Source of the DNA: Streptomyces liliiviolaceus
Lineage (GTDB): Bacteria; Actinomycetota; Actinomycetes; Streptomycetales; Streptomycetaceae
NCBI RefSeq assembly: GCF_018070025.1
Contig: NZ_JAGPYQ010000001.1
Coordinates: forward strand, 930,001-994,000
Reading direction: 5' to 3'
DNA length: 64,000 nt
Notes under the pieces: model-generated
Told to the model about the DNA's origin: nothing
The model's input: only the letters and a program-made list of their open reading frames with translations
The model's database searches: none
Translations under genes and position numbers: made by a program
Shown here: positions 1 through 64,000 of the stretch, one piece after another
Numbering within the stretch: position 1 is the stretch's first letter
Layout: every line of letters starts with the position of its first letter

Positions 1-91
1 CGAGGAGCGCGAGGAGGGCGCGCAGCCGGGGCGCGGTGACCTCCTGCCCGCGACAGGCGACGCGCGGCAGCAGGGTCAGGTCGATGGTCAC
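1..91 (-). CDS. BTAD/SARP-type transcriptional regulator, N-terminal fragment at window edge
   Basis: A reverse-strand frame starts with GTG at 91 and runs off the left edge, so only about 30 residues are visible. They begin VTIDLTLLPRV and continue through a GQEVTAPRLR segment and a run of leucines and alanines. This resembles the opening strand and first helix of the winged-helix domain of AfsR/SARP (BTAD-containing) regulators, which bind DNA and activate transcription. The rest of the protein, including any NB-ARC or TPR part, lies outside. The family call rests on a short stretch and is tentative. Confidence 0.45.
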   Translation of the reverse strand, partial: MTIDLTLLPRVACRGQEVTAPRLRALLALL

Positions 92-128
92 GCGTGCACC
101 CTAGCCAAGCCGGGACGCCGGACAGGCC

Positions 129-1124
129 TCAGTCGCGGCGCCGGAAGAGCCGCTTCAGTCCGTAGACGACGGCGAAGGCGACGGCGAGGGCGATGGCGCC
201 CATCTTGAAGTTGCCGTTCTCTCCGTCGTCGCCGCCGTCCGCGGAACTGCCGCCGCCGGACGAGGACTTGTCGCCCCCGCCCCCCGGCACGCTCCCCGGC
301 TCGACGGAACTGCCGCCGCCCTCACTCCCGTACAGCAGGGTGGATCCGTCGGGGGTGTACGTCACCGACTCGCCCTGCCGCTGCAAGGGCACGTGCAACT
401 GCGCCTGGCGCTTGGGCTTCCCGTTGTTCCACTTGTACGCGATACCGCCGAAGTAGCCGCGTACGGCGAGCTGTTCGCCGTCGGGCGAGAAGGCGCCGTC
501 GGTGGCCCAGAGGCCGATGTCGGCGGTGCGCTTGAAGGTGTTGGTGCCGGAGGCGGACAGTTCGGCGGGCCCCTCGTACAGGCCGCCGCCGTCCTCGTTC
601 TTCGAGACGATGTAGACCCGGCCGGTCTTGGGGTGCACCATCAGCGCCTCGGCGTCCCGGGCCCCGTCCGCGTACTTCACGTCGTACTGCGTGGCGCGGA
701 TCGTCTGGTCCTTCAGTTCCTTGGGCTCGGGCAGCTCGTAGATCCACACGTGGTCCCAGGTGCCGCCGAGGTTGTCGCCGATGTCGCCGACGTACAGATG
801 GCCGTTCGGCCCCATGGAGATGGCCTCGACGTCCCGGGGCCGTCCGACGCCCGTCATGGTGACGGTCGCGACGGTCTTGCCCGTCCTGCTGTCGACGGCG
901 TAGAGGAAGGCGCCGTCGTCGCTGTCGTTGTGGGTCCAGTAGACGCCGGGGTGGGCACGGGACGCGACGAGCCCGCTGGACTCGGTGATCCGGGGGTCCT
1001 CGATGGTGAACCCGTCCGATCCGTCGTCACCGGCTGCGACGGCGGCGACGGCAGCGGGTGCGGCGGGCAGGGCGAGCACCCCGGCGAGCAGGGCCCCGGC
1101 AAGGAGAACGAACGAGCGACGCAT
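129..1124 (-). CDS. Exported, membrane-anchored beta-propeller-like protein
   Basis: The 331-residue product starts MRRSFVLLAG, a typical Sec signal peptide (positive n-region, long Leu/Ala core, Ala-rich cleavage zone near residue 30). The middle (about 40-255) contains propeller-like segments such as PRDVEAISMGPNGHLYVGDIGDN and GAFSPDGEQLAV, as in WD40/phytase-like exported proteins. A Gly/Ser-rich linker follows, then a single C-terminal membrane helix and a basic RLFRRRD tail that would hold the protein on the outer face of the membrane. The longer open frame upstream lacks coding character, and the signal peptide fixes the start at 1124. No catalytic motif is seen, so the function is unknown. 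Confidence 0.75.
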   Translation of the reverse strand: MRRSFVLLAGALLAGVLALPAAPAAVAAVAAGDDGSDGFTIEDPRITESSGLVASRAHPGVYWTHNDSDDGAFLYAVDSRTGKTVATVTMTGVGRPRDVEAISMGPNGHLYVGDIGDNLGGTWDHVWIYELPEPKELKDQTIRATQYDVKYADGARDAEALMVHPKTGRVYIVSKNEDGGGLYEGPAELSASGTNTFKRTADIGLWATDGAFSPDGEQLAVRGYFGGIAYKWNNGKPKRQAQLHVPLQRQGESVTYTPDGSTLLYGSEGGGSSVEPGSVPGGGGDKSSSGGGSSADGGDDGENGNFKMGAIALAVAFAVVYGLKRLFRRRD

Positions 1125-1223
1125 GCCCCCAGCCTGCCACCCCGTCGCGGGTTCGGCGGGCGCGTGTCCAGCTTCACATCCCGTCGGACCCCGCCTCCGC
1201 CGGTGATCGTCCATCATGAGCGG

Positions 1224-1922
1224 ATGCTCAGGTTCATGCCAGTCGGTGATTCCATGACGATCGGAAGCGCCGGCGAACACACGTGGCGCTACCGCATGTG
1301 GCAGCACCTGCGCGCGACGCACGGGACCCCGTTCCAGATCGTCGGCCCCCGCGAAACCCTCTACGACAAGGCCACGGGCGCCGCCGACTCGTACGAGTAC
1401 GCGGACCAGGACCCGGGCTTCCCCCGTGCCCACCTCGCCGGGTGGGGCGAGGGCTGGTACCACCTGAGCCCGCTGATAGCCGACGCGGTACGAACATCGC
1501 GGGCGGACGTGCTCCTGGTCTCCCTCGGCCTGATAGACCTCGGCTTCTACACGAACGCGCCCCAGACGTCGGAGAACGTCCGCGCGTTCGTCGCCGAGGC
1601 CCGGTCGGCGAACCCCCACATCGCGATGACCCTCCTCCCCGTGATCCCGAACATCAGGGCGGAATCGGACGCGTCCTTCGCCCGGGAGGTCACCCTCTTC
1701 AACGACCTCCTGGCGAAGACGACGGCGGACCTGGACGAGCCGGGCTCCCCTCTCCTGCTGGCCTCGCTCCCCCACGGGTACGACATCCACACGGACACGT
1801 ACGACGGCACGCACCCCAACGCGGCGGGCGAACACAAACTGGCGGCGGCGTTCGCGGAGGCGATGCACCAGGGGTGGGGAGTGGGCGCCCCCTACGACTC
1901 CCACCTGGCCGAAACGACCTGA
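1224..1922 (+). CDS. SGNH/GDSL-family hydrolase
   Basis: The 232-residue product begins MLRFMPVGDSMTIG, placing the nucleophile in the block-I GDS motif near residue 9. The C-terminal block V is clear as YDGTHPNAAGEHK, supplying the Asp and His of the triad. Block III, usually GxND, is degenerate here (LGLIDLGF), so oxyanion stabilisation may differ. There is no signal peptide, so the enzyme should be cytoplasmic. The family cleaves esters of lipids, sugars or small acids; the substrate cannot be read from the sequence. The gene is divergent from the anchored propeller gene, with about 100 bases between starts. A second ATG at 1236 is possible but would cut into the first strand. Confidence 0.82.
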   Translation: MLRFMPVGDSMTIGSAGEHTWRYRMWQHLRATHGTPFQIVGPRETLYDKATGAADSYEYADQDPGFPRAHLAGWGEGWYHLSPLIADAVRTSRADVLLVSLGLIDLGFYTNAPQTSENVRAFVAEARSANPHIAMTLLPVIPNIRAESDASFAREVTLFNDLLAKTTADLDEPGSPLLLASLPHGYDIHTDTYDGTHPNAAGEHKLAAAFAEAMHQGWGVGAPYDSHLAETT

Positions 1923-1923
1923 C

Positions 1924-2058
1924 CGGATCAGCTTCATCGCGGAGGTCATCGACCCCCACAGGGCGAAGAACGACTACGGCCCCAAGAGGACCGCGTACGC
2001 CGTCGCCGAGGTCCCCGTCTACCTCACGCTGAAGACGGACGAGTTCCCCCGGGACTGA
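1924..2058 (+). pseudogene. Remnant of a Uma2-family (DUF820) endonuclease
   Basis: Directly after the SGNH gene a frame without a start codon reads RISFIAEVIDPHRAKNDYG, then K-x-x-AYAVAEVPVYL, and ends in KTDEFPRD and TGA at 2058. The pattern AEV-(D/S)P-x-x-x-x-x-DYG-x-K-x-x-YA-x-x-VPVYL is the conserved core of Uma2-like PD-(D/E)XK nucleases. The N-terminal two thirds are missing, and the jump from VPVYL to the terminal segment suggests an internal deletion as well. It overlaps the end of the convergent HTH gene. The assignment is by pattern recognition only. Confidence 0.5.
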
Positions 2059-2953
2059 ACCCCTGACCCCACTGCTGGAGTGTCGCCTCGTACGCGGCGG
2101 TCGTGCGGCAGCGGAGGCAGTGGGTCTCGTCGGCTCGGGGGCGGAAGACGTGTTCGCTGCCCGGGCCCTGGCAGGTCACGAGGTTTCGGCGGGGCGGGGC
2201 CGCGGGCCGCTCCGGTTGCGGGGCGGGAGTGGGCGCCTTCGTCGCCGGGAGTTTCTGGAGCAGGCGGTGGCGCAGGAAGCCGACCGCCGAGCGGATGCCG
2301 TCCGTCGGCAGGCCCGTCGTCAGGGCTCGGCGGAGGTCCGCCGCCGAGACACCCCTGCGCAGCCATTCCGCCGCCGCGCCCGCCAGCAGTCGGGCCTCGC
2401 GCACGCCCAGGAGCAGGTCGCGGTTCACGTATCGCAGGGACAGCAACACGCCCTCCGCCTCCGCCAGATCGGCCAGCGGCGTGTCGTCTTCGGGTGGGGG
2501 GTGGGGAAGGTTCTTCTCTTCCAGTTCTTCTTTCTGGGGAGAGTCACCGACCGGCCGTTCCCCCGGTCCGCCGACCGTCGGTGGGCGCTCACTCGGTGGC
2601 ACCGGTGGCGCGGCGACGGCCGGCTCCCCCTCGCGGGCCCGGGTCGCCTCCTCACGCGTAAGGGTGACGTTGGCGAGGAGTTGTTCCGTGACCCAGCGGC
2701 CTCGCGCGCCCTGCTCACGCCACTCGTGCAAGTAGCCGCACTCGGTGAGGAGTTGCTTGGCCTTCTGGTACGCCCGACCCTTCATGCCCAGCCTGCCCGC
2801 GTGTTCGCTGAGCGGCCTGGGGTCGGCCCCCTCAGGCAGTCCCTGCACGTACAGCAGCAGGATCTTCGCGTCGCTGTTGAGCCGCGAGTGCCGTACGACG
2901 TCGTGTGACGCCTTCGTGTAGCGCCGGATCGGCGCGATAGCATGCCGAAGCAT
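2024..2953 (-). CDS. Winged-helix/HTH-domain protein with C-terminal Cys motif
   Basis: The 309-residue protein starts MLRHAIAPIRRYTKASHDVV; a GGAGG about 10 bases upstream supports this ATG over an earlier in-frame one at 3016. Residues about 15-95 (ARILLLYVQGLP-like start, AGRLGMKGRAYQKAKQLL) look like the plasmid-replication/MarR-like winged helix found in streptomycete HTH proteins near XRE/DUF397 loci. A long Pro/Glu-rich linker follows. A second helical segment (about 165-230) precedes a basic region with CQGPG and HCLRC, a possible zinc-binding pair. The 3' end overlaps the Uma2 remnant. A DNA-binding role is inferred; the target is unknown. Confidence 0.65.
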   Translation of the reverse strand: MLRHAIAPIRRYTKASHDVVRHSRLNSDAKILLLYVQGLPEGADPRPLSEHAGRLGMKGRAYQKAKQLLTECGYLHEWREQGARGRWVTEQLLANVTLTREEATRAREGEPAVAAPPVPPSERPPTVGGPGERPVGDSPQKEELEEKNLPHPPPEDDTPLADLAEAEGVLLSLRYVNRDLLLGVREARLLAGAAAEWLRRGVSAADLRRALTTGLPTDGIRSAVGFLRHRLLQKLPATKAPTPAPQPERPAAPPRRNLVTCQGPGSEHVFRPRADETHCLRCRTTAAYEATLQQWGQGFSPGGTRPSSA

Positions 2954-3065
2954 CCTGGGTGGACCTCCGCTTAAGACCACTCGGTGGTGAAGGTCCTCGG
3001 GTGGTGTTCGCAGCACCTCCGGGGACCGCTCCGCGTGCGGATGCGCACGGAGTGTGATGTCGCGA

Positions 3066-3485
3066 TCACGTTACATGACCGATCACACGACTCACGACCT
3101 CCGCCAGCAACCCCGCCTCCACGAACGGCACTTCGGGCGTCGGCTCCGACCGCCAGTCCAACGGCCAGGTCAGCCCGTCCAACGCGGGCACCCCCACGTA
3201 CGCCCAGCCCCGCGCGTCCCGGCCCAGCGCCCGCACGCCGTTGGGCCAGCGGTGGCCGGTGGCACTTTGCGGGGGCAACAGGAAGTACATGTACCGGCAT
3301 CCCGTTGACCCGCGCACGATCGGGCCCGCCTGGAAATCCGTGAACTGGATGAGTTCGTACGCCACTTGTTCTGCGAGGACGCCCGCGATGCGTACGGCGT
3401 CGAAGTGGATACCGGCGTGGCGGAGGCCGTGGCCGGAGGCCGGGATCCAGGGGTGCACCCTGACCGGTGCGGTTTCCGAGTTCAT
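3066..3485 (-). CDS. Conserved actinobacterial hypothetical protein (139 aa)
   Basis: The product starts MNSETAPVRVHPWIPASGHG and contains blocks CRYMYFLLPPQSATGHRWP and AYVGVPALDGLTWPLDWRSE. I know similar streptomycete proteins next to XRE regulators but no function for them. The hydrophobic YFLLPP block and HRWP motif loosely recall primase-polymerase N-terminal domains, which is weak evidence. No signal peptide or membrane helix is present. The gene is divergent from the XRE regulator at 3569, and the 83-base gap holds palindromic and TGCAC sites that may control both. The ribosome binding site is poor, so the start is less certain. Confidence 0.6.
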   Translation of the reverse strand: MNSETAPVRVHPWIPASGHGLRHAGIHFDAVRIAGVLAEQVAYELIQFTDFQAGPIVRGSTGCRYMYFLLPPQSATGHRWPNGVRALGRDARGWAYVGVPALDGLTWPLDWRSEPTPEVPFVEAGLLAEVVSRVIGHVT

Positions 3486-3506
3486 GGAGCAAATGCTTAT
3501 GGCCGC

Positions 3507-3574
3507 TCACATACTGTGACCAGGGTTATGCGGGGTCCGTGCACGTCTGTGCACTTGGGGAGGTCGTTGTGCAC
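3507..3574. promoter_or_regulatory. Putative operator region with TCACA-tac-TGTGA palindrome and three GTGCAC boxes
   Basis: Between the divergent genes lies a perfect 5+3+5 palindrome, TCACATACTGTGA (3507-3519). GTGCAC follows at 3539-3544, 3549-3554 and 3569-3574. The first two boxes are 10 bp apart, one helical turn, and the third includes the GTG start of the XRE gene. Such spaced short palindromes suit a dimeric XRE regulator acting on its own promoter. This is inferred from sequence symmetry. Confidence 0.45.
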
Positions 3575-4381
3575 GCCAGTGAACAGAGCTCCAGCAACCT
3601 TGAGATGTTCGGCTCGTTGCTGCGGTTCTTCCGCGAACGGGCCGGGATGACGCAGGAGGGGTTGGGTGGGTACGCCGGTTACTCCAAGTCGCAAGTCGCC
3701 ATGGTGGAACGGGGCGAGCGTGCGCCCAAGGGGAAGCTCGTCGAGATCGCGGACGAGACGCTGAGTGCACAAGGTGCACTTCTTGCGGCGGCAAGGAAGC
3801 TGAAGACCAGTCCGCTTCCGGCCTGGACCGCGACTTACGCAGAGATCGAAGCCGAGGCCACGGCGCTGCACACGTACGCGAATCACGTGGTACCCGGTCT
3901 GCTGCAAACGGAGGCGTACGCCCAGGTGGCGATCGGCTGCAACTACCCACCGCTGGAGGACGAGGAGATCGAGGAACAGGTCGCGGCGCGGTTGGTCCGC
4001 CAACGGCTCTTCCAGCGCAGGCCAACCCCCGCCCTCAGCTTCGTTCTGGAGCAGATCGCACTGACGCGTCCGATCGGAGGCCGTCACGTCCTCGGAGAAC
4101 AGCTCCGCCACATCTTGGAGGTCGGGCGCAGACGCAACGTCGAGATTCAGGTCATGCCATCGGATCGCGAGACGCACTCCGGGCTGAACGGACCGATGAT
4201 CCTGCTGGAAACCGTGGATCGACGCCAACTTGCCTACGTCGAAGGCCAGAACGGCGGCTACTTCGTGAGCGAACAGCCCTCCCTGGGCGACTTGTTCGGC
4301 AGGTATGGCACTCTGCGAGCTCAGGCCCTCACTCCAGAAGAGTCCGCCAAGTTGATCGAACAGGTGGCACACGAACTATGA
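3569..4381 (+). CDS. XRE-family (WhiJ-like) transcriptional regulator with DUF5753-type domain
   Basis: The 270-residue protein starts at GTG 3569, preceded by GGGGAGG at a 5-base gap. Residues about 15-70 form the Cro/cI helix-turn-helix: LLRFFRERAGMTQEGLGGYA, then SKSQVAMVERGERAPKGKL. The rest (ANHVVPGLLQTEAYAQV, FVLEQIALTRPIGG, GRRRNVEIQVMPSD) matches the C-terminal ligand/partner domain typical of streptomycete XRE proteins paired with DUF397 partners, the WhiJ/AbaA-type arrangement linked to development and antibiotic control. The stop overlaps the DUF397 start as ATGA, so the two are translationally coupled. Repression relieved by the small partner is known for relatives; here it is inferred. 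Confidence 0.87.
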   Translation: MHASEQSSSNLEMFGSLLRFFRERAGMTQEGLGGYAGYSKSQVAMVERGERAPKGKLVEIADETLSAQGALLAAARKLKTSPLPAWTATYAEIEAEATALHTYANHVVPGLLQTEAYAQVAIGCNYPPLEDEEIEEQVAARLVRQRLFQRRPTPALSFVLEQIALTRPIGGRHVLGEQLRHILEVGRRRNVEIQVMPSDRETHSGLNGPMILLETVDRRQLAYVEGQNGGYFVSEQPSLGDLFGRYGTLRAQALTPEESAKLIEQVAHEL

Positions 4382-4593
4382 GCACCGACCTGCACTGGTT
4401 CAAGAGCAGCTACAGCGGCAACCAAGGCGAATGCCTGGAGATAGCGATACCCCAGACCACCTCCCTCCCCACGATCCACATCCGCGACTCCAAAACCCCC
4501 AACGCCCCCACGCTCACCGTCACCCCGGCGACATGGTCCGCTTTCCTCCCGTACGCGGCCACGTACGGAAGTGATCAGCCCAACCCGCAGTGA
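4378..4593 (+). CDS. DUF397 domain protein (small partner of XRE regulator)
   Basis: The 71-residue product carries the DUF397 signature: LHWFKSSYSGNQGECLEIA near the N-terminus, HIRDSKTPNAPTLTVTPATW in the middle, and a short acidic/polar end. It overlaps the upstream XRE gene by four bases (ATGA), the standard arrangement for these pairs. Family members interact genetically with the neighbouring regulator and are thought to antagonise its DNA binding. Its 3' end overlaps the convergent kinase gene by 19 bases. Confidence 0.87.
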   Translation: MSTDLHWFKSSYSGNQGECLEIAIPQTTSLPTIHIRDSKTPNAPTLTVTPATWSAFLPYAATYGSDQPNPQ

Positions 4594-5438
4594 TCGAGTG
4601 CGATACGAACCCGGTCGAGCCCCTCCGCCCGCCAGTGGTCCCGGTCGGGCATCTGGTCGGCCCCGCGCCACCGCCAGGCCGAGAACAGCGCCCAGTTCAG
4701 GGCGCGACACCGGTGCACCAGGTCAGGGTCCGCACCCGCATAGCGCCTCCCCACTTCCTCAGGCGCGTGGGCGAGGTCGAACTCGACCGGCCCCCGGCAA
4801 CACGTGCCGAGGTCGACGAAAAGCGGCCCCCTCCTCGTGTTCAGGAGATTTCCCGGATGGGGTTCGCCATGCAGCAACTGCTCGCCGGCGCTGCCGACGC
4901 CGATCGCGGCGCTCAGCCCGCTCAGGGTGGTGCTGAGGAGTTCGCGGTCGGTGTCGGACAGTTCAGGGGACCGCTTCCGGTCGTCCACTTCCCTCAACGC
5001 CACGGCGACCCGGTCGGTGAAGTGCGGCACGGCGGCCAACTCGATCCGGCGCAGGGCGGCATGGTGCCGTGCGAACGCGTCCGCGTAGTCGGCCGGTGCG
5101 ATCTCCGGGCCGGCCGGTTCGTAGTAGGTCCAGAGCGAGACGGCGAAACCGTCGCGCACGTGGACGCGGGGCTCGACGCGAGGGTCGAGCTCGGCCACCG
5201 GAGCGCCGACGTCGACGAGACGCCGTGCGACCTCCACCTCGAACTCGGAATCGGCCAGCTGCCCCAGGGGCGCGACCCGGGCCAGCACATCACAGGGAGT
5301 CAGACGCAGGGCGACGCGGTCCGAGTTGTGGACGACGATCACCTCGTCGACCCGTAGGCCCAGCTCCGAAGCGACCGCCCGCCCTGCCGCGACGGCACGA
5401 CGGAGTTCTACTGGCTCCACACCGATCCCCTCATCCAC
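4575..5438 (-). CDS. Aminoglycoside-phosphotransferase-like (APH) kinase family protein
   Basis: The 287-residue protein has the kinase catalytic loop as LLHGEPHPGNLLN (about residue 190) and the metal-binding motif as LFVDLGTCCRGPVEFDLAH (about 207-225). In typical APH enzymes these are HGDxxxxN and IDWE/D. Here the catalytic Asp of HGD is Glu (HGE), and the second motif keeps VDLG with Asp. The N-lobe is visible as VALRLTPCDVLARVAP. The family phosphorylates antibiotics, choline, homoserine or other alcohols. No resistance phenotype can be claimed, as streptomycetes carry many uncharacterised copies. Confidence 0.8.
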   Translation of the reverse strand: MDEGIGVEPVELRRAVAAGRAVASELGLRVDEVIVVHNSDRVALRLTPCDVLARVAPLGQLADSEFEVEVARRLVDVGAPVAELDPRVEPRVHVRDGFAVSLWTYYEPAGPEIAPADYADAFARHHAALRRIELAAVPHFTDRVAVALREVDDRKRSPELSDTDRELLSTTLSGLSAAIGVGSAGEQLLHGEPHPGNLLNTRRGPLFVDLGTCCRGPVEFDLAHAPEEVGRRYAGADPDLVHRCRALNWALFSAWRWRGADQMPDRDHWRAEGLDRVRIALDHCGLG

Positions 5439-5497
5439 CTGGAGACAGCCCTACCCCGGATCGCTCCTGCACAGCCCCACGCTTCGCACGCCGCCCC

Positions 5498-5517
5498 GTA
5501 CAAAGGTGTTGTACGTT
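5498..5517 (+). promoter_or_regulatory. Putative antitoxin operator overlapping a leaderless -10 element
   Basis: A perfect inverted repeat GTACAA-AGGTG-TTGTAC spans 5498-5514. TACGTT at 5512-5517 lies 6 bases before the antitoxin ATG at 5524, fitting a -10 box for a leaderless transcript. A repressor on the palindrome would block this promoter, the usual autoregulation of type II toxin-antitoxin operons. Confidence 0.55.
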
Positions 5518-5523
5518 GACGGT

Positions 5524-5850
5524 ATGGCCGCAAAGCGCAGCATGATCACCTTTGCCACGGACCCGGAGACCAAAGAACGCATCCGCTCCTACGCGGAAGC
5601 GGCGGGAGTCGATGTCAGTACGTACGTCATGGCCGCCGTGGGCGCCGCGATGGCCCACGACGACCAGGTCGCCCGGACCTTCGCACCCCTCGACGACCTG
5701 ATCGCCGAGACGGAGGCGCAGGACGCCACGACCGGCCGGCCGCCGCAGGAGGACGAACAGGATTCGGTACCGGACGCCGAGCGCGAGGAGATCTCCGCCT
5801 CCCTGGACGCCTTCTTCGGTTCGAGCACCCGGCACAGGGGCGTCGCATGA
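5524..5850 (+). CDS. Antitoxin of a putative type II toxin-antitoxin pair
   Basis: The 108-residue protein begins MAAKRSMITFATDPETKERI and goes on with RSYAEAAGVDVSTYVMAAVG. This beta-strand plus two helices (residues 7-45) resembles a ribbon-helix-helix DNA-binding head. The tail is acidic and rich in Glu/Asp/Gln (ETEAQDAT, EDEQDSV, EREEISASLDAF), as expected for a disordered toxin-neutralising arm. It overlaps the PIN toxin start by four bases (ATGA). A palindrome sits just upstream. The start at 5524 is favoured over the longer frame because the promoter and operator lie directly before it. Confidence 0.78.
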   Translation: MAAKRSMITFATDPETKERIRSYAEAAGVDVSTYVMAAVGAAMAHDDQVARTFAPLDDLIAETEAQDATTGRPPQEDEQDSVPDAEREEISASLDAFFGSSTRHRGVA

Positions 5851-6359
5851 CAGCTGTGGTCTACGACGCCGGGATGCTGATCCATCTGGAGCAGGGCCGA
5901 AAGAAGGCCGTAAGCCTGCACCAGGAGATCCTTCGGCGCGGAGGGCACCGGCCGATCGTCCCGCTCCCCGTGCTCGGGCAGGTCTGGCGGCCGGGAGCCG
6001 GGAACTACACCTGCCTGAAGGCTGTGCTCGCGGGCTGCACGGTCTATGCCGCCCGAGACTCACGAGCTCCGCTGTTCACCGCCAAGGGGTGGGACGACCC
6101 GCTCCACGCCTGCCGGCCGTGCGTGGCCGGGCACACGGAGGCCGACGGCAAGCGCGTGGGCGCGCTCGGTGCCCGGGCCAAGCTTCCCGCGAAGAAGGAC
6201 TTCGACGTCGTGGACGCGTTGGTGCTCATGATCGCCGCCCATCACGGCAGAGCCCTGATCGTCACCACCGACCTCGACGATCTGCCGGCCTACCGGGAAG
6301 CTCTCGGCGAGCACCACATCGGCATCTGCCATCCGGACGCCCCCCAGCGGATTCTCTGA
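5847..6359 (+). CDS. PIN-domain toxin (VapC-like ribonuclease)
   Basis: The 170-residue protein starts MTAVVYDAGMLIHLEQG, with the first PIN acidic residue at Asp7. Later conserved parts are KDFDVVDALVLMIAAHHG (Asp near 122-127) and ALIVTTDLDDLPAYREAL, matching the Asp-rich C-terminal site of PIN nucleases. The fold binds Mg2+ or Mn2+ and cuts RNA, often tRNA or rRNA, in VapC toxins. The middle has a cysteine pair (DPLHACRPCVAGH), unusual for VapC. It is translationally coupled to the antitoxin, which fits co-expression and neutralisation. All three expected acidic positions can be seen, so it looks intact. Confidence 0.82.
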   Translation: MTAVVYDAGMLIHLEQGRKKAVSLHQEILRRGGHRPIVPLPVLGQVWRPGAGNYTCLKAVLAGCTVYAARDSRAPLFTAKGWDDPLHACRPCVAGHTEADGKRVGALGARAKLPAKKDFDVVDALVLMIAAHHGRALIVTTDLDDLPAYREALGEHHIGICHPDAPQRIL

Positions 6360-6361
6360 CG

Positions 6362-6550
6362 TCGCGGAGCTACGAGAAGCCTCCCCGCGCGACGAAGGTC
6401 CTCGGCCCAACCTCACTCAAGGTCGCCCCGGTGAACACCGAACCCGAAGACACGATCAGGCGCCGCAAGCGCGCCTCCTTCCTGCGGTGGCTCGCCGAGG
6501 GCGGGCTGCCTGATCTCACCGGTCCCGTGGACCATCCGGACCGTCGACTC
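6362..6550 (+). pseudogene. Degraded VapB-like antitoxin remnant
   Basis: Right after the PIN toxin, without a good start codon, a frame reads ATKVLGPTSLK (from 6389) and then DTIRRRKRASFLRWLAEGG followed by LPDLTGPVD. Many VapB antitoxins share the pattern A-x-x-VLGTTSLK-x-TVN-x-AL-x-x-(I/V)-x-RR-x-x-R, then L-x-x-L-x-x-GGLPDL. The conserved TVNxAL block is scrambled (VAPVNTEPE), suggesting frame or point decay. The N-terminal strand is gone, and beyond DHPDR the sequence turns into repetitive filler. It is probably a relic of a second toxin-antitoxin module. Confidence 0.45.
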
Positions 6551-6578
6551 GTTGGATCCGTCAAACCCCTCAGACCCG

Positions 6579-8102
6579 TCAGACCCGATGCCACGCCAGG
6601 TCCGACATCACCGCAACCGGCAAGGACGGATTCGACGCCGCCGCTTCCGCCACCTGCCAGTCCGTGGCCGTGAGCAGTTCCGTGATGACCCGTGGCGGGA
6701 GGGCCGGGTGAGCGGCGGCCGTCGGTGCGGCCTGTCCGTCCTTCAGACAGGCGAGCAGCGCCGCGGCCGGTGCCGCGCGATGCCGGGCGATCTCGCGGAA
6801 CGCCTTCCGCACCGGTGGTTCGTGCCGGGTCAGCTCCTCCAGCAGGGCCGGGGTCGCGTCCGGGTTGGTCGCCACCTTGGCCAGGACCCGTACGCCGTGG
6901 CGTTCGACCATGGTGCGCAACTGCGCCTCGGTGAGGCCGGGGTGGGGAGCCAGGGCCTTGACCACCTTCGCGTCGGGGTCGTCGGCCAGCCGGTCGCGTA
7001 TCCCGGGCGGCAGATCCCGCCGGTGGGCCACGAGCATGCGGGACGCCGGGTCCGGTGACCGCGCGAGGTGCGCGATCTCCGCCGGTGAGGCGGCGGCGAC
7101 GCGCGGCACCAGCGTGGCGCCGACCTTGGCGGTCGCGGCCAGGCGGGTGAGCACGTCCAGAGGCACGCGCGGGTGGTGCGCGAGCGCGCGGCGCACCTCG
7201 GGGTCGTGGTCGTCCGCCATCGCCCTGATCAGGGCCTCGTCGAGCGCGGGGTTCTCGGCGATGTCCCTGCGGATACCGGGGTGCGGGTCCGCGGCCAGCC
7301 GCGCGTACGCCTGCCTGGGCAGGTCCTGGCGGGTGGTGAGCACCCAGCGCAGGAGCGTCGACGGGTGGTCCACGAAGGCGACGACGGCTTCGACCGGGGT
7401 GGCGGGGTTACGGAGCGCCGCCTCCCGCGTGTGGTGGACGGTCGACTCGTGGGAGCCGTCGCAGGACGCGCCCAGCAGCAGATCGCAGTCGGGGCGCGAG
7501 CACTGCGGATCGTGGACGAAGGGGATCTCCTCGCGGTCGCAGACCAGACAGTGGCGCGCGGCCGGCTGTCCTGCTCCCGTGAGCAGCGCCGCCAGCGTGG
7601 CGGGCGGGGTCGCCTCGTTGGCCGCCACCGCCCGGCGCACCTCGGCGTGCGGATGTGTCGCGAGCCTCGCGGTGACGTCCGGAGCCGTCGTCCACAGGGC
7701 CAGCTCGGCCAGCACCCGTACGTCCGGGTCCGCCGCGAGGGTGTCCACCACGTCGGGCGGGAGGCCGGGGCAGGCCGCCAGCTTCTCCCGGCGCTCGTGG
7801 ATCGGGTCCGCCGCCAGGAGGTGCGCCCACTCCGGGCGGCCGGCGCCCCGGTCGAGCAGGGCGAGGGCCGCGTCGGGCCGGGCGACGGGGTCGATGTCGG
7901 CGGCGGTCAGCAGTCCCTCGTACGCGAGCCGCACCGCACCTTCCTCGACCCGCTCGGCCAGCGCGAGCGCCTGCGCACGGCTGAGGTCCGCGCGGCAGGC
8001 GAGGTCGTCGGCGAGGTCGTCGTCCGCGAGGGATATCAGCCGGTCCAGCAGTTCGGACGGCAGGGCCGGATTGGCGGCGAGCCCGCACAGGATGTGATGC
8101 AC
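6579..8102 (-). CDS. Leucine-rich-repeat-variant (LRV)/HEAT-like repeat protein with internal Cys cluster
   Basis: The 507-residue protein is built of short helical repeats such as ANPALPSELLDRL, ACPGLPPDVVDTLAADPDV and ENPALDEALIRAMADDHDP. These match LRV repeats: NP-x-LP-x-x-LL-x-x-LA-x-D-x-x-x-x-VR. At about residues 183-220 the array is broken by a cysteine-rich insert: CLVC, then C-S-R-P-D-C, then a further Cys in GASCDG. It could hold Zn or an Fe-S cluster, since the founding LRV protein of Azotobacter has an Fe-S domain. There is no signal peptide. The array likely serves as a protein-binding scaffold; the partner is unknown. The gene is divergent from the DUF6924 gene. Confidence 0.8.
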   Translation of the reverse strand: MHHILCGLAANPALPSELLDRLISLADDDLADDLACRADLSRAQALALAERVEEGAVRLAYEGLLTAADIDPVARPDAALALLDRGAGRPEWAHLLAADPIHERREKLAACPGLPPDVVDTLAADPDVRVLAELALWTTAPDVTARLATHPHAEVRRAVAANEATPPATLAALLTGAGQPAARHCLVCDREEIPFVHDPQCSRPDCDLLLGASCDGSHESTVHHTREAALRNPATPVEAVVAFVDHPSTLLRWVLTTRQDLPRQAYARLAADPHPGIRRDIAENPALDEALIRAMADDHDPEVRRALAHHPRVPLDVLTRLAATAKVGATLVPRVAAASPAEIAHLARSPDPASRMLVAHRRDLPPGIRDRLADDPDAKVVKALAPHPGLTEAQLRTMVERHGVRVLAKVATNPDATPALLEELTRHEPPVRKAFREIARHRAAPAAALLACLKDGQAAPTAAAHPALPPRVITELLTATDWQVAEAAASNPSLPVAVMSDLAWHRV

Positions 8103-8234
8103 AGGGGCATCCTGCCCGACCCGGCGCCCACTTCCCGGCCCCGGCTGTCGGGCCCGTTGTCAGACCCTCCCCCTACGCTTCGGATCACCGTCAACGCGGC
8201 CCCTGGCGCCGCTCGTTGGAAAGAGTGCCGATCT

Positions 8235-8684
8235 GTGCGAGTTCTGCCGAAGACCGACGCCGACTACCCGCCCATGCTGCTGGTGCGTACCGACTACCGC
8301 GACGACGACGCCTGGCAGCGGGTGCTGGCCGTACTCGACACGCCGTGGGTCTTCGACGAGGGCGACGAGGACAACGGCCGCCTCAAGGAGGACATCGTCC
8401 GCGTGGACGACCCCGCGTGGGCGGACGCGACCCCCTTCGACGTCCTCGCCGCTCTCACCGCGCCCGGGGAGGGGGATGAGGAGGAGGCCGGCGAGTGCGG
8501 GTGGCCGGTGGTCTTCCTCGCCGACCGCGCCAGCATGGAGGGCCCGGAACCGACACTCCTCGCGGTGAGCCCCGACCCGGAGGAGCAGACCGCGCCGTAC
8601 CGCATACCGGCCCTGGAGACCCCGCACGAGATGCACTGCAACCTGGCCATCGCGAACATGGACTTCGACGAGTTCGGAGGCTAG
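8235..8684 (+). CDS. DUF6924 domain protein
   Basis: The 149-residue acidic protein starts at GTG 8235 (VRVLPKTDADYPPMLLVRTDY) and continues DDDAWQRVLAVLDTPWVFD. It contains WPVVFLADRASM and ends in LETPHEMHCNLAIANMDFDEF. These blocks match DUF6924, a small soluble family of streptomycetes often found near immunity-like or regulatory genes; no function is known to me. The GTG is preferred over the ATG at 8274 because the LPxTDADY segment belongs to the family. It stands alone between a divergent LRV gene and an aldo/keto reductase. Confidence 0.72.
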   Translation: MRVLPKTDADYPPMLLVRTDYRDDDAWQRVLAVLDTPWVFDEGDEDNGRLKEDIVRVDDPAWADATPFDVLAALTAPGEGDEEEAGECGWPVVFLADRASMEGPEPTLLAVSPDPEEQTAPYRIPALETPHEMHCNLAIANMDFDEFGG

Positions 8685-8775
8685 CCCCCGGGCTCCCGGG
8701 CCCCGCCCCCGTCCCGGCGGTCACCGCGGAGCGAGGTGTTGCCTAGAGCGCACTCGACGACGTTGGCTGTGAACC

Positions 8776-9768
8776 ATGAAGTACACGCAGCTGGGACGCA
8801 CAGGACTCAAGGTCAGCCGACTCGTCCTCGGCACCATGAACTTCGGTCCGCAGACGGACGAGGCCGACAGTCACGCGATCATGGACGCGGCGCTGGACGC
8901 GGGCATCAACTACTTCGACACCGCCAACGTGTACGGCTGGGGTCCGAACAAGGGCCTCACCGAGGAAATCGTCGGAAGCTGGTTCGCCAAGGGCGGTGAG
9001 CGGCGCGACAAGGTCGTGCTCGCCACCAAGGTGTACGGCAACATGGCCGCCGAGGGCGACGCCTGGCCCAACCACGACAAGCTCTCCGCGCTCAACATCC
9101 GGCGCGCGGTGGACGCCAGCCTGAAGCGGCTGGGAACCGACTACATCGACGTCTACCAGTTCCACCACATCGACCGCAGCACCCCGTTCGAGGAGATCTG
9201 GCAGGCGATCGACGTCCTGGTCCAGCAGGGCAAGATCCTGTACGCCGGGTCCTCCAACTTCCCCGGCTACAAGATCGCCCAGGCCAACGAGATCGCCGCC
9301 CGCCGCGGCGGCACCATCGGCCTCGTCAGCGAACAGTGCCTCTACAACCTCGCCGAGCGCCGCGCCGAGATGGAGGTCATCCCGGCCGCGCAGGAGTACG
9401 GGCTCGGCGTCATCCCGTGGTCGCCGCTCCAGGGCGGTCTGCTGGGCGGGGTCCTCAAGAAGGAGATCCAGGGCGGGCGGCGGGCGAGCGGCCGGGCCGC
9501 CGACACCCTCGCCGACCCCGCGGGCCGCGCACGGGTCCAGTCGTACGAGGACCTGCTCGACAAGCACGGCATCGAGCCCGGCGAGGCGGCGCTGGCCTGG
9601 CTGCTGACCCGGCCCGGCGTCACGGGCCCGATCGTCGGCCCGCGCACCGCCGAACAGCTGGAGTCCGCGCTCCGAGCCGTCGAGCTCGAACTGAGCGACG
9701 AGGTTCTCACCGGCCTGGACGAGATCTTCCCGGGCCCGGGCCCGTCCCCGGAGGCCTTCGCCTGGTAG
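8776..9768 (+). CDS. Aldo/keto reductase
   Basis: The 330-residue protein is a complete NADPH-dependent aldo/keto reductase. It begins MKYTQLGRTGLKVSRLVLGT. The catalytic tetrad is visible: Asp in YFDTANVYGWG, Tyr in the same block, Lys in VVLATKVYG, and His in DVYQFHHIDR. The C-terminal NADPH-binding part is TGPIVGPRTAEQLE. It resembles the YhdN/voltage-gated K+ channel beta-subunit group (AKR11/13-like) that reduces aldehydes and ketones in the cytosol. No pathway neighbours are present; a general detoxifying role is likely. The stop is followed by a dispersed GC repeat. Confidence 0.93.
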   Translation: MKYTQLGRTGLKVSRLVLGTMNFGPQTDEADSHAIMDAALDAGINYFDTANVYGWGPNKGLTEEIVGSWFAKGGERRDKVVLATKVYGNMAAEGDAWPNHDKLSALNIRRAVDASLKRLGTDYIDVYQFHHIDRSTPFEEIWQAIDVLVQQGKILYAGSSNFPGYKIAQANEIAARRGGTIGLVSEQCLYNLAERRAEMEVIPAAQEYGLGVIPWSPLQGGLLGGVLKKEIQGGRRASGRAADTLADPAGRARVQSYEDLLDKHGIEPGEAALAWLLTRPGVTGPIVGPRTAEQLESALRAVELELSDEVLTGLDEIFPGPGPSPEAFAW

Positions 9769-9808
9769 CCCCACCCGGGCAGCCGACACCTTGATGGGCC
9801 GCCCCGAC

Positions 9809-9890
9809 AGGGGCGCCCTGAAGGGGCGCGGGGCTGTGTCCGTATGCGGCTCCGCCGCGGGGGCGCGACCAGCCACAGCGGACCGTCAGC
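9809..9890. repeat. Diverged copy of the dispersed K element
   Basis: The stretch holds AAGGGGCGCGGGGCTGTGTC followed by a GCGACCAGCCAC tail, a variant of the 19-bp K element with GAACTGCGC replaced by GCTGTGTC. It lies between the aldo/keto reductase and the convergent small membrane-protein gene. Confidence 0.6.
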
Positions 9891-9930
9891 CGACAACGGT
9901 CCCCCTCGACCGCCCGCAGCAGCGACCGCG

Positions 9931-10020
9931 TCACCTACCGACGGCCGCCGCCAGAGCCACCACGACGAACATCAGCACAAGCACACCGGCCATGATCCGG
10001 TTCCGCGTCTTCGGGTCCAC
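9931..10020 (-). CDS. 29-residue single-span membrane microprotein
   Basis: A GTG at 10020 opens a 29-residue product: VDPKTRNRIMAG, then a continuous hydrophobic helix (VLVLMFVVVALAAAVG) and a final Arg. It has a polar, positively charged N-terminus and one transmembrane span. I recall near-identical short products annotated in many streptomycetes, and the clean helix argues it is real. The function is unknown; such microproteins often modulate membrane complexes. Confidence 0.6.
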   Translation of the reverse strand: MDPKTRNRIMAGVLVLMFVVVALAAAVGR

Positions 10021-10043
10021 GCACCGAGCGTAACCGCCCACCC

Positions 10044-10643
10044 TCAGCCCACCCCGCCTCGGGGTCCGCCAGGCGGCCCGCCGAGGGGCCACCGCGCAAG
10101 CACCTCGTACCGCGGCTGCTCCCCCGGCACCCCCGACACAGGCAGCCGGCTCCGCATCAGGCACAGCTCGCCCACCGTCCAGGCCCGCCCCTCGAACCCG
10201 TCCAGCGCGGACACGTACGGGGTGAAGTCCGCCGACTCACGGTTGCTGCGCGCCAGCGTGAGGTGCGCCCGGTAGGCCCGGTGCTCCTCCCGCGTCACCC
10301 CCGCCCTGCGCCCCGCCGCCACCGCCCGGTCGGCCAGCAGCCGCAGAGTCCGTACGTCCCCTGCGGCGCCCGCCCACAGCGCCCGTCCCCCGAAACGGCC
10401 CCCGCCGCGCAGGGACAGCGAAAAGGGATCCGTCCGCCGGGCCGACCGCTCCAACCGGACCGACAGCTCCGGTACGAGCCCGTCGTCGACCTCCCCGTAG
10501 AACGCGAGCGTGAAGTGCCAGCCGGGCCGGGTGGTCCAGCGCACTCCGTCGCCCGCCCCCGGCAACCGCCGCAGTCCGTCGACCACCGCACCGAGCTCGA
10601 CCGTCACATCCTCCGGCGGCAGCACAGCGGCGAAGAGTCTCAT
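10044..10643 (-). CDS. thpR: RNA 2',3'-cyclic phosphodiesterase (2'-5' RNA ligase family)
   Basis: The 199-residue protein begins MRLFAAVLPPEDVTVELG. It carries both signature HxTx motifs of the 2H phosphoesterase superfamily: HFTLAFYGEV (about residue 44) and HLTLARSN (about 128). In ThpR/LigT the two His and two Thr residues form the active site that opens 2',3'-cyclic phosphates on RNA or reversibly joins 2'-5' bonds. The length fits the family. It is cytoplasmic and probably monocistronic; the next upstream gene is the convergent-side MFS unit across a K element. Confidence 0.9.
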   Translation of the reverse strand: MRLFAAVLPPEDVTVELGAVVDGLRRLPGAGDGVRWTTRPGWHFTLAFYGEVDDGLVPELSVRLERSARRTDPFSLSLRGGGRFGGRALWAGAAGDVRTLRLLADRAVAAGRRAGVTREEHRAYRAHLTLARSNRESADFTPYVSALDGFEGRAWTVGELCLMRSRLPVSGVPGEQPRYEVLARWPLGGPPGGPRGGVG

Positions 10644-10675
10644 ACGCCAACCCTGCCAGCTACGGGTCAGGAACA

Positions 10676-10715
10676 GGGGCGCGGGGAACTGCCCGACCAG
10701 CCCCCACCGGGCCGG
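10676..10715 (+). repeat. Single K element
   Basis: A copy GGGGCGCGGGGAACTGCCC with the usual tail GACCAGCCCCCACCGG follows, in a 132-base gap between the start of thpR and the end of the MFS gene. No inverted partner is close, so it cannot form the large hairpin seen elsewhere. Confidence 0.7.
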
Positions 10716-10775
10716 GCCGACAGACCGACGCGCGGGCCCGGGGCCCAGATCCGCCAGCCGCCCGGACGGCTACGG

Positions 10776-12125
10776 CTACGCCGCCGTCGCCAGCACCCGC
10801 TCCCGCGGAACGAACCGCACCTGCGGATGCCCGTGGTGCCAGCCCACCGACAGACGCAGGCCGCCCACCCTGGCCAGGGCGAGGCCGACCGTCGCCGCCG
10901 CCAGCACCGAGACGACGCCGCCCATGGCGAAGCCCACCCGGGGCCCGTACGCGTCCGTGATCCAGCCGACCACGGGCGCCCCCAGCGGCGTACCGCCCAT
11001 GAAGACCATCATGAAGAGCGCCATGACACGGCCGCGCATGGCGGGGTCGGTACCCATCTGGACGGCGGTGTTGGCCGTGACGTTGACCGTCAGACCGGCC
11101 ATCCCGATGGGGACCATGAGCGCGGCGAAGAGCCAGTACGACGGGGCCAGCGAGGCCACGATCTCCAGCACTCCGAAGGCCACGGCGGCGGCGATCAGCA
11201 CACGCAGCCGGGCCGTGCCGCGCCGGGCGGCGAGCAGCGCGCCCGCGACCGATCCCACGGCCATCAGCGTGTTGAAGAGGCTGTACGCGCCCGCGCCGCC
11301 GTGGAAGACGTCGTCCGCGTAGGCCGACAGCCAGACGGGGAAGTTGAAGCCGAAGGTGCCGATGAAGCCGACGAGGACGATCGGCCAGATCAGCTCGGGG
11401 CGGCCGGCGACATAGCGCAGACCCTCGCGGAGCTGGCCCTTGCCGCGCGGGGCGCGCTCGACCTGGTTCAGCTCACTGGAGCGCATCAGGAGCAGGCCCG
11501 CGATGGGCGCGACGAACGACAGGCCGTTGAGCAGGAACGCCCAGCCCGTGCCCACACCGGTGATCAGCAGGCCCGCGACGGCGGGGCCGATCAGCCGGGC
11601 GGACTGGAAGTTGGCGGAGTTGAGGCTGACCGCGTTCTGGAGCTGGCCGGGGCCGACCATCTCGGCGACGAAGGACTGCCGGGCCGGGTTGTCGATCACC
11701 GTGGCGAGGCCCACGGCGAAGGCGGCGACGTACACGTGCCAGACCTGGACGTGTCCGGTGAGGGTCAGGAAGGCGAGCGCGATGCCGGTGAGGCCCATCG
11801 CGGTCTGGGTGGCGAGGAGCGTGGGGCGCTTCGGCAGGCGGTCGACGAGGACTCCGCCGTAGAGGCCGAAGAGCAGCATCGGCAGGAACTGCAGGGCCGT
11901 GGTGAAGCCGACGGCGGCGGACGAGCCGGTGAGGCTCAGCACCAGCCAGTCCTGGGCGATCCGCTGCATCCAGGTGCCGGTGTTCGAGACGACCTGGCCG
12001 GTGAAGAACAGCCGGTAGTTCCTGATCTTCAGCGAGCTGAACATCGAGGAGCGGGTCTTGGGTGCGTGCGGGGTGTCGTGGGCGGCAGGTGCGGGGGCGG
12101 AGTCTGCTCCGGGTCCCGTACTCAA
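10776..12125 (-). CDS. MFS transporter (DHA-type efflux protein)
   Basis: The 449-residue integral membrane protein has about 12 predicted helices, starting after a 40-residue polar N-terminus with SLKIRNYRLFFTGQVVSNTG. TWMQRIAQDWLVLSLTGSS and GGVLVDRLPKRP (the loop 2-3 signature region) match the MFS_3/enterobactin-exporter-like group common in actinobacteria. The start is TTG at 12125, supported by AGGAGG 9 bases upstream; the longer frame to 12326 is rejected. A MarR regulator lies 107 bases upstream on the same strand, so the pair is probably a drug- or metabolite-responsive efflux unit. The substrate is unknown. Confidence 0.88.
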   Translation of the reverse strand: MSTGPGADSAPAPAAHDTPHAPKTRSSMFSSLKIRNYRLFFTGQVVSNTGTWMQRIAQDWLVLSLTGSSAAVGFTTALQFLPMLLFGLYGGVLVDRLPKRPTLLATQTAMGLTGIALAFLTLTGHVQVWHVYVAAFAVGLATVIDNPARQSFVAEMVGPGQLQNAVSLNSANFQSARLIGPAVAGLLITGVGTGWAFLLNGLSFVAPIAGLLLMRSSELNQVERAPRGKGQLREGLRYVAGRPELIWPIVLVGFIGTFGFNFPVWLSAYADDVFHGGAGAYSLFNTLMAVGSVAGALLAARRGTARLRVLIAAAVAFGVLEIVASLAPSYWLFAALMVPIGMAGLTVNVTANTAVQMGTDPAMRGRVMALFMMVFMGGTPLGAPVVGWITDAYGPRVGFAMGGVVSVLAAATVGLALARVGGLRLSVGWHHGHPQVRFVPRERVLATAA

Positions 12126-12232
12126 CGGCGTTCGCCTCCTTGCGTGGTGGTGCGGGTGGCTCATGTGGTGCTGGTGGTGCTGGTGGTGCGTGCGGCCTCG
12201 CAGTCGTCCGCGAGGCCTGCGGCTTACGCCGC

Positions 12233-12670
12233 CTACAGATGCGCGAGCTTCTCCAGTACGGGGGCGGCCTCGCGGAGCTTGGCCCACTCGTCCTCGTCGA
12301 GGCCGTCGACGAGGGAGGCCAGCCACGCGTTCCGCTTCGTGCGGCTCTCCGCAAGCATGGCCTCCGCGCGCTCGGTCTGCGTGACGACCTTCTGGCGGCG
12401 GTCGTCCGGGTGCGCTTCGAGGCGGACCAGGCCCTTCGCCTCCAGCAGCGCCACGATGCGGGTCATCGAGGGCGGCTGCACGTGCTCCTTGCGGGCGAGT
12501 TCGCCCGGTGTGGCCGTGCCGCAGCGGGCGAGGGTGCCCAGGACCGACATCTCGGTCGGGCTCAGCGACTCGTCGACCCGCTGGTGCTTGAGTCGGCGCG
12601 ACAGACGCATCACGGCGGAGCGCAGGGAGTTCACGGCGGCAACATCGTCGCCATGGGTGAGGTCAGGCAT
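12233..12670 (-). CDS. MarR-family transcriptional regulator
   Basis: The 145-residue protein starts MPDLTHGDDVAAVNSLRSAV. It has the MarR winged helix: LSPTEMSVLGTLARCG, GELARKEHVQPPSMTRIVA as recognition helix, and the wing as GLVRLEAHPDDRRQKVV with the conserved DxRxxxV. The terminal helices form the dimer interface. It sits directly upstream of the MFS gene in the same direction and behind a large palindrome at 12673-12704, so it likely represses both itself and the transporter until a ligand binds. Confidence 0.92.
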   Translation of the reverse strand: MPDLTHGDDVAAVNSLRSAVMRLSRRLKHQRVDESLSPTEMSVLGTLARCGTATPGELARKEHVQPPSMTRIVALLEAKGLVRLEAHPDDRRQKVVTQTERAEAMLAESRTKRNAWLASLVDGLDEDEWAKLREAAPVLEKLAHL

Positions 12671-12672
12671 GT

Positions 12673-12704
12673 TCTTTAGAATAACTCATTACTCTTCCTA
12701 AAGA
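12673..12704. promoter_or_regulatory. Putative MarR operator
   Basis: TCTTTAG at 12673-12679 and CTAAAGA at 12698-12704 form a 7-bp inverted repeat around an AT-rich core, ending 2 bases before the MarR start codon. The stretch is strikingly AT-rich for this genome, which fits a promoter. Binding here would shut off the marR-MFS unit. Confidence 0.55.
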
Positions 12705-12834
12705 CCACCGCGACACCCCGCGAATGACCGTGAGTCCGGCCACTCACGCTCGCGCCAACCCTTACTTCACCCAAACGAGTGAGACAGGTGCGGAAAGTGA
12801 CACAGGACACGCCCCGGCCGCGACCCTCGTACCC

Positions 12835-13017
12835 ATGGGGACCACTGTGCTCAGCCTGCGGATAGACGAGGAGCTGCTCGACCGGCTCCGGCAGCACGCG
12901 GCGAAAAGGGGAATGAGCGTCCAGGACTATGTCGTCCGGACGCTCATTCGCGATGACTTCGACGAGCGGTTCTCGACCGCGGTCGAGGAGACGGAAAAGT
13001 TCTACGGGGTTCCGTAG
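12835..13017 (+). CDS. Ribbon-helix-helix (CopG/Arc-like) small DNA-binding protein
   Basis: The 60-residue product reads MGTTVLSLRIDEELLDRLRQ and then HAAKRGMSVQDYVVRTLIRD. This is a beta-strand plus two helices with the RHH turn GMS. The C-terminus is short and acidic (EETEKFYGVP). Proteins of this size are antitoxin-like or small repressors, but no toxin gene is adjacent; the next gene is a convergent permease. It may be an orphan antitoxin or a global regulator. Confidence 0.75.
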   Translation: MGTTVLSLRIDEELLDRLRQHAAKRGMSVQDYVVRTLIRDDFDERFSTAVEETEKFYGVP

Positions 13018-13065
13018 GCCCTGAGGTCGGCGCTCGGCCGGACCCCGGGTCGGGATCAGGTCAGG

Positions 13066-14517
13066 TCAGGTCAGGCCGAGCGCCGGCATCAGGTAGTAGA
13101 AGGCGAAGACCGCCGACACCACGTACATGGCGACCGGCACGTCCCGGCCGCGCCCGGCCGCCAGCCGCAGCACGACGAACGTGATGAAGCCCATGCCGAT
13201 GCCGTTCGTGATCGAGTACGTGAACGGCATCATCAGCATCGTCACGAACGCCGGGATCGCGATCGTGTGGTCGGCCCAGTCGATCTGCCGGACGGAGCCG
13301 GACAGGATCAGGAAGCCGACCGCGAGCAGCGCCGGGGTGGCGGCCTGCGACGGGACCATCGTGGCGACCGGGGTGAGGAAGAGCGCCACGGCGAACAACG
13401 CGCCGGTGACCACGTTCGCGAAGCCGGTGCGCGCGCCCTCGCCGACCCCCGCCGTGGACTCCACGAAGCAGGTGGTCGCGGACGAGGAGGTCGCGCCGCC
13501 CGCGGCGACCGCGATGCCGTCGACGAAGAGCACCTTGCTGATGCCCGGCATGTTGCCGTCCGCGTCGGTCAGCTTCGCCTCGTCGCCGATGCCCATGATC
13601 GTGCCCATCGCGTCGAAGAAGCACGACAGCAGGACCGTGAAGACGAACAGCACACCCGTCAGTACGCCGACCTTGCCGAAGCCGCCGAAGAGGCTGACCT
13701 GGCCGACGAGGCCGAAGTCGGGGCTCGCGACCGGGTTGCCGGGCCACTTCGGGGTGGTCAGGCCCCAGGAGGGCACCTCGGCGACCGCGTTGATCACCAC
13801 GGCGACGACCGTCATCGCGACGATCGAGATGAGGATCGCGCCCGGCACCTTGCGCACGATCAGCGCGAGGGTCAGGAGCGTGCCGAGGACGAAGACCAGG
13901 ACGGGCCAGCCGTTCAGATGGCCGGTGCCGCCGAGCTGCAGCGGCACGGTCGTCTGGGCGACGTCCGGGATACGGGAGACGAAGCCCGAGTCGACCAGGC
14001 CGATCAGCATGATGAACAGGCCGATGCCGATCGCGATGCCCTTGCGCAGGCCGAGCGGTACGGCGTTCATGACGCGCTCGCGCAGACCGGTGGCGACGAG
14101 CAGCATGACCACGAGGCCCGCGAGCACCACCATGCCCATCGCGTCCGGCCAGGACATCCGGGGCGCCAGCTGGAGCGCGACGACGGTGTTCACACCGAGG
14201 CCGGCCGCGAGGGCGATCGGTACGTTGCCGATGACGCCCATCAGGAGCGTGGTGAACGCGGCCGTCAGCGCGGTCGCGGTGACCAGCTGGCCGTTGTCGA
14301 GCTGGTGCCCGTACATGTCCTTCGCGCTGCCCAGGATGATCGGGTTCAGCACGATGATGTAGGCCATCGCGAAGAAGGTGGCGAAACCGCCGCGGATCTC
14401 GCGCGGCAGGGTGCTGCCGCGCTCGGAGATCTTGAAGTAACGGTCGAGGGCGCTGCGGGCGGACGCGGGGTCCGGCTCGTCGGGCGCGGAAGCCTTGGCG
14501 GGGGCCGAGGTGGGCAT
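13066..14517 (-). CDS. NCS2-family (AzgA-type) purine permease
   Basis: The 483-residue membrane protein starts MPTSAPAKASAPDEPDPASA and soon reaches REIRGGFATFFAMAYIIVLN, the AzgA-family opening. VPIALAAGLGVNTVVALQL and FVESTAGVGEGARTGFANVV are the conserved substrate-site segments of nucleobase:cation symporters (NAT/NCS2). Relatives import adenine, guanine or hypoxanthine with protons. About 12-14 membrane spans are visible. The ATG at 14517 is preceded by AAAGG and is preferred to the longer frame. A tandem GGTCA run lies just beyond the stop. The gene is monocistronic. Confidence 0.9.
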   Translation of the reverse strand: MPTSAPAKASAPDEPDPASARSALDRYFKISERGSTLPREIRGGFATFFAMAYIIVLNPIILGSAKDMYGHQLDNGQLVTATALTAAFTTLLMGVIGNVPIALAAGLGVNTVVALQLAPRMSWPDAMGMVVLAGLVVMLLVATGLRERVMNAVPLGLRKGIAIGIGLFIMLIGLVDSGFVSRIPDVAQTTVPLQLGGTGHLNGWPVLVFVLGTLLTLALIVRKVPGAILISIVAMTVVAVVINAVAEVPSWGLTTPKWPGNPVASPDFGLVGQVSLFGGFGKVGVLTGVLFVFTVLLSCFFDAMGTIMGIGDEAKLTDADGNMPGISKVLFVDGIAVAAGGATSSSATTCFVESTAGVGEGARTGFANVVTGALFAVALFLTPVATMVPSQAATPALLAVGFLILSGSVRQIDWADHTIAIPAFVTMLMMPFTYSITNGIGMGFITFVVLRLAAGRGRDVPVAMYVVSAVFAFYYLMPALGLT

Positions 14518-14661
14518 CGAGGACCTTTTTGGAGTTTCGTACGAGCAAAAGTGGCCATGGTCAGGCAGATTCAGTATGAACATATGACGGCTTTGGCGCT
14601 ATCTCCGCGCGTAGACCGCTGGGGCGTCTGCGCCTCCGCGCTCTCCTCGTAAGCTGTCCCC

Positions 14662-14910
14662 ATGGCGAAGTGGACACCGACACACGAGGCACCGGAACCG
14701 CTGGAGGGGCCTGTGGTGGCCACCGTCACGGGCGGTGCGATCCTCTGGTTCGTCCTCTTCCTTGTCCAGCTGCCGTTCTACGGCTGGCTCGACGACCACG
14801 GGCACCTGTGGTGGCTGTGGACGTGCCTCGCGGGGGCGGGGCTGGGGTTGATCGGGATCTGGTACGTACGGGGCCGCGAGGCGGCGATCCGCCGAGCCTC
14901 CGCACCGTAG
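14662..14910 (+). CDS. DUF2530 membrane protein
   Basis: The 82-residue product begins MAKWTPTHEAPEPLEGPVVA and has two membrane helices: GGAILWFVLFLVQLPF, and LWWLWTCLAGAGLGLIGIWYV, followed by a basic tail. This is DUF2530, a small actinobacterial membrane family of unknown role. TAAGCT at 14650-14655 lies 6 bases before the ATG, suggesting a leaderless transcript. It is divergent from the permease gene. Confidence 0.88.
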   Translation: MAKWTPTHEAPEPLEGPVVATVTGGAILWFVLFLVQLPFYGWLDDHGHLWWLWTCLAGAGLGLIGIWYVRGREAAIRRASAP

Positions 14911-14949
14911 GGGTTGACGTCTCCGGTCGTACGTCCAGTGCGGCTGGGT

Positions 14950-15262
14950 GGGGGCCGTTCGCGCAGTTCCCCGCGCCCCTAGAGCGGCTGCGCCGCTCCC
15001 CGGGGCAAAAGCTGGGGCGCAGCCCCGCTTTTGAGGGGCGCGGGGAACTGCGCGGCCGACCACGACGTGCCCGCAGACAAGATCGAACGCCCGCCCCCAC
15101 CCCCCAGGGGCGCGGGGAACGGCGCAGTCTTTCGCCTTTAGGGGCGCGGGGAACTGCGCGGCCAGCCACGTCCGGGCCGCGGACAACATCCAACGCCCGG
15201 CCCCACCCTCCAGGGGCGCGGGGAACGGCGCAGTCTGTCGTCTTCAGGGGGACAGGGGACCG
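14950..15262. repeat. Cluster of five K elements filling the intergenic gap
   Basis: One reverse core (14961-14979) and four forward cores (15035-15053, 15107-15125, 15141-15159, 15213-15231) occupy the 448-base gap between two same-strand genes. The copies at 15107 and 15213 are the GAACGGCGC variant joined to an AGTCTTT spacer. The copies at 15035 and 15141 have the GGCC-x-x-CCACG tail. No other feature is seen in the gap. Confidence 0.85.
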
Positions 15263-15358
15263 CCGTGTACTACCACGGCAGCATCCCCGCTCCTCCGCTG
15301 GTCGGATCTTGCCGCACTCACCGGGTGAAGCCGCATATCCCCCCGTACCGTCGAAGAC

Positions 15359-17815
15359 ATGACGCACATCGACGCGGGCGCCGAACTCGACCCCGTGCAC
15401 CCCGTCCCGCTGCCCGCCAGTGCCAGCGCCAGCGGAACCGCGAAGGGACTGACCGCCGCCGAGGTCGCCGAGCGCGTCGCCCGGGGCGAGGTCAACGACG
15501 TCCCCGTGCGCAGCAGCCGCTCCACCGCGGACATCGTCCGGGCCAACGTCTTCACCCGGTTCAACGCCATCATCGGCGTGCTCTGGCTGATCATGCTGTT
15601 CGTCGCCCCGTTCCAGGACAGCCTGTTCGGGTACGTGATCCTCGCGAACACCGGCATCGGCATCATCCAGGAACTGCGCGCGAAGAAGACCCTGGACTCC
15701 CTCGCGGTGATCGGCGAGTCCCGCCCCACCGTCCGCAGGGACGGCACCGCCACCTCCATCGGCACCTCCGAGATCGTGCTGGGCGACCTCATCGAGATCG
15801 GCCCGGGCGACAAGATCGTCGTGGACGGGGAGTGCGCCGAGGCCGACGGCCTGGAGATCGACGAGTCCCTGCTCACCGGCGAGGCCGACCCCGTGGTCAA
15901 GCACCCGGGCGACCAGGTCATGTCGGGCAGCTTCGTGGTCGCGGGCGGCGGCGCGTTCAGCGCGACGAAGGTGGGCCGCGAGGCGTACGCGGCGCAACTC
16001 GCCGAGGAGGCGAGCCGATTCACCCTCGTCCACTCCGAACTGCGTACCGGCATCTCCACGATCCTCAAGTACGTGACCTGGATGCTGATCCCGGCCGCCG
16101 TGGGCCTCGCCATCACGCAACTCGTCAGCAAGGACAACGACTTCAAGGACTCCATCGCCCGCGCCGTCGGCGGCATCGTGCCCATGGTCCCCGAGGGCCT
16201 GGTCCTGCTCACCTCGGTCGCCTTCGCCATAGGGGTCGTCCGGCTCGGCCGCAAACAGTGCCTCGTACAGGAACTCCCCGCCATCGAGGGCCTCGCCCGC
16301 GTCGACACGGTCTGCCTCGACAAGACGGGCACGCTCACCGAGGGCGGCATGGACGTCACCGAGCTGCGCCCGCTCGGCGCCGACGGGCACGGGGAGGGGG
16401 AGGGCGACGAGGCGTACGTGCGCGAAGTACTCGGCGCCTTCGGCGCGTCCGACCCCCGCCCGAACGCCTCCCTCCAGGCCATCATCGACGCCTACCCGGA
16501 CAGCGCGGACTGGCGCCACGAGGGCGCGCTGCCCTTTTCCTCCGCGCGCAAGTACAGCGGGGCGTCCTTCGACGAGGGCGGGGACGGGGACGGTGACGAG
16601 GGCCGGGTGAGCACCTGGCTGCTGGGCGCGCCCGACGTGCTGCTCGCCGACGACGACCCCGTGCTCGCCGAGACCGAACAGCTCAACGAGCAGGGGCTAC
16701 GGGTCCTGCTGCTGGCCCGTGCCGTCCGGGAACTCGACGACCCGCGGGTCAAGGAGGGCGCACGCCCGACCGCGCTCGTCGTCCTGGAGCAGCGGCTGCG
16801 GCCCGACGCGGCGGACACCCTGCGGTACTTCGACGAGCAGAACGTACGCGCCAAGGTGATCTCCGGCGACAACGCCGTGTCCGTCGGCGCGGTCGCCGCC
16901 AAGCTCGGTCTGCCCGGTGCCTCCGCCACGGTCGACGCGCGCCGGCTGCCCGCCGAGCGGGAGGAGATGGCCGAGGCGCTGGACCAGGGGTCGGTGTTCG
17001 GGCGGGTCACCCCGCAGCAGAAGCGGGACATGGTGGGCGCGCTCCAGTCGCGCGGGCACACGGTGGCGATGACCGGTGACGGCGTGAACGACGTACTCGC
17101 CCTCAAGGACGCCGACATCGGTGTCGCGATGGGCTCGGGGTCCGAGGCCACGAAGGCGGTCGCCCAGATCGTCCTGCTCAACAACAGCTTCGCGACGCTG
17201 CCCTCGGTGGTCGCGGAGGGGCGCCGGGTGATCGGGAACATCACCCGTGTCGCCACGCTGTTCCTGGTCAAGACGGTGTACTCGGTGCTGCTCGCGGTGC
17301 TGGTGGTGTGCTGCCAGGTGGAGTACCCGTTCCTGCCGCGGCATCTGACGCTGCTGTCGACGCTGACGATCGGGGTGCCGGCGTTTTTCCTGGCGCTCGC
17401 GCCCAACAAGGAACGGGCCAAGCCGCACTTCGTCCGCCGGGTGATGCGGTACTCGATCCCGGGCGGCGTGGTGGCGGGGCTGGCGACGTTCACGACGTAT
17501 CTGCTCGCCCGGCACCACTACTCCGGGGAGGGGGCGTTGGACGCGGAGACCAGCGCGGCGACGCTGACGCTGTTCCTGGTGTCGATGTGGGTGCTGGCGA
17601 TCGTGGCGCGGCCGTACACGTGGTGGCGGATCGGCCTGGTGGCCGCGATGGGGCTGGGCTTCCTGCTGGTGCTGGTGGTGCCGTGGCTGCAGTCGTTCTT
17701 CGCGCTGAAGCTGGTGGGGGCCACTATGCCGTGGACCGCGGTGGGGGTGGCGGTGGTGGGCGCGGGGGTGCTCGAACTGGTGTGGAGGTGGGTGGACCGC
17801 CGCTTTCCCGTCTAG
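15359..17815 (+). CDS. Cation-translocating P-type ATPase (CtpE-like)
   Basis: The 818-residue pump has the phosphorylation motif DKTGTLT with Asp321. It also has the actuator motif as DESLLTGEADPV, the hinge as GDGVNDVLALKDADIGVAMG, and PMVPEGLVLL in the fourth membrane helix. The PEGL motif and overall order match the mycobacterial CtpE group, implicated in Ca2+ uptake, rather than copper (CPC) or Kdp pumps. About ten membrane helices are visible, with four after the P-domain. TACCGT at 15346-15351 lies 7 bases before ATG 15359, suggesting a leaderless start. The ion specificity is inferred from the family. Confidence 0.9.
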   Translation: MTHIDAGAELDPVHPVPLPASASASGTAKGLTAAEVAERVARGEVNDVPVRSSRSTADIVRANVFTRFNAIIGVLWLIMLFVAPFQDSLFGYVILANTGIGIIQELRAKKTLDSLAVIGESRPTVRRDGTATSIGTSEIVLGDLIEIGPGDKIVVDGECAEADGLEIDESLLTGEADPVVKHPGDQVMSGSFVVAGGGAFSATKVGREAYAAQLAEEASRFTLVHSELRTGISTILKYVTWMLIPAAVGLAITQLVSKDNDFKDSIARAVGGIVPMVPEGLVLLTSVAFAIGVVRLGRKQCLVQELPAIEGLARVDTVCLDKTGTLTEGGMDVTELRPLGADGHGEGEGDEAYVREVLGAFGASDPRPNASLQAIIDAYPDSADWRHEGALPFSSARKYSGASFDEGGDGDGDEGRVSTWLLGAPDVLLADDDPVLAETEQLNEQGLRVLLLARAVRELDDPRVKEGARPTALVVLEQRLRPDAADTLRYFDEQNVRAKVISGDNAVSVGAVAAKLGLPGASATVDARRLPAEREEMAEALDQGSVFGRVTPQQKRDMVGALQSRGHTVAMTGDGVNDVLALKDADIGVAMGSGSEATKAVAQIVLLNNSFATLPSVVAEGRRVIGNITRVATLFLVKTVYSVLLAVLVVCCQVEYPFLPRHLTLLSTLTIGVPAFFLALAPNKERAKPHFVRRVMRYSIPGGVVAGLATFTTYLLARHHYSGEGALDAETSAATLTLFLVSMWVLAIVARPYTWWRIGLVAAMGLGFLLVLVVPWLQSFFALKLVGATMPWTAVGVAVVGAGVLELVWRWVDRRFPV

Positions 17816-17859
17816 CCGCGGGGGGACGAGGAGGGGGTGCACCTTGGTGGGGGCCGTTC

Positions 17860-18128
17860 GCGCAGTTCCCCGCGCCCCTTAAAAGCTAAAAGATTGCGCC
17901 GTTCCCCGCGCCCCTAAAAGCCAAAAGACTGCGCCGTTCCCCGCGCCCCTGAGGGGTGTAGGTCAAAGCCCGCGCCCCTGTGGATCCCCGCGAGGGGGCG
18001 AGGGCGCAGCCGAGCCCTTGAGGGGCGCGGGGAACTGCGCGGCCAGCCACGACGCTCCCGCACAACGACGAAAAGCCCGGGGCTACGCCCCTCAGGGGCG
18101 CGGGGAACTGCGCGGCCGGCCACGACGC
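17860..18128. repeat. Cluster of five K elements in a convergent gap
   Basis: Three reverse cores (17860-17878, 17896-17914, 17931-17949) face two forward cores (18022-18040, 18095-18113). The second and third reverse copies are the GCGCCGTTC variant separated by AAAAG-rich spacers. The two forward copies carry the CCACGACGCTCCCGC tail. The whole forms a large inverted array between the P-type ATPase and the secreted protein gene. Confidence 0.85.
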
Positions 18129-18165
18129 TCCCGCAGGTAGTCGAACAGCCGCGCCCCGGGAACAC

Positions 18166-18202
18166 CGACGGCCCCACGCCAGTGGTCGGCGTGGGGCCGT
18201 CG
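18166..18202 (-). terminator. Hairpin terminator of the secreted-protein gene
   Basis: A perfect 15-bp stem (18166-18180 with 18188-18202, core GGCCCCACGCC/GGCGTGGGGCC) and a 7-base loop lie 17 bases beyond the stop of the reverse-strand gene. There is no T tract, as is common for streptomycete terminators. Confidence 0.75.
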
Positions 18203-18219
18203 CGCAGTGCGGCGGAAGG

Positions 18220-19107
18220 TTACTTCACGTCCACGAAGTCACCCGCGGAGTTGACCGCCGGCGTAGTCGACGTGCCCGCGAAGGCGTAGCGGAAGGTGCC
18301 GTCGACGGAAGCCGTGACGGTGGTCTTCAGCTTGCCCGCGGAGCTGCCGGAGCCCGACTTCACGGTCTTGACGTTCGTGTAGGTGGACGAGCCCTTCTTC
18401 TTGAACTGGAGCTTCACGGACTGCTGGGTGTAGCCCGCGTACTTGTTCGTCTCCCAGTTGGCACGCGTCAGGGCCCCGGTGACCGTGATGGTCTTGCCCT
18501 TCTTCACGGGCTCGGGAGAGGCGTTGACGGTCAGCCGGGAGTTGCGCAGGACCTTGGTGGTGCCAAGGTCACCCTGGTCGGCGTAGGAGCCGGTGTTGTA
18601 GTTGAGCAGCAGCGCGCCGCCCTTCCAGGAGCCGGCGTCGCTGTTCAGCAGCTCGCCCTCGGCCGGGAGGATGTCGACGTAGCCGGTGCAGTTGGCGACG
18701 GTCGCCGAGGTCTCGGTGCAGGTCGCCGCGTCGAAGCCGAAGATGACGTTGTCCGGGGTGGCGAACGAGCCCTTGTAGATGTACGGGCCGGTCGCGAAGT
18801 CCAGGGAGCCGAGGTCCACGTCGGCGCCGTGGGTCAGCTTGTAGGTCACCTTGGTGGAGACCTGGTTGGTGGTGCCGACCTTGTGCACCGAGGCGATCTT
18901 GAAGTTGGAGAAGGAGGCGTCCAGGTCGCCGTCGACGGCCGCGGCGGCCTTGCTGCGCTGCGCCTTGGACGCACCGCTGTGGGCAGCATCGAAAGCGGCG
19001 GCGGCGGTCTCGCGGTACGAGGAGTCGTCGGCCTGCGCGACCGGGACGGCGAACGCGGAGAGGGCCAGGGCACCGGTGACGGCGGCCACGGTGGCACGTA
19101 TGCGCAT
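18220..19107 (-). CDS. Secreted protein of unknown function with repeat-like beta domains
   Basis: The 295-residue protein starts MRIRATVAAVTGALALSAFA with a Sec signal peptide cleaved near VAQA-DD. The mature part has a central domain with a Cys pair (ATCTETSATVANCTG) that probably forms a disulfide. A C-terminal Ig-like domain follows (RLTVNASPEPVKKGKTITVT, then GTFRYAFAGTSTTPAV), seen in several streptomycete exported proteins. GGGGGA precedes the ATG at 19107, settling the start. No enzyme motif is visible; it may bind polymers or the cell surface. It is followed by a strong hairpin terminator. Confidence 0.8.
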   Translation of the reverse strand: MRIRATVAAVTGALALSAFAVPVAQADDSSYRETAAAAFDAAHSGASKAQRSKAAAAVDGDLDASFSNFKIASVHKVGTTNQVSTKVTYKLTHGADVDLGSLDFATGPYIYKGSFATPDNVIFGFDAATCTETSATVANCTGYVDILPAEGELLNSDAGSWKGGALLLNYNTGSYADQGDLGTTKVLRNSRLTVNASPEPVKKGKTITVTGALTRANWETNKYAGYTQQSVKLQFKKKGSSTYTNVKTVKSGSGSSAGKLKTTVTASVDGTFRYAFAGTSTTPAVNSAGDFVDVK

Positions 19108-19267
19108 ATGTTTCCCCCGGTGGAGAAAGGGGGCCCGACGGACGTCTTCACGTGGGCCCGTGTGATCTTGGAGCCTGTTGGCTCGCATGATCAGATACAC
19201 CGCGCGGACCGATGGTTGTACGCCGGGTGAATATTTTGTGACCATGTGACGCAGAACACTTTCACGA

Positions 19268-19306
19268 CCCGCCGGGGCGCACGGCGCGCGGCCACGCCCC
19301 GGCGGG
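19268..19306 (-). terminator. Hairpin terminator of the sacsin-like gene
   Basis: CCCGCCGGGGCG at 19268-19279 pairs perfectly with CGCCCCGGCGGG at 19295-19306 around a 15-base loop, 7 bases past the stop of the reverse-strand gene. Confidence 0.65.
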
Positions 19307-19312
19307 CGGCGC

Positions 19313-22300
19313 TCAGTCGAACCAGCGGTCCCGCGCCAGTTCCTCCGTCCTGGACGGGTCCTCCAGCAGGGCGGCGACCTCGAAGCGGCGGGGCCACTGC
19401 CCGGCCGCCCACGCGAGACCCGCGGCGACGCCCTCCAGCGTGGCCGCGTGCAGCACCCCGTCCCGGGTGCGGCGCCAGTCGAGTTCGGTGCCGTCGACGA
19501 CCAGTTCCTCGTGCTCGACGTAGGTCGCGGGGGTCGAGGGGCCCAGCAGAACCCGTACGGACTCCGGTACGTCGTGTTCCGCGCCCTCGCTGGTCACCTC
19601 GCCGGTGACGGACTCGCTCAGCCGCCGGACCTGGAACAGTTCGGCGAGGTCGGCGGCCCGCGCGGGCCGTACCGGGAGCAGGGGCGTGCCCGCGGTGAAG
19701 GGCAGCAGGTCGGGCGAGTCGACGACCACGGCGTCGGCCGCGTCCACGACCCGCACCTCGCCGTCCACCACGGCCCGCAGCTCGTCCGGGAGGGTCACCT
19801 GGTCGGGGTCGAGGTCCGCCAGCGCGCCGTACAGGGCGTGCAGTTGGGCCGCGGACACCTCGCGGTCGGGGTCGGCGAGCCGGTCGAGCAGTTCGGCGGC
19901 GCCGCCCGGTTCGGCGAGCAGCGCGGCCACGGACGTACGGACGCCGAGGGCCCGCAGCACCTGCTCGTCGTCGAAACCGGCCGCGTCGGCGGCGTCGTAC
20001 AGGCCGTGCAGGAGCGGGTCGCCGCCCTCGGCGCGCAGGCCGGCCGGGCGGCGGCCGTCGAGGACGGGATGCCCGCGCAGCCACCAGGCGGTGTACGAGC
20101 GGATGATCTCGTGCGTGCCGTCCGGCAGCAGGACGCGGACCGGCTGGGTGAGGGCGTCCCGCAGCGGCGGGCGGGAGAGCAGGGCGAGGGCCTCGGGCCA
20201 GCGGTCGTCGTCCACGAGGTCGAGGTCGCGCACGGCGACGATCTCCGTCGCGACGGGCGGCACGGGTGAGTCCGGCAGCCCGTCCAGGGCGTCCTCGCAC
20301 CACACGTCCACGGCGTCGAGCAGCCCGGCGTCGTCGGGTTCGGCGAAGTCGCCGTCCTTCGGCTCCAGTTCGTCGGGGTCGAGGACGACGTCCGTGGCGC
20401 GTACGAGGGTGAAGTTCGCGAGGACGCCGCAGGCGGCGAGGGGCTGCTCGCCCCAGCGTTCGGCCAGTTCGGGGTCGACGGAGGCGAGTTCGTCCTCGCG
20501 CATCACCTGGGCGAAGGGGCTGCCGGGCAGGACGAGTTCACCGGCGGGGACGAGTTCGCCCTCGTCGTCGGGGAGCGCGAGCGCGCCGAGCCAGGGTTCG
20601 TCGCCGGGTTCGAGGTCGGCGTCCCGGACGAGCGCGAGGACGGTGTCGGCCAGTTCCTCGGCGTCCGGGGTGGTGTCGTCGTCCCAGGCGCCCCGGTCGT
20701 CGTCGAGGGAGCCGGCGACGGCGGCGCGGACCTGCGGGGTGGTCAGGACGGCCCGCGCGGTGGCGGGCAGGGCGCCCAGCTTCTCCAGGAGCGGATGGAC
20801 GGCGTCCGGATGGGCTACCTTGAGCCCGAGCCGGGCGAGGGCGTCAGGCGCGGCCCCGGCCGTGGTCGCAGTCGTGGCCGTGGTCGCGGCGCCGTCCGCG
20901 GTGGGCAGCAGGACCTGGCGGGGGCCGATCGTCGTCCGGCCGTCGGCCAGCGGCACCGGCAGCCCGGAGAGGCGGTCCGGGTCGACCCCGGCGAGGCTGT
21001 CGTACAGGCGCCGCCACCACTCGGGGGCCTTCTCCAGGCCCGCGAGCCGGTCGACGACCTCGGCCAGCGGGACCCGCGCGACCCCGAGGGTGCGCAGTTC
21101 CGCCCGCCGTTCGAGCCCGGCGGGCAGCAGGCTGGGCAGCACCTCCGCGAGCACCCGTACGGTCTCGGCGCCCGCCCCCTCCGCCACCTCGGCGTCGCGG
21201 GGGCGCAGGGCCTCGGGCAGGCCGGTGTCGGAGTCCGCGTCGTCGCCGCCGCCGGACCCGTCGACCGGTGCGGCCGGTTCGGCCGGTGCGGCCGCGGGCG
21301 GCAGGAAGGCGGTACGCGGCAGCCGTTCGAGGATCGCCTGCCGCAGGGCCCCGTCCAGCTCGCCCTTGCCGAGCGGGCCGGGCACCAGGCCGATGATCCC
21401 CTCGGTCACGGGCCGCCAGGCGGCGAGCAGTTCGACGTACGCCTCCGCCGCGCGCTGCACCAGGAAGTCGGTCAGCGGGCCCGGGGCCGCGTGGCGGCGG
21501 GTGGTGTCGAGCGGCAGCGAGGCGATGAGCAGCGCGGGCACACCGAGGGGTTCGTCGCTGGGCGTGGGCGCGTGCACGACGGGGCCGGTACGGGGGCGGC
21601 CCGGGGTGCCGTCCGCGTCGACCGGGACGGCCCAGGTGACCGACCAGTGCGGGCGCAGGCGCTCCTCGACGGGCCGGTCGGCGAGCAGGGCGGGCTCCAG
21701 GGCACCGTGCGCGGAGACGGTGCGCCAGCGGGTCGTACCGTCACGGGAGTCATCGACGACCACACCGCCGCCGTCCTCCTCGGTACGCCGCCGGATCGTC
21801 CGTACGCCGCCGTCGCCGCTCTCGACGACCACTTCCGCCAGGCCGGGCAGGGCGAGCAGCAGGGCGTCGTCGACACCGTCGAGGAGCCGTTCCGCGAGCG
21901 CCTCGGCGGCGGGGTCCCGCAGCGGCAGCACGACGACACTGTCGTACGGGTCCGGCGCGGAGCCCTCGGCCGCGAACGGCAGCCTGAGCAGGGGTACGTG
22001 GCCGTCGCGGCGGCGCAGTTCGTCGCCGAGGCCGGGGCTGTGGCGGGCGATGCCGGTGGCGAGGTCGCGGGCCTCGGCGAGGGACCAGCGGACGCCGCCG
22101 TGCCGGCCCAGCAGGGCGGGTTCGTCGGTGACGGCGAGGACGGCCGCGAAGCCGACGCCGAAGCGGCCGACCGCGCTGTCGCTCTCGTCGCGCTTGGCGG
22201 AGGCGCGCAGGGTGGAGAGGGATTCGACGCCGGTGGCGTCCAGGGGGGCGCCGGTGTTGGCGGCGGCGAGGACTCCGTCGCGCAGGGTGAGGCGCAGGCG

Positions 22301-22519
22301 GCCGGGGACGCCTGCGCGGGAGGCGGCGTCGGAGGCGTTCTGGGCGAGCTCCACGACGAGGCGGTCGCGGTAGCCGCCGAGAACGAGGTCCTCCTCGGAG
22401 TTGGCGTCCTCACGGAACCGTGCCGGGCTGGTCGCCCAGGCGTCCAGCACCCCGCGTCGCAGCCGGGCCGTCCCGAACGGATCCGCGCCCTCGGCAGCCG
22501 GCCGCACGAAGTTGCTCAC
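19313..22519 (-). CDS. Sacsin N-terminal ATPase-like (GHKL) domain protein
   Basis: The 1068-residue protein starts at GTG 22519 (VSNFVRPAAEGADPFG), with GGGAG 8 bases upstream. The open frame extends 1.3 kb further, but that part crosses K elements and is not coding. Near residue 55 the N-box is VVELAQNASDAASRAG. The G-box GRFGVGFAAVLAVTDEP follows near 125, giving a Hsp90/GHKL ATP-binding fold as in sacsin. The rest is a long acidic alpha/beta region (many VLLPDGTHEI-like strands) with no recognised catalytic domain. It is a cytoplasmic chaperone-like ATPase of unknown target. It lies downstream of the DUF3027 gene across a repeat-filled gap. Confidence 0.85.
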   Translation of the reverse strand: MSNFVRPAAEGADPFGTARLRRGVLDAWATSPARFREDANSEEDLVLGGYRDRLVVELAQNASDAASRAGVPGRLRLTLRDGVLAAANTGAPLDATGVESLSTLRASAKRDESDSAVGRFGVGFAAVLAVTDEPALLGRHGGVRWSLAEARDLATGIARHSPGLGDELRRRDGHVPLLRLPFAAEGSAPDPYDSVVVLPLRDPAAEALAERLLDGVDDALLLALPGLAEVVVESGDGGVRTIRRRTEEDGGGVVVDDSRDGTTRWRTVSAHGALEPALLADRPVEERLRPHWSVTWAVPVDADGTPGRPRTGPVVHAPTPSDEPLGVPALLIASLPLDTTRRHAAPGPLTDFLVQRAAEAYVELLAAWRPVTEGIIGLVPGPLGKGELDGALRQAILERLPRTAFLPPAAAPAEPAAPVDGSGGGDDADSDTGLPEALRPRDAEVAEGAGAETVRVLAEVLPSLLPAGLERRAELRTLGVARVPLAEVVDRLAGLEKAPEWWRRLYDSLAGVDPDRLSGLPVPLADGRTTIGPRQVLLPTADGAATTATTATTAGAAPDALARLGLKVAHPDAVHPLLEKLGALPATARAVLTTPQVRAAVAGSLDDDRGAWDDDTTPDAEELADTVLALVRDADLEPGDEPWLGALALPDDEGELVPAGELVLPGSPFAQVMREDELASVDPELAERWGEQPLAACGVLANFTLVRATDVVLDPDELEPKDGDFAEPDDAGLLDAVDVWCEDALDGLPDSPVPPVATEIVAVRDLDLVDDDRWPEALALLSRPPLRDALTQPVRVLLPDGTHEIIRSYTAWWLRGHPVLDGRRPAGLRAEGGDPLLHGLYDAADAAGFDDEQVLRALGVRTSVAALLAEPGGAAELLDRLADPDREVSAAQLHALYGALADLDPDQVTLPDELRAVVDGEVRVVDAADAVVVDSPDLLPFTAGTPLLPVRPARAADLAELFQVRRLSESVTGEVTSEGAEHDVPESVRVLLGPSTPATYVEHEELVVDGTELDWRRTRDGVLHAATLEGVAAGLAWAAGQWPRRFEVAALLEDPSRTEELARDRWFD

Positions 22520-22635
22520 GCTTGACACTCCCTCATCGTCGTACGCCCGCGCGCATCGGCCGGCCGCGGCAAGAAGGTACCGCGCGGGTCCCTTGGCAGG
22601 GGGCCAGGGTTGGAAGGGGGGGCTCCGCGGGGTGG

Positions 22636-22925
22636 GCGGGTGCGGGCCGGTGGGGGCCGGCCGCGCCGTTCCCCGCGCCCCTGGGGAGTGGCTACGCCCG
22701 GCTGTGACGTGCGGGTCGTGTGTGGCTGGCCGCGCAGTTCCCCGCGCCCCTAAAAGCCAAAAGACTCCGCCGCGCACCTGGAGATGGGGCGCAGCCCCGC
22801 TCTCAGGGGCGCGGGGAACTGCGCGGCCAGCCACGACGCACCCGCGGACGACGAACAACCGGGGGCCGTGCCCCCTCAGGGGCGCGGGGAACTGCGCGAT
22901 CAGCCACCACGTGCCCGCGGACGGC
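22636..22925. repeat. Cluster of four K elements between same-strand genes
   Basis: Reverse cores at 22663-22681 (GCGCCGTTC variant) and 22732-22750 face forward cores at 22806-22824 and 22879-22897. Tails are of the CCACGACGCACCCGC and CCACCACGTGCCCGC type. They fill most of the 458-base gap between the sacsin-like start and the DUF3027 stop; nothing else is evident there. Confidence 0.85.
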
Positions 22926-22977
22926 AGACGAGGGTTTGAGGGGGTGGGCCGCGCCGTCACGCGAACGGCCCGCAGAA

Positions 22978-23901
22978 CTAGCTGTGGCCGTATTCCGACG
23001 CCGACCCGTCCGGCCCCACCGGCACCGACCCCGAATCCGGCGAAGGCCGCAGCGGAAACGGATCCACCCGCGTCTCGTCGATCACCGGCGGCGCGGGCCG
23101 CGCAGGCGTAGGCATGACCGCCGCCTCCGAATGCCCACCACACCCGTACGAGAGCGACACGACACGCCCGTCCGCGGGCGAGAACTCGTTCGCGCACAGA
23201 CCGAACGCCTGACCGAGCGACCCGCCCACGGGATTCAGGAACCCACAGCTGACGCACGTCGCCGGCGCGGCCTGCGCCATCGCGGTCTTCGCCCCGTACG
23301 ACTCCTCCCACCGGTCCGCCGCGACATGCAGCCCGTACCGGGACAGCACACGCGCCCGCCGCATCCCCAGCTCCTCGGCCACGGACGCGATCGACCCGCG
23401 GGACGGCACGAGCGGCAGCGCGGCCGGCGTCCGCGCCGTGATCTCGGCGTCCTCCGCCTCGGCCAGCTGGGCCATCTCCTCGGAGATCGGCGCGTTCGGA
23501 GCGGGCTCGTCCTCGCCGGAGTAGCCGGGTTCCAGACGCAGATCCTCCGCGTCCGTGGGCAGCAGGTCCCCGGGCCCCATGTCCCCCGGCCGGAGCCGCT
23601 CGCTCCACGGCACCCACTCGGGTGCCAGCAGGGCGTCGGTGCCGGGCAGCAGCACGGTCTCGTCGAGGGTGACGACCTTCGCCCGGGAGGCCCGGGCCAC
23701 CGTCACGGCCCAGCGCCACCCGCGGTAGCCCATCTCCTTGCACTCGAAGAAGTGCGTGACGACGCGGTCCCCTTCGCTGACCAGTCCCGCGTGCTCCCCC
23801 ACCACGCCGGGAGCGGCGGCCTCCTCGGCGGCTGCCCGGGCGAGGTCCACGGCCTCGGCACACAGACGGTCCGGGGTCCGGCTTCGCGTTGTCGCGCTCA
23901 C
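22978..23901 (-). CDS. DUF3027 domain protein
   Basis: The 307-residue protein starts at GTG 23901 (VSATTRSRTPDRLCAEAVDL), backed by GGAGAGAAG. The DUF3027 core is GEHAGLVSEGDRVVTHFFEC, GYRGWRWAVTVARA and ETVLLPGTDALLAPEWVPWS. The C-terminal part has a zinc-like cysteine set: ATCVSCGFLNPVGG, FGLCANEF and SYGCGGHSE. The family is restricted to actinobacteria and has no known function; the Cys set suggests a zinc ribbon. The gene is divergent from the MFS gene at 24337. Confidence 0.85.
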   Translation of the reverse strand: MSATTRSRTPDRLCAEAVDLARAAAEEAAAPGVVGEHAGLVSEGDRVVTHFFECKEMGYRGWRWAVTVARASRAKVVTLDETVLLPGTDALLAPEWVPWSERLRPGDMGPGDLLPTDAEDLRLEPGYSGEDEPAPNAPISEEMAQLAEAEDAEITARTPAALPLVPSRGSIASVAEELGMRRARVLSRYGLHVAADRWEESYGAKTAMAQAAPATCVSCGFLNPVGGSLGQAFGLCANEFSPADGRVVSLSYGCGGHSEAAVMPTPARPAPPVIDETRVDPFPLRPSPDSGSVPVGPDGSASEYGHS

Positions 23902-24336
23902 AGGTATCGCTTCTCTCCTACGCCGTCTCACGAGTGCGCCATCCCTCGACGGGGGTGCGGACGGAGCGGACCGGAGGGCCGCGTCGACGTCCGCGCCCGA
24001 TCGCACTCGGGCGCACCTACGTCATCCATTCTGCGGGATGACCGAGAGGCGCGCGGCCGAGAACAACCGCCGCGGGCGCGCTACGCACGCTACCGTCTCG
24101 TCGGCGCTGGGCCTACACCGGCGTTGCCTTCATACTGTCGCGCCGTCTCCCCGACCGGGTGCACGGGACGCTCCAACCGTATGTGCGGCCCGCTCCGGAC
24201 GGGGTCCGGGAGGCGCCCGCGACCGGTGCGCAGAACGGCCTTCGCGCATGTCCGGCACCCGATCCCCCGCGCCCACTCCGCCGCTATACGGGCGGTAACT
24301 GCGCTACTTCCGCCAATCTCGGGGCACTATTGCGGA
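23902..24336. other. 435-base divergent intergenic region
   Basis: This gap separates the DUF3027 gene from the MFS gene. I find no convincing gene in it: the forward frame through it is Arg/Pro-rich shadow sequence. CACTAT at 24325-24330, 6 bases before the MFS GTG, could be a -10 box for a leaderless transcript. No K element is present. Confidence 0.5.
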
Positions 24337-25758
24337 GTGGCAGCCGCGAGGTCGCCCCAAGGCGCCACCGGAATCGGTGAGGCCGGGGCAGGACGTAAGA
24401 GCGGGTCGGGTCCGGTGCGCGGGGCCGTCCGTTCGGTCGGCCATGCCCTGCACCTGCCGTTCAGCGGTACGGCGAGAGGCATCAGAAAAGCGACCCACGC
24501 GCACGGCGCGGGCGAGTCGGGCCTCGGCAAACTGATCGAACTGCACGGCGTGAACGGCGCCGGCGACATGCTGATCACCGTCGCGCTCGCCTCGACGGTC
24601 TTCTTCTCGGTCCCGACGGACGAGGCCCGCGGCCGTGTCGCGCTCTACCTGGCGATCACGATGGCCCCGTTCACGCTGCTCGCCCCCGTCATCGGCCCCC
24701 TCCTGGACCGCCTCCCGCACGGCCGCCGCGCCGCGATGGCGGGCGCGTTCATGGCGCGCGCGTTCATGGCCCTGCTGCTGTCGGGCGCGGTCGTCACGGG
24801 CAGCATCGAGCTGTACCCGGCGGCCCTCGGCGTCCTGGTGGCCTCGAAGGCGTACGGCGTGGTCAGAAGCGCCGTGGTGCCCCGGCTCCTGCCACCCGCG
24901 TTCTCCCTGGTCAAGGCGAACTCGCGGGTCACGCTCGGCGGTCTGCTGGCGACGGGCGTGGCGGCCCCGATCGGCGCGGGCCTGCAGGCCCTCGGCCCCC
25001 GCTATCCGCTCTACGGCGCCTTCCTGATCTTCGTCGCGGGTACGTTCCTGTCGTTCTCCCTGCCGCACAAGGTCGACTCGGCCAAGGGCGAGGACAAGGC
25101 CCTGCTCGCCGCCGACGAGCAGCATCTGCACGGTCCGCACCTCAAGCAGCCCAAGCGCCCGGGGCTGCGCACGGTCGGCACGGCGGTCACGCACGCGCTC
25201 GCCGCGAACGCCGCGCTGCGCGGCCTCTCCGGGTTCCTGATCTTCTTCCTGGCGTTCCTGCTGCGCGAGCACCCCCTCGCGGGCGCCAGCGCGGCGGTCT
25301 CGCTGACCGTCGTGGGCGTGTCGGCGGGCGTGGGCAACGCGCTGGGCACGGCGGTCGGGGCGGCCCTGAGATCCCGGGCACCGGAACTGATCATCGTCAC
25401 CGTCGTCGCGGTGGTGCTCGGTGTGGCGATCACGGCGGCGGTGTTCTTCGGGGTGCTCCTGGTGGCGGTGCTCGCCGCGTTCGCCGGGTTCGCCCAGGCG
25501 CTGTCCAAGCTGTCCCTGGACGCGCTGATCCAGCGGGACGTACCGGAACTGGTGCGGACGTCGGCGTTCGCGCGCTCGGAGACGATCCTCCAGATGGCCT
25601 GGGTGGTCGGCGGGGCGATCGGTATCGCGCTGCCGCTCAACGGCACGCTCGGCATGGCGGTGGCCTCCGGGATCATCGCGCTCGGCTGGCTCACCACGGT
25701 CCGCGGACTGCTGAGCACGGCCCGGCACGGCGGCCGGCACCACGCGCACCTGGCCTGA
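24337..25758 (+). CDS. MFS transporter
   Basis: The 473-residue membrane protein starts at GTG 24337 (VAAARSPQGATGIGEAGAG). A 60-residue polar segment follows, then helices beginning GAGDMLITVALASTVFF. The loop VIGPLLDRLPHGRRAAMA corresponds to the MFS loop 2-3 motif, and about 11-12 helices are visible. It resembles the actinobacterial MFS proteins found beside DUF3027 and DUF2771 genes. The substrate is unknown. The much longer frame upstream is rejected because it runs through repeats and non-coding sequence. It is followed at 149 bases by a lipoprotein gene on the same strand. Confidence 0.82.
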   Translation: MAAARSPQGATGIGEAGAGRKSGSGPVRGAVRSVGHALHLPFSGTARGIRKATHAHGAGESGLGKLIELHGVNGAGDMLITVALASTVFFSVPTDEARGRVALYLAITMAPFTLLAPVIGPLLDRLPHGRRAAMAGAFMARAFMALLLSGAVVTGSIELYPAALGVLVASKAYGVVRSAVVPRLLPPAFSLVKANSRVTLGGLLATGVAAPIGAGLQALGPRYPLYGAFLIFVAGTFLSFSLPHKVDSAKGEDKALLAADEQHLHGPHLKQPKRPGLRTVGTAVTHALAANAALRGLSGFLIFFLAFLLREHPLAGASAAVSLTVVGVSAGVGNALGTAVGAALRSRAPELIIVTVVAVVLGVAITAAVFFGVLLVAVLAAFAGFAQALSKLSLDALIQRDVPELVRTSAFARSETILQMAWVVGGAIGIALPLNGTLGMAVASGIIALGWLTTVRGLLSTARHGGRHHAHLA

Positions 25759-25906
25759 GCCGCCCGGTCACCACTCGACGACTGCCCGGTCACCACTCGA
25801 CGACCGCCCGATCACCACGTGCTCACCGGGGTGATCCGCGCCCGCGGCACGCCGCGTAGCCCACCCACATGGCCGGGCCACGGGACCCGCCCGATAACCT
25901 TCGCCC

Positions 25907-26395
25907 ATGAGCTCCCAGCGTCCCCTTGCGCGCCGTCGCCGCGCCGTCGCCGCCGCAAGTGCCGTTTCCGCCGGACTTCTCGTGCTGTCCGCCTGCGACA
26001 AGCCGACGCCGATGGCCACCGTCACGGTCGGCAAGAACTCGGTCAGCGTCGAGGCCGAGTGCTACGAGGACGGCAAGACCATCGGCAAGGAGGAAGCGAC
26101 CAAGTGCGCCCTCAAGAAGTCCTCCGACACGATCAGCGTCTCGCAGGGTGAGACGCTGCGCATCGGTGTCGACCCGGAGATCGCCGACGAGGGCTGGGCC
26201 CTGTGGCTCAACGGCCAGCAGGTCACGTCCCCCTTCAAGAAGACGTACTACGCCTTCGAGGGCGTCGACCTCTTCGCCGAGCAGTCGGGCCAGGCCGCCC
26301 CGAAGACGATCTACATCAGCGTCGTCCAGCAGAACAAGGCCGGTACGCAGGTCCAGGGTGTCTGGAACTTCAAGCTTGAGAACGCGGACGCCTGA
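25907..26395 (+). CDS. DUF2771 lipoprotein
   Basis: The 162-residue product begins MSSQRPLARRRRAVAAASAV and has a lipobox LLVLSAC with the lipidated Cys at about residue 30. It would therefore be anchored to the outer face of the membrane. The mature domain (VTVGKNSVSVEAECYEDGK, GWALWLNGQQVTSPF, YISVVQQNKAGTQVQGVWNF) is DUF2771, a secreted actinobacterial beta domain of unknown function with one Cys pair. TAACCT at 25895-25900, 6 bases before the ATG, suggests leaderless transcription. It precedes mqnB by 39 bases and may be co-transcribed with it. Confidence 0.87.
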   Translation: MSSQRPLARRRRAVAAASAVSAGLLVLSACDKPTPMATVTVGKNSVSVEAECYEDGKTIGKEEATKCALKKSSDTISVSQGETLRIGVDPEIADEGWALWLNGQQVTSPFKKTYYAFEGVDLFAEQSGQAAPKTIYISVVQQNKAGTQVQGVWNFKLENADA

Positions 26396-26434
26396 GCCGC
26401 CGCTGAGCCGCCCGATCCTCAGGGAGCGCCGCTC

Positions 26435-27115
26435 ATGCGTGTCCTCGTGACCACCGCGGTCCCCGCCGAACGGGACGCGGTGGCCGCGGCGTTCACGGCG
26501 CCGGCGTCCGCGTCGTTGGTGCTCGATCCGCTCGCCGGTGGCGTGGGACCGGCCGCGGCCGCCGCGTCGACCGCCGCCGCGCTCACCGCGGCCGCGCTGA
26601 CCGGTGAGCCGTACGACCTGGTCGTCTCCGCCGGTATCGGCGGCGGGTTCCTGCCCGACGCGCCCGTCGGCTCGCTCGTCCTCGCCGACGAGATCACGGT
26701 CGCGGACCTCGGCGCCGAGACCGCTGACGGGTTCGCCCCGGTCACCGAACTGGGGTTCGGAACCGTCACGCACCGGCCGCCGAATTCACTCGTACGAGAG
26801 ATCGCGGCCGTCACAGGAGCACGTCAGGGGGCTGTCCTGACCGTCAGCACGGTGACCGGCAGCGCCGCGCGCGCGGTGGAACTGCGCCGACGCCACCCGC
26901 GCGCGCTCGCCGAGGCCATGGAGGGCTTCGGGGTGGCGGAGGCGGCCGCGGCGCACGGCGTCCCCGTCCTGGAGATCCGTGCCGTGTCCAATCCCGTGGG
27001 CCCCCGGGACCGCGCCGCCTGGCGGATCGGCGAGGCCCTCGCGGCACTCACCGGGGCCTTCGGGAAGCTTGCGCCCATACTGGAGAGTTGGAACCCACAT
27101 GACCTCACCCACTGA
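26435..27115 (+). CDS. mqnB: Futalosine hydrolase
   Basis: The 226-residue enzyme removes hypoxanthine from futalosine in the alternative menaquinone pathway of streptomycetes. It is a nucleoside-phosphorylase-fold hydrolase. MRVLVTTAVPAERDAV opens the fold, DLVVSAGIGGGF forms the Rossmann-like core, and EAMEGFGVAEAAAAHGVPVL holds the ME-G substrate-binding motif. VSNPVGPRDR is the catalytic Asp region. The stop lies inside the mqnD start region (17-base overlap), so both are co-translated. Menaquinone feeds the respiratory chain. Confidence 0.93.
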   Translation: MRVLVTTAVPAERDAVAAAFTAPASASLVLDPLAGGVGPAAAAASTAAALTAAALTGEPYDLVVSAGIGGGFLPDAPVGSLVLADEITVADLGAETADGFAPVTELGFGTVTHRPPNSLVREIAAVTGARQGAVLTVSTVTGSAARAVELRRRHPRALAEAMEGFGVAEAAAAHGVPVLEIRAVSNPVGPRDRAAWRIGEALAALTGAFGKLAPILESWNPHDLTH

Positions 27116-28004
27116 GCCCTCGCAGACGCCTCAGCCCTCGCAGCCCTCGCAGCCCTCGCCGACGCAGCCGCTGAAGATCGCGTACTCGCCCTGTCCGAAC
27201 GACACCTTCGTCTTCGACGCCTGGGCGCACGGCCGGATCCCGGGGGCGCCCGCGCTCGACGTGACCTTCGCGGACATCGACATCACCAACGGCATGGCCG
27301 AGCGCGGCGAGTTCGACGTCCTGAAGGTGTCGTACGCCGTCCTGCCGTACGTCCTGGACGAATGGGCCCTGCTGCCCTGCGGGGGCGCTCTGGGGCGGGG
27401 CTGCGGGCCGCTGGTCCTCACCCGGGAGGCGGGCGTGGACCTCACCGGCCGTACCGTCGCCGTGCCGAGCGAGCGGTCGACCGCGTACATGCTGTTCCGC
27501 CTGTGGGCCGCGGACACCGTTCCCGGCGGGGTCGGCGAGATCGTGGTCATGCCGTTCCACGAGATCATGCCCGCGGTACGGGACGGGAAGGTGGACGCCG
27601 GGCTGGTCATCCACGAGGCCCGTTTCACGTACCAGAACTACGGTCTGCACAAGCTCGCGGACATGGGCGAGCACTGGGAGCGGACGACGGGGCTGCCGAT
27701 CCCGCTGGGCGCGATCATCGCTCGGCGGTCGCTGGGCGAGGCCGCGCTGGGGCTGCTCGCCGAGTCCGCGCGGGCGTCCGTGCGGGCCGCCTGGGACGAT
27801 CCCGAGGCCTCGCGGGCGTATGTGATGGAGCATGCGCAGGAGATGGACGCGGCGGTCGCCGATCAGCACATCGGGCTGTACGTCAACGAGTTCACGGCGG
27901 ATCTCGGGGAGGACGGGTACGCGGCGATCCGTGGCCTTCTCACGCGGGCGGCGGCGGAAGGGCTTGTGCCGGCGCTTGCGCCGGGGGCGCTGGACTTTCC
28001 CTAG
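27099..28004 (+). CDS. mqnD: 1,4-dihydroxy-6-naphthoate synthase
   Basis: The 301-residue enzyme converts cyclic dehypoxanthine futalosine to 1,4-dihydroxy-6-naphthoate. The ATG at 27099 overlaps mqnB by 17 bases. The first 25 residues are a Pro/Gln/Ser tail not seen in the core family. Then KIAYSPCPNDTFVFDAWAHG gives the ligand-binding start, and DVLKVSYAVLPYVLDEWALL, VVMPFHEIMPAV and GLVIHEARFTYQNYGLH match MqnD closely, including the catalytic His region. Its fold is a periplasmic-binding-protein type II fold used in the cytosol. With mqnB it forms the only futalosine genes in the window. Confidence 0.94.
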   Translation: MTSPTEPSQTPQPSQPSQPSPTQPLKIAYSPCPNDTFVFDAWAHGRIPGAPALDVTFADIDITNGMAERGEFDVLKVSYAVLPYVLDEWALLPCGGALGRGCGPLVLTREAGVDLTGRTVAVPSERSTAYMLFRLWAADTVPGGVGEIVVMPFHEIMPAVRDGKVDAGLVIHEARFTYQNYGLHKLADMGEHWERTTGLPIPLGAIIARRSLGEAALGLLAESARASVRAAWDDPEASRAYVMEHAQEMDAAVADQHIGLYVNEFTADLGEDGYAAIRGLLTRAAAEGLVPALAPGALDFP

Positions 28005-28065
28005 CGGGTCCCTCGCCGGGAGGTGCGGGTCCGGATCGCATGTGCGGGTCCGGTGGGGGCTGGTC

Positions 28066-28120
28066 GCGCAGTTCCCCGCGCCCCTCATGTGGGCTGCGCC
28101 CATGCCATGGGGCGCAGCCC
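28066..28120 (+). terminator. K element plus 11-bp hairpin between convergent genes
   Basis: A reverse K core at 28066-28084 is followed by GGGCTGCGCCC (28091-28101) and GGGCGCAGCCC (28110-28120). They form an 11-bp stem between the ends of mqnD and the cold-shock gene. The hairpin can serve both strands. Confidence 0.65.
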
Positions 28121-28129
28121 GGGAGGTTG

Positions 28130-28513
28130 CTATACGTCCAACTGGTCCGCCACCGCGCGCAGTAGGCCGGCGATCTTCGCGCCGGAGGCCTTGTCGGGGT
28201 AGCGGCCGCGCTCCAGCATCGGGGTGATGTTTTCCAGGAGGGTCGTCAAATCCTGGACGATGGAGGCCAGTTCGTCGGGCTTGCGGCGCTGGGCCGCCGC
28301 GACCGACGGCGTGGGGTCCAGGAGCGTCACCGAGAGTGCCTGGTCACCGCGCTGTCCGGCGACCACACCGAACTCCACCCGCTGCCCCGGCTTGAGAACA
28401 TCGACTCCGGCGGGCAGGACCGAGGAATGAACGAAGACGTCGCCGCCGTCGTCGCGGGAGAGAAAGCCGAAGCCCTTCTCGCTGTTGAACCACTTGACCT
28501 TGCCGGTAGGCAC
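28130..28513 (-). CDS. Cold-shock-domain protein with C-terminal extension
   Basis: The 127-residue protein starts at GTG 28513 (VPTGKVKWFNSEKGFGFLSR), with GAGGACAG upstream. Residues 1-66 are a full cold-shock domain with RNP1-like KGFGFL and RNP2-like DVFVHSS, binding single-stranded RNA or DNA. The 60-residue C-terminal extension (KPDELASIVQDLTTLLENIT, then LLRAVADQLDV) is predicted helical and sets it apart from the 67-residue CspA type. It probably acts as an RNA chaperone or regulator. The longer frame to 28726 has no coding character. Confidence 0.9.
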   Translation of the reverse strand: MPTGKVKWFNSEKGFGFLSRDDGGDVFVHSSVLPAGVDVLKPGQRVEFGVVAGQRGDQALSVTLLDPTPSVAAAQRRKPDELASIVQDLTTLLENITPMLERGRYPDKASGAKIAGLLRAVADQLDV

Positions 28514-28708
28514 GTCTGTCCTCGTCCTCGTACTCGTCGGAAACTGCGTCGGAAAGACTTCAAGACTTCGGCTGAAACTGCTCGGGAAACAGGTCCGTAC
28601 AGCACTACAGCGGGTCGTCGGACCCGCCGGTACCAAGGCTAATGGTCCGGCGGCTGCTGACAAGACGTCGCCGGATTGTTCCTCCGGGCAGGGAACTACC
28701 CTGGTCGA

Positions 28709-28957
28709 GTGCGTGACAAAACCCAACCGAATTCCGCCGCGGCCGGAGAACGACTCATCCGTGCCGGTGCCATCGTGTTCTTCGTCGGAGCTGTGGCCAC
28801 TCTGGTCACCGTGGCCCCGCTGCTGCTCGACACGACGCCCTTTCCTACGTACATGTTCGGTCTGAGCATGCTGATGGGCGTCGGATTCCTCATCGCGGGA
28901 GCGGGGGTGTTCCAGTCGATCGCCGACGGCCGCCGGCAGGCACGCGGAAGTTCGTGA
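28709..28957 (+). CDS. Small two-helix membrane protein
   Basis: The 82-residue product starts at GTG 28709 (VRDKTQPNSAAAGERLIRAG). It has two membrane helices, IVFFVGAVATLVTVAPLLL and FGLSMLMGVGFLIAGAGVF, and a short basic tail. TACCCT at 28697-28702 lies 6 bases before the GTG, suggesting leaderless expression. It is divergent from the cold-shock gene (196 bases between starts) and convergent with the HAD gene. I know conserved streptomycete homologues but no function. Confidence 0.8.
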   Translation: MRDKTQPNSAAAGERLIRAGAIVFFVGAVATLVTVAPLLLDTTPFPTYMFGLSMLMGVGFLIAGAGVFQSIADGRRQARGSS

Positions 28958-28972
28958 CCGCCCGGCGGTCGC

Positions 28973-29584
28973 CTATCGGTGGGTGGCCAGCCAACTCGGG
29001 AACTCCAGCAGGTCCTTGAGGACCACGTCGGCGCCGGCCGCGCGCAGTTCCTCCGCGTCGCACGGGCCGGTGGCCACCGCGACGGACAGCGCCCCGGCGG
29101 TCCGCGCGCCGCGTACGTCGCCGGTGTGATCGCCGACGTAGACGCCCGCGTCGTACTCGCGCAGGGCCTCCGCCTTGCGCTCGGCCCACAGGTCGCCGAT
29201 GACCGCGTCGGCGTCGATGCCGAGATGGCTGAGATGCAGCTTGGCGTTCGGCTCGTACTTGGCGGTGACGACGATCGCCCGGCCGCCGGCCTCCCGTACC
29301 GCCGTCATCGCCTCACGGGCGCCGGCCATCGCGGGCGTCGGGGCGATGGCGTGGGTGGGATACATCTCCCGGTACACGTCCGCCATGGCCTCGACCTCCC
29401 CGGCCGGAAACCAGTTGACCAACTCCTCCGCGAGCGGCGGCCCGAGCCGGGTGACGGCGAGATCGGCGTCGATGAAGGTCCCCGTCCGCACGGAAAGCGC
29501 CTGATAACAGGCCCGGATCCCGGGCCGGGAGTCAATAAGGGTCATGTCAAGGTCAAACCCGACGGTCAACACACGAGAAGTCAT
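28973..29584 (-). CDS. HAD-superfamily hydrolase (phosphoglycolate-phosphatase-like)
   Basis: The 203-residue protein starts MTSRVLTVGFDLDMTLIDSR, whose DxDxT motif carries the Asp nucleophile. The rest of the HAD set is present: VVTAKY (motif II), the conserved Lys near DLWAERKAEAL, and YVGDHTGDVRGARTAG (motif III acidic pair). A small helical cap follows motif I. It would dephosphorylate a small metabolite in the cytosol. CACAAT lies 7 bases upstream of the ATG at 29584, favouring a leaderless start there over the in-frame ATG at 29593. Confidence 0.88.
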   Translation of the reverse strand: MTSRVLTVGFDLDMTLIDSRPGIRACYQALSVRTGTFIDADLAVTRLGPPLAEELVNWFPAGEVEAMADVYREMYPTHAIAPTPAMAGAREAMTAVREAGGRAIVVTAKYEPNAKLHLSHLGIDADAVIGDLWAERKAEALREYDAGVYVGDHTGDVRGARTAGALSVAVATGPCDAEELRAAGADVVLKDLLEFPSWLATHR

Positions 29585-29652
29585 ATAACCCATTGTGCCC
29601 ACCGCTTTTAGGAGCACGGGGCCGTCACGCGGGACGCGACCGGCTGCTTTTA

Positions 29653-29695
29653 GGGGCGCGGGGAACTGCGCGACAAGCCCCCACCGGCCCGCGGA
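29653..29695 (+). repeat. Single K element between same-strand genes
   Basis: A forward core at 29653-29671 is followed by GACAAGCCCCCACCGGCCC. It lies between the HAD gene start and the end of the HAAS-like membrane gene. A weaker AGGAGCACGGGG half-copy at 29609 precedes it. Confidence 0.75.
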
Positions 29696-29723
29696 CGACA
29701 TCCGACGGCCCCACCCGCCACCG

Positions 29724-30818
29724 TCACTTCCGGCGCTGCGACCGCCACACCAGGTACAGCGCCGAAGCGACGGCCGCGCCGCGCAGCACCCACGGCCAGG
29801 TCTCGGCGATCGCCTCGCTCATCCGGTCCTGCGCGATCGGCTCGCCCCAGCGCCCCTCGTTGCGGCCCCAGATCCAGACGATGCCCCCCGAGGCGACGAT
29901 GCCGGGCAGGACGAGGACGGCCCACTTCGCCTCGGCGGGACTCAGCCGTCGCGAGAGGTAGGCGATGAGCCAGCCGAGGCCCAGCATGACGAGGTTGCCG
30001 ATGACCGCGCCGGCGACCAGGAGCGCGGCGGCGAGCAGGAGGAGGGGGTTCGACCAGCCGCCGCCACCGCCACCGCCGAGGGGGCGCAGGCGGGGTACGA
30101 AGCGACGGCGTACGCGCCCGGCCGGTGCGGGTACCTCGACGACCTCCTCCGCCGCTGCGGACTTGGGCCCGGACTCGCCCTCCTTACCGGGCTTTTCGGG
30201 TGTTTCGGGCTTGTCCGGTTCGTCGTCCGGCGGCGGCCTGAACAGTTCCGGGATCTCGATGCCGCCCGTGAAGCCCGGCACGCTGTCCGTCGCCCCGAAC
30301 GGGCCGCTCTCCACCCGCCACCAGTCGGGCTGGGGCCCGGTGCCCAGCTCTTCCGTGCTGGCGAGGTGCGGCGGGGTGGGCGGGGAGCCGACCATCCCGG
30401 TCGTGTCCGACTCGGCCACCTCCGGGTGGGCGGCACGCGGCCGGGGCACCGCGCGGCGCAGCCGCTTGGGACGGGCCGCAGGTTCCTGCGCGCGCTGGGC
30501 GGGCACGGCGGACCGCTTCGGCGCGGACGACTCCGTACCGGCAGCCCTGTCCGTACCGGCACCGGCACCGGCGCCCGCGCCGCCGTCGGTCCGGGAGCCG
30601 GCGGCCTCGACCACCGACTCGGGCGTGCCGATGCGGTCCAGGATGCGGCGGACCGCGGCCGGGCTGTCGAGGGTCGCCTTCGTCCGGCGCCGGTCGATCT
30701 CGCCGCGCAGCTCGGACACGAGCCGCATCCGCGTCCCCGACGGCAGCTGCCTCTGCTGGGCCAGGTCGCCCACCCGGCTCAGATAGTCGAATACTAGCTG
30801 GTCGCTCTCGATCCCCAC
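29724..30818 (-). CDS. HAAS-like domain protein with C-terminal membrane helices
   Basis: The 364-residue protein starts at GTG 30818 (VGIESDQLVFDYLSRVGDLA), behind GGAGGGG. Residues about 5-70 (LPSGTRMRLVSELRGEIDRR, then VRRILDRIGTPESVVEAA) match the HAAS/DUF1700-type helical domain of two-component-associated membrane proteins. A 160-residue Pro/Gly/Ala linker leads to at least three membrane helices (LLLLAAALLVAGAVIGNLV, WAVLVLPGIVASGGIVWIW, WVLRGAAVASALYLVW) and a basic tail. It is probably a membrane signalling or assembly factor. The gene is divergent from the helicase-associated gene, sharing a 163-base promoter region. Confidence 0.78.
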   Translation of the reverse strand: MGIESDQLVFDYLSRVGDLAQQRQLPSGTRMRLVSELRGEIDRRRTKATLDSPAAVRRILDRIGTPESVVEAAGSRTDGGAGAGAGAGTDRAAGTESSAPKRSAVPAQRAQEPAARPKRLRRAVPRPRAAHPEVAESDTTGMVGSPPTPPHLASTEELGTGPQPDWWRVESGPFGATDSVPGFTGGIEIPELFRPPPDDEPDKPETPEKPGKEGESGPKSAAAEEVVEVPAPAGRVRRRFVPRLRPLGGGGGGGWSNPLLLLAAALLVAGAVIGNLVMLGLGWLIAYLSRRLSPAEAKWAVLVLPGIVASGGIVWIWGRNEGRWGEPIAQDRMSEAIAETWPWVLRGAAVASALYLVWRSQRRK

Positions 30819-30981
30819 GAAGTCCCCTCCGGGGCGCCCACGTTGCGTTTTCCCGTGCGACCGACGGTACCGCGCCCGCCGCCGGTGGTCGGCTCCGGCA
30901 CGGCCCCGGCACGATCCCGGCACGGCCGCGGCTCACGCCAACGGGAACGGCGGCGGGGGCCCACCCGCTACCGTGGATCGG

Positions 30982-33630
30982 ATGAGCGTCCAGGAGCAGT
31001 CGTCAGAGGAGCCCGGCGGGGCGCCCACGGAGGAGCCCGCCCCCGCCGGGGCACACCCTCGTTCGCTCGCGGAGGACCTGCGGGCCCGCGACGACTCCTC
31101 CCTGTCCGCGCTGCTGCGGGCCCGCCCCGACCTCATCACCCCCGTACCGACCGACCTGACCCAGCTGGCCACCCGGGCCGGTACGCGGGCCTCCGTGATC
31201 CGGGCCCTGGAGCGCCTGGACCGGTTCACCCTGCAGACCGCGGAGGCGCTGGCCGTGGCCCCGGAACCGGCGCCGTACGGCACGCTCCAGGACCTGCTGG
31301 CCGGTGACGCGGGCGATCCGGCGGTCGTCGAGGCGCTTCCGCGTGCCGTGGCCGTCCTGCGTGAGCAGGCGCTGGTGTGGGGCTCGGACGACCGGCTGCG
31401 GCTGGTGCGCACGGCCCGCGAACTGCTCGCGCCCTCGCCGCAGCACCCCTCCCCGACAGGGCTCGGCCCGACGGTCGCGGAGGCCACCACGGGCATGTCC
31501 CCGGGCCGTATCCAGGAACTCCTGACGGCGGCCGGACTGCCCACGACGCACGACGCGGTCTCCGCGGTGGAGTCGCTCACCGGGCTCTTCACCGACCGCG
31601 CCCGGATGTCGGCCCTGCTCGACCAGGCCCCGCCGGACTCCCTCGAAGTCCTTTCGCGGCTGGTCTGGGGGCCGCCGTACGGTCAGGTGACCGCCGATCC
31701 GGCGACCCGGCTGCGCTGGCTGATCGACCGCGGACTGCTGCTGCCGACGGCGCCCGGCACGGTCGTACTACCCCGCGAGGTGGCCCTCCATCTGCGCGAG
31801 GGGCGGGCGCACCAGCGGACGGAACCGCTTCCTCCGCCGGTCGAGCCCACCTCCGTACACCGTCCACAGGTTGTGGACAGCACGGCGGCCGGGCAGGCGT
31901 ACACGGCGCTCGCCACCGTCGAGGAGCTGCTGAAGGACTGGGACGAGGGCGGTCCGTCGGTGCTGCGCGCGGGCGGTCTGAGCGTGCGCGACCTGAAGCG
32001 GACGGCCGTGGCCCTCGACGTACCGGAGCCGGTCGCCGCCTTCTGGGTCGAACTCGCCTACGCGGCGGGCCTGCTGGCCACGGACGGCGAGGCCGACGAG
32101 CGGTACGCGGCGACGCCCGCCTACGACGAGTGGCTGGAGCTCCCGGCCGCCGAGCGCTGGACCCGGCTGGCCACGGCGTGGCTGTCGGCGACCCGTACGG
32201 CGGGCGTGGTCGGCGGACGCGACACCAAGGAGCGCACGCTGGCGGCGCTGGGCCCCGGCCTGGACCGCTCGGCGGCGCCCGAGGTCCGGCACCGGGTCCT
32301 CACGCTCCTCGCCGCGCTGCCCGAGGGCGGCTCCACGTCCGCCGACGCCCTCGTGGCCCGCCTCCACTGGGAGCGCGCCCTGCGCGGCGCCGCCTCCTCG
32401 GACGACCTGCGGTCGCGGATCGCCCGGTGGACGCTGACCGAGGCCGAGTCCCTGGGGATCACCGGCAGGGGCGCGCTGTCCGCGCACGGACGGGCGCTCA
32501 TGGGTGCGCCGCCCGGCGCACCCGCCCCCGCGCCCGCCACCGGACCCGGCGACAAACTGCCCGTCCACCACCGGCACACCCACCATCCGGTGCCCGCGCC
32601 GGAACCCCGCTCCCCCGCCGAGGTGGCCTCCGCCGCCGCGCTGGCCGGCCGGCTGCTGGCGCCGCTGCTTCCCGAACCCCTCGACCACGTCCTCCTCCAG
32701 GCGGACCTGACGGCGGTGGCCCCGGGCCCGCTGCGCCGCCCCCTCGCGGACGTGCTGGACGTCCTCGCGGACGTCGAGTCGAAGGGCGGGGCCACGGTCT
32801 ACCGCTTCACACCGGGCTCGGTCCGCCGCGCCCTGGACGCGGGCCGCTCGGCCTCCGACCTCCAGGCGTTCCTGGCCGCACACTCCCGTACGCCCGTTCC
32901 GCAGCCGCTCGCCTACCTGATCGACGACGTGGCGCGCAGACACGGGCACCTGCGGATCGGCGCGGCGTCGGCGTACGTGCGCTGCGACGACGACGCGGTC
33001 CTGAACGAGATCGTCGCCGACAAGCGGGCGCAGGGGCTGCGGCTGCGCCGCCTCGCGCCCACGGTGCTGGCGGCCCAGGCCGATCCGGCCACGCTCCTCG
33101 AAGGGCTGCGCGCGATGGGTTTCGCACCGGCCGCCGAGTCCGCCGAGGGCGATGTGCTGATCACCCGCGCGCTCGCGCACCGCACGCCCCCGCGCACGGC
33201 GCCCGAGCCGGTCCCCGACGGTCCGCCGTCCCCCGACACCATCCTGCTGGGGGCCGCGATCCGGGCCATCCGCGCGGGCGACCTGGCCTCCACGGCCCCG
33301 CGCAAGCCGTCCGCCTCCGCCTCCGGTTCCGCCGACTCCGGCTCCGACTCCGGTTCCGGTTCCGGTTCGTCCGGTGGCGGGCGGAACGGCACTCTCCCGC
33401 GCACCACCGCCGCCGAGACCCTCGCCACCATGCAGGCCGCCGTCCTCACCGGCGGCACCCTGTGGATCGGTTACGTGAACGCCGAGGGCTCCGCCAGCCA
33501 GCGCGTCATCGCCCCCGTCCGGGTGGAGGGCGGTTTCGTCACGGCGTACGACCACACCGCGGACGAGGTCCGGACGTATCCGCTGCACCGGGTGACGGGC
33601 GTGGCGGAACTGGCGGACGACCAGGCCTGA
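30982..33630 (+). CDS. Helicase-associated (Helicase_C_3 / Rv0862c-like) protein
   Basis: The 882-residue protein starts MSVQEQSSEEPGGAPTEEPA. Its N-terminal two thirds are helical (SLAEDLRARDDSSLSALLRA, with further winged-helix-like parts). An XPB/Ssl2-type helicase C-terminal-like domain follows (about 560-740: PEPLDHVLLQADLTAVAPGP and LQAFLAAHSRTPVPQPLAYL). The end, GGTLWIGYVNAEGSASQRVI with APVRVEGGFVTAYDH, is a WYL-like domain. No Walker A is present, so it is a partner rather than a helicase. In mycobacteria the homologue Rv0862c is next to XPB (Rv0861c); here XPB lies 2.5 kb downstream. TACCGT 7 bases before the ATG suggests a leaderless start. Confidence 0.85.
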   Translation: MSVQEQSSEEPGGAPTEEPAPAGAHPRSLAEDLRARDDSSLSALLRARPDLITPVPTDLTQLATRAGTRASVIRALERLDRFTLQTAEALAVAPEPAPYGTLQDLLAGDAGDPAVVEALPRAVAVLREQALVWGSDDRLRLVRTARELLAPSPQHPSPTGLGPTVAEATTGMSPGRIQELLTAAGLPTTHDAVSAVESLTGLFTDRARMSALLDQAPPDSLEVLSRLVWGPPYGQVTADPATRLRWLIDRGLLLPTAPGTVVLPREVALHLREGRAHQRTEPLPPPVEPTSVHRPQVVDSTAAGQAYTALATVEELLKDWDEGGPSVLRAGGLSVRDLKRTAVALDVPEPVAAFWVELAYAAGLLATDGEADERYAATPAYDEWLELPAAERWTRLATAWLSATRTAGVVGGRDTKERTLAALGPGLDRSAAPEVRHRVLTLLAALPEGGSTSADALVARLHWERALRGAASSDDLRSRIARWTLTEAESLGITGRGALSAHGRALMGAPPGAPAPAPATGPGDKLPVHHRHTHHPVPAPEPRSPAEVASAAALAGRLLAPLLPEPLDHVLLQADLTAVAPGPLRRPLADVLDVLADVESKGGATVYRFTPGSVRRALDAGRSASDLQAFLAAHSRTPVPQPLAYLIDDVARRHGHLRIGAASAYVRCDDDAVLNEIVADKRAQGLRLRRLAPTVLAAQADPATLLEGLRAMGFAPAAESAEGDVLITRALAHRTPPRTAPEPVPDGPPSPDTILLGAAIRAIRAGDLASTAPRKPSASASGSADSGSDSGSGSGSSGGGRNGTLPRTTAAETLATMQAAVLTGGTLWIGYVNAEGSASQRVIAPVRVEGGFVTAYDHTADEVRTYPLHRVTGVAELADDQA

Positions 33631-33856
33631 GTCAGCTCGCCCACCGGTCTCCCTCGCGCTCCCTCTCCCTCGTAATCCGCCTCCCTCGCACTCCGCCTCA
33701 CTCGTTCGGGTGTAGGCGGCGGTTCATGCGCGCCACGCCGGACGCTTCCCACCCATGAGGGACCTTGTGGGTTCTCCGGCATTCCCGCGCCGGCCGCTGG
33801 GCAGCCACTGGGCGTCCTGCTCACGCAACGAACCCATGTGAAGAAGAGGGAATCCC

Positions 33857-33973
33857 ATGCGTACTGCCCGTCGTGTCGCCACCGTCCTGATCGGTACCGC
33901 CGCGCTGCTCGGCGCACTCGCCTCACAGGCCGCGGCGATCGGCATCGATCTCGGCGGGGGCGTGACGTTCTGA
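33857..33973 (+). CDS. 38-residue exported peptide
   Basis: A short gene with GAGGG before its ATG encodes MRTARRVATVLIGTAALLGA followed by LASQAAAIGIDLGGGVTF. The first 27 residues are a signal peptide (basic start, hydrophobic core, QAAA cleavage site). This leaves a mature peptide of about 11 residues rich in Gly and hydrophobics. It is followed by a terminator at 34032 and a second small exported gene. It could be a secreted signal, a cell-wall peptide or a leader. Confidence 0.6.
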   Translation: MRTARRVATVLIGTAALLGALASQAAAIGIDLGGGVTF

Positions 33974-34031
33974 GCCGCCCCCGCGCGGCACGTCATACCC
34001 CGTAAGCCCCGTCCCGCCCCGTACGTCCTGC

Positions 34032-34062
34032 GGGCCGGACCCGGTCCGACCGGGTCCGGCCC
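34032..34062 (+). terminator. Hairpin terminator between the two small exported-peptide genes
   Basis: GGGCCGGACCCGG (34032-34044) pairs perfectly over 13 bp with CCGGGTCCGGCCC (34050-34062) around a TCCGA loop, 59 bases after the stop of the 38-residue gene. Confidence 0.7.
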
Positions 34063-34119
34063 GTCCCCTCCGTGGGCCCCGCCCCCGCTCAGCGGCACCC
34101 GAAAGGTTCTGTAGCTCCC

Positions 34120-34407
34120 ATGCGTCCCCTCCGTCTCATGCTGCAACCCGCCTGTCCCACGGCCTCCGAGCCCTCCGTGAATCCCGCGGGCCCGGAGCGC
34201 CGTACGCACCACGCGCGCACCGCCGCCGCGGTCGCCCTCATCGCCTCGGCCGTGCTCATCGGCGTACTCGCCCCGCAGGCCGCCGCGGCCCGGCGATCCG
34301 CCCTGCCGCTGCCGCTGCCGGTGACCGCCGTGGAACCGCTGGTGACCGAGGGGATCGGCATCGAGGGGCCGCTGATCAACAACATCACTCTGCCCACGCT
34401 GAAGTGA
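34120..34407 (+). CDS. Small exported protein (95 aa)
   Basis: The product starts MRPLRLMLQPACPTASEPSV. It has an unusually long n-region before the hydrophobic signal core (VALIASAVLIGVLAPQAAAA) near residues 45-62. The mature tail is about 35 residues: RRSALPLPLPVTAVEPLVTE, then GIGIEGPLINNITLPTLK. The internal signal core could equally mean the true start is further in, but no better start is seen. Its 3' end overlaps the convergent chimeric gene by 23 bases. It resembles the 38-residue neighbour in layout. Confidence 0.6.
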   Translation: MRPLRLMLQPACPTASEPSVNPAGPERRTHHARTAAAVALIASAVLIGVLAPQAAAARRSALPLPLPVTAVEPLVTEGIGIEGPLINNITLPTLK

Positions 34408-35929
34408 CCCGGCGCATGCGGTAGCTGTCCCCTTCGAGGCGCACGATCTCCGCGTGGTGCGCAAGCCGGTCGACCATCGCGGGGGCGGCGCCGCCGAAGA
34501 CCTCCTCCCAGCGGCCGAGCGGACGGTCGGTGGTCACGATCAGGGAGGACCGCTCGTAGCGGTGCGCGACGAGCTGGAAGAAGAGGTGGGCGGTGTCCGG
34601 GTCGAGCGGGGTGTAGCCGACCTCGTCGACGATGAGCAGCGGGCGGGCGTCGAGGTCCGCCAGTTCCTCGCCGAGCCGGCCCGCAGACCGGGCGCCCGCC
34701 AGTCGCGCGGCCCACTGCGCCGCGGTGGCGAAGAGCACTTGGTGCCCCGCCTGGCAGGCCCGTACGCCGAGGCCGACGGCGAGATGCGTCTTGCCGGTGC
34801 CGGGCGGGCCGACGAACACCACGTTGCGCCGGGCCGCGACGAAGTCCAGGCTGCCGAGCCGGGACACGGCCTCCCGGTCGAGCACCCGGGGGTACTCCTC
34901 GTCGAAGTCCTCCAGCAGCTTCCGGGCGGGGAACCGGGCGTCACGGATCCGGGCCTCGGCACCGGGCTCCGTGGAGTCGTGCGGGTCGTGCGGGTCGGCG
35001 GACTCGTACGGGTTGTGCGGGCTGTGCGGGTCGTGGGCGTCGTACGGGGAGGAGACCGTCTGCACCGGGATCGGGGCGGTGGTCTGCGCGGCGAGCTGTG
35101 CGGCGGCCTGCGAGACGGACGGGCCCGCGACCGGGACGGGGACCCGTGCGGCGGGCACGGTCTTGGCCGCGAACGCGAACTCGGCCGGGACGGAGGACCC
35201 CGTCATCCCGCCGGCCGCCCTCCCGCCGCCCTCACCCCTGAACCCGGACCCGGCACCGGAGGCGTACGCGTACCCGAGCCCCCGCTCCTGCCCACCCGCA
35301 TGCTCCTGCGCATGGGCTTGGCCGTGGATCAGCGCGTGGGCGAGCCCATGCCCCTTGTGCAGGCGCTCCCCGTGCGTCGCCATCGGGCCCGACATGTACG
35401 CGAGGATCGCCGCCGAGGCGATGAACGCCATGTGGATGACCGTCCCCCACAGCAGCGAGTGGTGCGAGGTGTGGTGCACATCCACGAACATCTGCAGCAG
35501 ATGCACGGACGAGATGCCCACGATGGCGGTGGCGAGCTTCACCTTGAGCACGTTGGAATTGACGTGCGAGAGCCATTCCGGCTGGTCACGGTGGCCCTGG
35601 AGACCGATGCGCGAGACGAACGTCTCGTACCCGCCGACGATCACCATGATCAGCAGATTGGCGATCATGACGACGTCGACCAGCTTCAGGACGGCGAGCA
35701 TCACGTACGTCTCGTTCGCCTGCCCGGTCACGCTCCGGATGATTAAAGTCCACAGCTCTCTGAAGAACTTGTAGACGTACACCCCCTGTGCGGCCACCAG
35801 TCCGAAGTACAGCGGGGCCTGGAGCCAGCGGGTGGCGAAGAGCGAGTACCCGAGAGTCGCGCTCGGCTGCGAGGCGGGCGGCGTCTCGGGCTGCGGCTCG
35901 GGCGGCGGGGCATGGCTGTGATGAGACAA
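34385..35929 (-). CDS. Chimeric protein: YqhA/UPF0114 membrane domain fused to IstB-like AAA+ ATPase
   Basis: One uninterrupted frame of 514 residues joins two families. Residues about 25-190 are a YqhA-type (UPF0114/TIGR00645) membrane domain: LQAPLYFGLVAAQGVYVYKF, KLVDVVMIANLLIMVIVGGY, then a helix ending HMAFIASAAILAYMSGPM. A His-rich linker follows (GHGLAHALIHGQAHAQEHAG, later DAHDPHSPHNP and DPHDPHD). From about residue 330 comes an IstB-like ATPase with Walker A GPPGTGKTHLAVGLG, Walker B LLIVDEVGY and sensor IVTTDRPLGRWEEVFGG. The start is TTG at 35929 behind GGGAG; an ATG at 36064 is possible. No istA gene or IS ends are nearby. Confidence 0.75.
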   Translation of the reverse strand: MSHHSHAPPPEPQPETPPASQPSATLGYSLFATRWLQAPLYFGLVAAQGVYVYKFFRELWTLIIRSVTGQANETYVMLAVLKLVDVVMIANLLIMVIVGGYETFVSRIGLQGHRDQPEWLSHVNSNVLKVKLATAIVGISSVHLLQMFVDVHHTSHHSLLWGTVIHMAFIASAAILAYMSGPMATHGERLHKGHGLAHALIHGQAHAQEHAGGQERGLGYAYASGAGSGFRGEGGGRAAGGMTGSSVPAEFAFAAKTVPAARVPVPVAGPSVSQAAAQLAAQTTAPIPVQTVSSPYDAHDPHSPHNPYESADPHDPHDSTEPGAEARIRDARFPARKLLEDFDEEYPRVLDREAVSRLGSLDFVAARRNVVFVGPPGTGKTHLAVGLGVRACQAGHQVLFATAAQWAARLAGARSAGRLGEELADLDARPLLIVDEVGYTPLDPDTAHLFFQLVAHRYERSSLIVTTDRPLGRWEEVFGGAAPAMVDRLAHHAEIVRLEGDSYRMRRVTSAWAE

Positions 35930-36175
35930 CAGTGAGCTCTCCCTGGGCGGCGAACCGGATGGCGAACCGGGTGGTGACCTGCGGCAGTGACCTGCGGAAT
36001 CGCCATTCTTCGGGGCAGCGACCGTAAATCTGAATTCACACCACTCATTGGAATGAATAGACATTCAGTAGGACAGGACAGGGGGCAGCAGGCGTTCGCG
36101 GCGGCGGGCCCCGGCCATCAGGCACACTGGACGTTTGGCCGTGCACATCGCACGGCTGTGCAGAAGGGGACGCGC

Positions 36176-37819
36176 GTGAATGGTCCACTCATCGTCCAGT
36201 CCGACAAGACCCTGCTCCTGGAGGTCGACCACGAGCTGGCGGACGAGTGCCGCCGGGTCATCGCTCCCTTCGCCGAGCTGGAGCGCGCGCCGGAGCACAT
36301 CCACACCTACCGGGTGACCCCGCTCGGGCTGTGGAACGCGCGCGCGGCCGGACACGACGCCGAGCAGGTCGTGGACGCGCTCGTGCAGTACAGCCGCTAT
36401 CCGGTGCCGCACGCGCTGCTGGTCGACATCGCGGAGACGATGGGCCGCTACGGCCGGCTCACCCTGAGCAAGCACCCGGCCCACGGGCTCGTCCTGACCA
36501 CCACCGACCGGCCCGTCCTTGAGGAGATCCTGCGCTCGAAGCGGATCACCCCGCTCGTGGGCGCCCGGCTCGACCCGGACACCGTGGCCGTGCACCCCTC
36601 CGAGCGCGGCCAGATCAAGCAGACGCTCCTGAAGCTGGGCTGGCCCGCCGAGGACCTCGCCGGGTACGTGGACGGGGAGGCGCACCCCATCGGGCTCGCC
36701 GAGGACGGCTGGTCCCTGCGGCCGTACCAGAAGCAGGCCGTGGAGAACTTCTGGCACGGCGGGTCGGGTGTGGTCGTGCTCCCCTGCGGCGCCGGAAAGA
36801 CGCTGGTCGGCGCGGGTGCGATGGCCGAGGCGAAGGCCACCACGCTCATCCTCGTCACGAACACGGTCTCGGCCCGGCAGTGGAAGCACGAGCTGGTCAA
36901 GCGCACGAGTCTGACCGAGGACGAGATCGGCGAGTACAGCGGTACGCGCAAGGAGATCCGCCCGGTCACCATCGCGACGTACCAGGTGCTGACGACCAAG
37001 CGGAAGGGTGTCTACCAGCACCTGGAGCTGTTCGACTCCCGCGACTGGGGGCTGATCATCTACGACGAGGTGCATCTGCTGCCCGCGCCGGTCTTCAAGT
37101 TCACCGCCGACCTCCAGGCGCGCCGCCGGCTCGGTCTGACGGCCACGCTGGTGCGTGAGGACGGCCGCGAGTCGGACGTGTTCTCCCTCATCGGGCCGAA
37201 GCGTTTCGACGCGCCCTGGAAGGAGATCGAGGCGCAGGGGTACATCGCGCCGGCCGACTGTGTCGAGGTCCGGGTGAACCTCACGGACTCCGAGCGGCTG
37301 GCGTACGCGACCGCCGAGGCGGAGGAGAAGTACCGCTTCTGCGCGACGACGGCGACCAAGCGCAAGGTCACGGAGGCGCTGGTCAGGCGGTTCGCGGGAA
37401 TGCAGACCCTGGTCATCGGCCAGTACATCGACCAGCTCGACGAACTGGGCGAGCATCTGGACGCGCCGGTCATCAAGGGCGAGACGTCGAACGCGCAGCG
37501 CGAGAAGCTCTTCGACGCGTTCCGTGAGGGCGAGATCAGCGTGCTGGTCGTCTCGAAGGTCGCCAACTTCTCCATCGACCTGCCGGAGGCGACGGTCGCC
37601 ATCCAGGTGTCGGGCACCTTCGGCTCCCGCCAGGAGGAGGCCCAGCGCCTCGGCCGGGTGCTGCGTCCGAAGGCGGACGGCCACCAGGCGCACTTCTACT
37701 CGGTCGTGGCCCGCGACACCATCGACCAGGACTTCGCGGCCCATCGCCAGCGCTTCCTGGCCGAGCAGGGCTACGCGTACCGGATCGTGGACGCGGACGA
37801 GCTGCTGGCCGACAACTAG
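36176..37819 (+). CDS. XPB-type DNA repair helicase
   Basis: The 547-residue SF2 helicase starts at GTG 36176 (VNGPLIVQSDKTLLLEVDHE), with AAGGGGA upstream. Motif I is VVVLPCGAGKTLVGAGA, motif II is YDEVHLLPAPVFKF, and motif III is LGLTATLVREDGRESDV, which contains the RED motif typical of XPB. Motif VI is QEEAQRLGRVLRPK. It unwinds or translocates on DNA with ATP in nucleotide excision repair, as shown for archaeal and mycobacterial XPB. The N-terminal 180 residues form a damage-recognition-like domain. It is divergent from the chimeric YqhA-IstB gene. Confidence 0.93.
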   Translation: MNGPLIVQSDKTLLLEVDHELADECRRVIAPFAELERAPEHIHTYRVTPLGLWNARAAGHDAEQVVDALVQYSRYPVPHALLVDIAETMGRYGRLTLSKHPAHGLVLTTTDRPVLEEILRSKRITPLVGARLDPDTVAVHPSERGQIKQTLLKLGWPAEDLAGYVDGEAHPIGLAEDGWSLRPYQKQAVENFWHGGSGVVVLPCGAGKTLVGAGAMAEAKATTLILVTNTVSARQWKHELVKRTSLTEDEIGEYSGTRKEIRPVTIATYQVLTTKRKGVYQHLELFDSRDWGLIIYDEVHLLPAPVFKFTADLQARRRLGLTATLVREDGRESDVFSLIGPKRFDAPWKEIEAQGYIAPADCVEVRVNLTDSERLAYATAEAEEKYRFCATTATKRKVTEALVRRFAGMQTLVIGQYIDQLDELGEHLDAPVIKGETSNAQREKLFDAFREGEISVLVVSKVANFSIDLPEATVAIQVSGTFGSRQEEAQRLGRVLRPKADGHQAHFYSVVARDTIDQDFAAHRQRFLAEQGYAYRIVDADELLADN

Positions 37820-37856
37820 CGCTCAGCCGGTCGGTGCTCGGGGGGCCGGGGCCCTC

Positions 37857-37901
37857 GGGGGCGCTCGGGGGGCGCTCCGGGGGGGGCGCTCCGGGGGCGC
37901 T
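37857..37901. repeat. Short tandem repeat of a GGGGGCGCTC-type unit
   Basis: Four imperfect units of 10-14 bases (GGGGGCGCTC, GGGGGGCGCTCC, GGGGGGGGCGCTCC, GGGGGCGCTAG) fill the gap between the XPB stop and the end of the convergent small gene. The G tracts vary in length, so slippage is likely. Confidence 0.7.
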
Positions 37902-38088
37902 AGCGGCGGCGTACGCCGGCCTCCTCGCCGTACTCGCCGAGGAGGACCACTCCGAGGGCGGCGCCGGCGAAGACCTTGACGGCGCGCAGGGCGTCGCCGA
38001 CACGGTGGCGGTGACTGCCCCGCAGGGCGGTCGCGCCGTTCGGCGGGCGGGGGCGGGCGGGGGCCTGGGTGAAGGTCGCGGTACTCAT
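37900..38088 (-). CDS. Small protein (62 aa), possible single membrane helix
   Basis: The product starts MSTATFTQAPARPRPPNGAT, is basic (LRGSHRHRVGDALRAVKVF), and contains a short hydrophobic stretch, AGAALGVVLLGEY, before a basic end. The stop overlaps the GC-rich tandem repeat. It is convergent to XPB and divergent from the HelD/HelR-like gene. I know similar short streptomycete proteins but no function. Confidence 0.6.
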   Translation of the reverse strand: MSTATFTQAPARPRPPNGATALRGSHRHRVGDALRAVKVFAGAALGVVLLGEYGEEAGVRRR

Positions 38089-38390
38089 GCATCCATGGTG
38101 GAACGTCCGCGCCCCACTTCCATCGGTCTGCGGACCGAACCTGGGGCGTCCCCACGTACGACTTCGGAGCGACCTCCACCCCGTAGGTGGGGGGCGGTGT
38201 CCCCTAGGGGTCGCGGAGGCCGGGGTGTGAAAACGGTTGGCCCCGGACGTGCCCGCTCGCCTAAGATCTCCGCTCTTGCCCGCCTCCCGTCGTGGAGCGC
38301 CGCCGTCCGGACGGAAACCGGTCGGTTCACCGCCACAGTCAGCGGGGCCCGCCCGGCCCCGCCGTTCCCGCAGGCCCGGAGGCAACACCC
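38089..38390. promoter_or_regulatory. Divergent promoter region upstream of the HelD/HelR-like gene
   Basis: The 302-base gap contains a perfect 10-bp palindrome CCCCTAGGGG (38201-38210), an inverted pair CCGGGG/CCCCGG (38220-38246), and a weak promoter-like TTGGCC (38237-38242) with TAAGAT (38262-38267). I looked for the inverted repeat known upstream of rifamycin-response genes but cannot identify it with confidence. No gene is seen. Confidence 0.35.
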
Positions 38391-40463
38391 GTGTCCACCC
38401 CGTCCGACTCCGCCATGCCGTCCGACGATCCCCTCTCCCGTGAACGCGCCCACCTCGCGGACTCCCGCGCCGCACTGCGGTCGATGCGCGAGGACGTCCA
38501 GTCCCTCGACATCCGGGACGTGACCGCGAACTGGGTCAACGCGGAGGTCCTGACCCGCCAGATCGACGAACGCATCAAGGCCCTCGCCGACCTGTCCCAC
38601 ACCCCGCTGTTCTTCGGCCGCCTCGACTACCTGCACGCCCCGGGCGCCGAGCAGGCGGAGGGCGCCGAGGGTGAACGTTTCTACATCGGACGCCGGCACG
38701 TGCACGACGCCGGCGGCGACCCGATGGTGATCGACTGGCGCGCCCCGGTGTCCCAGCCGTTCTACCGGGCCTCCAAGAAGACCCCGATGGACATCGCGCT
38801 GCGCCGCCGCTTCGGCTACACCGGCGGCGACCTCACCGCGTACGAGGACGAGCACCTCTCCGACCCCGCCGAGACCGCCGCCACCAGCAAGCTGCTCCAG
38901 CAGGAGATCGAGCGCCCGCGCGTGGGCCCCATGCGCGACATCGTGGCGACCATCCAGCCCGAACAGGACGAGATCGTACGGTCCGGTCTGGGCGGTTCGG
39001 TCTGTGTGCAGGGCGGTCCGGGCACCGGCAAGACGGCCGTCGGCCTGCACCGGGTCGCGTACCTCCTGTACGCCCACCGCGACCGGCTGGCCCGCACCGG
39101 CACCCTCGTCATCGGGCCCAACGCGTCCTTCCTGCACTACATCGAGCAGGTGCTGCCCGCGCTGGGCGAGCTGGAGGTCAAGCAGGCCACGGTCGCCGAC
39201 CTGGTCGCGCATGTCGAGGTGCGGGGCACGGACGAGGCGGCGACCGCCGTCGTGAAGGGCGACGCGCGGATGGCCGAGGTGCTGCGCCGGGCCGTTCGCG
39301 CGCACGTGACCCTGCCCACCGAGCAGGTCGTGGTGGTCCGCGGCTCCCGGCGCTGGCGCGTACCGGAGTACGAACTGACCGCCATCGTGCAGGAGTTGCT
39401 GGACCGGGACATCCGGTACGGCGCCGCCCGCGAGGCCCTGCCGCAGCGCATCGCGCACGCCGTGCTGGTGCAGATGGAACGGGCGGGCGAGGCACCGGAC
39501 GACCGGGTGCAGGACGCCGTCGCCCGCAACCCCGCGGTGAAGGCGGCCGTGAAGGCGATCTGGCCGCCGGTGGACCCGGCGAAGCTGGTCTTCCGCCTGC
39601 TCTCGGACGCGGACTTCCTGGCGCTGCACGCGGAGGGTGTGCTCAGCGGGGAGGAGCAGGAGACGATCCGCTGGGCGAAGCCCGTGCGGTCGGTGAAGTC
39701 CGTCAAGTGGGCCGCCGCGGACGCGGTGTTGATCGACGAGGCCAACGACCTCGTACAGCGCACGCACTCCCTCGGGCATGTGGTGCTCGACGAGGCGCAG
39801 GACCTGTCGCCGATGCAGTACCGGGCGGTGGGGCGGCGCTGCACGACCGGTTCGGCGACCGTGCTCGGGGATCTGGCGCAGGGTACGACGCCGTGGGCGA
39901 CGCGCAGCTGGGAGGAGGCGCTGGCGCATCTCGGCAAGTCGGAGGCGGTGGTGGAGGAGCTGACGGCCGGTTTCCGCGTCCCGACGGACGTGATCACGTA
40001 CGCGTCCCGGCTGCTTCCGCACATCGCGCCGGGGCTGGCGCCGGTGGCGTCGGTCCGGGAGAACCCGGGCTTCTTCGAGGTCCGGCGGACCGGGGCGGAC
40101 GCCGACGCGGTCGCCGAAGTGGTCGGCGCGTGCGAGGAGTTGCTCGCGCGGGAGGGGTCGGTGGGGCTGATCGCCGCGGACGGGCGGGTGCCGGTGCTGT
40201 CCGCTGCGCTGGCGAAGGCGGGGCTTTCGCACCTCGCTCCCGGCGAGGAGACGACCGCCTCCGCCCGGCTGACGCTGGTGCCTGCGTCGCTCGCGAAGGG
40301 GCTGGAGTACGACTACGTGGTACTGGACGAGCCGCAGGCGGTGGTGGCCGGCGAGCCGGACGAACGGACGGGTCTGCGCCGCCTGTACGTCACGCTGACG
40401 CGGGCGGTGTCGGGGTTGATCGTGACCCATGCGGATGCCTTGCCGGCGCAGCTGGGGGATTGA
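38391..40463 (+). CDS. HelD/HelR-type UvrD-like ATPase acting on RNA polymerase
   Basis: The 690-residue protein starts at GTG 38391 with GGAGG 8 bases upstream. Walker A is SVCVQGGPGTGKTAVGLHR (about residue 205), and Walker B is HVVLDEAQDLSPMQYRAV (about 465). GFRVPTDVITYASRL and RRLYVTLTRAVSGL are later SF1 motifs. The N-terminal coiled coil (ERAHLADSRAALRSMREDVQ) and FYIGRRHVHDAGGDPMVIDW with RAPVSQPFYRASKK are typical of HelD and HelR. These pull stalled RNA polymerase off DNA and, for HelR, give rifamycin tolerance. Which of the two it is cannot be decided by eye. Downstream lie K elements. Confidence 0.85.
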   Translation: MSTPSDSAMPSDDPLSRERAHLADSRAALRSMREDVQSLDIRDVTANWVNAEVLTRQIDERIKALADLSHTPLFFGRLDYLHAPGAEQAEGAEGERFYIGRRHVHDAGGDPMVIDWRAPVSQPFYRASKKTPMDIALRRRFGYTGGDLTAYEDEHLSDPAETAATSKLLQQEIERPRVGPMRDIVATIQPEQDEIVRSGLGGSVCVQGGPGTGKTAVGLHRVAYLLYAHRDRLARTGTLVIGPNASFLHYIEQVLPALGELEVKQATVADLVAHVEVRGTDEAATAVVKGDARMAEVLRRAVRAHVTLPTEQVVVVRGSRRWRVPEYELTAIVQELLDRDIRYGAAREALPQRIAHAVLVQMERAGEAPDDRVQDAVARNPAVKAAVKAIWPPVDPAKLVFRLLSDADFLALHAEGVLSGEEQETIRWAKPVRSVKSVKWAAADAVLIDEANDLVQRTHSLGHVVLDEAQDLSPMQYRAVGRRCTTGSATVLGDLAQGTTPWATRSWEEALAHLGKSEAVVEELTAGFRVPTDVITYASRLLPHIAPGLAPVASVRENPGFFEVRRTGADADAVAEVVGACEELLAREGSVGLIAADGRVPVLSAALAKAGLSHLAPGEETTASARLTLVPASLAKGLEYDYVVLDEPQAVVAGEPDERTGLRRLYVTLTRAVSGLIVTHADALPAQLGD

Positions 40464-40502
40464 CGGGCCGCGTTCCGGGTGCGGGCCGGTGGGGGCTGGC
40501 CA

Positions 40503-40613
40503 CGCAGTTCCCCGCGCCCCTGAGGGGCGGGCCGGTGGTCGGGTGCGGGCCCGTGGGGGTTGCTCGCGCAGTTCCCCGCGCCCCAACCCCCCAGGGGCGC
40601 GGGGAACTGCGCA
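40503..40613. repeat. K elements forming a perfect 19-bp hairpin
   Basis: A reverse core at 40567-40585 and a forward core at 40595-40613 are perfect complements with a 9-base loop. A third, slightly altered reverse copy lies at 40503-40521. The cluster sits exactly between the stops of two convergent genes, a position suiting a bidirectional terminator. Confidence 0.9.
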
Positions 40614-40641
40614 GTCTTTTCGACCGCACGCGCGTGGGCGG

Positions 40642-41295
40642 TCACGCGCTCCAGCCGCCGCCTACCGCCCGGCTTGCCAGGTATGAGTCGCGGAGCGCCT
40701 TGCGCAGGCCGGGGATCGTTTCGTCGTAGCGGGCGGCGAGCGCCTTGAGCGCCTGTTTGTGCGTGCGCAGGTCCGCGCGGCTCCATACGCAGGTGACCTC
40801 CAGCTCGACCGTCAGCACGGCAAGGGCCAGGTCCTCCAACGGGATCGACGCCGGGTCGGTCCGGTCGAGGACGGTGCCGCGAACCCGTTCCTGGAGGGCG
40901 CGCACATTCTCCGGCTGGGTGACGGTGACGCGGTCGGACGGGACGAGTCCCAGCACCTTGTTGCGGGTGACGGTGACCTCCCCCGCCGCGGCCAGCTGGT
41001 CGCGTACCGGTTTCTCGGCGGTGTGGGCCTTGTTGTGCACGAACTGGAGCCAGCTCTTCGGCCTGTTGTCCGGCAGGTCGCTCCAGACCGAGGCGAGGAA
41101 GGAGTCGTCCGGCGTCCTCCCCGACTTACGGATCACCTTCCCGCCGGTGGCGTCGAGGAGTCCGTCGCGGGCCAGCTCGGTCAGGGCGCCGGCGCGCAGC
41201 AACTGGCCGCGGCCCTGCAGGTTGTCGAGCTGGAACTTGCCCTTGTCCACGGTGTAGCAGAGCAGATAGAGGTGTTGCGGCAGGCCCTGGATCAT
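40642..41295 (-). CDS. GPP34 (GOLPH3/Vps74-like) family phosphoprotein
   Basis: The 217-residue protein starts MIQGLPQHLYLLCYTVDKGK, with GGAGA upstream. It follows the GPP34 pattern: LLRAGALTELARDGLLDATG, SWLQFVHNKAHTAEKPVRDQL, RVRGTVLDRTDPASIPLEDLA and a C-terminal helical pair. Eukaryotic members bind phosphatidylinositol-4-phosphate at the Golgi. The many streptomycete copies are soluble proteins of unknown role. It is divergent from the DUF3159 gene, and the shared gap holds two pairs of TGTCACT-type sites that suggest TetR control. Confidence 0.85.
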   Translation of the reverse strand: MIQGLPQHLYLLCYTVDKGKFQLDNLQGRGQLLRAGALTELARDGLLDATGGKVIRKSGRTPDDSFLASVWSDLPDNRPKSWLQFVHNKAHTAEKPVRDQLAAAGEVTVTRNKVLGLVPSDRVTVTQPENVRALQERVRGTVLDRTDPASIPLEDLALAVLTVELEVTCVWSRADLRTHKQALKALAARYDETIPGLRKALRDSYLASRAVGGGWSA

Positions 41296-41350
41296 GTCGT
41301 CTCCATCTTCGTCCCCATCTCGTCTCCGGCTCCTCGATGACGCGGACCGC

Positions 41351-41381
41351 TGTCACTCAATGACCGTGTCACTTAGTGACA
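41351..41381. promoter_or_regulatory. TetR operator pair upstream of the GPP34 gene
   Basis: TGTCACTTAGTGACA at 41367-41381 is a perfect 7+1+7 palindrome. TGTCACTCAATGACC at 41351-41365 is an imperfect copy 16 bp away. They lie 56-86 bases upstream of the GPP34 start. Confidence 0.7.
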
Positions 41382-41462
41382 ACTGCTTCAAGCGCGCCCG
41401 ATCAAACCACAGCCCCCGATCCGCAACGTGACCCACGTCACACACGTGCAGAGGTGTAAGAA

Positions 41463-41495
41463 TGTCACTTACTGCCAACCCGTCATTAAGCGACA
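41463..41495. promoter_or_regulatory. TetR operator pair upstream of the DUF3159 gene
   Basis: TGTCACTTACTGCCA (41463-41477) and CGTCATTAAGCGACA (41481-41495) share the TGTCACT-x-AGTGACA layout of the pair at 41351-41381, spaced 18 bp. They lie 47-79 bases before the DUF3159 ATG. Another palindrome, GTGACCCACGTCAC, is at 41428-41441. Confidence 0.62.
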
Positions 41496-41541
41496 ATCGA
41501 CAGTGCACCTCACCCCAGACGACTCGGGAGAACTGACCACC

Positions 41542-42255
41542 ATGAGGACCAAGAGCTTCCTGGCGACAGAGTCCGACACGTCCGGCACGCCGGCGCAGCA
41601 GTCCGCCACACAGTCCGAGCGGACCGCGCCCCCGCAGCGCCCCTCGGTCCTCGACCAGGCCGGAGGCACCAAGGGAGTCGTCTACTCGGCACTGCCCGCG
41701 CTGGCGTTCGTCGTCGCCCACAACTTCAGCGGCATCACGGTGTCGATCGCCGCCGCCCTCGGCGTCGCGGTGGCCATCGGCGTGCTGCGCCTGGTGCGCG
41801 GGGAATCGGTGCAGCCCGCGGTCGGCGGTGTCTTCGGCGTCGTGATCGCCGCCGGCGTCGTCTGGTTCACCGGCTCCGCCAAGGACTACTTCCTCATCGG
41901 CATCTGGGCGAGCCTGGCGGGCGCCATCCTGTTCCTCGCCTCCGTCCTGGTGCGGTGGCCGCTGGCCGGCGTGCTCTGGAACGCGGCCACCGGCAAGGGG
42001 AACGCCTGGCGCGAGGACAAGCGCTCGCGGTTCTACTACGACGTCGCCACGCTGGTACTGGCCGCCGTCTTCGGTGCCCGCTTCGCCGTCCAGGAGTACT
42101 TCTACGTGACCGACCAGGTCGGTTCGCTGGGCGCCGCGAAGATCGCCATGGGCTTCCCGCTGCTCGCCCTCGCCCTCCTGGTGGTCGCCTGGGCCGGCCG
42201 GAGCTCGAACAAGCGGCTGACGGCCATCGGCCTGGCGCCCGCCGAGCGGGGCTGA
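41542..42255 (+). CDS. DUF3159 integral membrane protein
   Basis: The 237-residue protein starts MRTKSFLATESDTSGTPAQQ. A 45-residue polar N-terminus is followed by GGTKGVVYSALPALAFVVAH, the DUF3159 signature, and five to six membrane helices. The second half has KRSRFYYDVATLVLAAVFGA and RFAVQEYFY. The family is actinobacterial with no known function; the helices resemble small intracellular septation or VTT-like proteins only vaguely. It is followed by a TetR gene and flanked by TGTCACT-type operators, so expression is probably induced by a ligand of that regulator. Confidence 0.85.
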   Translation: MRTKSFLATESDTSGTPAQQSATQSERTAPPQRPSVLDQAGGTKGVVYSALPALAFVVAHNFSGITVSIAAALGVAVAIGVLRLVRGESVQPAVGGVFGVVIAAGVVWFTGSAKDYFLIGIWASLAGAILFLASVLVRWPLAGVLWNAATGKGNAWREDKRSRFYYDVATLVLAAVFGARFAVQEYFYVTDQVGSLGAAKIAMGFPLLALALLVVAWAGRSSNKRLTAIGLAPAERG

Positions 42256-42263
42256 CCGCTCGG

Positions 42264-42276
42264 CGACACTTGGTGT
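42264..42276. promoter_or_regulatory. Palindrome upstream of the TetR gene
   Basis: GACACTTGGTGTC is a perfect 5+3+5 palindrome just after the DUF3159 stop. It is followed by TGTCAATATGTCACTGACC, which contains TGTCACT-like half sites, about 60-90 bases before the TetR start. It may allow autoregulation. Confidence 0.5.
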
Positions 42277-42353
42277 CAATATGTCACTGACCCGTCGGCG
42301 GCACGACAGCCGTCACGGGCGGAGACACAAGGACACGAGCGGAGGTGACCCGC

Positions 42354-43010
42354 ATGGAGACCGCCAAGCGCGGCAGAAGCGGCATGAGCGAGCAGCGACG
42401 CCACCGGCTGCGTCTGGAGATCTCCCGGGAGGCGTCCCGGCTGTTCTGGGAACAGGGAGTGGACGCCACCAGCGGTGACCAGATCGCCGAGGCGGTGGGG
42501 CTGTCCACGCGCACCATCTGGCGCCACTTCCGCAGCAAGGAGAGCTGCGCCGAACCCATCGTCACGCAGGGCGTGGAATGGGAGATGAGCACACTGCGCG
42601 ACTGGCCCGCCCACCTCTCGCTCGAAGAGCGCTTCAGCACGGAGGCGCTCCGGTTCCGGCGTGAGGCCAGCCCCGTCGAACTGGCCGACAACGGCCTCGC
42701 GATCCGGATGATCCGGCTCGGCGACACGGAGCCCGCCCTGCGCACCGCCTGGCTGATGGCCTGCGACCAGGTGGAGCGCGAGATGGCCGGGATCATCGCG
42801 AAGCGGCTGGGCCGCCCGGCCACCGACCTCCAGGTGCGCCTGCACGCCGCGGCCGCCTCCGCCGCCATCCGGGTCCTCAACGAGGAGATCGGCGCGGCCC
42901 TCCTGGACGGCGCCGACCCCGCCCAGTTCGCCGACGCCCCCGAACGCCTGGCCCGCGCGGTCCGCGAAGCCACGGGCGGAACGGTAGGAGACCCGGTCAC
43001 AGACCTGTAG
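42354..43010 (+). CDS. TetR-family transcriptional regulator
   Basis: The 218-residue protein starts METAKRGRSGMSEQRRHRLR at ATG 42354, behind GGAGG. The helix-turn-helix is LEISREASRLFWEQGVDATS with SGDQIAEAVGLSTRTIWRHF, the normal TetR_N pattern. The C-terminal ligand domain (LSLEERFSTEALRFRREASP, LIDGADP-like end) is not assignable. It lies 98 bases after the DUF3159 gene on the same strand, and matching palindromes precede GPP34, DUF3159 and itself. It is the natural candidate for a repressor of all three. Confidence 0.9.
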   Translation: METAKRGRSGMSEQRRHRLRLEISREASRLFWEQGVDATSGDQIAEAVGLSTRTIWRHFRSKESCAEPIVTQGVEWEMSTLRDWPAHLSLEERFSTEALRFRREASPVELADNGLAIRMIRLGDTEPALRTAWLMACDQVEREMAGIIAKRLGRPATDLQVRLHAAAASAAIRVLNEEIGAALLDGADPAQFADAPERLARAVREATGGTVGDPVTDL

Positions 43011-43026
43011 GGGTACGGGGCTTTCA

Positions 43027-43067
43027 GGGGCGCGGGGAACGACCCTTAGGGGCGCGGGGAACTGCGC
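43027..43067 (+). repeat. K element and partial copy in a convergent gap
   Basis: A partial core (43027-43041, ending GGGGAAC) and a full forward core (43049-43067) stand between the TetR and cutC stops, followed by the CACCCCCACCG tail. Confidence 0.8.
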
Positions 43068-43116
43068 AATCCCTGACGCCCACCCCCACCGCCCCGCAGA
43101 CGAAACACCCGCCCAC

Positions 43117-43809
43117 TCACCCCGCATCCAGCGCGGAGCGCCACTCGCGAACCGCCGCCGCGGACACCACCCCGGCCCAACCCCCCACCCGCGCCGCACC
43201 CCCGATGTGGAACGCGTCCACACCCCCCGCCCGCAGCCGGGCGACATGGCCGAGACGCAACCCCCCGCCCACGAGAAGCTGGGGCTCGTACCCCGCCTCC
43301 CCCCGCCGCCCCGCCTCCGCGAGCAACGTCGGCATGCCCTCGTCCACGCCCCCCACGGCCCCCGCCGTGAGATACGTGTCCAGGCCGGGAAGTTCGCAGA
43401 GCCGCTTGCGCAGGGCGTCCCGGTCGGCCGCCCGGTCGATCGCCCGGTGGAACGTCCACCCGCAGCCGTCCAGTTCGGCGAGCACCGACTCCAGCGCGGC
43501 CAGATCGGGCTCCCCGTTCTCGTCCAGGAACCCGAGCACGAACTCGTCCGCCCCGGCCGCCCGCAACTCCCGCGCCACCCGTACGAGCGCTCGTACGTCC
43601 CCGGCCGCGAAACCGTCCGCCAGGCGCAGCATGACGCGCAGCGAGATGCCGACGGCGGCCCGGATCCCGGCGAAGGTCTCGACCGGCGGGGTGAGCCCGT
43701 CGGCGGCCATGTCGGTGACGAGTTCCAGCCGGTCCGCGCCTCCGGCCTCGGCGGCGACCGCGTCCTCGACGTCAAGGGCGATCACCTCCAGGACTGCACG
43801 CTTGCTCAT
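43117..43809 (-). CDS. cutC: CutC-family copper homeostasis protein
   Basis: The 230-residue TIM-barrel protein starts MSKRAVLEVIALDVEDAVAA, with AGAGGT upstream. CutC signatures are visible: AGGADRLELVTDMAADGLTP, VMLRLADGF, DEFVLGFLDENGEPDLAALE, WTFHRAIDRAADRDAL, LVGGGLRLGHVARL and DAFHIGGAARVG. Members were linked to copper tolerance in E. coli and eukaryotes, though the biochemical activity is unsettled. It is cytoplasmic and monocistronic. Confidence 0.92.
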   Translation of the reverse strand: MSKRAVLEVIALDVEDAVAAEAGGADRLELVTDMAADGLTPPVETFAGIRAAVGISLRVMLRLADGFAAGDVRALVRVARELRAAGADEFVLGFLDENGEPDLAALESVLAELDGCGWTFHRAIDRAADRDALRKRLCELPGLDTYLTAGAVGGVDEGMPTLLAEAGRRGEAGYEPQLLVGGGLRLGHVARLRAGGVDAFHIGGAARVGGWAGVVSAAAVREWRSALDAG

Positions 43810-43998
43810 AGGACCTCTTCCCTCGGGCGGCTACAGATCGACGGGATTGACGGGCTACAGGTCTAGTCCAATAGTCAGCCTACGCGACCGTCGTCGGCGG
43901 ACGAGGCGGACGAGGCGTACGGACGCCCCCGGCGAGTGCGCGCGCATCCTCGCGCACCCCGACCGAACGCGGGCGACGGCAGGCGGACAATGGAACCC

Positions 43999-44670
43999 AT
44001 GGCCGATCCCGACGCCCTGCGCACCCGCTGGTCCCGCACACTCCACCGGAGCCGCGGAACGGAGACCCCCGACTCCGCCCTCGACTCCACCCCCACCCCC
44101 TCGCCGGAGGCCTACGCCGACAACCTCCTCGCCCGCTGGTCGGAACCCCAGCGGCGCTACCACACCCTCGATCACCTCACGGCGGTGCTGGACCACGTCG
44201 ACGTGCTGGAGAAGGCCGCGGACGACCCGGATCTGGTCCGGCTGGCCGCGTGGTTCCACGACGCGGTCTACCTCCCCGACCGCTCCGAGAACGAGGAACG
44301 CTCGGCCCGGCTCGCCGAGCGCGCGCTCCCCGAGGCCGGCCTCTCCGCCGCCGCGACGGCCGAGGTCGCCCGCCTCGTCCGGCTGACGGTCACGCACGCC
44401 CCGGCCGGCGACGACCCGAACGGGCAGGTCCTGTGCGACGCCGACCTGGCGATCCTCGCCTCGCCGCCGGACGCGTACGCCGCCTACACGGCAGCGGTCC
44501 GCGAGGAGTACGCCTTCGTGCCCCCGGACGCCTTCCGCGAGGGTCGCGCGGCGATCCTCCGCCAGCTCCTCGATCTGCCGCGCCTCTTCCACACCCCTTA
44601 CGGGACAAGGGAATGGGAGGGCCCGGCCCGTCACAACCTGACGAGCGAGCTGACGCTGTTGACGGCCTGA
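43999..44670 (+). CDS. HD-domain metal-dependent phosphohydrolase-like protein
   Basis: The 223-residue protein starts MADPDALRTRWSRTLHRSRG. It has metal-ligand motifs of the HD superfamily: RRYHTLDHLTAVL (His), AAWFHDAVYLPDRSENEERS (HD pair with the following Asp and Glu), then LCDADLAILASPP (Asp). This matches the predicted HD phosphohydrolases annotated as hypothetical metal-dependent enzymes in many actinobacteria. Substrates are unknown and may be nucleotides. GACAAT at 43986-43991 is 7 bases before this ATG, so a leaderless start is favoured over the in-frame ATG at 43990. Confidence 0.85.
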   Translation: MADPDALRTRWSRTLHRSRGTETPDSALDSTPTPSPEAYADNLLARWSEPQRRYHTLDHLTAVLDHVDVLEKAADDPDLVRLAAWFHDAVYLPDRSENEERSARLAERALPEAGLSAAATAEVARLVRLTVTHAPAGDDPNGQVLCDADLAILASPPDAYAAYTAAVREEYAFVPPDAFREGRAAILRQLLDLPRLFHTPYGTREWEGPARHNLTSELTLLTA

Positions 44671-44718
44671 ACCCCACCCGGTGGAATGGGCTGTCCACCG
44701 TCGAGGTTGGCACTTGAT

Positions 44719-46101
44719 ATGCCCGTCCCCACGAGCTCCAGCTCACCCACGCCCGCCCGCACGCCACAGCCCGAGCCTACGTCCGTACCCACGTCCGTAC
44801 CCACGTCCGTACCCACGTCCATGCCCCTGGCCGTCTACATCCTCGGGCTCTCCGTCTTCGCGCTGGGCACCAGCGAGTTCATGCTCTCCGGGCTGCTGCC
44901 CGCCGTCGCGGACGACATGCACGTGTCCATTCCGCGCGCGGGCCTGCTGATATCCGCCTTCGCGGTCGGCATGGTCGTCGGCGCGCCCCTGCTGGCCGTG
45001 GCCACGCTCCGGCTGCCCCGCCGCACCACCCTCATCGCGCTCATCAGCGTCTTCGGCCTCGGCCAGATCGCGGGCGCCCTCGCCCCGAACTACGCCGTGC
45101 TCTTCACGTCCCGAGTCGTGAGCGCGCTGGCCTGCGCCGGCTTCTGGGCGGTCGGCGCGGCCGTCGCCGTCGCCATGGTCCCGGTGAACGCCCGTGCCCG
45201 CGCGCTCGCCGTGATGATCGGCGGCCTGTCGATCGCGAACGTCCTCGGCGTCCCGGCGGGCGCCTTCCTCGGCGAGAGCCTCGGCTGGCGCTCGGCGTTC
45301 TGGGCGGTCGGCGCGGCCAGCGCGGTCGCGCTCGTCGGAGTGGCCACCCTCATCCCCCGTATCCCGCTCCCCGACGAGAAGCCCCGGCTCAGGAACGAGC
45401 TGCGGATCTACCGCGACCGGCAGGTCTGGCTCACGATCTCGCTGATCGCGTTCTCGGCGGGCGGGGTGTTCTGCGCGTTCAGCTATCTCGCGCCGCTGCT
45501 CACGGACGTGGCCGGGCTCGACGAGGGCTGGGTGCCTGCGGTGCTCGCGCTGTTCGGGATCGGCGCGCTCATCGGGACGACGATCGGCGGCCGGATCGCG
45601 GACGCGCACCTCTTCGGCGTGCTGCTGTCGGGCATCGCGGCCTCGACGGTCCTGCTCGTGACGCTCGCCCTGCTCGCGCAGTACGCCGTCGCGGCGGCCG
45701 TCCTCGCCTTCCTCCTCGGCGTCTCCGCCTTCTACACCGCCCCGGCGCTCAACGCCCGGCTGTTCAACGTCGCGACCGCCGCCCCCACCCTGGCCGCCGC
45801 GACCACCACGGCCGCCTTCAACCTCGGCAACACCGGCGGCCCCTGGATCGGCGGCGCCGCCATCGACGCGGGCCTCGGCTTCGCCTCCCCCGCCTGGGCG
45901 GGAGCGGCCCTGACCATCACGGCGGGCGTACTGACCGCGATCTCGCTGCGCCTGTACCGGCGCGGGACGTCGTCGCGAGTGGTCACCCGGGCCGCACCCA
46001 GGATCGAGACCGGCACGGCGGCCGAGCCGGCGGTCGAGCCGGCGGTCGAGGCCATGACCGTGATCGGGGCGGACAAAAATACCGACCGCTCCGCGAACTG
46101 A
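44719..46101 (+). CDS. Cmx/CmlR-like MFS efflux transporter
   Basis: The 460-residue membrane protein has 12 helices. After a repetitive Pro/Thr/Ser N-terminus, PLAVYILGLSVFALGTSEFM starts the first helix, as in chloramphenicol exporters (CmlR/Cmx) of streptomycetes and rhodococci. LLISAFAVGMVVGAPLLAVA and GAAVAVAMVPVNARARALAV are conserved family segments. The N-terminal extension contains a four-copy 12-bp repeat encoding TSVP units, so the true start may be ATG 44821 right after it. The substrate could be chloramphenicol or an arabinose-like sugar; both are claimed for relatives. Confidence 0.87.
   Translation: MPVPTSSSSPTPARTPQPEPTSVPTSVPTSVPTSMPLAVYILGLSVFALGTSEFMLSGLLPAVADDMHVSIPRAGLLISAFAVGMVVGAPLLAVATLRLPRRTTLIALISVFGLGQIAGALAPNYAVLFTSRVVSALACAGFWAVGAAVAVAMVPVNARARALAVMIGGLSIANVLGVPAGAFLGESLGWRSAFWAVGAASAVALVGVATLIPRIPLPDEKPRLRNELRIYRDRQVWLTISLIAFSAGGVFCAFSYLAPLLTDVAGLDEGWVPAVLALFGIGALIGTTIGGRIADAHLFGVLLSGIAASTVLLVTLALLAQYAVAAAVLAFLLGVSAFYTAPALNARLFNVATAAPTLAAATTTAAFNLGNTGGPWIGGAAIDAGLGFASPAWAGAALTITAGVLTAISLRLYRRGTSSRVVTRAAPRIETGTAAEPAVEPAVEAMTVIGADKNTDRSAN
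44779..44826 (+). repeat. Four-copy 12-bp tandem repeat inside the efflux gene
   Basis: ACGTCCGTACCC is repeated at 44779, 44791 and 44803 exactly, and ends with ACGTCCATGCCC at 44815, whose ATG (44821) is a candidate start codon. The units encode TSVP. Copy-number change would keep the frame and alter only the N-terminal tail. Confidence 0.85.
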
Positions 46102-46119
46102 TCACCTATCCTCACCGGC

Positions 46120-47199
46120 ATGCGAGCCATGGGTGGGGACCAGGTGGAAGAGGCCGTCTCGGGTGCGGTCGCGGCCCTGCGGGGCGCGGCCGACCGGGAC
46201 TGGGACGTACGAGCGGGCCGTCTCGAATGGAGCTGCCGCAGAACGGCGGAGCACATCGCCTCGGACCTCGTCTCGTACGCGGGCCAGCTCGCGGGCCGCC
46301 CCACCGACCGCTACGTACCCTTCCGTATCGCCTTCGACGAGTGCGAGAGCCCCGAGGACCTCCTCCAGGTCGTCGAGACGACCGGCGCCCTCCTCGCGGC
46401 GGCCGTGCGCACCACGCCGAGGGAGGCGCGGGCCTTCCACCCGTTCCCCTTCCGCAGCGCGAACCGTGAGGGTTTCGCCGCGATGGGTGTCGCCGAGGTG
46501 CTCCTGCACACGCACGACATCGCGGAGGGCCTGGGCATCGCGTACGAGCCGCCGGCCGCGCTCTGCGCCGACGTGCTGACGCGGATCTTCCCGCACGTAC
46601 GCCCCGAACCCGGCCCCGACCACTGGCGGACCCTCCTGTGGGCCACGGGCCGCGGCGAACTGCCCGGCCGGGCGCCCCTCACCACCTGGCGGTGGAGCAA
46701 CAACCTCGTCATACCGGCCGAACGCCTCACCCTCCAGGGCGTCACCCCCGCGGCGGCCGCCGACCTCACCGCGGGCGGCACCGGCGGCTTCGAGTGGATC
46801 GAGGGCGGCCCCTTCCAGGGCACGCGGGACGCCGCGGGCATGGTCGTCAAGGCGTACGAGGCCGGGGTGCACCGGCCCGAGTGGGGCATGTTCGTCCTCG
46901 TACGGCGGGAGGACGGCCGCGCGGTCGGCGGCATGGGCTTCCACGGCGCCCCGGACGACGAGGGCCGCGCCGAGGTCGGCTACGACCTGGCCGAGTCGGC
47001 CCGCGGCAACGGATACGCCACCGAGGCCCTGCGCGCCATGTCCGCCTGGGCGCTGGCCCGTGACGACGTCTCCTACCTGCTCGCGACGGTGGACCGCACC
47101 AACTCCCCCTCCCAGCGCGTGATCTCACGCGTGGGCTTCACCCGGGTGGGCTCGGTGGACGACGACGGGGAGCAGTACGCGTACGAGCTACGCGGCTGA
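46120..47199 (+). CDS. Fusion of MDMPI/DinB-like domain and GNAT acetyltransferase
   Basis: The 359-residue protein starts MRAMGGDQVEEAVSGAVAAL. Residues about 1-185 match the mycothiol-dependent maleylpyruvate isomerase (DinB_2-like) fold, with metal-binding His in RRTAEHIASDL and LLHTHDIAEGLG. From about 195 a GNAT domain follows (WRWSNNLVIPAERLTLQGVT). AEVGYDLAESARGNGYATEALRAM is the acetyl-CoA motif A, and LLATVDRTNSPSQRVISRVGF completes it. This two-enzyme fusion is uncommon and hints at a mycothiol- or thiol-linked acylation. TATCCT 7 bases before ATG suggests leaderless transcription. Confidence 0.85.
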   Translation: MRAMGGDQVEEAVSGAVAALRGAADRDWDVRAGRLEWSCRRTAEHIASDLVSYAGQLAGRPTDRYVPFRIAFDECESPEDLLQVVETTGALLAAAVRTTPREARAFHPFPFRSANREGFAAMGVAEVLLHTHDIAEGLGIAYEPPAALCADVLTRIFPHVRPEPGPDHWRTLLWATGRGELPGRAPLTTWRWSNNLVIPAERLTLQGVTPAAAADLTAGGTGGFEWIEGGPFQGTRDAAGMVVKAYEAGVHRPEWGMFVLVRREDGRAVGGMGFHGAPDDEGRAEVGYDLAESARGNGYATEALRAMSAWALARDDVSYLLATVDRTNSPSQRVISRVGFTRVGSVDDDGEQYAYELRG

Positions 47200-47463
47200 G
47201 CCCGGCCGCCCCTTGGGCCTGCGCAGCCCGGACGCGTGCAGGATGCGTACGACCTCGCGGCTGCGGACCTGCACCGCGCCCTCCCGTACGGCGTCCTCGT
47301 ACCGGTGCGAGGGGATGTCGTAGTGATCGCGCTCGAAGGCGCGGGCGGGAGCGCCCAGGCGCCGCGCGAACTCATGAAGCTCGTCGAACGACACATCGCT
47401 CACCAGGTGGGACCACATGCGGCCGTGCCCCGGCCAGTCGGGCGGGTCGATGTACACGGTCAC
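47188..47463 (-). CDS. DUF4031 domain protein
   Basis: The 91-residue protein starts at GTG 47463 (VTVYIDPPDWPGHGRMWSHL) and contains DVSFDELHEFARRLGAPARA and HYDIPSHRYEDAVREGAV. These are diagnostic of DUF4031, a small actinobacterial family of unknown function. It overlaps the upstream gene by GTGA, so both are translated together, and its 3' end overlaps the convergent fusion gene by 12 bases. The conserved Asp, Trp and His residues suggest an enzyme. Confidence 0.87.
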   Translation of the reverse strand: MTVYIDPPDWPGHGRMWSHLVSDVSFDELHEFARRLGAPARAFERDHYDIPSHRYEDAVREGAVQVRSREVVRILHASGLRRPKGRPGSAA

Positions 47464-47849
47464 GAAGAACTCTCTCCGCTTCCCAGGGCCGGTCCGAGCG
47501 CGCCCACCGGGGCGACGCTCACCCCGGCCTTGTGACACACCCAGTGCGGGTCGGGTCCCAGTTCCGGCTCCACCTCCAGGGCGTGCGGATCACCGTCACC
47601 GCAGACGGGACAGAGTGGCCAGCGCCCGTACGTCTCCAGCAACGCGTCCTGGACGTCCTGGGCGACCAGCCCGGCCACGTACTCCACACCCTCGGGCCAC
47701 TGCTCCACCCACCACCGCCGCTGTACGACGGACTCCTCGACCATCGACACGACATCGGCCTCCGCGACCTCCCCCGCCACAAGATCAGCGATAACGAGAG
47801 CCCGAGCCGCATGAAGAGCCCGTTCGAGAGGAGCGACGGATGATTCCAT
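47460..47849 (-). CDS. Hypothetical protein with CPxC motif, coupled to DUF4031
   Basis: The 129-residue product starts MESSVAPLERALHAARALVI. The N-terminal half is helical (LVAGEVAEADVVSMVEESVV, then WPEGVEYVAGLVAQDVQDAL). A LCPVCGDGDPHALEVEPEL segment and a later WVCHKAG follow, together a plausible zinc site. Its TGA overlaps the GTG of the DUF4031 gene. The pair is likely an operon driven from the repeat-bearing gap at 47850-48038. I know homologues as hypothetical only. Confidence 0.8.
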   Translation of the reverse strand: MESSVAPLERALHAARALVIADLVAGEVAEADVVSMVEESVVQRRWWVEQWPEGVEYVAGLVAQDVQDALLETYGRWPLCPVCGDGDPHALEVEPELGPDPHWVCHKAGVSVAPVGALGPALGSGESSS

Positions 47850-47910
47850 ACATACATTGTGCGCCAGCGGGTTTCGGGCCCCCGGGGAACGGCCCGGTCT
47901 TCTGCTTTTA

Positions 47911-47990
47911 GGGGCGCGGGGAACGGCGCAGTCTTTTCGCCCTTCAGGGGCGCGGGGAACTGCGCGACCAGCCCCCACCGGCCCGCACCC
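47911..47990 (+). repeat. Two K elements in a divergent promoter gap
   Basis: A GAACGGCGC-variant core (47911-47929) with the AGTCTTTTCGC spacer and a full core (47947-47965) with GACCAGCCCCCACCGGCCC lie between two gene starts. A terminator role cannot explain this position. Confidence 0.85.
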
Positions 47991-48021
47991 GACGAACCAC
48001 CCCTTGACCCTCCCCCCACCC

Positions 48022-48065
48022 GAAAATATCTTTCATACGTGACCCAAGAAGTGAAGGAAATTTTC
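48022..48065. promoter_or_regulatory. Putative MurR/RpiR operator spanning the regulator start
   Basis: GAAAATATCTTTCA (48022-48035) and TGAAGGAAATTTTC (48052-48065) are inverted repeats matching at 12 of 14 positions. They flank the GTG start at 48039. TATCTT at 48027-48032 is 6 bases before that GTG and could be the -10 of a leaderless transcript, which binding would block. Confidence 0.6.
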
Positions 48066-48956
48066 GCGGGCGAACCCCCGCCACCCCCCGCAGCCCTCGC
48101 CGCAAAGGTCCGCACCCTGGCCCCCTCGATGACCCGCTCCATGCAGCGAGTGGCGGAAGCCGTCGCCCAGGACCCCGCAGGCTGCGCCGCCCTCACGGTC
48201 ACCGGCCTCGCAGAACTGACCGGCACCAGCGAAGCGACAGTCGTCCGCACGGCCCGCCTCCTCGGCTACCCCGGCTACCGCGACCTGCGCCTCGCCCTCG
48301 CCGGCCTCGCCGCCCAGCAGCAGTCGGGCCGCGCCCCCGCCGTGACCGCCGACATCGCGGTCGACGACCCGATCGCGGACGTCGTCGCCAAGCTCGCGTA
48401 CGACGAGCAGCAGACGCTCGCCGACACCGCCGCCGCACTGGACACGGTGCAACTGGGCGCGGCGGTCGGGGCGCTCGCGGCGGCCCGCCGTATCGACGTG
48501 TACGGCGTCGGCGCGTCCGGGCTCGTCGCCCAGGACCTCACCCAGAAGCTGCTGCGCATCGGGCTGATAGCCCACGCCCACAACGACCCGCATCTCGCCG
48601 TGACCAACGCCGTGCAGTTGCGCGCCAAGGACGTGGCGATCGCGATCACGCACTCCGGGGCGACCGGCGACGTCATCGAGCCGTTGCGGGTCGCGTTCGA
48701 GCACGGGGCGACGACGATCGCGATCACGGGGCGGCCGGACGGGCCCGTGACCCAGTACGCGGACCACATCCTGACCACGTCCACGGCCCGGGAGAGCGAG
48801 CTGCGGCCGGCGGCGATGTCGTCCCGGACGAGTCAACTGCTGGTGGTGGACTGCCTGTTCATCGGGGTCGCCCAGCGCACGTACGAGACGGCGGCGCCGG
48901 CGCTGTCCGCGTCGTACGAGGCGTTGGCCCACCGGCACCGGAGTACGCCGCGGTAG
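48039..48956 (+). CDS. MurR/RpiR-family transcriptional regulator with SIS domain
   Basis: The 305-residue protein starts VTQEVKEIFAGEPPPPPAAL. Its N-terminal helix-turn-helix is MTRSMQRVAEAVAQDPAGCA, then LAELTGTSEATVVRTARLLG. Residues about 130-265 form the sugar-phosphate SIS domain (RIDVYGVGASGLVAQDLTQK, VAIAITHSGATGDVIEPLRV, TTIAITGRPDGPVTQYAD). The murQ gene follows 166 bases downstream on the same strand. By analogy with E. coli MurR the ligand is probably N-acetylmuramate 6-phosphate, which would relieve repression. Confidence 0.9.
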   Translation: MTQEVKEIFAGEPPPPPAALAAKVRTLAPSMTRSMQRVAEAVAQDPAGCAALTVTGLAELTGTSEATVVRTARLLGYPGYRDLRLALAGLAAQQQSGRAPAVTADIAVDDPIADVVAKLAYDEQQTLADTAAALDTVQLGAAVGALAAARRIDVYGVGASGLVAQDLTQKLLRIGLIAHAHNDPHLAVTNAVQLRAKDVAIAITHSGATGDVIEPLRVAFEHGATTIAITGRPDGPVTQYADHILTTSTARESELRPAAMSSRTSQLLVVDCLFIGVAQRTYETAAPALSASYEALAHRHRSTPR

Positions 48957-48984
48957 GGATGGCCGGGGGGTCGTCTGCGGGTCC

Positions 48985-49104
48985 GGTGGGGGCTGGTCGC
49001 GCAGTTCCCCGCGCCCCTTAGGGGCGAAAGGCTTGCGCCGTTCCCCGCGCCCCCAGAAGCATCCGCGCCCCTCAACACACCCGCACCCGCACCCGCACCC
49101 GCAC
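48985..49104. repeat. K elements and a CCCGCA tandem run before murQ
   Basis: Reverse cores at 48999-49017 and 49035-49053 (GCGCCGTTC variant) are followed by about four and a half copies of CCCGCA (49078-49104). They separate the regulator from murQ by 166 bases, so the pair may not be a simple operon. Confidence 0.8.
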
Positions 49105-49122
49105 CAGAAAGAGTCGCCGTAC

Positions 49123-50088
49123 ATGACCTCAAGCGCCGATGCCACCGACGCCCCCTCGTCCTCCGCATACCGCAGTGTGCGGGCCGAGTTGGAGGGCCTG
49201 ACCACGGAGGCGTTCCGTCCCGAGCACTCCGACATCGACCGACTGCCGACGCTGGACATCGCGAAGATCATGAACGGCGAGGACGCCACCGTGCCGACCG
49301 CCGTCTCCGCGCAACTGCCGAACATCGCGGCGGCGATCGACGCCATCGCGGAGCGCATGGGGCGCGGCGGCCGGCTCGTCTACGCCGGCGCCGGCACCGC
49401 CGGACGGCTCGGCGTGCTGGACGCGTCGGAGTGCCCGCCGACGTTCAACACGGACCCGGCCGAGGTCGTCGGGCTGATCGCGGGCGGTCCGGCCGCGATG
49501 ACGACGTCGGCCGAGGGGGCGGAGGACTCCGCGGAACTGGCCGTCGAGGACCTGTCCGCGCTGGGCCTCACGGCGGACGACACGGTCGTCGGCGTCTCCG
49601 CCTCGGGCCGCACCCCGTACGCGATCGGGGCGGTCGAGCACGCCCGCGCGCTCGGCGTCCTCACGGTCGGCCTGTCCTGCAACGCGGACAGCGCGCTGGC
49701 GGCAGCGGCCGACCACGGCATCGAGGTCGTGGTGGGCCCCGAGCTGCTCACGGGCTCCACCCGGCTGAAGGCGGGCACGGCGCAGAAGCTCGTCCTCAAC
49801 ATGCTGTCGACGATCACGATGATCCGCCTGGGCAAGACGTACGGGAACCTGATGGTCGACGTACGCGCCTCGAACGAGAAGCTGCGGGCGCGTTCACGGC
49901 GTATCGTCGCGCTCGCCACGGGTGCCTCGGACGAGGAGATCGAGGCGGCGCTGGCCGCGACGGACGGCGAGGTGAAGAACGCGATCCTCACGATCCTGGG
50001 CACCGTGGACGCCCCCACGGCCGCCGACCTCCTCAAAGCAACGAACGGCCACCTGCGCGAGGCCCTGGCAACGACCCACCGCCCCTGA
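49123..50088 (+). CDS. murQ: N-acetylmuramic acid 6-phosphate etherase
   Basis: The 321-residue SIS-fold lyase starts MTSSADATDAPSSSAYRSVR. It splits the lactyl ether of N-acetylmuramate 6-phosphate to give GlcNAc-6-phosphate and D-lactate in cell-wall recycling. GGRLVYAGAGTAGRLGVLDA forms the phosphate site. DASECPPTF and SAEGAEDS carry the two catalytic Glu residues, and KLVLNMLSTITMIRLGKTYG with VDVRASNEKLRARS closes the fold. It follows its presumed regulator MurR. Peptidoglycan recycling is well suited to a mycelial organism remodelling its wall. Confidence 0.95.
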   Translation: MTSSADATDAPSSSAYRSVRAELEGLTTEAFRPEHSDIDRLPTLDIAKIMNGEDATVPTAVSAQLPNIAAAIDAIAERMGRGGRLVYAGAGTAGRLGVLDASECPPTFNTDPAEVVGLIAGGPAAMTTSAEGAEDSAELAVEDLSALGLTADDTVVGVSASGRTPYAIGAVEHARALGVLTVGLSCNADSALAAAADHGIEVVVGPELLTGSTRLKAGTAQKLVLNMLSTITMIRLGKTYGNLMVDVRASNEKLRARSRRIVALATGASDEEIEAALAATDGEVKNAILTILGTVDAPTAADLLKATNGHLREALATTHRP

Positions 50089-50102
50089 CCCCACCTACCT
50101 AC

Positions 50103-50200
50103 AGGGGCGCGGGGTGCTTTTAGGGGCGCGGGGAACGGCGCAATCTTTTGTCTTCGGCTCTTAGGGGCGCGGGGAACGGCGCGACAAGCCCCCACCGGAC
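50103..50200 (+). repeat. Three K elements between same-strand genes
   Basis: A truncated core (50103-50114) and two GAACGGCGC-variant cores (50123-50141, 50164-50182) follow murQ, the last with the GACAAGCCCCCACCGGACC tail. The rest of the 228-base gap contains a CACCCTCACG tandem run near 50226-50250. Confidence 0.8.
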
Positions 50201-50316
50201 CCGCACCCGACGAACCCACCCCGCGCACCCTCACGCACCCTCACGCACCCTCACTGTCAGTGCCACATGCGACGCTGGTACAGCCGTGAAGCCAATCGGA
50301 AGGGACCCCAAGAGCC

Positions 50317-50916
50317 GTGAACCACGCGCAACTGACCGCCCTGGGCAGAGCCCTCCGCGTGCTGGGCGAGCACGGAGACGCCCTCTCCCCGGAGATGCCC
50401 GACGCCAAGCTCCACGAGGTGAAGGCGGATCTGAAGCGCGCCCTGGACCTCCTGGACGAGACCGTCACCACCGCGGCCCCCACCACCCGCTGCGCGGAAC
50501 ACCCCACGGGCCCGGTGGACGAGGACGCCCCCGACCTGTGCCTGCTCTGCGAGACCCGCCGCCGCCTGGCCCGCCGCTCGAAGGTGAACGACTCGTTCCA
50601 GGACTCCTTCCCGCAGGGCCGCCCGACGACCCCGGACGGGACGTCGGAACGGACCACGTCCCGTTACGGCGTCCGGGGCGACCGGCCCCAGCCCCAGCAG
50701 CGCTGGCTGCCGGAGATGTGGACCGGCCAGGCCTGGCAGCTCTGCGGCACGCCCCGCCGCGACAAGCAGGAGGCCGAGCTGTATCTCGCCGCACAGCGCC
50801 GCAGCCCCCGCCCCGGCATGGCGTACCGACTGGTCCACGAGTTCACGGACTACGAGGTGCTGCGCATCTGGGGCACCCCGGTGAAGGTGGACATCGAACC
50901 GATGGGAAACCTCTAG
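50317..50916 (+). CDS. Hypothetical protein with zinc-finger-like motif
   Basis: The 199-residue product starts at GTG 50317 (VNHAQLTALGRALRVLGEHG). An N-terminal helical part (ALSPEMPDAKLHEVKADLKR) is followed by TRCAEHPTGPVDEDAPDLCL with LCETRRRLA, a C-x2-H plus C-x2-C pattern that may bind zinc. The C-terminal part has WLPEMWTGQAWQLCGTPRRD and GMAYRLVHEFTDYEVLRIWG, resembling small streptomycete proteins of unknown role. It overlaps the convergent tannase-like gene by four bases. Confidence 0.72.
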   Translation: MNHAQLTALGRALRVLGEHGDALSPEMPDAKLHEVKADLKRALDLLDETVTTAAPTTRCAEHPTGPVDEDAPDLCLLCETRRRLARRSKVNDSFQDSFPQGRPTTPDGTSERTTSRYGVRGDRPQPQQRWLPEMWTGQAWQLCGTPRRDKQEAELYLAAQRRSPRPGMAYRLVHEFTDYEVLRIWGTPVKVDIEPMGNL

Positions 50917-52481
50917 CCCTGGGGCCGGCCCTGGTGCCGGTGGCCCGAGACCTCCCCGATCCACTCGACGAAGGCGCCCGGATCCTGGTCGGCCCCGTGC
51001 CCCGCGTCCCAGTAGTACGCGGTGTCGACGTCGTCACCCAGGCTCGTGAGACGGGCCGAGAGGTTGCCCGCGATCGACAGCGAGGTGTCGGTGTCCTTGG
51101 TGCCGAGGCGTATCCACCAGTGCTTCGCCCGGTTGTGGTTGAGGTTCTCGACGAGGTGGTGCATCGGGTTCATCAGGTCGAGCTTCGCGGGGATGTCGGC
51201 GTCCAGGCGCGCGCTGTCGCCGCTCTCGTGCCGCAGGCTGTAGAGCGTGAAGTGCCGGGCCTTCGTGGTCCCCGTGCCGAACAGGTTGTTCTCGGGGGTG
51301 GCCAGGGTGAAGCCGTCGAAGGACGGGGCGTTCTTCTTCCGGGCGCCCACATGCGTGAGGAAGCCGTCCCATGAGAAGGCGGCCCGCCCGCCCGAGCCGC
51401 CACCGGGAGTACCGCCCGGGGTCCAGGTGATGAAGGGGTTCGCGGCGAGATAGGCGGCCCGGTCCGCGTCCGGCAGTGCGGCCAGGTACCGCGTGGCCGA
51501 CGGCTCCAGATGCGTCCTCAGCAGGAACGCGTCCAGGTTGCGCGCGGTGAGGGCGCCGAAGCCCTTCGCCCGCAGCCCGAGCGAGGCCAGGTGCTCGGCG
51601 TACGCGGCCCTCAGCTCCCCGGAGACGGTCGGATCGACCTGCGCGCCACCGCCCAGCGGGTTGTCCCCCCAGCACCACTCCGCCATGTCGGCGTGTTCGA
51701 GGTCGATGATCGGGCACCAGGCCCCGGCGGCGAAGATCGCGTCGCTCGTGTCGGCCGCGCCGATCGCCTTCAGATACGGCTCGTAGAGCGGGCTGTCACC
51801 GGACGCGCCGAGCAGCGCGGACAGTGCCCCGCCCGCGCTGACCCCGGACGAGACGATCCGCCGTACGTCGCCGGGGACGCGGCCCTTGTTGAACGTCAGG
51901 TACCGCACGGCGGCCTTCAGGTCGACGATGACGGCCGGCGCCGTGCCGTAGTAGACCCCGGAGGCGTCGACGAGCGTACGACCGCGGGCGCCGGGCTCCA
52001 CGACGACGTACCCGGCGGCGAGCGCGAGCGCCTGGCGGCTGGTTCCGCCGCCCATCCCGGACGCGACGATGCCGGTGTTGTCCGCGACGGACGACGGCAT
52101 GTACCCGCCGATGCCGTTGGCGAGGAGGATCGGGGCGCCCGTGGCGTCCACGGCCGTGCCGTCGATCCGCACCGGCACGCTGACGTTCAGGGACTGGTAG
52201 GTCGCGTCGACCGGCTCGGCCACGTAGGAGGCGACCTTGTAGAAGCGGTACACGACCTCGTGGGCGACGCCGCCGGTGTCCTGGATGGTGAGGGTCGACT
52301 CGGCGTAGGCGTCCGGATCGAAGGCCAGATCCGCCGAAGCCCCCGCCTCCACCCCGGTCCCGGTCCCGGCCGCGGACTCGGGCCGCCGGTCGGGCGTGGC
52401 GGCCCGCGCGCCGGAACCGAACCCGACCGCCGTCCCCACGGTCGCCGCGGTTGCCCCCATGACCACTGCTCTGCGCTTCAC
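50913..52481 (-). CDS. Secreted tannase/feruloyl-esterase-like alpha/beta hydrolase
   Basis: The 522-residue protein starts MKRRAVVMGATAATVGTAVG, a signal peptide with a basic n-region and GSGARAA end; an RR pair at residues 3-4 is not a clear Tat motif. The nucleophile elbow is SSGVSAGGALSALLGASGD (GxSxG near residue 215). The catalytic His is in YYWDAGHGADQDPGAF near the C-terminus, with Asp in the intervening LGTKDTDTSL region. The layout fits subtype-B tannase-like esterases that split gallate or ferulate esters from plant polymers outside the cell. Ester substrates are inferred. Confidence 0.78.
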   Translation of the reverse strand: MKRRAVVMGATAATVGTAVGFGSGARAATPDRRPESAAGTGTGVEAGASADLAFDPDAYAESTLTIQDTGGVAHEVVYRFYKVASYVAEPVDATYQSLNVSVPVRIDGTAVDATGAPILLANGIGGYMPSSVADNTGIVASGMGGGTSRQALALAAGYVVVEPGARGRTLVDASGVYYGTAPAVIVDLKAAVRYLTFNKGRVPGDVRRIVSSGVSAGGALSALLGASGDSPLYEPYLKAIGAADTSDAIFAAGAWCPIIDLEHADMAEWCWGDNPLGGGAQVDPTVSGELRAAYAEHLASLGLRAKGFGALTARNLDAFLLRTHLEPSATRYLAALPDADRAAYLAANPFITWTPGGTPGGGSGGRAAFSWDGFLTHVGARKKNAPSFDGFTLATPENNLFGTGTTKARHFTLYSLRHESGDSARLDADIPAKLDLMNPMHHLVENLNHNRAKHWWIRLGTKDTDTSLSIAGNLSARLTSLGDDVDTAYYWDAGHGADQDPGAFVEWIGEVSGHRHQGRPQG

Positions 52482-52682
52482 GTCCGTCTCCTGTCCTCAA
52501 GCACGGCTCGAAGCACTCAGTGCACCAGCCGTTCCTGAGGACTTCCCCTGCCCCTGCGGTGACGGCGCAGGGAACCGGCCAACGGCCCGGACACCCACGT
52601 CCTGCCTGCTCCGCCGCCATACCGAGCGAATCGCCCACAAAATTGTCAGCAATTTTGGCGCAAATCCGCACGGCCCGTCGCC

Positions 52683-53249
52683 CTACCCCAATGGGCTCAG
52701 CCCCACCACCGCCAACCGGAACAACCGGTCCGCCTCCGCCGCGGGGTCCCGGTGATGTTCCGTGGCGAGCACGATGCCGACCGCGAGCGTGATCAGGTCG
52801 GCGACCGTGACGCCCGCCGCCACCGCGCCGTCCCGCACGGCGCGGCGGAGCAGCGGCCCCCCCGCCTCCTCCAGCGACCACGAGCAGGAGTTCTCGTGCA
52901 CCGGATCGACCGGGGACCCGTCGTACGTCAGCGCGGCGGCCAGCCCGCGCGCGGAGACGCAGTAGGCGACGACGTCACCCATCCACTCCAGGAGGGCATC
53001 CCTGCTGTCGCCCTGATCCGTCAGTTCCTCGGCGCGGGCACAGAGCGCCTCGATCCGCGTCCGCGACACCGCCTCCAGGAGCGCGCGACGCGTCGGGAAG
53101 TGCCGGCGGACCGTGGCGGAGCCGACCCCCGCGGTGCGCGCGATCTGCTCCAGGGACGCGTCCGCCCCGTGCGCGGCGACCTCCTCCTCGGCCACCGCGA
53201 GGATGCGCGCGTAGTTGCGCCTGGCGTCGGCGCGCTGATGGTCGGGCAT
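52683..53249 (-). CDS. TetR-family transcriptional regulator
   Basis: The 188-residue protein starts MPDHQRADARRNYARILAVA behind GAGGTGAG. The DNA-binding domain is complete: LEQIARTAGVGSATVRRHFP then TRRALLEAVSRTRI. The C-terminal half matches the TetR group that controls NAD(P)-binding oxidoreductases. It is divergent from the NmrA-like gene, and two copies of a 21-bp palindrome fill the gap, so it most likely represses both genes and responds to a small molecule. Confidence 0.92.
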   Translation of the reverse strand: MPDHQRADARRNYARILAVAEEEVAAHGADASLEQIARTAGVGSATVRRHFPTRRALLEAVSRTRIEALCARAEELTDQGDSRDALLEWMGDVVAYCVSARGLAAALTYDGSPVDPVHENSCSWSLEEAGGPLLRRAVRDGAVAAGVTVADLITLAVGIVLATEHHRDPAAEADRLFRLAVVGLSPLG

Positions 53250-53272
53250 CGGATCTCACCTCGTGCTTTGTC

Positions 53273-53328
53273 AAACGGCGGGCCCCGCCATATCTTAGGC
53301 GAAGAGGAAACGGCGGGCCCCGCCGTTT
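53273..53328. promoter_or_regulatory. Twin TetR operators in the divergent gap
   Basis: AAACGGCGGG-C-CCCGCCGTTT at 53308-53328 is a perfect 10+1+10 palindrome. A near copy at 53273-53293 keeps the left arm and changes two bases of the right arm. The two are centred 35 bp apart, with TATCTT between them. Confidence 0.75.
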
Positions 53329-53359
53329 TGATGCGTCAGCGCCTCGAAGGAGCACCCGC

Positions 53360-54295
53360 ATGCCCGGAACCACAGGCTCAGACTCCGCACCCGTCCTGGT
53401 CACGGGCGCCACCGGCAGACAGGGCGGCGCCACCGCCCGCGCCCTGCTCACGGCGGGGATTCCCGTACGGGCGCTGGTACGCGACCCGGCCACGGACCGC
53501 GCCAAGGCCGTCGAGGCGCTCGGCGCGGAACTGGTCACCGGCGATCTCCACGACCGCGACTCCGTGACGCGCGCCGCTCAGGGCGTCCGCGCGGTCTTCT
53601 CCGTACAGATGCCCGGCATCACGGAGGACGGCTTCGACTTCGACGGGGAGGTGCGGCAGGGCGTCAACCTCATCGAGGGCGCCAGGGCGGCCGGAGTGCC
53701 GCAGTTCGTGCACACCTCCGTCAGCGGTGCCGGTCAGCACACGGAGGATCCCGGCTGGGCCGAGGGGCGGTGGGCGTCGACGGCGGCCACGCTGGAGGCC
53801 AAGCGGGAGATCCAGGACCGGCTCCGCGAGGCGGGCTTCCCCCGCTGGACGCTGCTCAAGCCGGGCTTCTTCATGGAGAACTTCCTCCCGTCGATGCGGT
53901 TCCTGTTCCCGCGCGGGGTCGAGGGCGGGATCGTCAGCGTGCTCAAGCCCACGACCCACCTGTCCCTCGCCGCGGTGGACGACATCGGCACGGCTGCCGC
54001 CGCGGCCGTCGCAGCGCCGGAACGGTTCGACCGCGTCGAGCTGGAACTGGCCAGCGACTACCTGTCGATGGCGCGGATCGCCGAGATCCTCTCCCGGGCG
54101 CTGGGTACGCGTCTGGCGGCGCCGGACATGACGGAGGTGGAGGCGCTGGCCGCTGGGATGCCGGCGATGGGGGCGTCGCACGAGCGCCTGAACGTCGTCG
54201 GTCAGCCCGGCCGCCCCCAGTTCGCCCGCGACCTCGGCATCGCCCTGACCCCCTTCGAACGGTGGACAACCCAACACCTGCCCCCGACAACCTGA
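53360..54295 (+). CDS. NmrA/HSCARG-like NAD(P)-binding protein
   Basis: The 311-residue protein starts MPGTTGSDSAPVLVTGATGR. VLVTGATGRQGGATARALL is the glycine-rich dinucleotide-binding loop, and VRALVRDPATDRAKAVEALG shows the Arg that prefers NADP. VRAVFSVQMPGITEDG, QFVHTSVSGAGQH and WTLLKPGFFMENFLPS follow the atypical short-chain reductase pattern of NmrA-like proteins. Such proteins may sense NADP/NADPH or reduce quinones. GAAGGAG precedes the ATG. It is divergently paired with a TetR regulator through twin operators. Confidence 0.9.
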   Translation: MPGTTGSDSAPVLVTGATGRQGGATARALLTAGIPVRALVRDPATDRAKAVEALGAELVTGDLHDRDSVTRAAQGVRAVFSVQMPGITEDGFDFDGEVRQGVNLIEGARAAGVPQFVHTSVSGAGQHTEDPGWAEGRWASTAATLEAKREIQDRLREAGFPRWTLLKPGFFMENFLPSMRFLFPRGVEGGIVSVLKPTTHLSLAAVDDIGTAAAAAVAAPERFDRVELELASDYLSMARIAEILSRALGTRLAAPDMTEVEALAAGMPAMGASHERLNVVGQPGRPQFARDLGIALTPFERWTTQHLPPTT

Positions 54296-54370
54296 CCCCG
54301 TCTGCTCCGCCCCCGCCGCCCCTACCCATCCCCGTCCACACATGGGGGCTCCGCCCCCTCGCCCCCTTTC

Positions 54371-54565
54371 GCGCAGTTCCCCGCGCCCCTAGCTACCTAG
54401 GGGCGCGGGGAACTGCGCGAGCAACCCCCACCACCCCGCAGCCAACCCCCCACCCGCACCCCCACCCCCTAGGGGCGCGGGGAACTGCGCAATCCCGTAG
54501 GCCCGCCCCCACCGGACCCGCACGGACAGGGGCGCGGGGAACTGCGCAATCGGTTGGCCCCACCC
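54371..54565. repeat. Four K elements including a perfect 22-bp hairpin
   Basis: The reverse core at 54371-54389 and forward core at 54400-54418 extend into a perfect 22-bp stem (54371-54392 with 54397-54418) closed by a CTAC loop. Further forward cores lie at 54472-54490 and 54529-54547. The cluster fills the 307-base gap between convergent genes; nothing else is seen. Confidence 0.9.
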
Positions 54566-54602
54566 CCACCGGCCCGCAGCCAAAGCCGCGCCCCGCCCGA
54601 AA

Positions 54603-55739
54603 TCAGCTGAGCGAGCGCAGCGCCCCCGCATCGAAGGCAGCCAGTTCCCCGAACCGCCCGTCCAGCACCTTCACGGCCCACTCCGGGTCCTGGAGCAGCG
54701 CGCGGCCGACCGCGATCATGTCGAACTCCTCGTTCTCCAGCCGGTCGAGCAGATCGTCGATGCCCTTGACCGGCGCGCCCTCGCCACGGAACCCCTTGAG
54801 GAAGTCCCCGTCCAAGCCGACCGACCCGACGGTGATGGCGGGCTTGCCGGTGAGCTTCTTCGTCCAGCCGGCCAGGTTCAGGTCGGAGCCGTCGAACTCC
54901 GGCAGCCAGTAGCGCCGCGTCGACGCGTGGAAGGCGTCCACTCCGGCCGCGGCCAGGGGCGCCAGCAAAGAGTCGAGCTCCGCCGGGGTCTGTGCCAGGC
55001 GCGCCTTGTAGACCTCCTGCTTCCACTGCGAGTAGCGGAAGAGGACGGGGAAGGTCGGCGAGACGACCGCCCGCACCGCGGCCACGATCTCCGCGGCGAA
55101 CTTCGTACGGGCGACGAGGTCCCCGCCGTACCCGTCCGTGCGGCGGTTGGTGCCCGCCCACAGGAACTGGTCGAGCAGATAGCCGTGCGCGCCGTGCAGC
55201 TCCACCCCGTCGAAGCCGATGCGCTCGGCGTCGGCCGCGGCGTCGGCGAAGGCCTGGATGACGTCGTCGAGGTCGGCCTGGGTCATCTCCTTGCCCTGGC
55301 CGGCGGTGCCGTCCATGCGCAGGCCGGACGGACCGACCGCGGGCGCGTCCGCGAACGGCGGTTCCCCGGCGGAGCGCACCATGCCGATGTGCCAGAGCTG
55401 CGGCACGATCGTCCCGCCCGCCGCGTGCACGTCCGCGGCGACCTTCGCCCACCCGGCGAGCTGCTCCTCGCCGTGGAACCGCGGGACCCGGTCGCTGTTC
55501 CCGGCCGACTCGTGGCCCACGTACGTGCCTTCGGTGACGATCAGACCGACACCGGCGGCGGCGCGGCGCGCGTAGTACGACGCCACGTCCTCCCCGGGAA
55601 CTCCGCCCGGCGAGAACTGCCGGGTCATCGGCGCCATCGCGATCCGGTTCGGAACGGTCAGCCCGTTGAGGGCGACGGGCCGGGAGAGAACCTCGGCGGC
55701 GCGGGAGGCGGAGGGAGAGGCGGAGGCGGCGACGGTCAC
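54603..55739 (-). CDS. Old Yellow Enzyme-family NADH:flavin oxidoreductase
   Basis: The 378-residue FMN enzyme starts at GTG 55739 (VTVAASASPSASRAAEVLSR), with GGAG 7 bases upstream; the longer frame to 55844 is rejected. RIAMAPMTRQFSPGGVPGED opens the barrel, IVPQLWHIGMVRS is the FMN contact region, and FDGVELHGAHGYLLDQFLWA carries the substrate-binding His pair in HGAH. FDMIAVGRALLQDPEW is the phosphate-binding end. Enzymes of this class reduce activated C=C bonds. A clean inverted repeat upstream (55775-55798) suggests specific regulation. Confidence 0.93.
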   Translation of the reverse strand: MTVAASASPSASRAAEVLSRPVALNGLTVPNRIAMAPMTRQFSPGGVPGEDVASYYARRAAAGVGLIVTEGTYVGHESAGNSDRVPRFHGEEQLAGWAKVAADVHAAGGTIVPQLWHIGMVRSAGEPPFADAPAVGPSGLRMDGTAGQGKEMTQADLDDVIQAFADAAADAERIGFDGVELHGAHGYLLDQFLWAGTNRRTDGYGGDLVARTKFAAEIVAAVRAVVSPTFPVLFRYSQWKQEVYKARLAQTPAELDSLLAPLAAAGVDAFHASTRRYWLPEFDGSDLNLAGWTKKLTGKPAITVGSVGLDGDFLKGFRGEGAPVKGIDDLLDRLENEEFDMIAVGRALLQDPEWAVKVLDGRFGELAAFDAGALRSLS

Positions 55740-55774
55740 GTGGGGGCTCCTCATGGGGGGAGAAGGGAGGGAAT

Positions 55775-55798
55775 TGCACATCCCATCGGGTATGTGCA
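55775..55798. promoter_or_regulatory. Putative operator of the Old Yellow Enzyme gene
   Basis: TGCACAT (55775-55781) and ATGTGCA (55792-55798) are perfect 7-bp inverted repeats around a 10-base spacer, 36-59 bases before the start codon. A second palindrome, CATGCGCATG, follows directly. Confidence 0.5.
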
Positions 55799-55884
55799 TG
55801 CGCATGGATAACTCCCCGGACAACCATCCCGGCGACCGAGGCATTCCGCCGCCCCGCCGCCCACCCCTGTGACCCCGGACACGC

Positions 55885-55922
55885 CCGAGGGCGGCACCCC
55901 TGGAATGGGGTGCCGCCCTCGG
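55885..55922 (-). terminator. Strong hairpin terminator of groEL2
   Basis: A perfect 16-bp stem (55885-55900 with 55907-55922, core GGGCGGCACCCC/GGGGTGCCGCCC) with a TGGAAT loop lies 69 bases beyond the reverse-strand stop. It separates the chaperonin gene from the oxidoreductase. Confidence 0.8.
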
Positions 55923-55990
55923 TTCGTACAGCTGTGATGAAGCAGTGCCGCAGCGGTGCCGCGGCGGTGGACCGCCGATCCGTCTCCGGA

Positions 55991-57976
<1,986 letters not shown>

Positions 57977-58183
57977 TCAGCCGGTCGCCAGACGGACCAT
58001 GTCCGCCTGCGGCCCCTTCTGGCCTTGCGAGATCTCAAAATCGACCCGCTGACCCTCTTCCAGGGTGCGGTAGCCGTCCATCTGAATCGCGCTGTAGTGG
58101 ACGAATACATCCGCACCACCGTCGACCGCGATGAAGCCGTACCCCTTCTCCGCGTTGAACCATTTGACGGTGCCCTGAGCCAT
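57977..58183 (-). CDS. Cold-shock protein (CspA/ScoF type)
   Basis: The 68-residue product starts [20 protein letters not shown] and is a complete cold-shock domain with KGYGFI (RNP1) and DVFVHYSAI (RNP2). It ends in [10 protein letters not shown]. It binds single-stranded RNA and melts secondary structure. GGGGAG lies 7 bases before ATG 58183. It is the short, single-domain type, unlike the extended one at 28130. A long leader with a hairpin precedes it, as is usual for cold-induced csp genes. Confidence 0.95.
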
Positions 58184-58322
58184 GCCTAACTCCCCTATTA
58201 CTGGCCCTTGCACAGACCCGCACTTCGCGGATCCGGGTCAGACCTCACCCCCCAACGGTTGGGGGTGTGCGCCGGAACGCGTCGACCGCGGCTGAATGTA
58301 TCCGTCCAACTGCCGTCTGCAA
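58184..58322 (-). promoter_or_regulatory. Predicted promoter and 5' leader of the cold-shock gene
   Basis: On the reverse strand, TTGCAG (58317-58322) and TACATT (58295-58300) are spaced 16 bp, giving a leader of about 105 bases. The leader contains a hairpin around 58249-58265 (CCCCAAC-G-GTTGGGG). The element is predicted only. Confidence 0.4.
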
Positions 58323-58536
58323 CAGGTCAATCCGACGAGAATTCCGGGCACGGCTGATCGGAAATATGTGAAGGATTTACGAAGGATCAGGGCAAGTCGG
58401 GCCCGGTAAATGCCATAAACGGCTCAAAATGACCAGTTACTTTGGCTACTTCTTGTCGGGCTCCGGGCGCGAACTCATAAGCGCCGATCTTGCGAAGCGA
58501 AGCAGCTTCCCCAACTGTACCGCGCTCAACCATACA
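58323..58536. other. AT-richer intergenic stretch without a clear gene
   Basis: This 214-base segment is noticeably less GC-rich than its surroundings. A reverse frame from 58533 to 58387 reads MVERGTVGEAASLRKIGAYE and on to FTGPDLP, but its third codon positions are not GC-biased, so it is probably not a Streptomyces-style gene. It may be leader, promoter or foreign DNA. Confidence 0.35.
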
Positions 58537-58575
58537 GAATTGCCCCCTCCGCTTCAGGCGCGGAGGGGGCAATTC
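58537..58575 (-). terminator. Strong hairpin terminator of the sulfur-carrier operon
   Basis: A perfect 16-bp stem (58537-58552 with 58560-58575, core TTGCCCCCTCC/GGAGGGGGCAA) with a 7-base loop lies 73 bases beyond the stop of the MoaD/CysO-like gene. Confidence 0.8.
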
Positions 58576-58647
58576 GATGAACTCTGCGTGTTCGACATTA
58601 CCAAGGGTAACGAACGGCGCCGCCGAACGGGGCACCGTGCGGGGCGC

Positions 58648-58923
58648 TCAGCCTCCGGCGACCGCCGGGATGATCGAGACCCCGACGCCGTCCGGCGTAG
58701 CCGTCTCAAGCCCCTGCTCGAAGCGGACGTCGTCGTCGTTCACGTACACGTTGACGAACCGCCGCAGCTTGCCCTGGTCGTCCAGGACGCGGGCGGCGAT
58801 ACCGGTGTGGTTCTTCTCCAGATCGGCGATGACCTCGGCGAGGGTCGCCCCTTCGGCGGCCACTTCGGCCTGCCCACCGGTGTAGGTACGCAGAATGGTG
58901 GGGATACGGACGTTGACGCTCAC
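58648..58923 (-). CDS. MoaD/ThiS/CysO-type sulfur carrier protein
   Basis: The 91-residue beta-grasp protein starts MSVNVRIPTILRTYTGGQAE and ends VSIIPAVAGG. The C-terminal Gly-Gly becomes a thiocarboxylate after activation by a MoeB/MoeZ-type enzyme. RFVNVYVNDDDVRFEQGLET is close to mycobacterial CysO, which donates sulfur for cysteine synthesis. It lies 69 bases after a threonine-synthase-like gene under a SAM-I riboswitch, so it is more likely a sulfur donor for amino-acid synthesis than for molybdopterin. The activating enzyme is not in the window. Confidence 0.88.
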   Translation of the reverse strand: MSVNVRIPTILRTYTGGQAEVAAEGATLAEVIADLEKNHTGIAARVLDDQGKLRRFVNVYVNDDDVRFEQGLETATPDGVGVSIIPAVAGG

Positions 58924-58954
58924 GGGACCTCCATCAGGTAGGGCTGTGGTACAG

Positions 58955-58986
58955 CGCCCCTTCTTCGGGGGCGCGGGGAACTGCGA
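58955..58986. repeat. K-like element between the carrier and the synthase genes
   Basis: GCGCCCC-TTCTTC-GGGGGCGC forms a 7-8-bp hairpin whose right arm continues as GCGGGGAACTGCGA, a K core with an altered end. It lies between two genes of the probable operon and may tune expression of the second. Confidence 0.65.
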
Positions 58987-58992
58987 CAGCGA

Positions 58993-60309
58993 TCAGGACC
59001 CGAGCCCAGCCTCGTGGAAGGAGTCGAGGTTCGGGCGGATGGTCGCGGTCAGCCCCGTGTCGGAGGCGACGGCGTCCAGCGTCTTCAGACCGTCCCCCGT
59101 GTTGAGGACGACGGTCGTCAGACTCGGGTCCAGCAGACCGGCCTCGATCAGCTTCTTCGTCACCCCCACCGTCACCCCGCCGGCGGTCTCCGCGAAGATC
59201 CCCTCGGTCCGCGCCAGCAGCTTGATCGCGTCGACGACCTGGTCGTCGTTCACGTCCTCCACGGCCCCGCCCGTCCGGCGGGCGATGTCGAGCACGTACG
59301 GCCCGTCGGCCGGGTTGCCGATGGCGAGGGACTTCGCGATCGTGTCCGGCTTCTGCGGCCGTACGACGTCGTGCCCGGCCTTGTAGGCGACGGACACCGG
59401 CGAACAGCCCTCGGCCTGGGCACCGAAGATCTTGTACGGCTTGTCCTCGACCAGACCGAGCTGGATCAGCTCCTTCAGCCCCTTGTCGATCTTCGTCAGC
59501 TGCGAACCGGAGGCGATCGGTACGACCAGCTGGTCCGGCAGCCGCCAGCCGAGCTGCTCACAGATCTCGTACGCCAGGGTCTTGGAGCCCTCCGCGTAGT
59601 ACGGCCGCAGGTTGACGTTGACGAAGCCCCAGCCCTCGCCGGCCGGGTCGCCGATCAGCTCGGAGCAGAAGCGGTTCACGTCGTCGTAGTTGCCCTCGAT
59701 GCCGACGAGCTCGCCGCCGTAGACCGCGGCCATGACGACCTTGCCCTGCTCCAGGTCGTGCGGGATGAACACGCAGGAACGGAAGCCGGCCCGCGCGGCG
59801 GCGGCGCCCACCGCGCCCGCGAGGTTGCCGGTGGAGGAGCAGGAGAGCGTGGTGAAGCCGAAGGCGCGCGCGGCCTCCAGCGCCTGGGCGACGACACGGT
59901 CCTTGAAGGAGTGCGTCGGGTTGCCGGAGTCGTCCTTCACGAAGAGCTTGCCGGCGTCGACGCCCAGCTCACGGGCCAGGTTGTCGGCCTTGACGAGCTT
60001 GGTCCAGCCCGGGTTGATGTTCGGCTTGTCCGCCACGTCCGCGGGGACGGGCAGCAGCGGCGCGTACCGCCAGATGTTCGCGGGACCGGCTTCGATCCGC
60101 TTGCGGAGTTCCTCGGTGTCGTAACCGGAGAAGTCGTACGCGATCTCCAGCGGGCCGAAACACTCCTCGCAGGCGAAGACCGGACCGAGCGGTACGCGGT
60201 GACCGCACTCGCGGCAGGAGAGCGCGGCGGCCGGACCGAGATCGACGGCGTTCGCGGAGTCCGCGGAGGGGGTGGAGTTCGTGGTGCTTGCAACTGTCTG
60301 CGCAGCCAT
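58993..60309 (-). CDS. thrC: Threonine-synthase-family PLP enzyme (possible O-phosphohomoserine sulfhydrylase)
   Basis: The 438-residue PLP enzyme starts MAAQTVASTTNSTPSADSAN. CRECGH and CEECFG (about 32-52) form an N-terminal zinc ribbon. NPTHSFKDRVVAQALEAA carries the PLP lysine, CSSTGNLAGAVGAAAARAG binds the PLP phosphate, and VPIASGSQLTKIDKG follows. By family it would turn O-phosphohomoserine into threonine. Streptomycetes usually have another thrC in the hom-thrC-thrB operon, and this copy sits under a SAM-I riboswitch with a sulfur-carrier gene. A role in homocysteine formation from O-phosphohomoserine is therefore an attractive alternative (inference). Sequence alone cannot settle it. 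Confidence 0.85.
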   Translation of the reverse strand: MAAQTVASTTNSTPSADSANAVDLGPAAALSCRECGHRVPLGPVFACEECFGPLEIAYDFSGYDTEELRKRIEAGPANIWRYAPLLPVPADVADKPNINPGWTKLVKADNLARELGVDAGKLFVKDDSGNPTHSFKDRVVAQALEAARAFGFTTLSCSSTGNLAGAVGAAAARAGFRSCVFIPHDLEQGKVVMAAVYGGELVGIEGNYDDVNRFCSELIGDPAGEGWGFVNVNLRPYYAEGSKTLAYEICEQLGWRLPDQLVVPIASGSQLTKIDKGLKELIQLGLVEDKPYKIFGAQAEGCSPVSVAYKAGHDVVRPQKPDTIAKSLAIGNPADGPYVLDIARRTGGAVEDVNDDQVVDAIKLLARTEGIFAETAGGVTVGVTKKLIEAGLLDPSLTTVVLNTGDGLKTLDAVASDTGLTATIRPNLDSFHEAGLGS

Positions 60310-60326
60310 GGAGGCGAGGCCCTTTC

Positions 60327-60480
60327 CTCATCTTCCTCACGACGCACTTCGCCATGAGACGGATTTGGCACCTTCCCGAGCCGGGAGCCTCGCCGCACTG
60401 ATCGACAATGATCAGGACGAGACCGGCTGGAGGGTTGCCGGGGCTTCAACGGGCCGTATCCCTCTGCCCCTCTGGATGAG
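60327..60480 (-). ncRNA. SAM-I (S-box) riboswitch controlling the thrC-like/sulfur-carrier operon
   Basis: On the reverse strand the leader reads CTCATCCAGAGGGGCAGAGG, then GGATACGGCCCGTTGAAGCC and CCGGCAACC. This is the S-box core (kink-turn GAGGGA with GGCAACC). Its end has AAGGTGCCAAATCC and GATGAGG. P1 pairs CTCATC (60475-60480) with GATGAG (60327-60332), and the latter runs into GAGGAAAGG, the likely ribosome binding site. SAM binding would then hide the site and lower translation. The start codon is 18 bases further on. Confidence 0.92.
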
Positions 60481-60657
60481 CGGTATTTAGTTGTCTACGC
60501 AACGACCCCCGACATGCGATGGTCATCAGCGTTGTTCAAGACTGTAACCGACGGCATGGATGGTGGAGAGAGCCGTCCGAACCGCGAGATGACCGTCACA
60601 CCGGTTTACGTCGCGGCGGGACGCACGCATCCCGATGAACGCAAGGGAGAGCCGCAC

Positions 60658-61605
60658 GTGCTGGAAGACGTCGAGCGCTGGCTGAGCACGCGCTCCTGGT
60701 CCGTCGAGGACCGCCCGCTCAAGAAGCTGATCGCCGCGAAGCGGTCCACGGGCTCCACGGTCAGTGTCGTACTGCCCGCGCTCAACGAGGAGGAGACCGT
60801 CGGCGAGATCGTCGCCGTGATCCGCCGTGAGCTGATGACCGCGAGAGTGCCGCTCGTCGACGAGATCGTGGTGATCGACTCGGGATCGACGGACCGCACC
60901 TCCGAGGTCGCCGCGGCCGCGGGTGCCCGGGTGGTGCACCGGGACGAGATCCTGCCCCGTATCCCGGCCGTCCCCGGCAAGGGCGAGGTGCTGTGGCGCT
61001 CGCTGCTCGTCACGCGCGGGGACATCGTGGCCTTCGTCGACGCGGACCTGAAGGAGTTCTCGGCGGACTTCGTCTCCGGGATCGTCGGTCCGCTGCTCAC
61101 GGATCCGGGGGTCGACCTCGTCAAGGCGATGTACGACCGTCCGCTGGGCTCCGCGTCGGGCCAGGGGGGCCGGGTCACCGAACTCATGGCCCGGCCGCTG
61201 CTCAACATGCACTGGCCGCAGCTGGCCGGCTTCGTCCAGCCGCTGGGCGGGGAGTACGCGGCCCGCCGCTCGCTCCTCGAACGGCTTCCGTTCCCCGTCG
61301 GGTACGGGGTGGAGCTGGGCATGCTGGTCGACTCGCTGCATCTGGTCGGGCTCGACGCCCTCGCGCAGGTGGACGTGGGCGTCCGCAAGCACCGGCATCA
61401 GGACGGGCAGGCGCTCGGGCGGATGTCCGCGGCGATCTATCGGACCGCTCAGCTCCGGCTGGCGCGCGGGCACATGATCCGGCCGTCGTTGACGCAGTTC
61501 GTCCGGGGGGAGCGGGGTTTCGAGCCGCGAACGCATTCGGTGGACATGGAGGAACGTCCCCCGATGACCGACATCAGGGAGTACGTGTCGCGCCGCGCGG
61601 CTTAG
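60658..61605 (+). CDS. Glucosyl-3-phosphoglycerate synthase
   Basis: The 315-residue glycosyltransferase starts at GTG 60658 (VLEDVERWLSTRSWSVEDRP) behind AAGGGAG. VSVVLPALNEEETVGEIVAV is the GT-A donor site, VVIDSGSTDRTSEVAAAAGA follows, and IVAFVDADLKEF carries the metal-binding DxD. QPLGGEYAARRSLLERLPFP and VGYGVELGMLVD match GpgS of mycobacteria, which makes glucosyl-3-phosphoglycerate from UDP-glucose (or ADP-glucose) and 3-phosphoglycerate. It lies upstream of otsA and the convergent otsB, so it shares the compatible-solute and nucleotide-sugar theme. The ATG at 60514 gives a non-conserved extension and is rejected. Confidence 0.9.
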   Translation: MLEDVERWLSTRSWSVEDRPLKKLIAAKRSTGSTVSVVLPALNEEETVGEIVAVIRRELMTARVPLVDEIVVIDSGSTDRTSEVAAAAGARVVHRDEILPRIPAVPGKGEVLWRSLLVTRGDIVAFVDADLKEFSADFVSGIVGPLLTDPGVDLVKAMYDRPLGSASGQGGRVTELMARPLLNMHWPQLAGFVQPLGGEYAARRSLLERLPFPVGYGVELGMLVDSLHLVGLDALAQVDVGVRKHRHQDGQALGRMSAAIYRTAQLRLARGHMIRPSLTQFVRGERGFEPRTHSVDMEERPPMTDIREYVSRRAA

Positions 61606-61654
61606 TCGGGAGCCTGCGGGAGCATTGTCGTCCGCGGCCCGGTGGGGGCCGTTC

Positions 61655-61724
61655 GCGCAGTTCCCCGCGCCCCCATCAGGGGCGCGGGGAACTGCGCAGT
61701 CTTTAGGGGCGCGGGGAACTGCGC
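61655..61724. repeat. Three K elements with a perfect 19-bp hairpin
   Basis: The reverse core 61655-61673 and forward core 61679-61697 are perfect complements with a CATCA loop. A third forward core lies at 61706-61724, 95 bases before the otsA start. Both flanking genes run in the same direction. Confidence 0.9.
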
Positions 61725-61818
61725 GGCACGCCCCCACCGGGGGCCAGGTGACCCACGACCTCCCGCCGCGGCCAGGGGGAACGTTTGAGCGGATAGCGCT
61801 GCGGCTAGATTTCGAGTC

Positions 61819-63228
61819 ATGGCTCCCACCCACGGCACACACCCCGTCCTCGTCGCGTCCAACCGCGGCCCGGTCTCGTACACCGAGGACGAGTCCGGCG
61901 AGCTCACGGCCAAGCGCGGCGGAGGCGGACTCGTGTCGGGCCTCTCCGCCATCGGCCCCGACGCCGGCGCCCTGTGGGTCTGCTCGGCCCTCGGCGACGG
62001 CGACCGCGAGGCCGTCCGGCGGGGCGTGGGCGAGGACGGCGTCCGGATGCTCGACATCGACGCCGACACCCACGCCGCCGCGTACAACGGCATCGCGAAC
62101 TCCGCGCTGTGGTTCGTCCACCACATGCTCTACCAGACCCCCCTGGAACCCGTCTTCGACGCGGAGTTCCGGCGCAAGTGGGCGGCCTACGAGACGTACA
62201 ACCGGGCCTTCGCCGAGGCACTGGCCGAGGAGGCGGCGGACGGCGCAGCGGTCCTCGTACAGGACTACCACCTGACGCTCGTGCCGCGGATGCTCCGCGA
62301 ACTCCGTCCCGACCTGCGCATCGGGCATTTCTCGCACACCCCGTGGGCCCCGCCGGACTACTTCCGGCTCCTCCCGGACGACATCGCGGCGAAGGTCCTC
62401 GACGGCATCCTCGGCGCCGACCGGGCCGCGTTCCTCACCCGGCGGTGGGCGGACGCGTTCACGCAGTGCTGTCGGGCCGTACTGGGGGACGACTTCGACC
62501 CGGACACGCGGATCGGCGTGCACGGCCTCGGCGCCGACGCGGACTTCCTGCGCGAGCGTTCGCACCGCCCGGACGTCGACGAGCGGATGGCCGCGCTGCG
62601 CGAGCAGATCGGCACCGCGCCCGACGGCAGCGCCCGGAAGACCGTCGTGCGGGTGGACCGGACCGAGCTCTCCAAGAACATCGTGCGCGGCCTGCTGGCG
62701 TACCGGCAGCTGCTGGACGACCGGCCCGAGTGGCGCGAGCGGGTGGTGCACGTGGCGTTCGCGTACCCGTCGCGGCAGGACCTGGCGGTGTACCGCGACT
62801 ACACGGCCGAGGTGCGGCGGGTCGCCGACGAGATCAACTCCGCGTACGGGACGGCCGGGTGGACGCCGGTCGTGCTGCACGTGAAGGACGACTTCGCGCG
62901 CTCGCTCGCGGCGTACCGGCTGGCCGACGTGGCCCTCGTGAACCCCATCCGCGACGGGATGAACCTCGTCGCGAAGGAGGTGCCCGTCGTGTCCGACGAC
63001 GGGTGCGTGCTGGTGCTGTCGCGGGAGGCGGGGGCGTACGAGGAGTTGGGCGAGGACGCGGTTGTCGTGAACCCGTACGACGTGTCGTCCACCGCGGATG
63101 CGTTGCATGAGGCGTTGACCGTGCCTCTTGCTGAGCGGGCCGAGCGGACGAAGCGGTTGGCTGTGGCCGCCACCGCGTTGCCTCCGGCGCAGTGGTTTCT
63201 TGACCAGTTGCATGCGCTCGGCTCTTAG
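61819..63228 (+). CDS. otsA: Trehalose-6-phosphate synthase
   Basis: The 469-residue GT20 enzyme starts MAPTHGTHPVLVASNRGPVS. It makes trehalose 6-phosphate from UDP-glucose and glucose 6-phosphate in the cytosol. SNRGPVSYTEDESG and GGGLVSGLSAIGPD open the fold, VQDYHLTLVPRMLRELRPDL is the acceptor-site block, VDRTELSKNIVRGLLAYRQL gives the donor Arg/Lys, and NPIRDGMNLVAKEVPVVSDD is the nucleotide-binding end. TAGATT at 61806-61811, 7 bases before ATG, suggests a leaderless mRNA. The phosphatase gene follows convergently. Confidence 0.95.
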   Translation: MAPTHGTHPVLVASNRGPVSYTEDESGELTAKRGGGGLVSGLSAIGPDAGALWVCSALGDGDREAVRRGVGEDGVRMLDIDADTHAAAYNGIANSALWFVHHMLYQTPLEPVFDAEFRRKWAAYETYNRAFAEALAEEAADGAAVLVQDYHLTLVPRMLRELRPDLRIGHFSHTPWAPPDYFRLLPDDIAAKVLDGILGADRAAFLTRRWADAFTQCCRAVLGDDFDPDTRIGVHGLGADADFLRERSHRPDVDERMAALREQIGTAPDGSARKTVVRVDRTELSKNIVRGLLAYRQLLDDRPEWRERVVHVAFAYPSRQDLAVYRDYTAEVRRVADEINSAYGTAGWTPVVLHVKDDFARSLAAYRLADVALVNPIRDGMNLVAKEVPVVSDDGCVLVLSREAGAYEELGEDAVVVNPYDVSSTADALHEALTVPLAERAERTKRLAVAATALPPAQWFLDQLHALGS

Positions 63229-63269
63229 GGGCGTTCGCTGACGCGGGGTCGGTTTGGAGCTGCGGGCCG

Positions 63270-63336
63270 GTGGGGGCCGGTCGCGCAGTTCCCCGCGCCC
63301 CTTAAAGGCAAAAGACTGCGCCGTTCCCCGCGCCCC
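63270..63336 (-). repeat. Two K elements between otsA and otsB
   Basis: Reverse cores at 63283-63301 and 63318-63336 (GCGCCGTTC variant), joined by TTAAAGGCAAAAGACT, lie in the 123-base convergent gap. GGGGCTGCGCCCC follows at 63340-63352 as a small palindrome. Confidence 0.85.
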
Positions 63337-63351
63337 TTTGGGGCTGCGCCC

Positions 63352-64000
63352 CTAGCGGGGCGGTGCCAAGTGGGTGGCCAGGGCCGTGAGCAGCCTCGTG
63401 ACGCCCTCCGGGCCGTCCACCACCAGGTCTGCGCGGTCGGCCAGTTCCGTCACCTCTGTGCTGCCGCTGCAGACCAGGAGGCCCGGGATGCCGTCGGAGC
63501 GGAGTTTTTCGACGGCGGCGAAGGCCGGCAGGTCGCCGAGGTCGTCGCCGACGTACATGACCGACTCGGCGCCGGCATCGCGCACGTACGCGCCGAGGGC
63601 GACGCCCTTGTCCATGCCCGCCGGACGCAACTCCAGCACCAGCCGCCCCGGTTCGACGATCAGGCCGTGCTTCTGGGCCAGCCGGGACAGCGGTTCGCGC
63701 AGTGCCTCGAAGGCGGCCTGCGGGTCCTCGGCCCGGCGGGTGTGGACCGCGACGGCCCGGCCCTTCTCCTCGATCCAGCTGCCCTGCCAGGCGCCGATGC
63801 CGTCGAGGAAACCGGGCAGTTCGGCGCGGACCGCGGCGACACCGGGGTGCGGCGCGGGGGCCCGGACCGTACCGGTGACCGCGTCCCAGCGCTCCGCCCC
63901 GTAGTGGCCGAGCACGACGAGGTGGTCGAGGCCCGGGACCCCGGCGAAACCGCCGTACCGCACGGCGACCGACGCGGGCCTGCCGGTGACGACGGCCACC
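63352..64000 (-). CDS. otsB: Trehalose-6-phosphate phosphatase, 3' part
   Basis: The gene enters from the right edge, so the first HAD motif (DxDxT) is outside. The visible part begins VAVVTGRPASVAVRYGG (motif II region with Thr and Gly). It contains GHYGAERWD, the OtsB-typical loop, LELRPAGMDKGVALGAYVRD (motif III Lys) and VMYVGDDLGDLPAFAAVEKL (motif IV acidic pair). It removes phosphate from trehalose 6-phosphate. It is convergent with otsA, as in other streptomycetes. Confidence 0.92.
   Translation of the reverse strand, partial: VAVVTGRPASVAVRYGGFAGVPGLDHLVVLGHYGAERWDAVTGTVRAPAPHPGVAAVRAELPGFLDGIGAWQGSWIEEKGRAVAVHTRRAEDPQAAFEALREPLSRLAQKHGLIVEPGRLVLELRPAGMDKGVALGAYVRDAGAESVMYVGDDLGDLPAFAAVEKLRSDGIPGLLVCSGSTEVTELADRADLVVDGPEGVTRLLTALATHLAPPR

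Follow-up and report, generated by a model that had tools for sequence, protein, structure and literature searches.

A SAM-I riboswitch, a threonine-synthase-like enzyme and a sulfur carrier: evidence for a metM-metO homocysteine operon in Streptomyces liliiviolaceus and for related loci across the Actinomycetota

Introduction

What does an enzyme of the threonine synthase family do when its gene stands behind a SAM-sensing RNA and ahead of the gene for a sulfur carrier? SAM-I riboswitches are RNAs that sense SAM, the product of methionine, and one of them precedes such a gene pair in the window, by which we mean the whole 64,000-nucleotide stretch of Streptomyces liliiviolaceus DNA analysed here (C1:930001-994000 of an 11.1 Mb genome). 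The original prediction for this locus had proposed that the enzyme makes homocysteine from O-phosphohomoserine and carrier-bound sulfur, and that its thrC label may be misleading; it also mentioned that similar work might exist in Streptomyces.

Such work does exist. MetM was reported as a homocysteine synthase in Streptomyces by Hasebe et al. 2024 (AEM 90:e01247-24), which we cite through the available excerpt of PMC12172450. The same excerpt links MetM of S. albulus to methionine auxotrophy and describes a SAM riboswitch upstream of metM as well as a metO gene. The metM-metO system is already known, published in 2024, and the window fits it.

Results

A riboswitch-led gene pair on the minus strand

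The locus and its surroundings comprise the following features:

60325..60482, minus strand: long-P3 aptamer of a SAM-I (S box) riboswitch (Rfam RF00162, 74.6 bits, E 1.2e-15)
60310..60324, minus strand: 15-nt spacer between aptamer and ATG, with AAGGG (end of the purine-rich tract) and GCCTCGC
58993..60309, minus strand: metM, threonine-synthase-like PLP enzyme of 438 aa, predicted O-phosphohomoserine-dependent homocysteine synthase
58648..58923, minus strand: metO, ThiS/MoaD-family sulfur carrier of 91 aa with an AVAGG end
58537..58575, minus strand: stable GC hairpin 3' of metO, without a T run, a possible transcript 3' end
61819..63228, plus strand: otsA-like gene
60514..61605, plus strand: glucosyl-3-phosphoglycerate synthase
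57977..58213, minus strand: cold-shock protein
55991..57622, minus strand: groEL

The direct neighbours of metM-metO encode the cold-shock protein and glucosyl-3-phosphoglycerate synthase. Over a wider span (55991-63228), the gene order otsA, metM, metO, groEL is common to the window and Acidimicrobium. The closest named relatives of the window's MetM are from Streptomyces.

The clear S-box aptamer announced by the original prediction was recovered with the Rfam model: the RF00162 match (60482-60325) exceeded the gathering score of 44.4 and was full-length (model positions 1-108 of 108), P3 being extended by a long insertion. With 150 of 629 first-look candidates scored, it was the sole SAM-I found in the genome. 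The match ends at 60325 and the metM ATG lies at 60309, 15 nt apart, and the 3' strand of P1 (GATGAG) continues into the purine tract that forms the ribosome-binding tract, in line with the P1 strand next to the ribosome binding site noticed beforehand. A spacer of this length leaves no room for an intrinsic terminator, so the layout is most simply read as translational control: when SAM is plentiful, P1 would close and run into the ribosome-binding tract, a state likely to block translation initiation. Folding of 31 leaders, with P1 forced or with its 5' strand unpaired, revealed no consistent change in ribosome-site accessibility, so that translational control is argued from the layout alone.

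In 102 of 124 leaders, a set in which some genomes count twice, the 3' strand of P1 is followed by GCCTCGC. When GCCTCGC and GCGAGGC were scored together in this set, 58 leaders carried both, 44 only the downstream element, 3 only the aptamer element and 19 neither. Many Streptomyces leaders carry, close to the tip of P3, a CGAGG complementary to a CCTCG just ahead of the ATG. We did not build on a long-range pairing between these two regions, as short P3 stems form a GCGA tetraloop from the same letters. The placement of the start codon within P1 of Streptomyces leaders was also rejected, since in the window and several relatives the distance to the annotated ATG is not divisible by three. 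A sigma-70 scan found no promoter, which is a weak indicator for Streptomyces.

At the other end of the operon, the expectation of a strong terminator at 58537-58575 held only in part. The GC stem is indeed very stable (z -5.71, equalled by 0 of 200 shuffles), but a terminator scan of 58300-60700 found none, the stem having remained uncalled because no T run stands behind it. The hairpin between metM and metO was no better than shuffles (z 0.30).

MetM stands apart from the canonical threonine synthase

MetM is read from an ATG ORF (60309-58993) and is, as foreseen, a PLP enzyme of the threonine synthase family (222.8 bits against Pfam PALP; 265 bits against NCBIfam TIGR00260, thrC, with a cut-off of 167.1). 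A genome search with MetM located a canonical thrC between hom and thrB, so that metM is not the only thrC of this genome, and the two products share 33% identity. A third, distant threonine-synthase-like gene lies at C1:142197-143324; no hom or thrB was recognised near it by eye among ORFs of at least 200 aa.

In the tree, MetM (24 rows) and ThrC (17 rows) were split by a 99/99 branch, which leaves MetM outside the group of the ThrC from the hom-thrC-thrB cluster. The PLP lysine and the STGN motif are retained in MetM, and a comparison of 23 MetM with 17 ThrC sequences gave 28 diagnostic positions. These include L163/T89, N233/S156, R235/N158 and Y238/R161 (MetM/ThrC), and A266-S267-G268 of MetM in place of G188-N189-A190 of ThrC. 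The structure model of MetM (pLDDT 87.7) best matched solved folds of threonine synthases. Canonical ThrC has the fold, the PLP lysine and STGN in common with MetM, with O-phosphohomoserine as the expected substrate of both, whereas the two ThrC rows shown are without the N-terminal Cys4 region of MetM. On sequence grounds, MetM is read as a threonine synthase paralogue with a lineage of its own.

MetO and the other sulfur genes of the genome

The second ORF, which starts with GTG (58923-58648), encodes the Gly-Gly-ended beta-grasp protein that had been predicted, with 62.2 bits for the ThiS family. Among 78 MetO homologues from the named loci, the C-terminus was AGG in 54, AGGC in 19 and of another kind in 5. 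According to the available excerpt of PMC6006322, the capped carriers PtmS2 (GG-MV) and possibly PtmS3 (GG-C) of CB00739 are tied to thioplatensimycin. MetO might be shared with antibiotic pathways, given the GG-C end, as in PtmS3, of 19 of the 78 homologues (loci L122-L201).

MetO is identical at 57 of 91 residues (63%) to the genome's own CysO-like carrier. The latter, with a VAGGMV end, belongs to a separate cluster that we read as JAMM protease, carrier and CysM, the names of CysM and the JAMM protease coming from ORF reading. A CysO-type cysteine system was rejected for metM-metO, since the cluster in question lies at another site. The genome also encodes, away from metM-metO, a MoeZ-like activator, of which a 235-aa piece scored 495.5 bits, under the MoeZ cut-off of 647.

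The genome carries MetX as well (C2:1299580), adjoining an O-acetylhomoserine sulfhydrylase (MetY; 823 bits vs 703). Two possible homocysteine routes are therefore present, and MetM is not the sole one. Furthermore, we found enzymes of the cystathionine gamma-synthase type and of the gamma-lyase type, both over their cut-offs, and a fourth such enzyme, nearest to methionine gamma-lyase and under its cut-off.

Distribution in the genus and the phylum

MetM was detected at E <= 1e-150 in all 200 same-genus genomes, taken to be Streptomyces on the basis of named relatives, and SAM-I in 199 of them (two matches in three genomes; none in G362). Among the 30 best-scoring same-genus loci, MetM lay downstream of the riboswitch in all 30; at one locus (L097), MetM is readable in a single frame only from residue 173. 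MetX matched at E <= 1e-60 in 58 of the 200, a count within the genus at a threshold adopted because neither a genome nor a control reached the 500-bit cut-off. In the 142 same-genus genomes without a MetX match, MetM would be the likelier main route to homocysteine.

In a phylum sample of 296 genomes, 108 held MetM at E <= 1e-80 and 145 held SAM-I. The riboswitch lay within 400 nt upstream of MetM in at least 58 of the 108, or at least 62 with later finds (L034, L042, L048, L232). In the 30 best phylum MetM loci, the window's included, SAM-I reached the gathering score in 23 and stayed below it or was lacking in 7, and a carrier adjoined MetM in 28 but not in 2. One of the exceptions (L035) has SAM-I and no adjacent carrier; another (L051) has neither, and carries a T-box-like leader (1178-1446) at 75.1 bits, under a cut-off of 93. 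Among 80 named loci, the carrier was next to MetM in 78, both misses being contigs that end just past metM, and Rfam found SAM-I in 20 of 20 loci chosen from the 80.

A ThrC match at E <= 1e-60 accompanied MetM in 103 of the 108 genomes, counted by genome and not by place (100 at E <= 1e-99); the matches of G017, G111 and G175 are weak (1e-87 to 1e-74) and could be MetM itself. The five genomes with no ThrC match at this threshold are G058, G097, G149, G274 and G275, although completeness is just 87% for G149 and 88% for G275, and the search would overlook a ThrC of a distant type. Strong Cys/Met-PP enzymes accompany MetM in two genomes inspected for them (G016 and G078), so MetM is not always alone.

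On a broader scale, 4453 protein clusters among 8000 candidates scored matched the Acidimicrobium MetM at E <= 1e-150. We did not use the 7997 proteins at E <= 1e-60 as a count because they may include true ThrC. Among the matches listed (two listings of 120), nearly all source-named proteins are called threonine synthase.

The case of Acidimicrobium ferrooxidans

Price et al. 2018 (PMC5764234) list A. ferrooxidans DSM 10331 as being without the traditional, the DUF39 or the protein-thiocarboxylate homocysteine pathway and, in the available excerpt, count it as one of three organisms with an undiscovered homocysteine route. In our phylum sample, the MetM of genome G080 matches, at 100% identity, a public protein of 414 aa named 'threonine synthase [Acidimicrobium ferrooxidans DSM 10331]'. 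Its locus (L232, 2742-4401) holds a SAM-I riboswitch of 60.0 bits, MetM and a GG-ended carrier that shares 49% identity with MetO, flanked by an otsA-like gene and groEL. The aptamer match (4401-4294) spans the metM start codon at 4297-4295, the start being that of the public protein. Judged by this overlap, the A. ferrooxidans leader would be a clearer case for start-site blocking than the Streptomyces leaders.

The same genome has a separate ThrC match (2.5e-119) and one strong Cys/Met-PP enzyme, nearest to cystathionine gamma-lyase and under its cut-off (a 320-aa piece was scanned). Among the titles listed by a literature search on Acidimicrobium and homocysteine, none states MetM as the homocysteine route of this organism.

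Discussion

We are highly confident that the window holds the Streptomyces metM-metO operon, with MetM as a predicted O-phosphohomoserine-to-homocysteine enzyme, MetO as its probable sulfur donor and SAM-I as the controlling element. In the mechanism that we propose, MetM would bind O-phospho-L-homoserine on PLP and eliminate phosphate, like threonine synthase, and would then add sulfur in place of water to yield homocysteine. MetO would carry a thiocarboxylate at its C-terminus, with the MoeZ-like activator as the probable charging enzyme, and this thiocarboxylate would probably deliver the sulfur to MetM. Both the route put forward by the original prediction and its suspicion about the thrC label agree with the report on Streptomyces MetM/MetO, as excerpted in PMC12172450. 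Two observations that would have spoken against that prediction did not occur: the leader fits the Rfam SAM model, and the genome has a canonical thrC besides metM.

Compared by description, the window shows no difference from MetM/MetO of S. albulus, for which the excerpt gives the same kind of enzyme, the sulfur-carrier gene metO and a SAM riboswitch upstream of metM. The CysM-CysO-Mec+ system of Mycobacterium, which serves cysteine synthesis, likewise has a PLP enzyme that draws sulfur from a Gly-Gly carrier (PMC3227635, available excerpt). On the other hand, metM-metO differs from it in the lineage of the enzyme (threonine synthase vs cysteine synthase), in the expected substrate and in its SAM-I control, and no protease gene was recognised alongside. 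A third comparison is offered by the protein-thiocarboxylate route of Wolinella succinogenes, in which homocysteine arises from a carrier thiocarboxylate, as proposed for MetM-MetO. Krishnamoorthy and Begley are said to have described this route in 2011, with an enzyme that reportedly belongs with the O-acetylhomoserine sulfhydrylases and takes a substrate other than O-phosphohomoserine. Both the enzyme family and the substrate would thus differ from those of MetM.

Could MetM instead be an ordinary second threonine synthase, next to which the riboswitch and the carrier are incidental? Its score over the NCBIfam thrC cut-off and the threonine synthases that are its nearest solved structures speak for such a role. 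However, the genome already has a canonical thrC in hom-thrC-thrB, MetM belongs to a separate lineage with changes at conserved positions, the sole SAM-I found in the genome sits at metM, the carrier adjoins MetM in 78 of 80 named loci, and the excerpt of PMC12172450 reports a homocysteine synthase function in Streptomyces. Taken together, we regard an ordinary second threonine synthase as highly improbable. A MetM that forms homocysteine but can make or deaminate threonine as well, for instance when it is short of carrier or sulfide, is easier to entertain, since a Microcystis relative (51.6% identity) is described in that excerpt as having threonine synthase and threonine deaminase activity in vitro, and since MetM could do both in the 5 of 108 genomes without a ThrC match. 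A threonine role would be unneeded in the 103 genomes that have such a match, and we hold a bifunctional MetM to be possible, albeit on the unlikely side.

The source of the sulfur may also be questioned, as MetM could use free sulfide in the cell while MetO serves another acceptor. Gly-Gly carriers can be shared, as the excerpt of PMC6006322 describes for PtmS2 and possibly PtmS3, and 19 of the 78 MetO homologues terminate in GG-C. Against this, metO has been kept beside metM from Streptomyces to Acidimicrobium, and we consider free sulfide an improbable donor in the cell. Our preferred reading remains that of MetM as a homocysteine synthase supplied by MetO.

Extending this reading beyond Streptomyces, we think it probable that MetM-MetO, often under SAM-I, is widespread among Actinomycetota as a route to homocysteine and is the missing route of A. 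ferrooxidans. What we add to the published system is modest: its pattern across the phylum and the case of Acidimicrobium. If the proposal is true, one of the three organisms listed in 2018 with an undiscovered homocysteine route gains a testable answer. Many genes that bear the name 'threonine synthase' probably encode homocysteine synthases, and the riboswitch together with the carrier would mark where this better reading applies.
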